Positions 1 to 32,651 of a stretch of 32,651 nucleotides of DNA are shown here, piece after piece. The stretch comes from a virus, in IMG/VR virus record IMGVR_UViG_3300033143_002607, positions 1-32,651 of that record. One strand, 5' to 3'. Every line of letters begins with the position of its first letter. Position 1 is the stretch's first letter. A model generated the notes under the pieces. The model was given only the letters and a program-made list of their open reading frames with translations, did no database searches and had not been told where the DNA came from. The translations under genes were made by a program, and so were the position numbers.

Positions 1-310
1 TGATGTAAGATTCATTTGTGTAAATAGACAGGCGTGTCGAAAGAGTGTCGAGGTGCGAGAGGCAAGGCAGCAAGCTATTTGTGATAAGAACATTAAGGAG
101 TTAGGCCATGCTTTCGTCTCAATACCTTGATTCCTTAAATCGGACAAGAGTCGTTTACCGGCGGCTAAGCGGTGGGCGTAGGGAATGAGGGATGAGGTGC
201 TTAGAGTGCTTAAACGGCGCAACATTGCCAAACGAAGGGCCGACGTAAGTTGCAGCGGAGCTTCGAGTTACGGGCGACTGACTAGATGGCCCCTCATCTC
301 TATATATATA

Positions 311-344
<34 letters not shown>

Positions 345-451
345 TATAATAGATAGTAGTAGGTCAAAGTAGTAAGTTGGGGAAGAGCCTTGAGTTACGT
401 CGTAAGTTGCCTCACTGCTTTGGGGTTTATGGTTTAGAGTAAGTAAGTGGT

Positions 452-490
452 GAAGTCGTAAGTCCTTGGCGCTCTTGCCTTTACGACTTC
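452..490. repeat. 10-bp inverted repeat (hairpin)
   Basis: GAAGTCGTAA at 452-461 is perfectly complementary to TTACGACTTC at 481-490, with a 19-nt loop. No run of T follows on either side that would make a classical terminator, so the role is unknown. Confidence 0.7.
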
Positions 491-593
491 AGAAAATTAT
501 CTTAGTATAATGGAAATGACTTGGGGATATACCGAGAATGTCAGGCTATACCTACGAGGTGCGGGTGGCACCACCTTGGTATACTATTGTGGG

Positions 594-716
594 TATACTT
601 CCTTGGGGTATAGGTATACTTCCTTAGGGTATACTTGCGAGGTGGATGTATACTTTCTTAGGGTATACTTACAGGGTGATGTTATACTTCCTTAGGGTAT
701 ACTCACGAGGTGCGGG
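594..716. repeat. 34-bp tandem direct repeat, TATACTTCCTTAGGGTATA type
   Basis: Three adjacent units start at 615, 649 and 683, exactly 34 bp apart. Each opens with TATACTTCCTTAGGGTATA or a one-base variant, followed by a more variable half. A fourth, incomplete copy starts at 594. Each unit contains two TATAC elements. The third unit ends in the CGAGGTGCGGG motif shared with other sites in the left region. The array resembles iterons or an operator array; the binding protein is unknown. Confidence 0.85.
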
Positions 717-747
717 TGTCACCATCTTAGTATATTTATTTGGGGCT

Positions 748-860
748 ATACCTTCTTAGCAACCATGTCATTATGACATACCATGTCATTTTGACCGTGT
801 CATTTTGACATACCATGTCATTTTGACCGTGTCATTTTGACATGGTTACTAAGAAGGTAT
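748..860. repeat. Palindrome array enclosed by 23-bp inverted repeats
   Basis: Arms at 748-770 and 838-860 are inverted copies (22 of 23 positions), each containing CCTTCTTAG and CCATGTCA. Inside and overlapping them are five copies of the near-palindrome GTCATTWTGAC, starting at 767, 785, 799, 817 and 831. Their spacing alternates 18, 14, 18, 14, so a 32-bp unit is repeated. A small TTGCC-N5-GGCAA inverted repeat follows at 861-875. The pattern suits a dimeric DNA-binding protein (repressor, Rep or ParB-like) or an origin. Confidence 0.85.
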
Positions 861-1011
861 TTGCCGTATTGGCAACTCCATGATAGTATACTAATAGCCC
901 TCCCGTATCTCGTGGCTATACTCATGATTATGGCTATCTGGCTAGCGTCCAGTATTGCGTGTCTAGTATAACCTACATAGTATAGCCTTTTGACTTTTTA
1001 GCTTCATAGCT

Positions 1012-1074
1012 TCTCGCACCTTAGAGCCTCTAAGGTGCGAGAGGCATTGCATCATGATGCGTGAATCACGCATC
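1012..1074. repeat. Three abutting palindromes
   Basis: A 31-bp palindrome (15-bp arms at 1012-1026 and 1028-1042, around CTCGCACCTTAGAG) is followed by the perfect palindrome GCATCATGATGC at 1049-1060. That one overlaps GATGCGTGA-A-TCACGCATC at 1056-1074. They lie downstream of the last small gene of the minus-strand cluster, so they could end or stabilise that transcript, but there is no U-tract. A short CA-repeat follows at 1074-1083. Confidence 0.8.
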
Positions 1075-1142
1075 ACACACACACGCGTGCATTTACTTTG
1101 TAAGATTAGACCTTGTCAGTGGGTTCCGACATTAGGATTGGT

Positions 1143-1343
1143 CTAGGCATACAATCCTAGTATGAACGCAACAACGCCTTCAGTCCCTGCCAGCACGACT
1201 CTTGTGCCATCGACCCTCCTCCCTTCGTAGCACCCGATTCTTGTTTCATGAAATGTCCAGATTTTGTAGATCAGTCTATCACCATCCACAGTAACATTGA
1301 TCCCCGCCCGTTCCAACGGCCAGGTTATGTCCGAGATTATCAT
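1143..1343 (-). CDS. Small hypothetical protein A, third of a tandem trio
   Basis: This predicted 66-residue protein is not recognised from any family. It is the last of three consecutive minus-strand small genes. Its start codon overlaps the stop of the upstream gene (ATGA), which suggests translational coupling. The shared pattern is visible by eye: a G-I/V turn near residue 14, a short strand-rich middle, a Gly-Cys-Tyr at about residues 37-39, and a hydrophobic end reading VVAFILGLYA. The neighbouring protein has VIAYSLGVIG and the first has AAAYIATLLEG at the equivalent place. A diverged duplication is the best explanation. Function is unknown; the position downstream of the parB-like gene hints at an early or maintenance role. 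Confidence 0.55.
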   Translation of the reverse strand: MIISDITWPLERAGINVTVDGDRLIYKIWTFHETRIGCYEGRRVDGTRVVLAGTEGVVAFILGLYA

Positions 1344-1555
1344 TGGCCGATAACCCCCAGACTATAGGCGATGACTTCAGGAATCGTTGTGTAGCAGCGT
1401 GTGAGATCGGACCCTTCGTCCTTTACGTCGTAACAATCCCCTACCTTATGGATTTCGACGCATGTGTCCTGACCGAACACAATCAGCATATCCGGCCCAC
1501 GGAAGTGAGACTCGACACCATACGTACGAAACAGGATTTTGTGAATCTCCTCCAT
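1340..1555 (-). CDS. Small hypothetical protein B, second of a tandem trio
   Basis: A 71-residue protein with no recognised family. It begins at an ATG two bases after the stop of the upstream small gene (TGA-A-ATG), with an AGGGGG ribosome-binding stretch inside that gene's end, and it shares ATGA with the next gene. It resembles its neighbours in layout: a YGVESHFRG segment early, an Asp-Cys-Tyr near residues 40-42, and a C-terminal VIAYSLGVIG helix-like tail. The tight junctions on both sides support three genes translated as one unit. Similarity among the three is weak and was judged by eye. Confidence 0.55.
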   Translation of the reverse strand: MEEIHKILFRTYGVESHFRGPDMLIVFGQDTCVEIHKVGDCYDVKDEGSDLTRCYTTIPEVIAYSLGVIGQ

Positions 1556-1556
1556 T

Positions 1557-1718
1557 TCAGCCCCCTTCTAGCAGAGTAGCGATATATGCCGCAGCGTCCC
1601 TGATCCCCACAAACAGCCTAGACCGCACCACATAGCATCCCATGCTCTTCCGAACATCGACCCTTCGACCTTGCAACCAGAATGTGACACCGTTAGATGT
1701 CTTAGCCCATTGTATCAT
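1557..1718 (-). CDS. Small hypothetical protein C, first of a tandem trio
   Basis: The predicted protein has 53 residues. The frame is open further upstream, but that extension would run through the inverted repeat at 1737-1789. The ATG at 1718 has a good ribosome-binding sequence (GGAAAGGA) about 8 bases before it, so I chose it. It contains SNGVTFWLQGRRVDV, then GCY at about residues 27-29, and ends AAAYIATLLEGG. This matches the order of features in the next two genes, but with a shorter middle. No known function. It lies between a strong hairpin and two coupled paralogue-like genes. Confidence 0.5.
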   Translation of the reverse strand: MIQWAKTSNGVTFWLQGRRVDVRKSMGCYVVRSRLFVGIRDAAAYIATLLEGG

Positions 1719-1736
1719 GATGCATTTCCTTTCCAT

Positions 1737-1789
1737 GCCTCTCGCACCTCGCTGCTTATCCACCTCCCTTGCAGCGAGGTGCGAGGGGC
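1737..1789. repeat. 19-bp inverted repeat between the parB-like gene and the small-gene trio
   Basis: Arms at 1737-1755 and 1771-1789 are complementary apart from one position, with a 15-nt loop. The arm contains CTCGCACCTCGCTGC. It sits just past the parB-like stop and just before the ribosome-binding site of the small-gene trio. It could be an attenuator, a processing site or a protein-binding site. Confidence 0.85.
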
Positions 1790-1839
1790 ACCAAAGCATT
1801 AGGACGTTCAATCCTACCCCACAGCAGTTTATAAGAAAC

Positions 1840-2964
1840 CTACACCTTTGCAGGTTCCTTGCCTTCGCGCAGCGCCTTCTCGGCATCCTTGCCGACGGCT
1901 ACGCACGCCTTCCATGCGTCCTTGGCATACTTCGATGCCAGTTCGGCATAGTAGAGCATTGCGTCGGCCTGGGTGAGACCTTCGATCTCCTCGCCGCTGT
2001 GATGCGCGGTCAGTCTCCGGAAGCCTTCCGACTTCCATGCGCCTTCGGTCAGCTCCGTCCGCATGTCCTTCGCGGACATCGCCTTCGCGCGGACCGCCTT
2101 CATCGGCCCTTCCTTCGCCTCTGCTTCGAGGATGCTGGCCCACAAGTCGGAGAAGAGCGGACCCGGTATTTCCCGCGAGAACTTGGATATGCCGTTGACC
2201 TTCGAGGTCACGTCGTCCATGTCCGCCTTGTGCGCCTTGTCCAGCTTACGGATTTGCGACTGCGTCAGGCGGGAGGGGAGGTTCACACCATCGAACCCTT
2301 CCGGTTTCTCGCCTTCGGCCTTGTAATACTCGGTCGCCCATATGACCTTGGGCGTCCGAACGATGCGAACATGGTTTTGGATGATCCCCCGGCGATAACC
2401 GAGGTACCATTCGGCCTTCTCCGCTTCGAGCTTGACCTTTGCCATGCCGCGCGCCTCGGCGATCTTCTCGTCGAAAGCGTCCTTCTTCTTCCTTGCACTC
2501 GGCTCCAAGGGGTAGACGGTGTCCAGGACACCAGCGAGCTTCGTCGCAATGTCCTTCTCCGTCAGTCCCGCCCTTCTCAGGTGCTCCACGCTGAGCGTGA
2601 TCTCGAACTTGTGTGACAATCCGACCATGTTGCCATGATCGCATTTCTCGGCTTCGATCTCCTCCGCGGACAGGCCGGACTTTACGATCACCGGCACCTT
2701 GCCGCCTGGGAACCACCCTTTGAGCGTGTTCGGCCAAAGCTTGAATCCGAGCTCGATGGCCGCCATGCGTCGGAAACCGGCGATAAGGTGTGTCTCCTTG
2801 CCGATCTTGCCGACGACGATACGACTCTTGAGCCCGTTGGCCCGGATATCCTCAGCCAACTCACGAGTCCTGAGGTTCCGTTTCAGCCGAACGTTTCCGC
2901 CGAGCATGATATCCTCTCTTGCGATCATGCCCAGTGCTTCCGCTTCTTGCGTCTTTTTTGACAT
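1840..2964 (-). CDS. ParB/Srx-domain (ParB-like) DNA-binding protein
   Basis: The predicted protein has 374 residues. The N-terminal part (about 20-110) reads like a ParB N-terminal domain: a region aligned to the R-x-L-A-x-D-I-x-x-N-G-L-x-x-x-I-V-V pattern, then LIAGFRRMAAIELGF, which corresponds to the G-x-R-R-x-x-A nucleotide-binding motif. About residues 105-120 (HGNMVGLSHKFE) resemble the following motif. LTEKDIATKLAGVLDT at roughly 134-149 looks like a helix-turn-helix. The C-terminal half is charged, helical and unfamiliar. I chose the ATG at 2964 because the domain starts soon after; in-frame starts at 2976, 2985 and 3054 remain possible. No ParA is present. The gene is visibly GC-richer than the virion genes, which suggests a separate origin. 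Roles in partition, replication control or transcription are all possible. Confidence 0.75.
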   Translation of the reverse strand: MSKKTQEAEALGMIAREDIMLGGNVRLKRNLRTRELAEDIRANGLKSRIVVGKIGKETHLIAGFRRMAAIELGFKLWPNTLKGWFPGGKVPVIVKSGLSAEEIEAEKCDHGNMVGLSHKFEITLSVEHLRRAGLTEKDIATKLAGVLDTVYPLEPSARKKKDAFDEKIAEARGMAKVKLEAEKAEWYLGYRRGIIQNHVRIVRTPKVIWATEYYKAEGEKPEGFDGVNLPSRLTQSQIRKLDKAHKADMDDVTSKVNGISKFSREIPGPLFSDLWASILEAEAKEGPMKAVRAKAMSAKDMRTELTEGAWKSEGFRRLTAHHSGEEIEGLTQADAMLYYAELASKYAKDAWKACVAVGKDAEKALREGKEPAKV

Positions 2965-3032
2965 GGTTACCCACATCCTACCCATTATAGGGACTTCAGA
3001 GCCATGGGGTAGGATTGAGCGCCCTAATGTTC

Positions 3033-3118
3033 GACGCCTCCCGCACCTCGCCACTAATAGACGTGGCTGGTATATTGATTGGGTTCCTCGTCATTAGTGG
3101 CGAGGTGCGGGAGGCGTC
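3033..3118. repeat. Perfect 26-bp inverted repeat upstream of the parB-like gene
   Basis: Arms at 3033-3058 and 3093-3118 are exact reverse complements with a 34-nt loop. Each arm contains CCTCCCGCACCTCGCC. It lies 69 bp upstream of the chosen parB-like start, between it and the upstream minus-strand gene. It shares the GCACCTCG core with sites at 1737, 3913 and elsewhere. An autoregulatory or centromere-like binding site for the adjacent ParB-like protein is an attractive but untested reading. Confidence 0.9.
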
Positions 3119-3177
3119 CGAGTTATACTGATGCGGGGTAGAGGCGATACGCCGTCTGTCCCGACTGATCTGCTAGT

Positions 3178-3429
3178 CTAGTATGTTTTCCCTCCGTTTC
3201 TAGCTTTGTGGATACACGCTCTGAGTATACGTTTCTCGGCGCGCGTTTCCGGTTTCCAGTAAATGCGCCCGGTTTCTCGGAGCGTGTCCATAGACTCTCT
3301 TGTCAGTCGTTCCTGTAATCCGCCGGTTGTATCTGTTGACAAATGACGGCGGGATGAGTCTTTCGTTTCCACGAAACGGACGCCATGCTGCAAGCGAACA
3401 GGAATGATACCTAGCATAGTATGCCGCAT
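3178..3429 (-). CDS. Small basic hypothetical protein
   Basis: This 83-residue, Arg/Lys/Thr-rich reading frame has no recognised family. The ATG at 3429 is preceded by a CGGAG ribosome-binding sequence at a suitable distance. The C-terminal third (WKPETRAEKRILRACIHKAR) is strongly basic and likely helical, as in small nucleic-acid-binding phage proteins. It lies upstream of, and in the same direction as, the parB-like gene, with the 26-bp inverted repeat between them. It could be an early regulatory gene, but a chance reading frame cannot be excluded at this length. Confidence 0.45.
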   Translation of the reverse strand: MRHTMLGIIPVRLQHGVRFVETKDSSRRHLSTDTTGGLQERLTRESMDTLRETGRIYWKPETRAEKRILRACIHKARNGGKTY

Positions 3430-4098
3430 GTTCCGCTCCGTTTCTAGTTGCGCGATGGTACGCGGCGCAACACCCTACTATGGCAAGCGCCATGCCAATA
3501 AACGGATGTTAGCATCGGGCTGTAAGTCCTTGCAGCACAGGGATTTACATTTGTGTAGGATATTCCCACATGTCTGATTATGGGGAAGTAGTATAAATTG
3601 TGTCCCGAATAGTGGACGTGGCGTATAACGTCAAGAGCAGCAACGGGTTACGTGTGTCCTAGTAACGGAACACAATAGATAGTATATAACAAGCAAGAGG
3701 CGTGAAATATGCAACGGTAGTACAGTATAGATACTCGCTGATCTTACTACTCTGACTTGTATACTAGAGGGGTGGGTCAAATATCAATACTAGATGAGAA
3801 TAATACTAGTAGGGTACCCTACCCCCTATACTATGTCCATACTCAAATTTTTAATGTTAGGTAGAATTTCTTAAAACGTAATTTTAAAATCCAAAATTTT
3901 AAAATCTGCCACCCGCACCTCGAAACAAGACGCTTATCTCTCGCACCTCGAAACAAGACGCTTATCTCTAAGACGCATGATTCCATCCCTAAGACAAAAT
4001 ATATTCCCCACACTTTCTCTTTAATTTTCGCCTTATCCGGGCGTATAGTAAGTAGGAATAGTTTACGCATCCACAACTTTTGGCGAGAGGGCGGAATC
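3430..4098. other. Divergent intergenic region
   Basis: About 670 bp separate the minus-strand parB-like module from the plus-strand virion module, so promoters for both directions are expected here. No convincing gene or tRNA was found. It contains TGGCA-N7-TGCCA at 3481-3497, several TAGTATA/TATACTA elements between 3590 and 3840, an AT-rich stretch at about 3843-3906 with two AATTTTAAAAT motifs, and a 28-bp tandem duplication at 3913-3968. I could not assign a promoter with a proper -35/-10 pair. Confidence 0.55.
3913..3968. repeat. Exact 28-bp tandem duplication
   Basis: The 28 bases at 3913-3940 are repeated exactly at 3941-3968. Each unit begins CGCACCTCGAAACAAGACGC and ends TTATCTCT, and a partial third echo (AAGACGC) follows. 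The first 20 bases also recur with a single change inside the portal gene at 11325-11344. The unit begins with the same CGCACCTCG core as the inverted repeats around the parB-like gene. It lies about 130-190 bp before the first virion-module gene. Confidence 0.95.
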
Positions 4099-4632
4099 AT
4101 GGAAGCAACAGTTGCCAGAGCAGAGTCAGATGATTCGCCCAATCGTTGCCAAGCGGTGACATCGAGGGGGCAATGTGATAATCTTGTTGCACCACACAGT
4201 AACTTTTGCATTGTCCATGGGGGTAATAAAGCAGGGGAGCGCGTTGCGCTCCTAGAGTTAAGAAACTATCGCCTCACCAAGTACCATGCTCGTGCCCACC
4301 AGATGGCAGAGAGTAGCGACGTAAAATCACTCCGCGACGAAATTGGTATCCTCCGCATGATGTTGGAGGAGCGCCTGAACAGTATTAAATCTCCGATGGA
4401 CGTGATGATCCAGAGCCAACCAGTCTCCGAGTTGATTGGGAAGATCGAAAAGGTCGTCCTCTCTTGCCATAAACTGGAGGAGCGAACCGGCCAGGTTCTC
4501 GACAAGCAAGCTCTCCTTCAGTTCGCCAGTGAGGTGATAACAGTGGTCTCTGATACCCTTGGGGATTCACCTGATGTCGAGAAGATCGCCGACGGCATCT
4601 TAGCAGTCGCGGAAAGGAACGAAGATGTTTAA
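4099..4632 (+). CDS. HGG-motif zinc-binding phage protein, possible small terminase subunit
   Basis: The predicted protein has 177 residues. The N-terminal part has a Cys/His arrangement, C17, C26, C37 and H40, followed by Gly-Gly. This is the C-x-x-H-G-G pattern common in phage proteins of the small-terminase or head-gene neighbourhood. The remainder is predicted helical (DVKSLRDEIGILRMMLEERLN and following), as expected for an oligomerising subunit. An AGAGGG stretch precedes the ATG. It opens the plus-strand virion module, but about 4 kb before the large terminase, with fibre-like genes between them. A small terminase role is therefore an inference from position and architecture; a regulatory zinc protein is the alternative. 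Confidence 0.6.
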   Translation: MEATVARAESDDSPNRCQAVTSRGQCDNLVAPHSNFCIVHGGNKAGERVALLELRNYRLTKYHARAHQMAESSDVKSLRDEIGILRMMLEERLNSIKSPMDVMIQSQPVSELIGKIEKVVLSCHKLEERTGQVLDKQALLQFASEVITVVSDTLGDSPDVEKIADGILAVAERNEDV

Positions 4633-4882
4633 GATAGTCCCTGTCGCCGCAACGCCCAGTAGTGTCCGCACGCTTGTGGGAGACGGAATCTCGCGGCATA
4701 CGAAGGGCATCGCTTTACAGGCGCCCCTTACCAACGCCGCTAATCTGTATTTTGGCGACAAGAATCAACAGCCGGCGTTCATACCTCCGGGTGCATCCTC
4801 AGACGTGATGCCCGTGGACAGCACTGGCGATCTTCATATACTCGGCACTGTTGGTGACGACGTGATCATAATGATCTTTTAG
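4625..4882 (+). CDS. Small hypothetical virion-associated protein
   Basis: This 85-residue protein overlaps the end of the preceding gene by 8 bases and has an AAAGGA ribosome-binding site inside it, so translation is probably coupled. It is rich in short beta-type segments and Gly/Pro/Ser. The second half, from LYFGDKNQQPAFIPPGAS to HILGTVGDDVIIMIF, looks like a compact beta-barrel or a fibre-base domain. It is followed at once by a fibre protein gene. A capsid decoration or fibre-attachment part is plausible, but I do not recognise the family. Confidence 0.6.
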   Translation: MFKIVPVAATPSSVRTLVGDGISRHTKGIALQAPLTNAANLYFGDKNQQPAFIPPGASSDVMPVDSTGDLHILGTVGDDVIIMIF

Positions 4883-4888
4883 GAGATA

Positions 4889-6721
4889 ATGATGGCCATA
4901 ATCAGCCCAGGATTCATAGGAGTACCCGGAGCGTCAGGCGGTGCTGCTCTCGCGGCCCCTGTCAATGTTCTAAGCATCACAACCGCTACCCCGCCCGGCG
5001 CACCAAGCGAGGGCGACACGTACATCATCCCCGCAACGGGAGCCACGGGAGCTTGGGTCGGCCATGATAACGAGATAGCCGTCTGGTCGGGAGCGTCATG
5101 GGTATTTCGTACTCCTATTGAGGGCTGGCAAGCATACATCTCTGACGAGGACGAATACTACGGGTTTATTGATCCGTTGTGGGTGCTCAGTAGTCCCTTC
5201 GGCACCGGCAGCGAGGAACTGATAAACGGGTTAGCATGGGGCGACGTAACGATAACATGGGACGATGGTACAACTGTTTTCACAATAGCCCCCGTTGGCA
5301 CCACCTTCGACGTTTGGGTGAAGAGCGTCAAGTACAGCAAGACTACAGAAACTCTCACAGGCGACGGAACGGATTTCGCAATCGCTGAGGGAATTTGGTA
5401 TCTTTACTATGATGCAGCGGGCGTCTTAACCGCCTCTCAAACGCCTTGGTCCTTCGAGAACAACGCCCCTGTCGCCTTTTTCTATTGGGATGCAACGAAC
5501 AGCAAGGCTTTGTTGTCAGGACTCTTCGACGAACGACACGGCTCAAATTACCCGTGGTCTGTCCACATGAAAGAGCATCTCACTCTTGGTACGGCTTTCC
5601 AAGAAGGTCTTGACTTAACAGCGCTCCTCGACCAGACCGGCGCCTCGGATACGCATGCCCAAGTCGCGCTCTCCGACGGGACGTTGTGGGATGAGGATTT
5701 AGAAATCCCCATTGTCGACGGAGCCGGATCAGGGCGCTTCGAGCAGGAGCTTGACCCCATTGCTGAGCTACCGGTCCTGTATCGCAGCACTGCTGCGGGA
5801 CTCTGGCGCGAGAAAGTAGCAAACACATACCCTCTCTACGAAACAGCAGGACGTGTCAACTACAACAATATCGACGCCGGCGGCGCTGGCGTTTGGGGGC
5901 TGACGGAGGTTGCTAACGGTAAGTTCACAGATTCTATAATCGTTGGCAGCAACTCATTCAGTCAGCCCGTTGCCGTAATCCTTGGGCAAGCGACATATAA
6001 TACGCTTAATGATGCTCGTAACGCTGATCCTCTTGCCTCTTTCGACCTGACGGATCTCCCCTTCGAGGAGATAAGGTATCTTTATCGGATTATCATCCAA
6101 ACATCGGACGGCTACGGCAACGCCGTCAAAGCAAGGTTCCGCAGCCCGATAACCGATTATAGAAAGGTTGATCTCGGCTCCCCCGCTGCCGTAACATTAC
6201 CAACAGATCACCAAGCTTTGAGTAATCGTGATGCTGACGGCGCGCACCCTGCTACGGCTGTCGAGCTCGATACTACAAGTTTCGGTGGCAACCTTGCCGT
6301 TGCTGATGACGCGGCGCAGGACTTAGCAGATAAGTTCGACATCTTCACGCGTTCCCTCGCCTTCGCTTTCGACAACAGTGGTGCTGTTCTTGGCGTTGGT
6401 GAGAAGCACAACGCCGTCTTGGAAGTCCCCTTCAATTGTGAAATAGTGGCCGCGGTGCTCGTCGCAGGAGAGAGTGGCTCGATTCAGATCGATCTGTGGA
6501 AGACAACCTACGCGCTGTGGGAAGCGGGTGTCCACCCTGTTAACGGTGATTCCATCGTCGCCGCCGCACCACCAAGCATCGCCGCCGCAGAGAAATCTAT
6601 TGACACGACGCTCACTGCATGGACCAAGACCCTGACTAAGGGCGATCTGATCGTTCCGGTTATCGATTCCGTAACATCACTCAAGTGGGTGAAGCTGATT
6701 CTGCGGGTCAAGGCGGTCTAA
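4889..6721 (+). CDS. Phage fibre/structural protein with DUF2793-like N-terminus
   Basis: The predicted protein has 610 residues. Residues about 28-95 (from PSEGDTYIIPATGATGAW through the WSGASWVF and GWQAYISDED segments) match the pattern of DUF2793, found in phage fibre proteins. The middle is rich in beta-type segments. The last 120 residues (from about 490) contain CEIVAAVLVAGESGSIQIDLWK, then an AAAPPSIAAAEKSIDTTL-type segment and an ending in LILRVKAV. This resembles a beta-sandwich domain often found at the end of phage structural proteins. There are two possible starts, ATG at 4889 and 4892, behind an AGGAG box. It is likely a tail or head fibre, placed unusually before the terminase. 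Confidence 0.7.
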   Translation: MMAIISPGFIGVPGASGGAALAAPVNVLSITTATPPGAPSEGDTYIIPATGATGAWVGHDNEIAVWSGASWVFRTPIEGWQAYISDEDEYYGFIDPLWVLSSPFGTGSEELINGLAWGDVTITWDDGTTVFTIAPVGTTFDVWVKSVKYSKTTETLTGDGTDFAIAEGIWYLYYDAAGVLTASQTPWSFENNAPVAFFYWDATNSKALLSGLFDERHGSNYPWSVHMKEHLTLGTAFQEGLDLTALLDQTGASDTHAQVALSDGTLWDEDLEIPIVDGAGSGRFEQELDPIAELPVLYRSTAAGLWREKVANTYPLYETAGRVNYNNIDAGGAGVWGLTEVANGKFTDSIIVGSNSFSQPVAVILGQATYNTLNDARNADPLASFDLTDLPFEEIRYLYRIIIQTSDGYGNAVKARFRSPITDYRKVDLGSPAAVTLPTDHQALSNRDADGAHPATAVELDTTSFGGNLAVADDAAQDLADKFDIFTRSLAFAFDNSGAVLGVGEKHNAVLEVPFNCEIVAAVLVAGESGSIQIDLWKTTYALWEAGVHPVNGDSIVAAAPPSIAAAEKSIDTTLTAWTKTLTKGDLIVPVIDSVTSLKWVKLILRVKAV

Positions 6722-6732
6722 AGGAGGTAGTA

Positions 6733-8598
6733 ATGCTGGTACCAATCTATAATCCGCCGATTCCGAAGGGTCCGGGTACGATTCCTTGTCGTGTTGCGTA
6801 TCATCGTAATCTTCAATTTGGGCTCGGCGAGACAACAGAGCAGGCCCGTGCCCGTCTTCAGTTGGCTGATCCTAATCTTTCCGCCGATGATCGAAACGTT
6901 GGCGACTATGCAGGTAAGTTTTCTTCCATAAGACATGCCGATTCTGAACTCGATGCAGGCGGGCTCGCCGAAGTAACACTCGATCTAACGCAGGAACAGC
7001 GCATGGGTCTCCACGCCCGACGCCTAAAAATTATCGACGGTCGTTTAGTCCCCGTGACCTTCGAAGATCGTTTTGGTGCGGCAGCATCAAAAATCAAAGC
7101 CGCCTTTGGTCCTAACTATGATCCCGATGAACCTGTCAGTAAAGACGCATCGCAGGAGCTTATTGCCGAAGACCAGAGCCGTGCAATACGGGTTCGAGAA
7201 ATCATCAAAATGCTTCCCAAAACGATCACACATACAGGCACCGGCTACTATGGTGCGCGTAATTCTCCATCACATCGTGACGATACACAATCAGGTGCAG
7301 CAGTTGATCATGCCGACGGTACATTCACGATCACCTTAACAGTTGGTAATCTCCCCGGTGGTAATGCTTATCGTGAAGGTTATGTAACTAATGCAACTGA
7401 AACTGAAACAGCTGCAATTATCAGCCACACGGACACAACAATAACTCTTGAAGCCAACGCCGGAGTTACAATAGCAAACTGGGATGATCTTGATGACCTC
7501 GATATCTATAACGCGTGGTCATCAGGACAGGGTATGTTTGATGCCGTACATACGGATCAGGGTGGCGCTGATTTCGCTACCGAACAGCGTTGCCAGTTCT
7601 ACGACGGCACGTACACCGAAGACATCGTGCTCAATGCCGCCCTCCGCCCGACTCTCGAACGTCGCCTCGTGATTCAGGCTGCTGCTGGCGAGGATGCCGT
7701 CACGCTTACGAACAGCGGGTTGGCGGCGGACACGCTCAATCTGAACACCGTGGACTGCTGCTACGTTGAGGGTATGACGATCAATAGCACGATTGTTGAC
7801 TTGTACGGTGTGGCCGCCGGTGGAGGCTACGCGCACGAGTATGATAATATCGCAATCACAGGCTCAAACAACGCCAGAGGTTTCTCGGGCGGGATACACC
7901 TGTACATGCACGATTGCTCCTACACCGGCACCCGCTGGGGGCTGTTCGCTGAGGGGCGGGGCGCGGAAGTTGAACGGAGTACGTTTACGGGAGGTAGTGT
8001 AGGGATATACGCACAGAACGGACGGTATCCGATTGTCCGTGCATGTGTTTTTGATGGCATGGGAACAGCTATCTACTCCGCGAACGCATCACCCACGGCC
8101 CCGCCGGGTACTCTGCATCTTAGCCAATCCACCTTCTACGATTGCCAGTACGGCGTCTATGACGCCAACGGTGACGGCGACGACGTACTGATGCTCCTGG
8201 CGTACAACAACATCTTCGAGACAACGAATGCCGCAGACTACGCCATCTACGAACCGGGCGCTGTCCTCGGCAGGGTAGAGATGGACCACAACTGCTACCA
8301 CGGATACACAAATCCGTTCCACTTCTCAGGAGCTGACAAGTCTCTCGCGCAGTGGCAGGCGCTCACCGACCGGCAGGGCGACTCGCCAGACGCGCATTCC
8401 TTCGAGGCCGACCCGCTGATGACCGACCCTGCCGCGGGCGACTTCAGTCTGCAGGCCGGGTCGCCGTGCCGTCACGCCGGCGTAGGTTCTGGCGTCTTCA
8501 AGGACGTGGACGGTGACGCATACGACCCGCACCATCCGGATATTGGAGCCGTTTCCTCTGGCATCGGACCCGGAACAGCAGTGGGGGTTGCAGGATAA
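6733..8598 (+). CDS. Parallel beta-helix phage protein, tailspike-like
   Basis: The ATG at 6733 has an ideal AAGGAGG site 6 bases upstream; an earlier in-frame ATG overlaps the preceding gene and is less likely. The protein then has 621 residues. Residues 1-150 are a helical/charged attachment-like part. From about 190 onward the sequence shows repeated short strands and turns typical of a right-handed beta-helix (GGIHLYMHDCSYTGTRWGL, VERSTFTGGSVGIYAQNG, VRACVFDGMGTAIYS). It ends with a DVDGDAYDPHHPDIGAV motif seen in Pel/NosD-like surface proteins. Such proteins often bind or degrade surface polysaccharide, but no catalytic residues can be assigned. The stop overlaps the terminase start (TAATG). 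Confidence 0.75.
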   Translation: MLVPIYNPPIPKGPGTIPCRVAYHRNLQFGLGETTEQARARLQLADPNLSADDRNVGDYAGKFSSIRHADSELDAGGLAEVTLDLTQEQRMGLHARRLKIIDGRLVPVTFEDRFGAAASKIKAAFGPNYDPDEPVSKDASQELIAEDQSRAIRVREIIKMLPKTITHTGTGYYGARNSPSHRDDTQSGAAVDHADGTFTITLTVGNLPGGNAYREGYVTNATETETAAIISHTDTTITLEANAGVTIANWDDLDDLDIYNAWSSGQGMFDAVHTDQGGADFATEQRCQFYDGTYTEDIVLNAALRPTLERRLVIQAAAGEDAVTLTNSGLAADTLNLNTVDCCYVEGMTINSTIVDLYGVAAGGGYAHEYDNIAITGSNNARGFSGGIHLYMHDCSYTGTRWGLFAEGRGAEVERSTFTGGSVGIYAQNGRYPIVRACVFDGMGTAIYSANASPTAPPGTLHLSQSTFYDCQYGVYDANGDGDDVLMLLAYNNIFETTNAADYAIYEPGAVLGRVEMDHNCYHGYTNPFHFSGADKSLAQWQALTDRQGDSPDAHSFEADPLMTDPAAGDFSLQAGSPCRHAGVGSGVFKDVDGDAYDPHHPDIGAVSSGIGPGTAVGVAG

Positions 8599-10253
8599 TG
8601 ACAACAGCAGTCCATCCACTCAAGAAACTCCTCGCAGAGCGGATATACTCCGGTCTGAGAAGGAAATCTATAACTTCATGTTCCAAGTGGTCGGAAGAGT
8701 ACCGGATCATGGGACAGCCATTACCCGGACCCTTCCGATTCGATCACCACCCGTGGTGTCGTGATATGCACGACTGCACCTCTGAAAAAATGGTTGGGAT
8801 GAAGGGTGCTCAGTTAGGATTTACAGAAACGGCCCTCAACAAGGTGTTCTTCGCTATTGATGTAAACGGCACCTCAGTTCTGTATATGCTCCCGGCCTCA
8901 ACACCCGATGCTCACGACTTTTCCACATCGCGCTTCGACCCGGCTCTAGAGAGCAGTGCTCATCTCAAGAATCTTTTCTCTGATGTTAAGAACATCGGCC
9001 ACAAGCGAGCCGGACATGCCAACCTGTTTATCCGTGGTTCACGGTCGAGGAGCCAGCTTAAATCCATCCCCGTTGGACTAACGATTTTCGACGAAGTAGA
9101 CGAAATGGTGCAAGACAACATAACACTGGCCTTCGAACGCATGTCTGGACAAGTCGAAAAACAGGCTTTCCTTCTGTCTACGCCCACCATTGAAAACTTT
9201 GGTATCCATAAGCATTTCCTTCAATCTACTCAAGAATATTTCCATTTCCGCTGCCCGCATTGTGGTAAGCTAACGACCTTAACATTCCCTGACAGTCTCG
9301 TAATCACAGCAGAGAACTATGATGATCCTGATATCTACAAGTCGCATATCGTTTGCCATGAGTGTAAGTCCCCTCTCAATCATGCAGCAAAAACTGATTG
9401 GCTCTCAACAGGGCGATGGGTTGCGAAGTACCCTGACCGCAGAATCAGGGGCTTCCACGTCTCGCAACTCTTCTCAACAGTCTTAGCACCATCCAAGATC
9501 GCGCTTGATTACCTTAATGCGCAAACAAACCCAACTGATGAGCAAGAGTTTTGGAACTCAACACTTGGTCGTACGCACACGGTTAAGGGCGCTCGCATCA
9601 CGGACAAAGAGATTGACGACTGCATGGGCTCCTATGTAATGGGCCCAACAGCGGGACAGTTTATTACAATGGGTATCGACGTGGGTAAGAAACTCCACTA
9701 CGAGATCGCTTCGTGGTCTTTAATGTCTAATCGTTCAGATATCCATCTCTCAACACATTGCAAGGTTATTGCTGTTGGTAGTGTTCCAGATTTCGAAGAC
9801 CTAGACGTCCTCATGCAACAGTACAGTGTTCACTTCGCGGTTATTGACGCCCAACCCGAACGCCGCAAATCCACTGAGTTTGCAAAGCGAAACGGCAACG
9901 TCAAAATCTGTTTCTACGGGAGAGGGATTAGAAACAAGGTTATCCATGAACACTCCGAGACTGAGTCCGCAGTAACCGTGGATCGTACTTCTTGGCTTGA
10001 TACCTCACTCTCACGCTTCAAGCCAGAGAAAAAAAGAATCACATTGCCGCGTGACTTACCTCTTGAATATAGGCAGCACTTAAAGGCGTTGACGCGCGTT
10101 TACAAGAAAGACTCAGATGGTAACCCAGTGGGAAGATATATCAAGAACGAGAACGAACCAGACCACTTGGCACACGCTAGAAACTATGCCGAAATCGCCT
10201 TAGAGCTTACAGCCAGTCTTATTGGGCATCAGAGTATAAGGAGTGTGAACTAA
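8598..10253 (+). CDS. terL: Terminase large subunit, lambda GpA-like
   Basis: The predicted protein has 551 residues. It packages DNA into the prohead, using an N-terminal ATPase and a C-terminal nuclease. Visible motifs are a Walker A-like KGAQLGFTE at 69-77, a Walker B LTIFDEVDE at 161-169, and a zinc ribbon formed by C219/C222 and C253/C256. The nuclease part starts at about 355 with MGIDVGKK (D361), continues to VIDAQPERR, and ends with a DHLAHARNYAEIA segment that may supply a further metal ligand. The zinc pair after the ATPase and the K-x-x-Q-x-G phosphate loop point to the lambda gpA family rather than the T4/HK97 type. Both junctions are TAATG overlaps, between the beta-helix protein and the portal. 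Confidence 0.93.
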   Translation: MTTAVHPLKKLLAERIYSGLRRKSITSCSKWSEEYRIMGQPLPGPFRFDHHPWCRDMHDCTSEKMVGMKGAQLGFTETALNKVFFAIDVNGTSVLYMLPASTPDAHDFSTSRFDPALESSAHLKNLFSDVKNIGHKRAGHANLFIRGSRSRSQLKSIPVGLTIFDEVDEMVQDNITLAFERMSGQVEKQAFLLSTPTIENFGIHKHFLQSTQEYFHFRCPHCGKLTTLTFPDSLVITAENYDDPDIYKSHIVCHECKSPLNHAAKTDWLSTGRWVAKYPDRRIRGFHVSQLFSTVLAPSKIALDYLNAQTNPTDEQEFWNSTLGRTHTVKGARITDKEIDDCMGSYVMGPTAGQFITMGIDVGKKLHYEIASWSLMSNRSDIHLSTHCKVIAVGSVPDFEDLDVLMQQYSVHFAVIDAQPERRKSTEFAKRNGNVKICFYGRGIRNKVIHEHSETESAVTVDRTSWLDTSLSRFKPEKKRITLPRDLPLEYRQHLKALTRVYKKDSDGNPVGRYIKNENEPDHLAHARNYAEIALELTASLIGHQSIRSVN

Positions 10254-11968
10254 TGACGCCGATTATTATTCCAAATATTATTCACCCCGAGTATCGAATG
10301 ATGCTTGCAGCGTGGCATAAGTTTAGGCTGACTTTTGAGGGTGGAGAAAGTTTTAAAAACGCTTATCTCTATCACTTTAGCACCAGAGAAACACAGAGTG
10401 ATTACTCAGATCGTAAAGACTTGACATATGTACCTGCTCACGCTAAGTCTGCGATTAAGGAAATCAATAATGCTATTCACCAGAGAATGGTTGATGTAAT
10501 TCGTAAGGGTGGAACCACTTCTTATCAGAAGGCAATCGTTGGTGATAAGAGTGGTGTTGATCTCGCCGGTAATACAATGAATGGTTTCATCGGTCGCTAC
10601 GTGCTTCCAGAGTTATTAACTATGGCAAAGGTTGGTGTATATATTGATAGATTCCAATTAAATGAAATGTCCTCACGTCGAGATGCTATGGCTGCTAGGC
10701 CATATCTCTATATCTATAGGGCAGAGGATATTCGTTCTTGGGTTTATAATAATGAAAATCAGTTAACGAATCTTCTTCTTCGTGACTGTGTTCTTGATAT
10801 CGACCCAATAACTGGTCTTGCTACATCAGATGTAGAGCAGTATCGCCTGTTGGCGTTGACACCGGAGGGTGTCCTAGTTACAATCTACAATGCAAAGGGT
10901 AATCAGACACAACAGTATCTCCTTAACCTAAAAGCAATACCCTTTGTCCTCTTCGAGATTTCTGACAGCCTATTAACTGATATTGCCGATTATCAAATCG
11001 CGTTGATGAATCTTTCTTCTTCCGACATGTCATATGCTATGAAGTCAAACTTCCCGTTTTATACGGAGCAGTATAGTCCTCTCTCTGAGCTTAGCAACCT
11101 GAGACAAGCATCAGAAACGTCAGACTCCGAAGCAGGCACCGCCGCATCTGCGACGGTTGCTAAGAGACCAGAACTTAAAATTGGTGCCGCACAGGGTAGA
11201 CGCTACCCCATAAACACAGAACGACCTGATTTCATACATCCTTCACCTGAGCCACTTAAGGTGAGTATGGAAAAGCAGGAGCAACTTAAAAAAGAAATTC
11301 GCCAGATTATCCATCTTGCGGTCTCGCATCTCGAAACAAGACGCGCATCCTCAGAAAGTAAACAAGAGGATGAGAAGGGTCTGGAAGCAGGTCTCTCTGC
11401 GCTTGGACAGGAATTAGAGTATGGTGAGAGACAGATCGCTGAGTTTTGGGCGATGTACGAGCGTGAAACTGTTAGCGTCACTATTCAGTATCCCCATAAC
11501 TATACCTTACGTTCCGATACGGATCGTCGGAAAGAAGCCACTGACCTTGAAGAGATTATCCATAAAGTGCCATCATTATCCTTTCAAAAAGAGATGGCCA
11601 AAGAGATTATTAGCATCGTAGCAGGACCGAAGGTAACGCAAGGCGAACTTGAGGTAATGCAAAAAGAAATCGACGCCGCGCCAGTGGTAGTTATCGACCC
11701 TGACGTTATCGCCGCTGATCTTGAACAAGGATTACTTACCCGCACCTTGGCGAGTGTAATCAGGCTCTATCCAAAGGGTGAGGCTGAAAAAGCCAAGATA
11801 GAACATGCGGAGCGTGCTGCTGCTATTGTGGCAGCGCAATCTGATATGGGCGCAAGGGGTGTGGATGATTTAGGGGAGGACAATGCTGCTCGAAGAGAGA
11901 AAGAGGCATCTCGCAACTCTGACCTAGATGCCGCTATCACTAACAAGACCCGAGGGGAGGGTAAATAA
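10253..11968 (+). CDS. Portal protein (DUF4055-like)
   Basis: The predicted protein has 571 residues and directly follows the large terminase with a 1-bp stop/start overlap, the usual portal position. The N-terminal part resembles the DUF4055 group of portal-like proteins: HPEYRMMLAAWHKFRLTFEGG, then an FIGRYVLPELLTMAKVGVYIDRF segment corresponding to the 'late, GR-x-G-x-x-VD' portion. The central part has the long helices expected of a portal stem (LKKEIRQIIHLAVSHLETR at about 343-361). The C-terminal 130 residues are charged and helical, as in portal crown/wing regions. Assignment relies on context plus general resemblance. A short DNA stretch at 11323-11344 is nearly identical to the intergenic repeat at 3939-3960. 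Confidence 0.82.
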   Translation: MTPIIIPNIIHPEYRMMLAAWHKFRLTFEGGESFKNAYLYHFSTRETQSDYSDRKDLTYVPAHAKSAIKEINNAIHQRMVDVIRKGGTTSYQKAIVGDKSGVDLAGNTMNGFIGRYVLPELLTMAKVGVYIDRFQLNEMSSRRDAMAARPYLYIYRAEDIRSWVYNNENQLTNLLLRDCVLDIDPITGLATSDVEQYRLLALTPEGVLVTIYNAKGNQTQQYLLNLKAIPFVLFEISDSLLTDIADYQIALMNLSSSDMSYAMKSNFPFYTEQYSPLSELSNLRQASETSDSEAGTAASATVAKRPELKIGAAQGRRYPINTERPDFIHPSPEPLKVSMEKQEQLKKEIRQIIHLAVSHLETRRASSESKQEDEKGLEAGLSALGQELEYGERQIAEFWAMYERETVSVTIQYPHNYTLRSDTDRRKEATDLEEIIHKVPSLSFQKEMAKEIISIVAGPKVTQGELEVMQKEIDAAPVVVIDPDVIAADLEQGLLTRTLASVIRLYPKGEAEKAKIEHAERAAAIVAAQSDMGARGVDDLGEDNAARREKEASRNSDLDAAITNKTRGEGK

Positions 11969-12414
11969 TGGCTGCTTACATAACCCGAGCCGAAGGTACT
12001 ACCTACTTTACCTTACGACTTAATAGCGCCCCGTGGGATGGTGCAACGGATGGTGATAAGGACAAATCTTTGACTCAGGCGACGATGATTATTGACCAGT
12101 TAAATTTTAGAGGGGAGAAAACAGATGAAGCACAGGTGTTGCAGTTTCCTCGCTACGATGATTCTGTAATACCACAAGATATCCAAAACGCTTGTGCAGA
12201 AATTGCATTAGCACTACTAGATGGTGTTGACCCTGAGCTTGAATTCGAAAACCTCACTATGGTGTCTCAGGGTTATGGGCCGGTTAAGTCTACCTATAAT
12301 AGATCAGCATTGCCCGAGCATAAAATAGCAGGGGTGCCTAGCATGATGGCTTGGCGCTATCTTAAGCCGTACCTGCGTGATCATCGGACAGTTGATCTTA
12401 GTAGGGTGTCCTAG
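11968..12414 (+). CDS. Putative head-tail connector (gp6/DnaT-like adaptor)
   Basis: The predicted protein has 148 residues and starts within the portal stop (TAATG). Its content is typical of small adaptor proteins found after the portal or scaffold in P22-type-coat siphoviruses: an opening YFTLRLNSAPWDGA segment, helices such as SLTQATMIIDQLNFRG, an LQFPRYDD segment, and PQDIQNACAEIALALLDG before a flexible tail. Proteins with the F-P-R ... I-P-x-x-I-x-x-A-x-x-E-x-A pattern are usually annotated DnaT-like or head-tail adaptors. Role inferred: joining the portal ring to the neck. Confidence 0.7.
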   Translation: MAAYITRAEGTTYFTLRLNSAPWDGATDGDKDKSLTQATMIIDQLNFRGEKTDEAQVLQFPRYDDSVIPQDIQNACAEIALALLDGVDPELEFENLTMVSQGYGPVKSTYNRSALPEHKIAGVPSMMAWRYLKPYLRDHRTVDLSRVS

Positions 12415-12423
12415 GAGATGATG

Positions 12424-13203
12424 ATGAATAGTAAGCTAAGGGCCGTTTGGGTTACTGTGCATGACGATGTGGCTCCTGATCCGAAGCCCGATCCGAAGCC
12501 CGATCCGAAGCCCGATCCGAAGCCAGCCGAAACCTTTTCGCAAGAGCAGGTGAATACGATGCTTGCTAAGGAGAAGCGTGCTCAGCAAGATAAAACCCAA
12601 AAGGCTCTTGACGAGTTAGAAGCCGTTAAGACAAAAGTCGAACTTTCAACAGCCGAGAGAGAAGGATTCGAGAAACGACTTGCTGAAATGCAAAGATCAA
12701 ACATGACGAAAGAAGAACTCGCGAAACAGGAACAGGATAGAATCTTAAGGGACCATACTGAAAAGGTTACTACAACGGAAAAGGAGAGAGACGATTGGAA
12801 GAATCGGTTCACGAGCGCGTCGATCACTCGTGCTATAACTGATGCCGCAGTGTCACACGAAGCGTTCGTCCCCGCGCAGGTTGTGGCGATATTGCAAACA
12901 AATACTCGGATGGCCGAGGCACTTGACGCAGAAGGAAAGCCAACAGGCGAACTTGTCCCGAAGGTGACATTTCATGATGTCGACAAGGACAAGAAGCCTG
13001 TTACTCTTGATCTGCTTGTTCCTGAGGCGGTTAAGAGGATGACGGAAATGGATTCATACCTGAATCTCTTCAAAGGAAAGGGAACAGGTGGTATTGGTGG
13101 TATGAATAAGGGTGCTGGCGGTGGTGAGGTTGACCTTGCCGCTATGGCCAGAGATAACCCCGAAGCGTATCGTAAGTATCGTGCTGAGCACGATCTTACA
13201 TAG
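12424..13203 (+). CDS. Capsid scaffolding protein
   Basis: Three consecutive ATG codons lie at 12418, 12421 and 12424. An AGGAG box at 12413-12417 is correctly spaced only for the third, so I chose 12424 (259 residues). A DPKP repeat occurs at about residues 19-34. A long charged coiled coil follows (about 40-135, rich in Glu, Lys and Gln), then a domain around AITDAAVSHEAFVPAQVVAIL and a Gly-rich stretch, ending with ARDNPEAYRKYRAEHDLT. Acidic coiled-coil proteins just before the coat gene are scaffolds. The DPKP repeat is encoded by four 12-bp DNA repeats, so its length may vary between relatives. Confidence 0.8.
   Translation: MNSKLRAVWVTVHDDVAPDPKPDPKPDPKPDPKPAETFSQEQVNTMLAKEKRAQQDKTQKALDELEAVKTKVELSTAEREGFEKRLAEMQRSNMTKEELAKQEQDRILRDHTEKVTTTEKERDDWKNRFTSASITRAITDAAVSHEAFVPAQVVAILQTNTRMAEALDAEGKPTGELVPKVTFHDVDKDKKPVTLDLLVPEAVKRMTEMDSYLNLFKGKGTGGIGGMNKGAGGGEVDLAAMARDNPEAYRKYRAEHDLT
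12478..12525 (+). repeat. 12-bp tandem repeat encoding DPKP, four copies
   Basis: GATCCGAAGCCC is repeated at 12478, 12490, 12502 and 12514; the last copy has one changed base. It lies in frame, so copy-number changes would lengthen or shorten the Pro-rich linker in the scaffold protein without a frameshift. Confidence 0.95.
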
Positions 13204-13216
13204 TTAGGGATGTGAA

Positions 13217-14599
13217 ATGAAAGGTATTCTAAGTCGTAAGTGGATCAACGTCCACTTAAACACGCTCGATCCGTTTGTTCCGGAGGTATGGGCACAGGAA
13301 TCACTTATGATTCTTGAAGCCAACATGGTTACTGCCAATCTTGTGCATCGTGACTTCTCGAACGAAGTTGCGAAGTACGGCGACATCGTGAATACGCGTC
13401 GCCCGGCAGAATTCGTTGCGGCACGTAAGGTCGATGGGGATGATGTTACGGTTCAGAACGCGGTGGCGACGAACGTGCCCGTGGCGCTGGATCAGCATAT
13501 CCACACGTCCTTTATCATCTATGATGGTGAAGAGTCTAAGGGATTCAAGAGCCTCCGTGATGAGTATCTTGTCCCGGCTCTTTTGTCTCAGGCGCAGATC
13601 ATAGACGAGATTTTGAACGTGCAGGCGTATCAGTTCATTGGTAATGTTGAGGGTAGTCTTGGTACTGCTGTTGCCAAGGCGACTCTTCTCGATCTCAAGG
13701 AGCTGATGAGCACGAATAAGGTTCCGGTCGCTGGCCGTAACCTGATTGTGACGCCGGCATCTGAGGGTGATTTTCTTGCCATCTCTGAGTTCACCAATGC
13801 TGAAAAGATTGGTGATGCTGGTACGACGATGCGTGAGGGTTCACTCGGCCGTAAGTTCGGGTTCAATACCTTTATGTCGCAGAATGCTCCCAGTATTGCT
13901 ACTGGCAACACGATTGCCGGTGGTGCTGTTGACAATGGTGCTGGTTATCCTATAGGCACCACGACGCTGACGTGTGACACGTTCTCTGCGGCTGTTACGC
14001 CGGGTGGGTTCGTTGTTATCGCTGGCGACGATATCCCTCAGAAGGTGACCGGTTCCACGGGTACGCCTTGTACGGAAATCGTTATTAGTCCTGGTCTTAA
14101 GCGTGCGGTTGCTGACAATGCTGTTGTCACTTCCTACACGCCGGGCGCTGTTGACCTTGGTGCTGGTTATGCGTCGGGGTGGAATAAGGAAATCGTTGTT
14201 GACGCTTTCTCTGTTGCACCCAAGATCGGACAGTTGGTGACGTTTGGTACGGCGGCTGATGCGGCGAAGCATGGTCTTCTCACGACTCCTACCACGACGG
14301 CTCTTCTGTTGGGTAGGTCGCTTGAGGCCACTGCCGCAGACAATGCAATCGTTGGTATTGGTCCGGCTGGTAACTATAACTTTGCGTTCGTGAAGAACGC
14401 ACTGGCTCTGGTTACCCGTCCTCTGGCTCTCCCGAAGGCGGGAACTGGCGCGCAGTCGTTCGTTGCCAATTACCGCGGGTTAGCTATTAGGGTGACTATC
14501 GCTTATGATCCTTATAAGCAGGGCCACCTTGTCACCGTCGATATGCTTGCCGGTGTTAAGGTTCTGGACGCTAGGCTCGGGGCCGTTCTGCTCGGGTAA
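13217..14599 (+). CDS. Major capsid protein, P22 coat-like
   Basis: The predicted protein has 460 residues and directly follows the scaffold gene. It forms the icosahedral shell. It resembles the P22 coat family: an N-terminal TLDPFVPEVWAQESLMILEANMV segment, then FSNEVAKYGDIVNTRRPAEFVA, VPVALDQHIHTSFIIYDGEE, and a central NLIVTPASEGDFLAISEF strand pair. A beta-rich insertion between about 230 and 370 occupies the place of the P22 insertion domain. The C-terminal FVANYRGLAIRVTIAYDPYKQGHLVTVDMLAGVKVLDARLG is characteristic. A TAGGGA site precedes the ATG. A strong hairpin follows the stop at once. Codon and base use are more uniform here than in the neighbouring genes, consistent with high expression. 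Confidence 0.9.
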   Translation: MKGILSRKWINVHLNTLDPFVPEVWAQESLMILEANMVTANLVHRDFSNEVAKYGDIVNTRRPAEFVAARKVDGDDVTVQNAVATNVPVALDQHIHTSFIIYDGEESKGFKSLRDEYLVPALLSQAQIIDEILNVQAYQFIGNVEGSLGTAVAKATLLDLKELMSTNKVPVAGRNLIVTPASEGDFLAISEFTNAEKIGDAGTTMREGSLGRKFGFNTFMSQNAPSIATGNTIAGGAVDNGAGYPIGTTTLTCDTFSAAVTPGGFVVIAGDDIPQKVTGSTGTPCTEIVISPGLKRAVADNAVVTSYTPGAVDLGAGYASGWNKEIVVDAFSVAPKIGQLVTFGTAADAAKHGLLTTPTTTALLLGRSLEATAADNAIVGIGPAGNYNFAFVKNALALVTRPLALPKAGTGAQSFVANYRGLAIRVTIAYDPYKQGHLVTVDMLAGVKVLDARLGAVLLG

Positions 14600-14611
14600 G
14601 ATAATTAGCTA

Positions 14612-14637
14612 TGGGGAGGGGCTTCGGCCCCTCCCCA
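14612..14637 (+). terminator. Strong UUCG hairpin after the coat gene
   Basis: An 11-bp stem, TGGGGAGGGGC (14612-14622) with GCCCCTCCCCA (14627-14637), closes on the TTCG tetraloop, giving the extra-stable C(UUCG)G form. No T-tract follows. A ribosome-binding GGGAG starts 2 bases after the stem. It is therefore more likely a partial terminator, attenuator or 3' stabiliser of the coat mRNA than a full intrinsic terminator. Confidence 0.8.
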
Positions 14638-14649
14638 CGGGAGACAACA

Positions 14650-14919
14650 ATGATAGATTTCATCGAAGTTATAAAGACTCTCGGTGTCCCGGTAGCTATA
14701 TTATGTGTCTTCATGTGGTGGATGTATAAAAAGGATCAAGCTGCCGAGAAAAGACATACTAAGATGGGTGATAGGCTTTCAGAGATTGAAGATTATCAGC
14801 GCACTAAATTAGAGGGGCTTTCTGTTGAGGCGACACAAGCAGCACAATCAAATACAATGGTTATGCAAGGTCTTTGTGAAGAGTTTAAGAAACGACCGTG
14901 TTTAAAGGATAGTATATAA
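14650..14919 (+). CDS. Small single-span membrane protein
   Basis: I chose the ATG at 14650 because GGGAG lies 6 bases upstream; an earlier ATG at 14611 is inside the hairpin. The protein has 89 residues. It has one transmembrane segment (about 7-26, VIKTLGVPVAILCVFMWWMY), followed by a Lys/Glu-rich cytoplasmic-type coiled helix. It overlaps the next gene by a TAATG junction. Short N-terminal-anchored proteins with a charged coiled tail occur in phages as holin or accessory lysis proteins, but the position between the coat and neck genes is odd for lysis. Function not assigned. Confidence 0.7.
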   Translation: MIDFIEVIKTLGVPVAILCVFMWWMYKKDQAAEKRHTKMGDRLSEIEDYQRTKLEGLSVEATQAAQSNTMVMQGLCEEFKKRPCLKDSI

Positions 14920-15350
14920 TGCAGAATGTTTTACGACAGATTAAGTTAATCATATATCGCCTCAAGAGAAACTATGGGGTAACTGTAGTTTTGAGGCAGA
15001 TTAACTCTTCGAGCCAGAATAGAAGCACAGGAGTATTAACGGTTGCGCGTACAGCAACGACAATTAATCGGGCTATCTTACTACCAACACGGTTGCAAAG
15101 AGATTTTACTTATGACCTGAGCTTCATTGCTGCTAATAAGAACTTTACATACGGTGGTTTATTTGATACAAATGTCCGTGTGTTAATCATTGATGCTAAG
15201 GATTTACCGAGTGGGTACACATCATCACTAGACGACTATTTTGTTTATTCAGGTGAGAAGTACGAGATCGTTAGCGTCGAGAAGTGTGAGGGCGACACAG
15301 CTGTATTGTTCAGGATTAAGCAAGCTACTAATGCAGGAGTACCTACATAA
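14919..15350 (+). CDS. Putative head-closure / neck protein
   Basis: The predicted protein has 143 residues and is coupled at both ends by TAATG overlaps. It begins with a basic helix (NVLRQIKLIIYRLKRNYG), followed by a beta-rich body (TVVLRQINSSSQNRSTGVLTVARTATTI; RVLIIDAKDLPSGY; DYFVYSGEKYEIVSVEKCEG). This outline, including a YFVYSGEKYEIVSVE strand pair, fits small beta-barrel head-closure or stopper proteins. Synteny after the coat gene and before the tail tube supports a neck role. No specific family is recognised. Confidence 0.6.
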   Translation: MQNVLRQIKLIIYRLKRNYGVTVVLRQINSSSQNRSTGVLTVARTATTINRAILLPTRLQRDFTYDLSFIAANKNFTYGGLFDTNVRVLIIDAKDLPSGYTSSLDDYFVYSGEKYEIVSVEKCEGDTAVLFRIKQATNAGVPT

Positions 15351-15826
15351 TGGCAATGCACGAAAAATGGCCGGCGTGGATTATGCGATCAATGCGAAAG
15401 CATTTTGATGATAATACGGGTGCCCTTGCGATGTTCGCAGAAGGAGAAGTCCGTAAGACCAGTGGGCTTAAAGATTTTATTGAGTTCCGTTTTGATGGTC
15501 CCTACTTCACACTGGTGAGTAAAGGTTACTGGAGAGTATATACAGAGGTTAATATTTTACTAACCTCAGCTCTCGATGAAGCTAATAATGATAGGATTCA
15601 CATAAACACTGGTATTGTTGCTAAGGCATTTTCTCAACTATTGCCGATTCTGAAATTGGGCTCTGATGTGGAAGATGATGACTCTCAGCTGGAATGTATG
15701 ACATTACTTGGGGACACAGAAGGTCGTGAACGTATACAAATCAGTCATTTCGGCCAGATTGAGCCTAAGGTTAGTGTGCTGCAAGCTTCTGTCGAAGGTC
15801 ACTATGAGATGATGCTCAAGGAATAG
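15350..15826 (+). CDS. Putative tail terminator / neck protein
   Basis: The predicted protein has 158 residues, with an AGGAG site 13 bases before the ATG inside the preceding gene. It mixes helices (WPAWIMRSMRKHFDD) and a beta-sheet region (DFIEFRFDGPYFTLVSKGYWRVYTEVNILLTS). It ends with IEPKVSVLQASVEGHYEMML, similar to the closing strand of tail-terminator-like proteins. It is the gene just upstream of the tail tube gene, the usual place of the tail terminator. The function is inferred from order and size only. Confidence 0.55.
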   Translation: MAMHEKWPAWIMRSMRKHFDDNTGALAMFAEGEVRKTSGLKDFIEFRFDGPYFTLVSKGYWRVYTEVNILLTSALDEANNDRIHINTGIVAKAFSQLLPILKLGSDVEDDDSQLECMTLLGDTEGRERIQISHFGQIEPKVSVLQASVEGHYEMMLKE

Positions 15827-15836
15827 GAGGTTCAAG

Positions 15837-16385
15837 ATGAGACTCAAAGGTATCTTAGCAACTGCTTGGATGCCAGTACATGCTCAGATCGATCTCAAGC
15901 ACGCTACGATCACCCTCAAGGATGGTGGCGCGGGTTCCGCACAACAGAGTATTGAGGTTACTATTGGTGAGGGCAACCTTACCTATACCGAACGCAAGAA
16001 TATTGACTATACTCTGGACCGCGGTAATCTCGATGAGGTTCGTGAAGGAGATCAGGTTCCTGTTGATCTTTCTCTTGATGCTGTTTGGGAGTATATCAAA
16101 GGAACCGTTGGTACTGGTGGTACGCCGTCGATTGAGGATGTCCTCAAGCGGATTAATGCTGCTTCCGCTTGGGTGTCTACAGATGCGGATGCTTGTCGTC
16201 CGTTCGCTGTGGACGTGGAGATTGAGTATCTCCCCGTGCCTTCTACTTGTGGCGATAAGGAAGTCATTACGTTCTCGGACTTCCGCTACGAGGAGTTGGC
16301 GCATGACCTGCGGGCAGGTACTATCGCAGTGTCGGGACGTTGTAATGTGACGCAGGCTTCTGTTGCGAGGACTGCACAGCCATAA
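15837..16385 (+). CDS. Major tail tube protein
   Basis: The predicted protein has 182 residues and an AGGAGG site at a good distance. The beta-rich sequence includes HAQIDLKHATITLKDGG, EVTIGEGNLTYTERKNIDYTLDRGNLDEVREGDQVPVDLSLDAVWEYIKG and a late EVITFSDFRYEELAHDLRAGTIAVSGRCNV. The 'regular statement of binding to a strand, D-L-x-x-G-x-I-x-V-S-G-x-C-N' ending is common in tail tube proteins of siphoviruses. It sits immediately before the frameshifted chaperone gene and the tape measure, the standard order. It forms stacked hexameric rings of the flexible tail. Confidence 0.8.
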   Translation: MRLKGILATAWMPVHAQIDLKHATITLKDGGAGSAQQSIEVTIGEGNLTYTERKNIDYTLDRGNLDEVREGDQVPVDLSLDAVWEYIKGTVGTGGTPSIEDVLKRINAASAWVSTDADACRPFAVDVEIEYLPVPSTCGDKEVITFSDFRYEELAHDLRAGTIAVSGRCNVTQASVARTAQP

Positions 16386-16424
16386 TACCCACTTGCGGGG
16401 AATAGCAAGGTAGAAGGAGATGTC

Positions 16425-16976
16425 GTGAAATTACATGGTAAAAAAGTAGAGGGTCCGAGAGTGGGAGTCGTAGTGATCCCACGACTGGACAAGGATTTAG
16501 TATTCAAAGCACAGGCTGTGTTGGATCATGATGATTTTGATAAGCTATATCCAGAACCTCAGCCACCAGAGATATTGCGGCCGGGTGGCGAAAAAAGTAA
16601 CGATGTCACCGATAAGTCCTATCTTGCTAAGGTCGAAAGGTATTCTGAGGCCAGGACGAACTGGATGATGCTTAAATCCCTTTCAGCAACCCCTGGGCTG
16701 GAGTGGGAAACCGTAGATATGAAGAACCCTAAAACATGGGGAAATTGGCGAAAAGAGCTTATAGCCGATGGGTTCTCAATAGTCGAAATAAACAGTATTC
16801 TTGAATGTATTGTAGATGCTTGCGGTTTAAGCGCAGGTAAAATTGAGGAGGCGACCAAGCGTTTTTTAGCTACTCAAGCGGAAGCGCGAAGAAAACAATC
16901 CTCCCCAAGTATCGGTCCGAAGTCTACGCAATCTGGCGAGCTTGCGAGCGTGTCGGAATCAGACCAGACGAAGTAA
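16425..16976 (+). CDS. Tail assembly chaperone, unshifted product (gpG-like)
   Basis: This is the zero-frame product of 183 residues, sharing its first 148 with the frameshifted form. It is mostly helical with an acidic/polar tail after the slippery codon. The helical segment EINSILECIVDACGLSAGKIEEATKRFL lies just before the slip. The zero-frame tail (Ser/Glu/Gln-rich) looks low in constraint, consistent with it being only the read-through of the short form. Synteny between tail tube and tape measure supports the role. Confidence 0.8.
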   Translation: MKLHGKKVEGPRVGVVVIPRLDKDLVFKAQAVLDHDDFDKLYPEPQPPEILRPGGEKSNDVTDKSYLAKVERYSEARTNWMMLKSLSATPGLEWETVDMKNPKTWGNWRKELIADGFSIVEINSILECIVDACGLSAGKIEEATKRFLATQAEARRKQSSPSIGPKSTQSGELASVSESDQTK

Positions 16977-17095
16977 AGGTGGTTTGGGATGATAACAGTC
17001 CGTGGATGCAAGCGAATATTATTGCATATAGTCAGATTCGTGACTATGAGGAATGTGACGACCGTATAGCACTGATGAAATGTGTCGGTCGTTAA
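16425..17095 (+). CDS. Tail assembly chaperone, programmed -1 frameshift product (gpGT-like)
   Basis: The GTG start at 16425 follows GAAGGAGA. Normal reading ends at 16976 (183 residues). At 16862-16868 there is a U UUU UUA slippery heptamer in the correct phase. Slipping back one base joins codon 148 to a downstream frame that stays open to the TAA at 17093-17095, giving a 223-residue fusion. The extension reads like a real protein (LPKYRSEVYAIWRACERVG, VWDDNSPWMQANIIAYSQIRDYEE), typical of the T part of lambda-like gpG/gpGT chaperones. AGGAGG lies 10 bases before the heptamer. The short and long forms would bind the tape measure during tail assembly. Ratio and site of shifting are inferred. 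Confidence 0.85.
16846..16868 (+). promoter_or_regulatory. Programmed -1 frameshift signal
   Basis: AGGAGG at 16846-16851 resembles a ribosome-binding sequence inside the gene. Ten bases later begins the slippery heptamer TTTTTTA at 16862-16868, read as CGT TTT TTA in the starting frame. An upstream SD-like element at this distance is known to stimulate -1 shifting at the E. coli dnaX site. I see no obvious strong stem-loop directly downstream. Confidence 0.8.
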
Positions 17096-17103
17096 AGAAG
17101 CAT

Positions 17104-17128
17104 GGGGAGGGAGATAACCTCCCTCCCC
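17104..17128 (+). terminator. GGGGAGGGAG hairpin after the frameshift gene
   Basis: A 10-bp stem pairs GGGGAGGGAG (17104-17113) with CTCCCTCCCC (17119-17128) around ATAAC. It starts 8 bases after the frameshift-product stop and is followed by AATATAAAAAGGAG, the ribosome site of the next gene. No U-tract, so attenuation or mRNA processing is more likely than full termination. Its stem resembles that at 14612. Confidence 0.75.
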
Positions 17129-17148
17129 AATATAAAAAGGAGTTTGGG

Positions 17149-17682
17149 ATGTCTATAAAATTAGCGGTGATCAGTGATCTACCGTCAGACATGTCTGGCA
17201 TGGTAAAGATACGTCGGCTCTTTCACAATAGGTTGAAGCGGCTGTGGAAGGGTTCTGTACATGCTTTTATATACGCGGCCTTTAGCAGAATCCCTGTGGA
17301 TACGGGAATGACTCGTGCCTCGTTTCTGCCTCTTGCGAGGGCTGCGAAAGCGGTAACGGTTGCTAAGGCGTTTCTTGTTACACATAGGGCGCCTCGATTG
17401 GGGTACGGCTATAGTCCTACTGAGATGAGGTCTGTACGGCATGGCATTAAGTTAGGTGAGAATGCTTATGAGCTATATCTTGGAACACCAGAAGCACCTG
17501 ACATGCGATTGGAGTTCAATATAGTAGTCTTTCAACATAAGCTGCATGAGTTAGGTTACCAGACTCCACCTTGGCGATCTATGGATTTTGGTAAAGCTGC
17601 TTTTCTTGATTATTGGAATATTAATTTTGATGCTGTTGTTCAACCCGAGGATATCTACGGGCGCATTTTAGGTAGGAGATAA
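17149..17682 (+). CDS. HK97 gp10-like tail/neck protein
   Basis: I chose the ATG at 17149 because AAAAGGAG precedes it at a normal distance; an upstream in-frame ATG would overlap the frameshift extension and the hairpin. The protein has 177 residues. The IPVDTGMTRASFLPLAR segment at about 48-64 is the PVDTG signature of HK97 gp10-like minor head-tail proteins. It ends near an LGYQTPPWRSMDFGKAAF segment, where family members have a short, basic, helical end. These proteins normally sit in the neck cluster; here the gene lies after the tail chaperone and before the tape measure, a shifted location. Confidence 0.7.
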   Translation: MSIKLAVISDLPSDMSGMVKIRRLFHNRLKRLWKGSVHAFIYAAFSRIPVDTGMTRASFLPLARAAKAVTVAKAFLVTHRAPRLGYGYSPTEMRSVRHGIKLGENAYELYLGTPEAPDMRLEFNIVVFQHKLHELGYQTPPWRSMDFGKAAFLDYWNINFDAVVQPEDIYGRILGRR

Positions 17683-17684
17683 TC

Positions 17685-20600
17685 ATGGCCGATGTAATGA
17701 TACAGTCTGGAGGCGGCCGAGAAGCAGTAAGTGCCTTCGAGGCTATTTTGAAGGCGATTGCTGCGGCCGGTGTTCAGGTTGATAAAATCAATAAGCAGTT
17801 TGTTACTTTAAATCTTGCTTCCGAGACAGTTGACTCTACACTTAAAGGTGTTAGTAAGTCTGGCGATATACTAACAGCAACACTTAAGGCTCTTGGCACA
17901 GCACAAGAAGATTTTAAACTGTCTGTTAGTAGCACGAACGCTGCGACAGATAAACAAATAGTAAATATGGACAAAGCGGCACGAGCAGCTAAGCTTTTCA
18001 GGTCTGAGATACAGAAGGGCTTCACACGAAAAGATGTAGCGGGTAAAGGCGCTACATTTATGGAGCAGTTTAATCTTAAACAAGCTGAACAAGCAATTTT
18101 TAAGCTCATAAAAACACAGCAGCTTTCTGCTGTTCGTGCGAGACAAATTCTTGCTGATATTAAGCAAGGATATGTTAGGAACTATGGGGAAGGTACAGAG
18201 GCTGCTGTAAAAGCAATATTGCGTCTTAAGCAAGCACAAGATGCTGTTGGAATTTCAGCACGAAAACAAGCATTAAAAGCAGCGGCAGCGCAACAGAAGG
18301 CAGCGGCAGCGGCAGATAAAGCGAATAGAAAAATCCAAACAGGGTTAAAATCTTCCACTAAAACTGTTAAAACAGCAACCACCGCAACTCGCGAGTTTAC
18401 ACTATCATGGAGGAGCCTCGCACGTATCACCGAAATCGCTTTGTTTAGGCGGCTTGTCTTCGCAATGACGGCACAGCTTCGTGAAGCAACAAACACAGCA
18501 CGTGAGTTCTCGAAAGCTATTGGAGAGTTGAGGACAATTTCTCAGAATGCTCAGCTTCAAACTGAGGAATGGGAACAGGGATTAATTAAACTTTCCAATG
18601 CTTTCGGTCTCGATATCCTTGACATCACAGAAGCTGCATACCAAACGCTATCTAATCAGGTTGCAGAGGGTGCTCAAACTTTTGATTTTATGACCGAAGC
18701 ACTTAAATTTGGCATCGTAACACAGACGTCTGCAACAGATTCCGTAAATCTGTTAACTGCTGCTATTAACGCTTATGGATTAAGCTCTAAAGATGCTGGA
18801 GCAGTAGCAGCTTCGTTCTTTAAAACGATTGAGCTTGGTCGTGTGCGTGGTGATGAGTTAGCAAACAGCTTCGGCCGTATCGGGATTCTTGGTAAACAAG
18901 TTGGTGTTCAGTTAGAAGAACTACAAGCCGCAGTTACCTCACTAACAATTCGTGGGCTCAAATTTAGTGAGGTATCTACACAGATTCGTGGTGTTCTCCT
19001 CAAGCTCATTAAACCTACTGTGGAGATGAAGAAGCTGTTTAAGGATATAGGCGTCGAGTCTGGTGAAGCTGCTATTAAGGCATTTGGTTTTATAGGCTTC
19101 TTAAAAATCTTAGCAGCTAGAACAGAGGGCAGTACTACAGAACTAGGGAAGTTTATAAGTCGTATACGCGGGCTTATCGGCGCCGTCGGTCTAATGAATG
19201 ACGGTTATAGCACGATGGTAGATAATTACAAAGAAATCAAACAAGCACAAGATGATTATGCTAAAGCCGGAGAGCTTGTCTTTGAAACACTTGGTAAGAA
19301 GGTTGACAAGATATTCTCAGAACTTAAAAATACTATTACACAAACCTATGGTAAACCTATTCTTGAGTTTTTTGTTTTCTTGAATGATAATCTTATTAAA
19401 ACAACAGAACTACTTCACGCATTTGCTAATGTTGTAACTGGTGTTGCGATCATTGGTATCACTAGATATATAGGTAAGATAGGGTTGCTAAGTAAAGCAA
19501 TGTCTACGCTTAATCCCTATATTATTGTAACGGCTATTGCTTATGCCTCGATGAAAACGGCTATAGATTCAATGGTTGACTCTATAGACGAAGAAATACA
19601 AGCACAACTTGAAGCTACTAAGCGGATGGAAGAAGCATCAGAAGCAGCCATAGTTGCAGCAGGTAAGAGGTTTGATTTTCTTCAAGAAAGTATGCAACAC
19701 TTCGCTTCCGAAGCCGCTGCTTCAATAGCAAAAATAACTAAACAATTACGGAAAGAAGTTACCGAGCAGGAAGTAGATGTTAAGAAAGCAACGAAAGTAT
19801 TTGAAGATGCTTATAAGGGCGCCATTAAAAGTATAACACTAGAAATTAAAAAGATTGGTAAAGAGCAAAAAGAGCTTCAACGAACTTTTGATCAAATGTC
19901 TGATTTCCTTAATGACTTTAGGTCAGATATTAGCCGAACTATTTTTGAGTATAATTTCGCTCAACTACAAAATGTGGATGTTCAGTTTGATATAATATTG
20001 AAGCGTATCAAACTTCTACAGTCAAGGGCCACTCAGGCGGCAAAAGATAATAATGTAGAGGTTTTAAAGGATTCTTTTAATCGCATAAAGGAACTTCAAC
20101 TTCGACTCGCCAATATAGACAATAAGGCCCTTGTGAAGCAGAAGCAGGCTCAGCAAAAGCTACGTGATATAAAGTCGAAAGCAGAAGAAAAACTAAGTGA
20201 AAATTCAGAGAAATTAGCAGAAGCCAGCCATAAGAAGAGTAAGTCTCGAATCAACAGCCTTAGAAAACAACGTGCAAAAATCAGTATTGAAGCAACAGAG
20301 GAACAAAGAAAACAACAAGAAGAACTCAGCATATTAGCTAGTAACCGCTTAGGGGAATTTAGTTCTCAGCTTGAGACAAATTTACAGAAACTTATGTCAC
20401 AAGCGGAAAGCACTATTCTAGCAGCACAGACGCGAATACAATCAGAACTCTTAAAAATTGAAGAAAAGAAGCGTAAAGCAGAACTACGGCATCTTTTCCT
20501 TGTCGCTCGCTTCAAAGATATTAGAGGTCAAAAACTAGACGAAACATTCTTTGCACAGACCTCCATTGAAATTAATAAGTCTTTTGAAGAAAGAGTATTA

Positions 20601-21716
20601 AGGGTCAAGGAGCTTGTCACTGAGCTTAAGGCTGCTGAACAGATAGAAGCTGCTACATTACTTAACAAACAGCTTCAAGAAGAATCAGAATTAGTAAAGA
20701 CACGATTGCAAGCTGTTCGTATTCGTGAAGAGCAAAAAGCTAATAATGATAATTTAGTTGAGATACAAAAAACTATTGATTTATTAAATCAACAAGCAAC
20801 TTTACAGCAGGGAAATCTTGAAAAATATAAAAAAGCTATCAGTATCTTAAGTATTTCACAGGGTAGATTTAAAGATGTAAATAGGGCACTGTTGAATTTT
20901 GCTGCTAATGCTCCAAGAATATACACAATGCCGCAAGAAGCTATTCAAAAATGGAAGAATCTTACTGCTGTTATGTCAAAATTAACGGCAGCATCAGATA
21001 AATTTATTGCAACAGGTAAAGGTACTGATGAATATGTAAAACTTATAAGGGAATCATCAAAACAACTTGAAACAATACCACATGTTTATACTCTTGCTGG
21101 AGATGCTTCGCAAGATGTGATCAACAAACAAAAAAACCTAAATAACTTAATCCTGAGGCTGTTCCAAGGTGAATTAAAATTGGGTCGAGCATTACCAGAA
21201 GTTATAAAAGTGTTTAAAACTTTAGATGGGGCATTAAAAGCTCAAGAACAATCACAAGATAAAAGGATGGAGACTACGCGCAAGGCAAATGAAGTAACTA
21301 TTTTAACTGTTAATCAATTAACCAATAAGTATTCAGAGCTTACCAAGGCGCTTCAACGAGCCGAAGAAGCACAAAAGGCTCTTGTTGAAGCTCAGAAACG
21401 AATTGTACCTGAGCCAACACAACCAACAGAACCCTTTGCAAGAGGTACAAGAACATCAAGCACAGACACAATACCAGCGATGCTGTCTCCGGGTGAGTTT
21501 GTTATGAACGCCAAAGCGTCGCGCCGCTTCTATAGTCAGCTCGTAGGCATGAATAGGGCACAGGGCTTCGCGCGTGGTGGACCTGTTGGTGGCCCTACTT
21601 TTAGTGGGGATTTCAACATTAACTATCGAAGTAGTGGGAATGAGAGTGTTGATGTTGTTCGATTAGGTAAACTCCTTAGGCGCGGAATTCAGCGTGGAAC
21701 TGTGAGGTTAACATGA
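17685..21716 (+). CDS. Tape measure protein
   Basis: The predicted protein has 1343 residues, the longest but one in the window. It spans the tail lumen and sets tail length; at about 0.15 nm per residue it would predict a tail near 200 nm. About residues 260-560 contain the TP901-type core (LDILDITEAAYQTLSNQVAEG; GLSSKDAGAVAASFFKTIELGRVRGDELANSFGRIG; EELQAAVTSLTIRGLKFSEV). Hydrophobic segments at about 575-625 could cross a membrane during DNA entry. Residues 630-1150 are long coiled coils rich in Lys, Glu and Gln. The end has the common FARG...TDTIPAMLSPGEFVMNA...GFARGGPVG signature. Its stop overlaps the next start (ATGA). Confidence 0.93.
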   Translation: MADVMIQSGGGREAVSAFEAILKAIAAAGVQVDKINKQFVTLNLASETVDSTLKGVSKSGDILTATLKALGTAQEDFKLSVSSTNAATDKQIVNMDKAARAAKLFRSEIQKGFTRKDVAGKGATFMEQFNLKQAEQAIFKLIKTQQLSAVRARQILADIKQGYVRNYGEGTEAAVKAILRLKQAQDAVGISARKQALKAAAAQQKAAAAADKANRKIQTGLKSSTKTVKTATTATREFTLSWRSLARITEIALFRRLVFAMTAQLREATNTAREFSKAIGELRTISQNAQLQTEEWEQGLIKLSNAFGLDILDITEAAYQTLSNQVAEGAQTFDFMTEALKFGIVTQTSATDSVNLLTAAINAYGLSSKDAGAVAASFFKTIELGRVRGDELANSFGRIGILGKQVGVQLEELQAAVTSLTIRGLKFSEVSTQIRGVLLKLIKPTVEMKKLFKDIGVESGEAAIKAFGFIGFLKILAARTEGSTTELGKFISRIRGLIGAVGLMNDGYSTMVDNYKEIKQAQDDYAKAGELVFETLGKKVDKIFSELKNTITQTYGKPILEFFVFLNDNLIKTTELLHAFANVVTGVAIIGITRYIGKIGLLSKAMSTLNPYIIVTAIAYASMKTAIDSMVDSIDEEIQAQLEATKRMEEASEAAIVAAGKRFDFLQESMQHFASEAAASIAKITKQLRKEVTEQEVDVKKATKVFEDAYKGAIKSITLEIKKIGKEQKELQRTFDQMSDFLNDFRSDISRTIFEYNFAQLQNVDVQFDIILKRIKLLQSRATQAAKDNNVEVLKDSFNRIKELQLRLANIDNKALVKQKQAQQKLRDIKSKAEEKLSENSEKLAEASHKKSKSRINSLRKQRAKISIEATEEQRKQQEELSILASNRLGEFSSQLETNLQKLMSQAESTILAAQTRIQSELLKIEEKKRKAELRHLFLVARFKDIRGQKLDETFFAQTSIEINKSFEERVLRVKELVTELKAAEQIEAATLLNKQLQEESELVKTRLQAVRIREEQKANNDNLVEIQKTIDLLNQQATLQQGNLEKYKKAISILSISQGRFKDVNRALLNFAANAPRIYTMPQEAIQKWKNLTAVMSKLTAASDKFIATGKGTDEYVKLIRESSKQLETIPHVYTLAGDASQDVINKQKNLNNLILRLFQGELKLGRALPEVIKVFKTLDGALKAQEQSQDKRMETTRKANEVTILTVNQLTNKYSELTKALQRAEEAQKALVEAQKRIVPEPTQPTEPFARGTRTSSTDTIPAMLSPGEFVMNAKASRRFYSQLVGMNRAQGFARGGPVGGPTFSGDFNINYRSSGNESVDVVRLGKLLRRGIQRGTVRLT

Positions 21717-22189
21717 AGCTAAAAGGTCGCTTTGATATTGAGATTTTTAGCAAAGAGGGTGTTCTCCTTAAAACCCTAACTATTCCGAATGGCATCGTCA
21801 ACGAGGGTAAAGATCATATCCTTGATACACAATTCCACGGTGGGACACCCGTTGATCCGTGGTATATTGGTCTTATCGACAACTCAGGTGGACCTGTTCT
21901 CAATGCCGCAGATACCTTAGCTTCTCATGCTGGTTGGGCGGAATTCACGAATTATGTTGGGAACCGAAAAGAATGGGATGAAGCAGCGGCATCAGGACAA
22001 GTAATGTCGTCAGCAAATCCCGCTGTATTTACGCTCTCTGGTGATGGAGATATTGCAGGGATATTTATTGCTAGCGTTTCAACTGGTTCTGCTGGTGTCT
22101 TATGGTCAACAGCTATTTTCGAGGGCGGTGTAGAGAGTCTGTTAAATGGTGCTGTGTTGAAAGTTAATTATACGTTGGAAGTCTCTTAA
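21713..22189 (+). CDS. Conserved tail-associated protein (unknown role)
   Basis: The predicted protein has 158 residues and starts inside the tape-measure stop. It shows an IPNGIVNEGKDHILDTQFHGGTPVDPWYIGLID segment, a layout seen in many phage proteins near tail or capsid genes (the 'DxxFxGGxxxxxWYIGLI' pattern). Further on it has GWAEFTNYVGNRKEW, a Ser/Ala/Gly region and a closing FTLSGDGDIAGIFIAS strand, consistent with a small beta-sandwich. It could be a distal tail or fibre-binding component. No precise function is assigned. Confidence 0.65.
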   Translation: MKLKGRFDIEIFSKEGVLLKTLTIPNGIVNEGKDHILDTQFHGGTPVDPWYIGLIDNSGGPVLNAADTLASHAGWAEFTNYVGNRKEWDEAAASGQVMSSANPAVFTLSGDGDIAGIFIASVSTGSAGVLWSTAIFEGGVESLLNGAVLKVNYTLEVS

Positions 22190-22201
22190 AAAGGATAAGT
22201 A

Positions 22202-22570
22202 ATGTTTATAATGTGGCAAGGTTCAGTCACTAATAGTGTTGCCTTACCAAACCCGGAGATCGGGGATGGTAGAAGTTTAGATACCTCTTTGGTTGTTAAG
22301 AGAGCGCGTGGAGGAGAAGTCAAGGCCGTTAAAGATTCTGATTGGCAGGATATCGAGACCAACACCTATACCTTTGGCCTACTTACAGAGGATGAGAAGA
22401 ATGCACTAATCAGTTTTGTAACGACACACGCAGGTCTTGAGATACATATTATTGACCACCATAGTACAGAGTGGGTTGGCGTTATTCTTGATGATGTTTT
22501 TGATGTCGTAACAAATCGTGATGAATGTAGTTACGCTACAAGTTTCGAGTTTATGGGAGAGAGGGTATAA
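22202..22570 (+). CDS. Distal tail-tip component, first of a tandem paralogous pair
   Basis: The predicted protein has 122 residues and an AAAAGGA site. It is followed by a TAATG coupling. It shares a layout with the next protein: an opening LPNPEIGD (against LRNPNLGN), a D-rich middle leading to a helix (LTEDEKNALISFVTTHAGLEIHIIDHHSTEWVGVI against ISKPNLQEVFDFIALSAGDEIKYTDHDAVVWRGYI), and a closing CSYATSFEFMGE against CIEVNTFTIEFIGS. The pair looks like an ancient tandem duplication. Position between the tape measure and the hub suggests a tail-tip ring protein. Confidence 0.7.
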   Translation: MFIMWQGSVTNSVALPNPEIGDGRSLDTSLVVKRARGGEVKAVKDSDWQDIETNTYTFGLLTEDEKNALISFVTTHAGLEIHIIDHHSTEWVGVILDDVFDVVTNRDECSYATSFEFMGERV

Positions 22571-22956
22571 TGGCTGTAACTTTTCAACATCCTTATGCCG
22601 CTCCAACTGAAACGCTTAATTTAAGAAACCCTAATTTGGGAAATTCTGAACAAACTGAGATTCGCACACAGTTTCGTAGGGCTATGGATGGTGATATCCA
22701 CAGTTATAGAAGGACAGCCGCAACAAAGAAATTATTACTTATCTTCGCAGAGATAAGTAAACCTAATTTACAGGAAGTTTTCGACTTCATTGCTTTATCT
22801 GCTGGTGATGAAATCAAATACACGGATCATGATGCTGTCGTTTGGCGCGGATATATTGTGAATGAGCCTGTCCAATCACAAACTACTTCTAAAAAAGGTG
22901 GATCATGTATTGAAGTAAATACATTCACCATTGAATTCATAGGGAGTGTGGTATAA
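22570..22956 (+). CDS. Distal tail-tip component, second of a tandem paralogous pair
   Basis: The predicted protein has 128 residues and is coupled to its neighbours by TAATG on both sides, with a GAGAGGG ribosome site. Compared with the preceding protein, it keeps the NPxLG opening, the helix leading to G-x-E-I-x-x-x-D-H, a W-x-G-x-I strand and the FEFxG-type closing strand. A role as a ring subunit at the tail tip, like lambda gpM/gpL-type or distal tail proteins, is inferred only from location. Confidence 0.7.
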   Translation: MAVTFQHPYAAPTETLNLRNPNLGNSEQTEIRTQFRRAMDGDIHSYRRTAATKKLLLIFAEISKPNLQEVFDFIALSAGDEIKYTDHDAVVWRGYIVNEPVQSQTTSKKGGSCIEVNTFTIEFIGSVV

Positions 22957-25900
22957 TGGCAAGAGAAATACCGGCTGCTGCACAAACTAAAATTGATCAA
23001 GCTCTAGGTACTGAGCCGATTTTGATTATCAAAATCGAATGGCCTAGTGATACACAATACTATGCAGACAAGGATTTAACTATTGGAGCAATAACCGCTG
23101 ATGGTAGAATACTTTCAGCATCAGAACTACAGATGATAGAGAAGTCTGATAGTCTTGGTGAAGTAGCTGGAATGAATATCACTCTTGACGACTCAGATGG
23201 TGCAATTAAATCCAAGGTTGATAAGGTTGTTATAGAGGGTACTGCTTGCACTGTGTATCATCATTTTGAGGGTAATACTGATACAGACCTAATTATCCTC
23301 TTAAAAGGACGTATCTCTGGTGATATGCTTTGGGATGAGGGTAAACGAACTTTTGATTTCAAAGTAGAGTCGTTCATCGTAGATGATGAAATTGGTTATG
23401 CACCGGAAGAAGATGCTTTCGCAAATATGAATAATGAAGTAGTAGGAGTACCGTGGCCGATGTGTTTTGGTACTGTTGTTCATGTTCCAGCGGTTAGAAT
23501 TAAGAGACAGCCACGTGGTACTTTAAAAGAGGGTATTAACCAGAATTACGATTCTTTCCGTGTTGATGGTTGGGAAACTTTTCCCCAATCAACATCCATA
23601 ACAATTGAGATTGACAGGGTAAGGTATACTGGTTCTTTCACGGGAGCCATTTTTACTGTGTCACAAAGGAATATTAACCACATTGCTATTGGCAACTTAT
23701 TCTTAAAAGGTCGTCCTTTATCTGATCCTCATGCTGGTGACCCTTCTGTGTGTTGGATAAATAATCCGCTCAGTAATAGGAATATCGTGGGTCTTTACTG
23801 TTATATAGACAGTATAACACATGGCCCCATGATCAATAAGTGCATTAAGCAGGCAGGTGAAAAATGCTGGTTTACTGATCCTTGGGTATCTTATGAACAG
23901 GGACAACCACAAGAGATTTTAGTTGATACGTCGACAGGAGAGATTGATGAAGCAGCAGGTGTACCACGCTCTTCTTGGGACTATGATGTTGAGATTGGTC
24001 AGTGGCCGGCTTCCTATTATAACAGTGAAGTAGTTAGTGCCGAGCTAGACACTACTCATGTACTGCGAGGACGATGGGCACTTCAAACACAAGAAAAAGT
24101 CCGAATGATAGCAGATTGGGATGATGTATATATCGCCAATTTATATGGTGGTTATATCTTAGATGTATATGGACATAGACAATACAAGGGTGAAAGAATC
24201 TTTGCACCTATACCAAGCTCATACTATACTGTAACTAATTTTAATGGCACATATTTGAATGCTATGACACTAACATTCGACGACATGCCACTCGAAGCAA
24301 GAGAAGGTGAGGATTGGGAAGGTGATGTATATGTCTCCCTCAACTCATACCTGAGTGGGAATATTGCGAGCATAATTAATTACCTTTTAACACAGCACTC
24401 TAGCATAACGCCTGAGTCAGATTCTTTTAATCAAGCTGCTATAGATGTGTCACCATATGTTAGCAACTTCGCGTACTTCAACAGGCCCAATGTTATCGGA
24501 TTTTGTGAATCCATTGCGTGGCAAGCTAGATGTGCATTACTAATACGTAATGGTGAAGCCTATCTTACATACTTATCGCAAGAACGTACAGAAGCGCTAC
24601 TATTAAATAATTCTAATGTTGAAATGAAATCTATTGGGCTTAGTTTCACACCAACTGTAGATACAGTAACTCGTTTAATCGCTAAGTATAAGTTTGATTA
24701 TGCAGGTCGTGAGGGTTCTGATCATCAACTCATATATCGAAACAATATTGATATCTTTGGTCTTCGTGAAGAAGAAAAAGATTTCTTTATATATACTTGT
24801 GGTCTTCTAGTTAAGATGTCAGCTTATTTTTGGGGCTACCGCCTCTCGAACTCTTGGCGAAAGATAGTGGCATCTTGCTTCTTAGAAGGACTACCCTTAG
24901 AAACTTTTGACATTGTAAAGCTCTACCTGCCGGTAGTTAGTACAAATTACCTTTACGGTCAGGTTGAGGAGTCTAGGCATAATCCGTCAAATCAATCGGT
25001 TCAGCTTCAACTGGAATTAGCATCAAAAGCCGGTAATGTTGATGGGGCAGATCAACCGGTTGTCGATGAGGACTATTGGACAGGCGACCCTAGTTATCCT
25101 GTTGAACCAATCACTGTCCCTAATCTTGGGGAAGGTCGCTACCCAATTGACTATGTTGTTCCTGATGATATTGACGATGGTGAGGGTGGCGAAGAAGGCG
25201 ACGGTGAAATTGGTGATACAGTGGTGCCAGCGTATGTCCTTGTTTTCACGGTAGAACCTTCACTTGTTGAACGTGGTGAGAACTTCGCATTGCGAGTTGA
25301 GATTCATGATGCTGAGGGTAATCTTGTACCGGAAGATGCTTCCGCTGCCCTTACCTTAGAATCTACAGATGGTGCGGATGTTCTCAATACGTTAGACATA
25401 TCCATTGTCGCCGGTATCTGGGAAAGTACGACGATGCAGATTACCACAGGAGCAGGACATGATACAGGTAGCATAACTGTTTCTAGTCCTGATTATGTGG
25501 CCGGATTAACAGGGGCTTTCGATATTATTCCTGTATTTGCTGACCTGACACTTGAAACGTCACCACCAAACGTGACGCGAGAAGTTGCACAAGCATTAAT
25601 TAAACTTGCGTCTGGTGCCGTTGTAGGAGAAAAGGTAAACATAGGGGTATATAATAGTGACCCCGCTGATAAACTGTATGATTCTGGTGGTACTGAGATT
25701 GTTGAACTTACTGCCGATGGTGCGGGTGAATTCTGGCTGGCAGCAAACTGGACAATTAAGGGTGGGAACGGAACGTTTGCAGCTGCACGTTTCCTACTAA
25801 CTGATACTGAGCAACTAAAATATAATGACTTGAAAACTGTGGTATTCACGGTTCAAGGCGTCACTGTAAAGGTCGTCCAGCAAACATTGCTCCTTGACGA

Positions 25901-27269
25901 CATAGCAATAGCCCAACCCGGTTCTTTAGTGCTGGAAGTTGCAGATTATTTAGAACACTTGCTACCGTTTCCGCTTGAAATAGAAATCCTTGATTCTGAT
26001 GGCGCACGAGACACTTCATGGAGCGGTAATGTATCTATTGAGCTTAGGGATGATACAGGTGCAATAGCTGATCTTTATTGGACTGCTGCTGGACCAAATG
26101 CAACTATCGTTGGCACCTCAATAATCGCACAGGTTACTAATGGTTATTGGTACTATGCTGCCTGCATTATTAACATTCCAGATGCAGCCGTATCTCCAAT
26201 GCATTTTCTTGGCCTTACTGATCCTGACGAATTAGAATATGATCTTTCTAAGGAAATCGGTAGACCATATTTTGTAGTGGCTGTTCCAGTTGGTAATATT
26301 TCTCGCGGTGTTAATTTTAGTTTGACTGTGCAAGCATTTAACTCAGATGGCACTCCTGATACAACATATTCTCCGTCCGTTGATCCAGATATTGTTCTTG
26401 TAGAAAAGACAGATGGTGCTGATGTTTTTACACCTGTTAAAATGGGTCTAGCCGGTTGGGCTAGTGGGCAAAAAACAATAGCAACAGCGCAGATAAATGG
26501 TGGTGCTGATTCAGATACAACTAAAGTTAATGTGACTGAGGTCGGTGTTGATGGCCGAACAGGAACCAGTGAAATAATAGCTATTGATATAGTAAAAACG
26601 ATAATAAACCCCACAACAGGATACCGTTTTTCTGGTTCTCATGGTCCTATTGCTATTCCCGGATCAGAACCCGATCGACAAAATGCATTTAATAATACAC
26701 AACAAACAGGTTATGCTAATCTATTAGCTGATGTATCATTAGCCGCGGGTATACATCTTTCGGATATTCGGGATTACACAACAGGTGGCGCGGGTTGGTT
26801 CAATTTTGGAGGTAATGCTCATCTACTTAAATTTACAGTTACACCAGCACAACGCGCTAATCTTAAAACCGTATTCATGGTTGGTCAGTTTTATGCAACA
26901 GAGTTTTATGCTTTTCACGGTCATTGGCACGCACATGCATCTCTTGCTCGTGTAGATATTGGTGGTGAAATATCATTGCCAACAAGTGGTGCGCATATAA
27001 TTAACCATATTGGCGGTATCAAATCAATGACTTTTGCATATATAAATGAATTATGTATTGCTGATGGTGGGACACCAGCTGCACCGGGTACATTTAAAAT
27101 CTCTTTACCTGTAAACCTTTTCGATAAGATGGGACCAACTGATACGATATTTTATCTATGGTTTGGTATAAAGAAACTAGCTAATTTACCATATGTTTAC
27201 CCATATGATTCTGTTGGATTCAGTTCTAAGTATCATATAGACGTTGACAGTTTAGAACTAAACCAGTAA
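22956..27269 (+). CDS. Tail hub / baseplate protein with Ig-like repeats
   Basis: The largest predicted protein, 1437 residues. Residues about 1-690 have the character of a tail hub (IPAAAQTKIDQALGTEPILIIKIEWP, FDFKVESFIVDDEIGYAPEEDAF, a Pro-rich and strand-rich core). An acidic Gly linker lies at about 740-755 (DDGEGGEEGDGEIGD). Residues about 760-1205 contain several Ig-like beta-sandwich repeats; the first and last share ...SLVERGENFALRVEIHDAEGN and ...NISRGVNFSLTVQAFNSDG with TDGADV. The last 230 residues form a different, Gly/aromatic/His-rich domain (FYAFHGHWHAHASLARVDIGG) that could contact the receptor. Downstream is a lipoprotein gene. The receptor role is inference. Confidence 0.8.
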   Translation: MAREIPAAAQTKIDQALGTEPILIIKIEWPSDTQYYADKDLTIGAITADGRILSASELQMIEKSDSLGEVAGMNITLDDSDGAIKSKVDKVVIEGTACTVYHHFEGNTDTDLIILLKGRISGDMLWDEGKRTFDFKVESFIVDDEIGYAPEEDAFANMNNEVVGVPWPMCFGTVVHVPAVRIKRQPRGTLKEGINQNYDSFRVDGWETFPQSTSITIEIDRVRYTGSFTGAIFTVSQRNINHIAIGNLFLKGRPLSDPHAGDPSVCWINNPLSNRNIVGLYCYIDSITHGPMINKCIKQAGEKCWFTDPWVSYEQGQPQEILVDTSTGEIDEAAGVPRSSWDYDVEIGQWPASYYNSEVVSAELDTTHVLRGRWALQTQEKVRMIADWDDVYIANLYGGYILDVYGHRQYKGERIFAPIPSSYYTVTNFNGTYLNAMTLTFDDMPLEAREGEDWEGDVYVSLNSYLSGNIASIINYLLTQHSSITPESDSFNQAAIDVSPYVSNFAYFNRPNVIGFCESIAWQARCALLIRNGEAYLTYLSQERTEALLLNNSNVEMKSIGLSFTPTVDTVTRLIAKYKFDYAGREGSDHQLIYRNNIDIFGLREEEKDFFIYTCGLLVKMSAYFWGYRLSNSWRKIVASCFLEGLPLETFDIVKLYLPVVSTNYLYGQVEESRHNPSNQSVQLQLELASKAGNVDGADQPVVDEDYWTGDPSYPVEPITVPNLGEGRYPIDYVVPDDIDDGEGGEEGDGEIGDTVVPAYVLVFTVEPSLVERGENFALRVEIHDAEGNLVPEDASAALTLESTDGADVLNTLDISIVAGIWESTTMQITTGAGHDTGSITVSSPDYVAGLTGAFDIIPVFADLTLETSPPNVTREVAQALIKLASGAVVGEKVNIGVYNSDPADKLYDSGGTEIVELTADGAGEFWLAANWTIKGGNGTFAAARFLLTDTEQLKYNDLKTVVFTVQGVTVKVVQQTLLLDDIAIAQPGSLVLEVADYLEHLLPFPLEIEILDSDGARDTSWSGNVSIELRDDTGAIADLYWTAAGPNATIVGTSIIAQVTNGYWYYAACIINIPDAAVSPMHFLGLTDPDELEYDLSKEIGRPYFVVAVPVGNISRGVNFSLTVQAFNSDGTPDTTYSPSVDPDIVLVEKTDGADVFTPVKMGLAGWASGQKTIATAQINGGADSDTTKVNVTEVGVDGRTGTSEIIAIDIVKTIINPTTGYRFSGSHGPIAIPGSEPDRQNAFNNTQQTGYANLLADVSLAAGIHLSDIRDYTTGGAGWFNFGGNAHLLKFTVTPAQRANLKTVFMVGQFYATEFYAFHGHWHAHASLARVDIGGEISLPTSGAHIINHIGGIKSMTFAYINELCIADGGTPAAPGTFKISLPVNLFDKMGPTDTIFYLWFGIKKLANLPYVYPYDSVGFSSKYHIDVDSLELNQ

Positions 27270-27286
27270 TTAGAAAGGTGGTTTGG

Positions 27287-27967
27287 ATGAAGAAGTTGTT
27301 AATGTTAGTCTTGTTGTCGGGATGTATTCTCGCACCTTACCGTCAGGAAGGGCTTGCTATTGCACGCAAGAAGACACAAGACGCTTGTAACAATTTGCGT
27401 GATGCTGTTGTAATACTCAACACACTTGGTACTGAGATTACTAAAGCAGATTTAGAAAATCGTGAACCAAATATCCTCCCTCTTATAAGAGGGATTGCTA
27501 CTCCGCTTCTCGCCGCTAATGACAATCTTCAAGAAGTAGGTAAAACTATCGTTGTTCTACAGGAAGATATAGGTGAAACAGAAACAGATATTTCAACTTG
27601 GTCGAATGCACAAATTGCTTTATGGCGGATTAAGTACCAAGCCATAGCAAAACTATATAAGAGCGCAATGTCAATAATATCAAGTAAGCTGCCCTTTGCG
27701 TCAGGGGCGCTCAGTGCTAAGAGACCCGCACCTTGGTCAGCAACAGATATTTCAGCGCTTGTAATGTCGGTGCTAACAGCTATGGGCGGTGGTGGATTAG
27801 GTGCAGCAAAGATTCTCAACCTCAAGAAGCGGGCAACAGAAGGTAGTATGTTAGCTGATGCACTTAAGGAGAAATGTAATGGTGACGGTGAATTTGCCGG
27901 TATCATTGCAAGCGCACCAACGATAGCACGTCAGCATCAAATTACAAAAATGAAAGGAACTACCTAA
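27287..27967 (+). CDS. Phage lipoprotein
   Basis: I chose the ATG at 27287, preceded by GAAAGG; an upstream in-frame GTG at 27278 is less likely because it would add residues before the signal peptide. The protein has 226 residues. MKKLLMLVLLSGC is a classic lipobox (Leu-Ser-Gly-Cys), with Cys13 as the predicted lipid-modified residue. The body is helical, and a second hydrophobic Gly-rich stretch lies at about 155-177 (ISALVMSVLTAMGGGGLGAAKIL), followed by basic residues. Possible roles include an outer-membrane or inner-membrane lysis accessory (spanin-like) or superinfection exclusion. None can be fixed from the sequence. It shares a TAATG with the next gene. Confidence 0.7.
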   Translation: MKKLLMLVLLSGCILAPYRQEGLAIARKKTQDACNNLRDAVVILNTLGTEITKADLENREPNILPLIRGIATPLLAANDNLQEVGKTIVVLQEDIGETETDISTWSNAQIALWRIKYQAIAKLYKSAMSIISSKLPFASGALSAKRPAPWSATDISALVMSVLTAMGGGGLGAAKILNLKKRATEGSMLADALKEKCNGDGEFAGIIASAPTIARQHQITKMKGTT

Positions 27968-28761
27968 TGCGATTCCGTCAAATGGATGATGGGACACTAT
28001 TAGCCCCGAAACGTGGCGCCCCGCCGCCTGCGCCAGAAGGGTATATGCGAAGTAAGGGTGATCCCTTTACATTCTATCCAGTTCTCCTAAGCTGCCCGTA
28101 TCGTGAGGAAAAAGTTAAGCAGCGTGGATGTTGTGATGATATAGGGTATACGTTTTGCAACAAGTTGAAGATGTCTGTAACACGAGCATCTTGTGTTAAG
28201 TGTGCCGAGAAAATCTTACCTGAGAATATGAGTTGGCCCATGATTTATGAGACGCTATATAAGGATGAGGCCACTCAGTACGCATCGGGGAAGCATAACA
28301 AGAGCCCTAGCTTACGATATTTAGACCTTTATCGTGATTGGCTCGACGGACATATTATTGACTTAGGGTGCGGGCGTGGTGAAGCAGTGATGCTTCTCCG
28401 CGAAGAAGGTTTTGATATAGATGGTGTGGATTTCGTGGACCTAGACAACGGGATGCGAGTCGCCGATATCTCGAAACCTATGGACCTGTCTGATTACGAC
28501 ACGGCGATATGTATGGATGTTATCGAACATATGCTTGATGAAGAAGCTATGCAACAGGTTCTCGACAACATGGCGCTTGTACCTCGTCAGGTTATTAGCA
28601 CATATGTTGGTCCATCGATAATCGGCGGTATGCCAATTAATTTGCATCCCTTAATCAAGACTATTGAGCAGTGGAAATGGATTATGAAGCTAAACTTCCG
28701 CATCGAGAAACATATCCAAATCGATCAGAAAAAGCACATTTTCCTTTTGGAGACCAAGTGA
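27967..28761 (+). CDS. SAM-dependent methyltransferase with an N-terminal Cys-rich region
   Basis: The predicted protein has 264 residues. Residues 130-140 (IIDLGCGRGEA) are motif I of class I SAM-dependent methyltransferases. DVIEHM at 184-189 and the strand ...VISTYVGP follow. Before it, six Cys residues (43, 55, 56, 64, 76, 79) may form a metal site; PKRGAPPPAPEGY precedes that. The substrate is unknown. A small molecule, sugar or lipid is more consistent with the neighbours (two genes with glycosyltransferase-like features) than DNA. The stop overlaps the next gene's GTG start (GTGA). Confidence 0.8.
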   Translation: MRFRQMDDGTLLAPKRGAPPPAPEGYMRSKGDPFTFYPVLLSCPYREEKVKQRGCCDDIGYTFCNKLKMSVTRASCVKCAEKILPENMSWPMIYETLYKDEATQYASGKHNKSPSLRYLDLYRDWLDGHIIDLGCGRGEAVMLLREEGFDIDGVDFVDLDNGMRVADISKPMDLSDYDTAICMDVIEHMLDEEAMQQVLDNMALVPRQVISTYVGPSIIGGMPINLHPLIKTIEQWKWIMKLNFRIEKHIQIDQKKHIFLLETK

Positions 28762-29444
28762 GCTACACAGCTATCACATTAACGGGCGATAGGCCGCGGG
28801 CTTTTGCTATATGTCGCGAGTGGGTGGCTCGGCAATCCGTGCCACCTACTCAGTGGGTTGTTGTAGACGATGGCCGCATTCCACTCAAGAATATTCCTAG
28901 TTGCCACTATATTCGCCGTCAACCGCGAAATAATGATCCTACTCATACACTGGCGCTTAATCTTCGTCTTGCTATTCAAGTAGTGACGATGCCTAGAGTT
29001 ATTATTTTTGAGGATGATGATTGGTATCATCGTCAGTATGCTGAGGTTATGCTGAGGTTGCTGAAAAACGTATCATTAGCAGGACTCGGGAGAATGATAT
29101 ATTATCACATGGTAACTAGGGAATTTCATCATTTTCCTAAGAGACCACATAGCAGTCTCGCATCAACAGCTTTTGACTCTAAACTTATACCGCGGATTCT
29201 TAAGCTAACACGTAATGATCTAAGTCCTTCTGTTGATATTAAGCTATGGGGTGAGGATGTTATGAAAGCTATTATGTCATTTGATACAATTTACCATCTT
29301 GGACTAAAGGGAATGCCCGGCCGTAAAGGGCTTACACTTGGGCATACAAAATTCTCGATGTATGAGGGAGATGATAAAGATTTGGTCTTTCTGATTAATT
29401 GCATCGGTGAGGATATAAAAAAATATAGGGAGATTTTAGCATGA
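28758..29444 (+). CDS. GT-A type glycosyltransferase
   Basis: I chose the GTG at 28758 because TTGGAG lies 5 bases upstream and GTGA overlaps the previous stop; an earlier in-frame ATG would overlap the methyltransferase by about 90 bases. The protein has 228 residues. VSYTAITLTGDRPRAFAIC opens a GT-A nucleotide-binding fold, QWVVVDDG at 32-39 is the following strand, and IIFEDDDWY at 82-90 holds the DxD metal motif. LGRMIYYH and WGEDVMKAI continue the fold. It is likely a family-2-like inverting transferase, acting on a cell-surface, virion or nucleotide-linked acceptor. The acceptor is unknown. Confidence 0.78.
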   Translation: MSYTAITLTGDRPRAFAICREWVARQSVPPTQWVVVDDGRIPLKNIPSCHYIRRQPRNNDPTHTLALNLRLAIQVVTMPRVIIFEDDDWYHRQYAEVMLRLLKNVSLAGLGRMIYYHMVTREFHHFPKRPHSSLASTAFDSKLIPRILKLTRNDLSPSVDIKLWGEDVMKAIMSFDTIYHLGLKGMPGRKGLTLGHTKFSMYEGDDKDLVFLINCIGEDIKKYREILA

Positions 29445-30163
29445 TTCAAGTAGGCCCGTACAAGGTGAGGCAAAGTGAAGACGGTACAGTTTTTATCCCG
29501 CGCAACAATAGTGCTGTTGAAAAGTACCTTGATACTCATCATGTTCGTGTCTTCGGCAACGAGCTACGATGGCATCTCAAGATAGGTGATTATGAACCTA
29601 TTGATGAGTTACAGCCACTTTTTCAAGGGTTAAAAACATATATAATAGGAAAGGGTCCGAGCCTCGACACTCTCCGCCGCGAACACTTCACATCAGGATG
29701 TCCAATAATTTGTCTTAATGACTCAATTCGAACTATTGAAGCTCTTGATTTAGAAAATCCATTGATAGCTATACAACAGGATGGTTGGCTCAAGGTTAAT
29801 TGTTTACCGAAGCGAGGCGTCTTGATCATCTCGCCTCAGCTTCAAATAACCTATGGTGAGCAGCCGGGTGTCTATATTTTTAGTCCATTGAACTTCGCGG
29901 TCACATACAAGGTTCCAACGATTGTTTGGGCAATACAGTTAGCTAAGGTTTTTGGTACAACGGAGTTGTGCATCTTAGCGTGTGATGCCTATAGCGTCGG
30001 AGATACTTCCTATGCTAAAAGTATCGGGTACCCCGTGACAGACTACGGATCTCCTGACCGATTCTTTGGTCAGAAGATCCGTGTCATGAAGCACCTAAAA
30101 GATATTGCTTATACCTTCGTCAGCCCACAAGACCTTGATTCACTAGTGCCCGCCACACCTTAG
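29441..30163 (+). CDS. GxGPSL-motif protein (MptE/DUF115 or sialyltransferase-like)
   Basis: The predicted protein has 240 residues and is coupled to the previous gene by ATGA with a GGGAG site. TYIIGKGPSLDTLRR at 66-80 contains the G-x-G-P-S-L loop shared by DUF115/MptE-like proteins and the GT42 sialyltransferases. Then CPIICLNDSIR at 87-97 and KVPTIVWAIQLAKVFGTTELCILACDAYS complete the pattern of the DUF115-like fold. These families use nucleotide- or pterin-linked substrates. With the glycosyltransferase just upstream it probably makes or transfers a surface sugar. Its end overlaps the opposite-strand exonuclease by 44 bases. Confidence 0.65.
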   Translation: MIQVGPYKVRQSEDGTVFIPRNNSAVEKYLDTHHVRVFGNELRWHLKIGDYEPIDELQPLFQGLKTYIIGKGPSLDTLRREHFTSGCPIICLNDSIRTIEALDLENPLIAIQQDGWLKVNCLPKRGVLIISPQLQITYGEQPGVYIFSPLNFAVTYKVPTIVWAIQLAKVFGTTELCILACDAYSVGDTSYAKSIGYPVTDYGSPDRFFGQKIRVMKHLKDIAYTFVSPQDLDSLVPATP

Positions 30164-30749
30164 CTGTAGCGATGCAATCTTGTAGTGCATCATGGGAACG
30201 TTCTCTATGTATCTTGAGCCGGGTGCAAAGATAAGATAATCCTATCCTCGGGAACGGGGGTGCCTCAGCATGAACGGCTGCATGGTCATTTAGGAAGTTA
30301 GCGACAATCATTGTATCTTTATAGTGGTAATGGAAAATCTCATTATACATTTCGTCGCCTAACCATGCCTTTATAAACCCAAGGTCAAAAGCATAATTTT
30401 GACCTAGAGGCATAATCTTTTTACGATCCCCTGATTTCGTGTATGATAAGTCTAAGCTGGTTATCCAATCTTCAAGTAGGTCTTTTGCTTTTTCTCTATC
30501 GTGCCCTGTAAGAGCAACATTTGCGAAGTCGAGACGATTAATAGACATCGCTTTAGGGGCTGCCCGCTCCGGGTAGTCAGGGACAAGATAAATATAAAAA
30601 GGGACTACATCTTGCCTCGGTAAGAAATCAGAGTCAAGGGGTAAGATACAAATCTGAATCATTTCATGCCAATTGGGATTGAGACCCGTAGTCTCAACAT
30701 CAATAGCACATACTTGATGTCCCTGCCAATGATGCATAGAATTAGACAT
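30120..30749 (-). CDS. DEDDh 3'-5' exonuclease (DnaQ-like)
   Basis: I chose the ATG at 30749; the AAGGAGGAG ribosome site that precedes it lies inside the longer frame, so starting earlier would consume it. The protein has 209 residues. DVETTG at 17-22 gives Exo I (D17, E19), NYAFDLGF at 118-125 gives Exo II (D122), and the late HDALQDCIATAKVW at 186-199 gives Exo III (H186, D191), so it is the DEDDh subclass. It removes 3' nucleotides from DNA or RNA. It is the last gene of a minus-strand operon and runs convergently into the plus-strand module, overlapping it by 44 bases. Confidence 0.9.
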   Translation of the reverse strand: MSNSMHHWQGHQVCAIDVETTGLNPNWHEMIQICILPLDSDFLPRQDVVPFYIYLVPDYPERAAPKAMSINRLDFANVALTGHDREKAKDLLEDWITSLDLSYTKSGDRKKIMPLGQNYAFDLGFIKAWLGDEMYNEIFHYHYKDTMIVANFLNDHAAVHAEAPPFPRIGLSYLCTRLKIHRERSHDALQDCIATAKVWRALVNQGLVG

Positions 30750-31335
30750 GTGACTCCTCCTTCTCACAGAATTGGCACAATGTGTTGCTTTTCTGCCACT
30801 CTACTGAATACTCGGCGTATCCGTCCTTGAGACCATATCTGTGTGCAAGAACGTTACTACAGCGACTACAGCTGTTCGCTGCAATCAGAATCGCCTGACT
30901 AAGAGTATAGCGTTGTCTCCACAAACGCTGCCACCATGATGGTGCAGCCATTGCGAGAACAAGGTCTTCTGACCATGTTTGACCTGTCTCACATACTGTT
31001 CGTCCGCCGCTAGCGTTCCATTTCTCAGGCCACTCTTCGCCTGTTTTGCGGTGTTGGGTTCCATTGCAGGACGCGCACTCACGGCCTTCAACGCCCTCGA
31101 TCCAACCATATGTCTGACGAATATGCTCTGTCAGATGTTCGCAGGCTGCCACTTCATCTGGCTGGACTATCCTGATTACTTTCCCGTGGAGCTCATATGG
31201 GAATGTTGAACACTGATAAATAAATCCTTCCGGTGGAGATGCAGCATTCTCCAGCTCCTTTCTCGACAGCAGATGTCTATTACCTTCTTTGTCTTCATAC
31301 CACAGTGTTGGTAATTTTTTAAGATCAATATCCAT
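30742..31335 (-). CDS. Zinc-ribbon-type hypothetical protein
   Basis: I chose the ATG at 31335 (197 residues), preceded by AGAGGAGGAG; an in-frame GTG one codon earlier is weaker. Three Cys pairs, C87/C90, C156/C159 and C187/C190, look like zinc ligands. Between them are Trp/Arg-rich helices. It overlaps the upstream DUF1937-like stop (TGATG) and overlaps the exonuclease start by 8 bases. No family is recognised. A nucleic-acid-binding or scaffold role within this DNA-metabolism cluster is plausible. Confidence 0.7.
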   Translation of the reverse strand: MDIDLKKLPTLWYEDKEGNRHLLSRKELENAASPPEGFIYQCSTFPYELHGKVIRIVQPDEVAACEHLTEHIRQTYGWIEGVEGRECASCNGTQHRKTGEEWPEKWNASGGRTVCETGQTWSEDLVLAMAAPSWWQRLWRQRYTLSQAILIAANSCSRCSNVLAHRYGLKDGYAEYSVEWQKSNTLCQFCEKEESHV

Positions 31336-31718
31336 CACAGTCTCCTCCTCTCGGGACAGAAATCATCAAGAAAAATGCCAGTTACATCAGGACGTAATTC
31401 TAAAATCTCCTTTCCTAGTTCCTTTGCAATCTTAATTTCCTGAGCAATACCCTTACTCTTTTCCCAACCGAAAAGTTTTATAATGAGCAATGTATCACAA
31501 CGAGCTAAAAGTTCTCGATCTAATGCTTCCCATGTCTCAAAATCCCCACTTATAGCTAATTTAGATGCCATTGGGTGCCCAAGAATAATGGGGGAGATTG
31601 TGAAAATTCCTTGACTAAAAAGCTTTGCTGCAATGTCTACGACGCTATTGTAGCGCATCTCTTGGACGCCCGGTTTCTTGCTTGAGTACGGAGATGCAAG
31701 ATAATATAATTTTGCCAT
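31335..31718 (-). CDS. DUF1937-like protein (nucleoside deoxyribosyltransferase-like fold)
   Basis: The predicted protein has 127 residues and is coupled to both neighbours (TAATG upstream, TGATG downstream). It opens KLYYLASPYSS, then has IAAKLFSQGIFTISPIILGHP and a LLARCDTLLIIKLFGWEKSKGIAQEIKIAKELGK segment. This is the pattern of DUF1937 and related proteins with a nucleoside 2-deoxyribosyltransferase-like fold: the YLASPY opening, a D-x-L-x-I and a GW-x-x-S-x-G-x-x-x-E element. The Glu of that element would be the nucleophile in true deoxyribosyltransferases. It may salvage or modify nucleotides next to the DNA methylase. Confidence 0.75.
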   Translation of the reverse strand: MAKLYYLASPYSSKKPGVQEMRYNSVVDIAAKLFSQGIFTISPIILGHPMASKLAISGDFETWEALDRELLARCDTLLIIKLFGWEKSKGIAQEIKIAKELGKEILELRPDVTGIFLDDFCPERRRL

Positions 31719-32599
31719 TATTTACATTCCTTAATCCACAGTACCTCGGTTGTTTTCTTCCGTTCCGAGAGACCTTTTAATTTTTCTTTATTATTGCCTT
31801 TCGTAAACGCAGCAGGCGTCATAGATACAAAAACTTTCCATGAGTATCTAGCATCCCAATCTTGACCCTCATAGAGAGGATTTATGTAACCAGAAACCGC
31901 TGCAAAGCCCCTGAGATTAAAAATAGTCGCTAAGAGTTCACGATGGTCCTCGATACTCATCTCATTCTTATATGTCCCTCTATGTACATCAACATATGGG
32001 GGATCAATATAGAATACTGTATCAGGTGCATCATAGTCTCTAAGACACTGCCGCCAGTCTTGATTTTCTATTTGTACGGACAAGAGTCTTTCATGGAGCA
32101 TCGGAAACATAGGGAGCTTCTTTTGGATTTTACCGGCGAGGGGACTCCGTCTAACAGCACGGCCAAAATTCCGACCAAGACTACCAAAGGAATAGACAGT
32201 AATGTAATACCACATAGCAGCGCGTTCCATATCTTCCGTAGCATCAGTCCACCCTTCCTTACAGTAAGCAAACTCTTCCCGAGAATGAACGGTGAGTTCC
32301 AGCCTCTTAATAAGGGCCACGAACTTATCAGCATCACGGAGACAACGATAGAATGCTACAACACCCCCATACCTATCATTATATACTTCCAACGGACTCT
32401 TATGCCGTGATAATAACACAGCAGCAGAGCCGCCAAAAGGCTCAACATAGACCCCTCGGTACGGGAGGCGGGGTAGAATCGCTTCAACAGATCGACTCTT
32501 ACCGCCTGGATACCCGAAGGGTGCGCGTAGGATTTCATTCTTCTCCGGGTCGGCTGTCTGTCTCTCTAACTCTTCGAATTGTTCTAATAAGTCGGTCAT
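31718..32599 (-). CDS. dam: D12-class DNA adenine-N6 methyltransferase (Dam-like)
   Basis: The predicted protein has 293 residues. Motifs are FGYPGGK at 28-34 (the N-terminal PGGK), VEPFGGSAAV at 52-61 (SAM-binding motif I) and the catalytic DPPY at 199-202. The size and order are typical of the Dam/D12 family, which transfers a methyl group to adenine N6 in a short target, often GATC. No restriction partner is visible, so it may protect phage DNA from host restriction or regulate replication/packaging. The target cannot be read from sequence alone. GGAGAAG precedes its ATG, which overlaps the upstream stop (TAATG). Confidence 0.9.
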   Translation of the reverse strand: MTDLLEQFEELERQTADPEKNEILRAPFGYPGGKSRSVEAILPRLPYRGVYVEPFGGSAAVLLSRHKSPLEVYNDRYGGVVAFYRCLRDADKFVALIKRLELTVHSREEFAYCKEGWTDATEDMERAAMWYYITVYSFGSLGRNFGRAVRRSPLAGKIQKKLPMFPMLHERLLSVQIENQDWRQCLRDYDAPDTVFYIDPPYVDVHRGTYKNEMSIEDHRELLATIFNLRGFAAVSGYINPLYEGQDWDARYSWKVFVSMTPAAFTKGNNKEKLKGLSERKKTTEVLWIKECK

Positions 32600-32651
32600 T
32601 AGTTCTTCTCCAAATACTCTTTTGCTTCTTTTCGAAGAGCTTCTATAGATG
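32599..32651 (-). CDS. 3' end of an upstream minus-strand gene (partial)
   Basis: The frame ending at the TAA on 32599-32601 is open to the window edge and reads ...SIEALRKEAKEYLEKN, an amphipathic helical end. Its stop overlaps the methylase start by one base, like the other junctions of this operon. Only 17 codons are in the window, so no function can be given. Confidence 0.55.
   Translation of the reverse strand, partial: SIEALRKEAKEYLEKN

Follow-up and report, generated by a model that had tools for sequence, protein, structure and literature searches.

This locus raises the question of whether two overlapping frames lying ahead of a tape measure gene are joined on the ribosome, and, if so, which elements of the sequence make up the signal. 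From the comparison of relatives described below, it is very probable that the arrangement is a programmed −1 ribosomal frameshift of the type known for G/GT of phage lambda. The window (the whole stretch of DNA analyzed, its 32,651 bases making up a complete virus record of IMG/VR) contains, in this order, the gene for a presumed major tail protein (15837–16385, + strand), assigned by its position and by synteny in relatives and having no Pfam or PHROGs match, the G frame, the T frame, one small gene, and the gene for the tape measure protein (17685–21716, + strand; PF10145 with E 1.6e-23, and PHROG tape-measure families). The small gene between T and the tape measure gene (17150–17682), for which a comparable gap is found in relatives such as L013, encodes a PVDTGMTRAS stretch reminiscent of tail-completion or HK97 gp10-like proteins and has no Pfam or PHROGs match. 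Another relative carries, in tandem, two genes akin to that of the presumed major tail protein (L020:5001–5477 and 5864–6292).

The gpG-like tail assembly chaperone frame (0 frame; 16425–16976, + strand), as given in the list of open reading frames, begins with GTG at 16425 and comprises 183 codons before a TAA at 16974–16976. The slippery heptamer T TTT TTA (16862–16868, + strand) is in 0-frame phase, the codons across it reading CGT TTT TTA GCT, which corresponds to the correct X_XXY_YYZ register. It is preceded by a Shine-Dalgarno-like AGGAGG (16846–16851, + strand), coding for part of Glu-Glu-Ala, with a spacer of 10 nt (CGACCAAGCG). The −1 frame is already open ahead of the heptamer and meets no stop until the TAA that ends at 17095, and the gpT-like domain in this frame (16868–17095, + strand) provides 75 aa after the shift, giving a predicted fusion of 148 + 75 = 223 aa. 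The first-pass annotation, which had described a heptamer in the correct phase, a 223-residue G–T fusion, and an uninterrupted downstream frame, proved exact on re-reading of the sequence, and its placement of AGGAGG exactly 10 nt before the heptamer is confirmed by position. Among the 69 distinct loci compared below, the non-shifted tail of G has preferred lengths of 7, 10–11, 29, 31, or 36 residues, and the SGEPV motif recurring in it is the other-frame shadow of the WRACER core of the T domain.

TTTTTTA occurs seven times in the window against 6.8 expected; with the heptamer alone at chance frequency, the case must therefore rest on its phase and conservation. The exact arrangement AGGAGG-N10-TTTTTTA was found in none of 100 shuffles of the DNA, but AGGAGG needs only GAG GAG for the encoded Glu-Glu, the probability of which is about 0.20 from the codon usage of the phage. 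On the same basis, CGT TTT TTA has a probability of about 0.03 for the encoded Arg-Phe-Leu, and when the 0-frame tail is shuffled synonymously, the −1 frame stays open in just 2.6% of cases. The main evidence against a chance arrangement is that provided by the related sequences.

With the −1 frame (76 residues) as the query, a search of viral contigs yielded 10 relatives, and 9 further ones were obtained with the upstream gene, that is, the presumed major tail protein; each had a G-like frame followed by a T-like frame in the −1 relation. An alignment-based scan then gave 193 relatives of T, 80 of which were kept, and the comparison set consists of 100 loci including the window's own, 69 of them distinct. 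Identity to the window is mostly 30–60%. The relatives of T were recruited by the T sequence alone, with G coming along, and the G alignment comprises the window frame and 66 relatives; a single-protein search of IMG/VR with G gave no match. The family is absent from 50,697 phage records in DNA and translated searches with G, T, the G of two relatives, and the presumed major tail protein as queries, and neither G nor T (for Pfam, the T of the window) has a significant Pfam or PHROGs match. The sole relative from a bacterial genome collection (L100, DYKV01000002.1) comes from a 63 kb contig in a metagenome-assembled genome of Anaerolinea sp., which hints either at a host in the Chloroflexota or at a viral contig that was binned with it.

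Throughout this set, the two frames are each homologous to those of the window and stand in the −1 relation (100 of 100 loci), and constraint on the sequence begins at the slip codons themselves, in support of the initial proposal that a programmed −1 shift at the heptamer joins the gpG-like and gpT-like domains. In the 69 distinct loci, the junction reads T TTT TTA in 42, T TTT CTA in 14, T TTT ATA in 6, and T TTC TTG in 2, the remainder having TTT followed by ATG, CTG, TTG, CTT, or TTT, once each. The codon before the slip Phe codon ends with T in all 69 loci, across nine different codons, and 67 loci have TTT and 2 have TTC as the slip Phe codon; the upstream Phe codons of the same genes, by contrast, are divided between 139 TTT and 151 TTC. 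Thus, U_UUY is common to all 69, and the site is retained even in loci at 65–67% GC. Measured by codon, the synonymous concentration has z values of about −1 to 3 at codons −14 to −2 and of about 33 at codons −1 and 0; because the rows are related and not independent, these z values overstate the strength, yet no lineage breaks the rule. As codons −1 and 0 precede the dual-coded stretch, their constraint is not explicable by the −1 protein. The values of 12–23 after the shift are expected from dual coding and were set aside as evidence. UUC occupies the P site in L047 (2990–3005) and L067 (2452–2467; both positions approximate) alone; the junction there reads GCA AAT TTC TTG, and a shift of tRNA-Phe pairing from UUC to UUU is still possible.

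It is very improbable that T is a gene in its own right, started separately, or that the junction reflects a sequencing error or a broken remnant. No start codon lies upstream of the conserved WRACER core in the T frame of the window, the first possible one coming after the core, and the same lack of a start before the core applies to most relatives. A complete, separately started T gene is found in none of the 100 loci. Relatives with a broken downstream frame, named at the outset as a sign against the proposal, were likewise not found among the 69 distinct loci, in which the frame is intact, conserved, and always −1. Only a little less improbable is transcriptional slippage, in which the polymerase would add or drop a U on the T run to make the fusion. 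Such slippage by a bacterial polymerase is known to need runs longer than 3–5 T. A run of six T is present at the site, but in 25 of the 69 relatives the T runs are just 3–5 long, and the phase and the U_UUY codon are nevertheless retained; a third-base T specific to one phase is, moreover, what codon re-pairing predicts.

A further alternative concerns the signal: AGGAGG might act as in dnaX, pairing with the anti-Shine-Dalgarno sequence of translating ribosomes as a required stimulator of −1 shifting. The hexamer is perfect, its spacing is dnaX-like, and the predicted anti-Shine-Dalgarno affinity of the family peaks 9–10 nt before the heptamer (mean of about −4 versus about −1 kcal/mol elsewhere). 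This peak, however, is explained by the encoded amino acids, the observed mean being −4.36 kcal/mol versus −4.09 in synonymous shuffles (median p 0.6, with 2 of the 69 loci below 0.1), and 21% of such shuffles match or beat the affinity of the window's own AGGAGG. Codons −5 and −4 have a synonymous z of 0.0, and the small excess at codon −6 (z 3.3) comes mostly from GAA and AAG, not GAG. GGAGG is present in just 6 of the 69 loci, through six separate changes on the tree. Nor does the window have a downstream stem-loop, 70-nt windows starting 0–10 nt past the heptamer giving folding z values of +1.3 to +1.9, worse than shuffles, and no compensated pair was found downstream in twelve relatives, in an examination confined to stem-loops. 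About a quarter of the individual relatives have a downstream folding z below −1.5, and some may have hairpins of their own. AGGAGG thus results for the most part from the coding of Glu-Glu-Ala and is in this phage accessory at most; it may raise shifting in this one phage, but as a stimulator of the family it is not supported by the comparison. A required signal of the dnaX kind therefore appears unlikely, and the part of the first-pass annotation that cast AGGAGG in that role is not borne out, the element being sporadic on the tree, free of synonymous constraint, at shuffle level in affinity, and unaccompanied by a hairpin. The alignment of relatives, from which conservation of both elements was to be read, thus upheld the slip codons and not the hexamer. 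The missing stimulator is counted against the explanation by programmed −1 frameshifting, for which none is established.

Within that explanation, it remains to be considered which tRNAs slip. In the window, both P-site UUU and A-site UUA can re-pair in the −1 frame, as in a canonical tandem X_XXY_YYZ site. Tandem slippage is not family-wide: the A-site codon is CUA, AUA, AUG, CUG, or CUU in 23 of the 69 loci, and two more have UUC UUG. On U_UUU_CUA and U_UUU_AUA a tandem slip is barred, since it would place the A-site tRNA opposite UCU or UAU. The shared core of the family signal is, on the evidence of these codons, probably P-site slippage of tRNA-Phe on U_UUY, in line with a published account in which most −1 shifting minimally requires that one tRNA slip on a Z_ZZN tetranucleotide (PMC5009743). 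At least five changes between tandem-capable and single-slip sites are counted on a quick tree, a rough count with many branches weak; among them is that of a TTA locus (L046) placed within a CTA/ATA group.

We tentatively consider, as a possibility with somewhat less than even prospects, that the real signal of the family is a single-tRNA P-site slip on U_UUY ahead of an NUA codon that is decoded slowly, without a Shine-Dalgarno element or hairpin, and that the site has changed several times among lineages between the tandem-capable form U_UUU_UUA and the single-slip forms U_UUU_CUA/AUA, the fusion protein remaining the same. If this were true, the speed of A-site decoding, through tRNA supply, would regulate the G:GT ratio. 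The A-site codon is NUA (UUA, CUA, or AUA) in 62 of the 69 loci. Retention of NUA for slowing the ribosome is not claimed, as it is confounded by the −1 frame, which also favors A for Ser/Thr (AGC, ACN). In this phage, UUA accounts for 20% of Leu codons and AUA for 27% of Ile codons, neither being rare, and no phage-encoded tRNAs were found.

For the programmed −1 frameshift as a whole, we infer the following course, including the shift on the ribosome, its efficiency, and the functions of the proteins. The majority of ribosomes would read gpG (183 aa) through to its stop, and a minority would slip by −1 with tRNA-Phe on UUU, with U before and UUA next, and continue in the −1 frame to yield the 223-aa gpG–gpT fusion. 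The core of the signal in the family would be U_UUY in the P site, and in this phage an A-site UUA would allow tandem slippage as well. If the proteins act as in lambda, gpG would coat the tape measure protein, and a few molecules of the fusion would bring in the major tail protein as the tail is assembled.

The structural model of G (mean pLDDT 84) gave as its best matches YqbN (3klu, Z 6.2), which we take to be a tail assembly chaperone of the XkdN-like family, and the HK97 tail assembly chaperone (2ob9, Z 4.1) in a comparison by VIA-align with 932 aligned solved structures; these Z values are middling, the next among the matches listed are at 2.0–2.5, and the identity of G with the two proteins is 12–13%. 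That both top folds are those of tail assembly chaperones agrees with the modeled protein's gene position ahead of the tape measure gene. Foldseek with G returned nothing below E 0.4 in the PDB, the best viral model being that of an uncharacterised 152-aa protein of Bacillus phage Staley (U5Q195), and the Phage_TAC_5 model of Pfam matched weakly in only 2 of 67 members. The T model consists of two helices, with no fold match in the PDB. The names gpG and gpT are thus based on gene position, the anatomy of the locus, and a fold match of middling quality (Z 6.2).

The locus is worth comparing with known frameshifting systems. As in lambda G/GT, the site lies upstream of the tape measure gene, the predicted −1 shift falls near the 3′ end of G and would add a short C-terminal T extension, and G would be abundant and GT minor; the class features recognizable in the sequence are the −1 frames, the location, and the conserved slip sequence. 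Unlike lambda, where the heptamer is G_GGA_AAG, the phage has an extra small gene between T and the tape measure gene, and no sequence similarity was detected between the two. The G:GT ratio of lambda is about 30:1 (PMC5009743), and a low shift efficiency here would suit a lambda-like ratio. The tail chaperones 17.5/17.5* of SPP1 have been assigned a putative −1 shift at UUUUUUC (PMC6316719), so that an all-U heptamer in a tail chaperone has a precedent and the rarity originally ascribed to the combination was overstated. SPP1 shares with this phage the all-U heptamer, P-site UUU, and a tail chaperone shortly before the tape measure gene, whereas its A-site codon is UUC, not UUA, its T extension is larger (297 versus 223 aa in total), and no homology was detected. 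HIV-1 gag-pol has the same heptamer, U_UUU_UUA, and gives a mixed product with 70–80% Leu and 20–30% Phe at the shift (PMC5009743), so that both tandem and P-site-first routes are possible. It differs in having a downstream structure, none being predicted here, and a third of the phage relatives carry A-site codons that do not re-pair.

In E. coli dnaX (A_AAA_AAG with a Shine-Dalgarno-like element and a stem-loop; PMC6787027), the Shine-Dalgarno-like element and its upstream spacing are similar, but the heptamer is different, and here there is no stem-loop and the element is not conserved in kin. The shift in dnaX reaches 70–80% (PMC6787027), an efficiency far exceeding the need of a lambda-like G:GT ratio. 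IS1222 and other single-tRNA Z_ZZN sites (A_AAG; PMC5009743) shift by −1 through one re-pairing P-site tRNA, as the CUA and AUA relatives require, although in IS1222 a Lys tRNA acts on A_AAG in a transposase, in contrast to a Phe tRNA on U_UUY in a tail chaperone.

With the all-U heptamer already known, what is new is the uncultivated family and the apparent natural drift between tandem and single-slip sites. The analysis adds to the tail-chaperone frameshift class a large family of uncultivated phages missed by Pfam, PHROGs, and the searched records of cultured phages. Its 69 distinct natural sites show that selection keeps U_UUY in phase and not the Shine-Dalgarno element, a hairpin, or tandem re-pairing, and with them it can be tested directly whether slippage in the P site is by itself enough for −1 shifting in tail chaperones. 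Elsewhere in the window, 31718–32599 (− strand) reads by eye like a Dam-type DNA adenine methylase (FGYPGGKS, DPPY), and 27967–28761 and 28671–29444, overlapping by about 90 bases, appear by eye to be SAM methyltransferase-like and glycosyltransferase-like, respectively.
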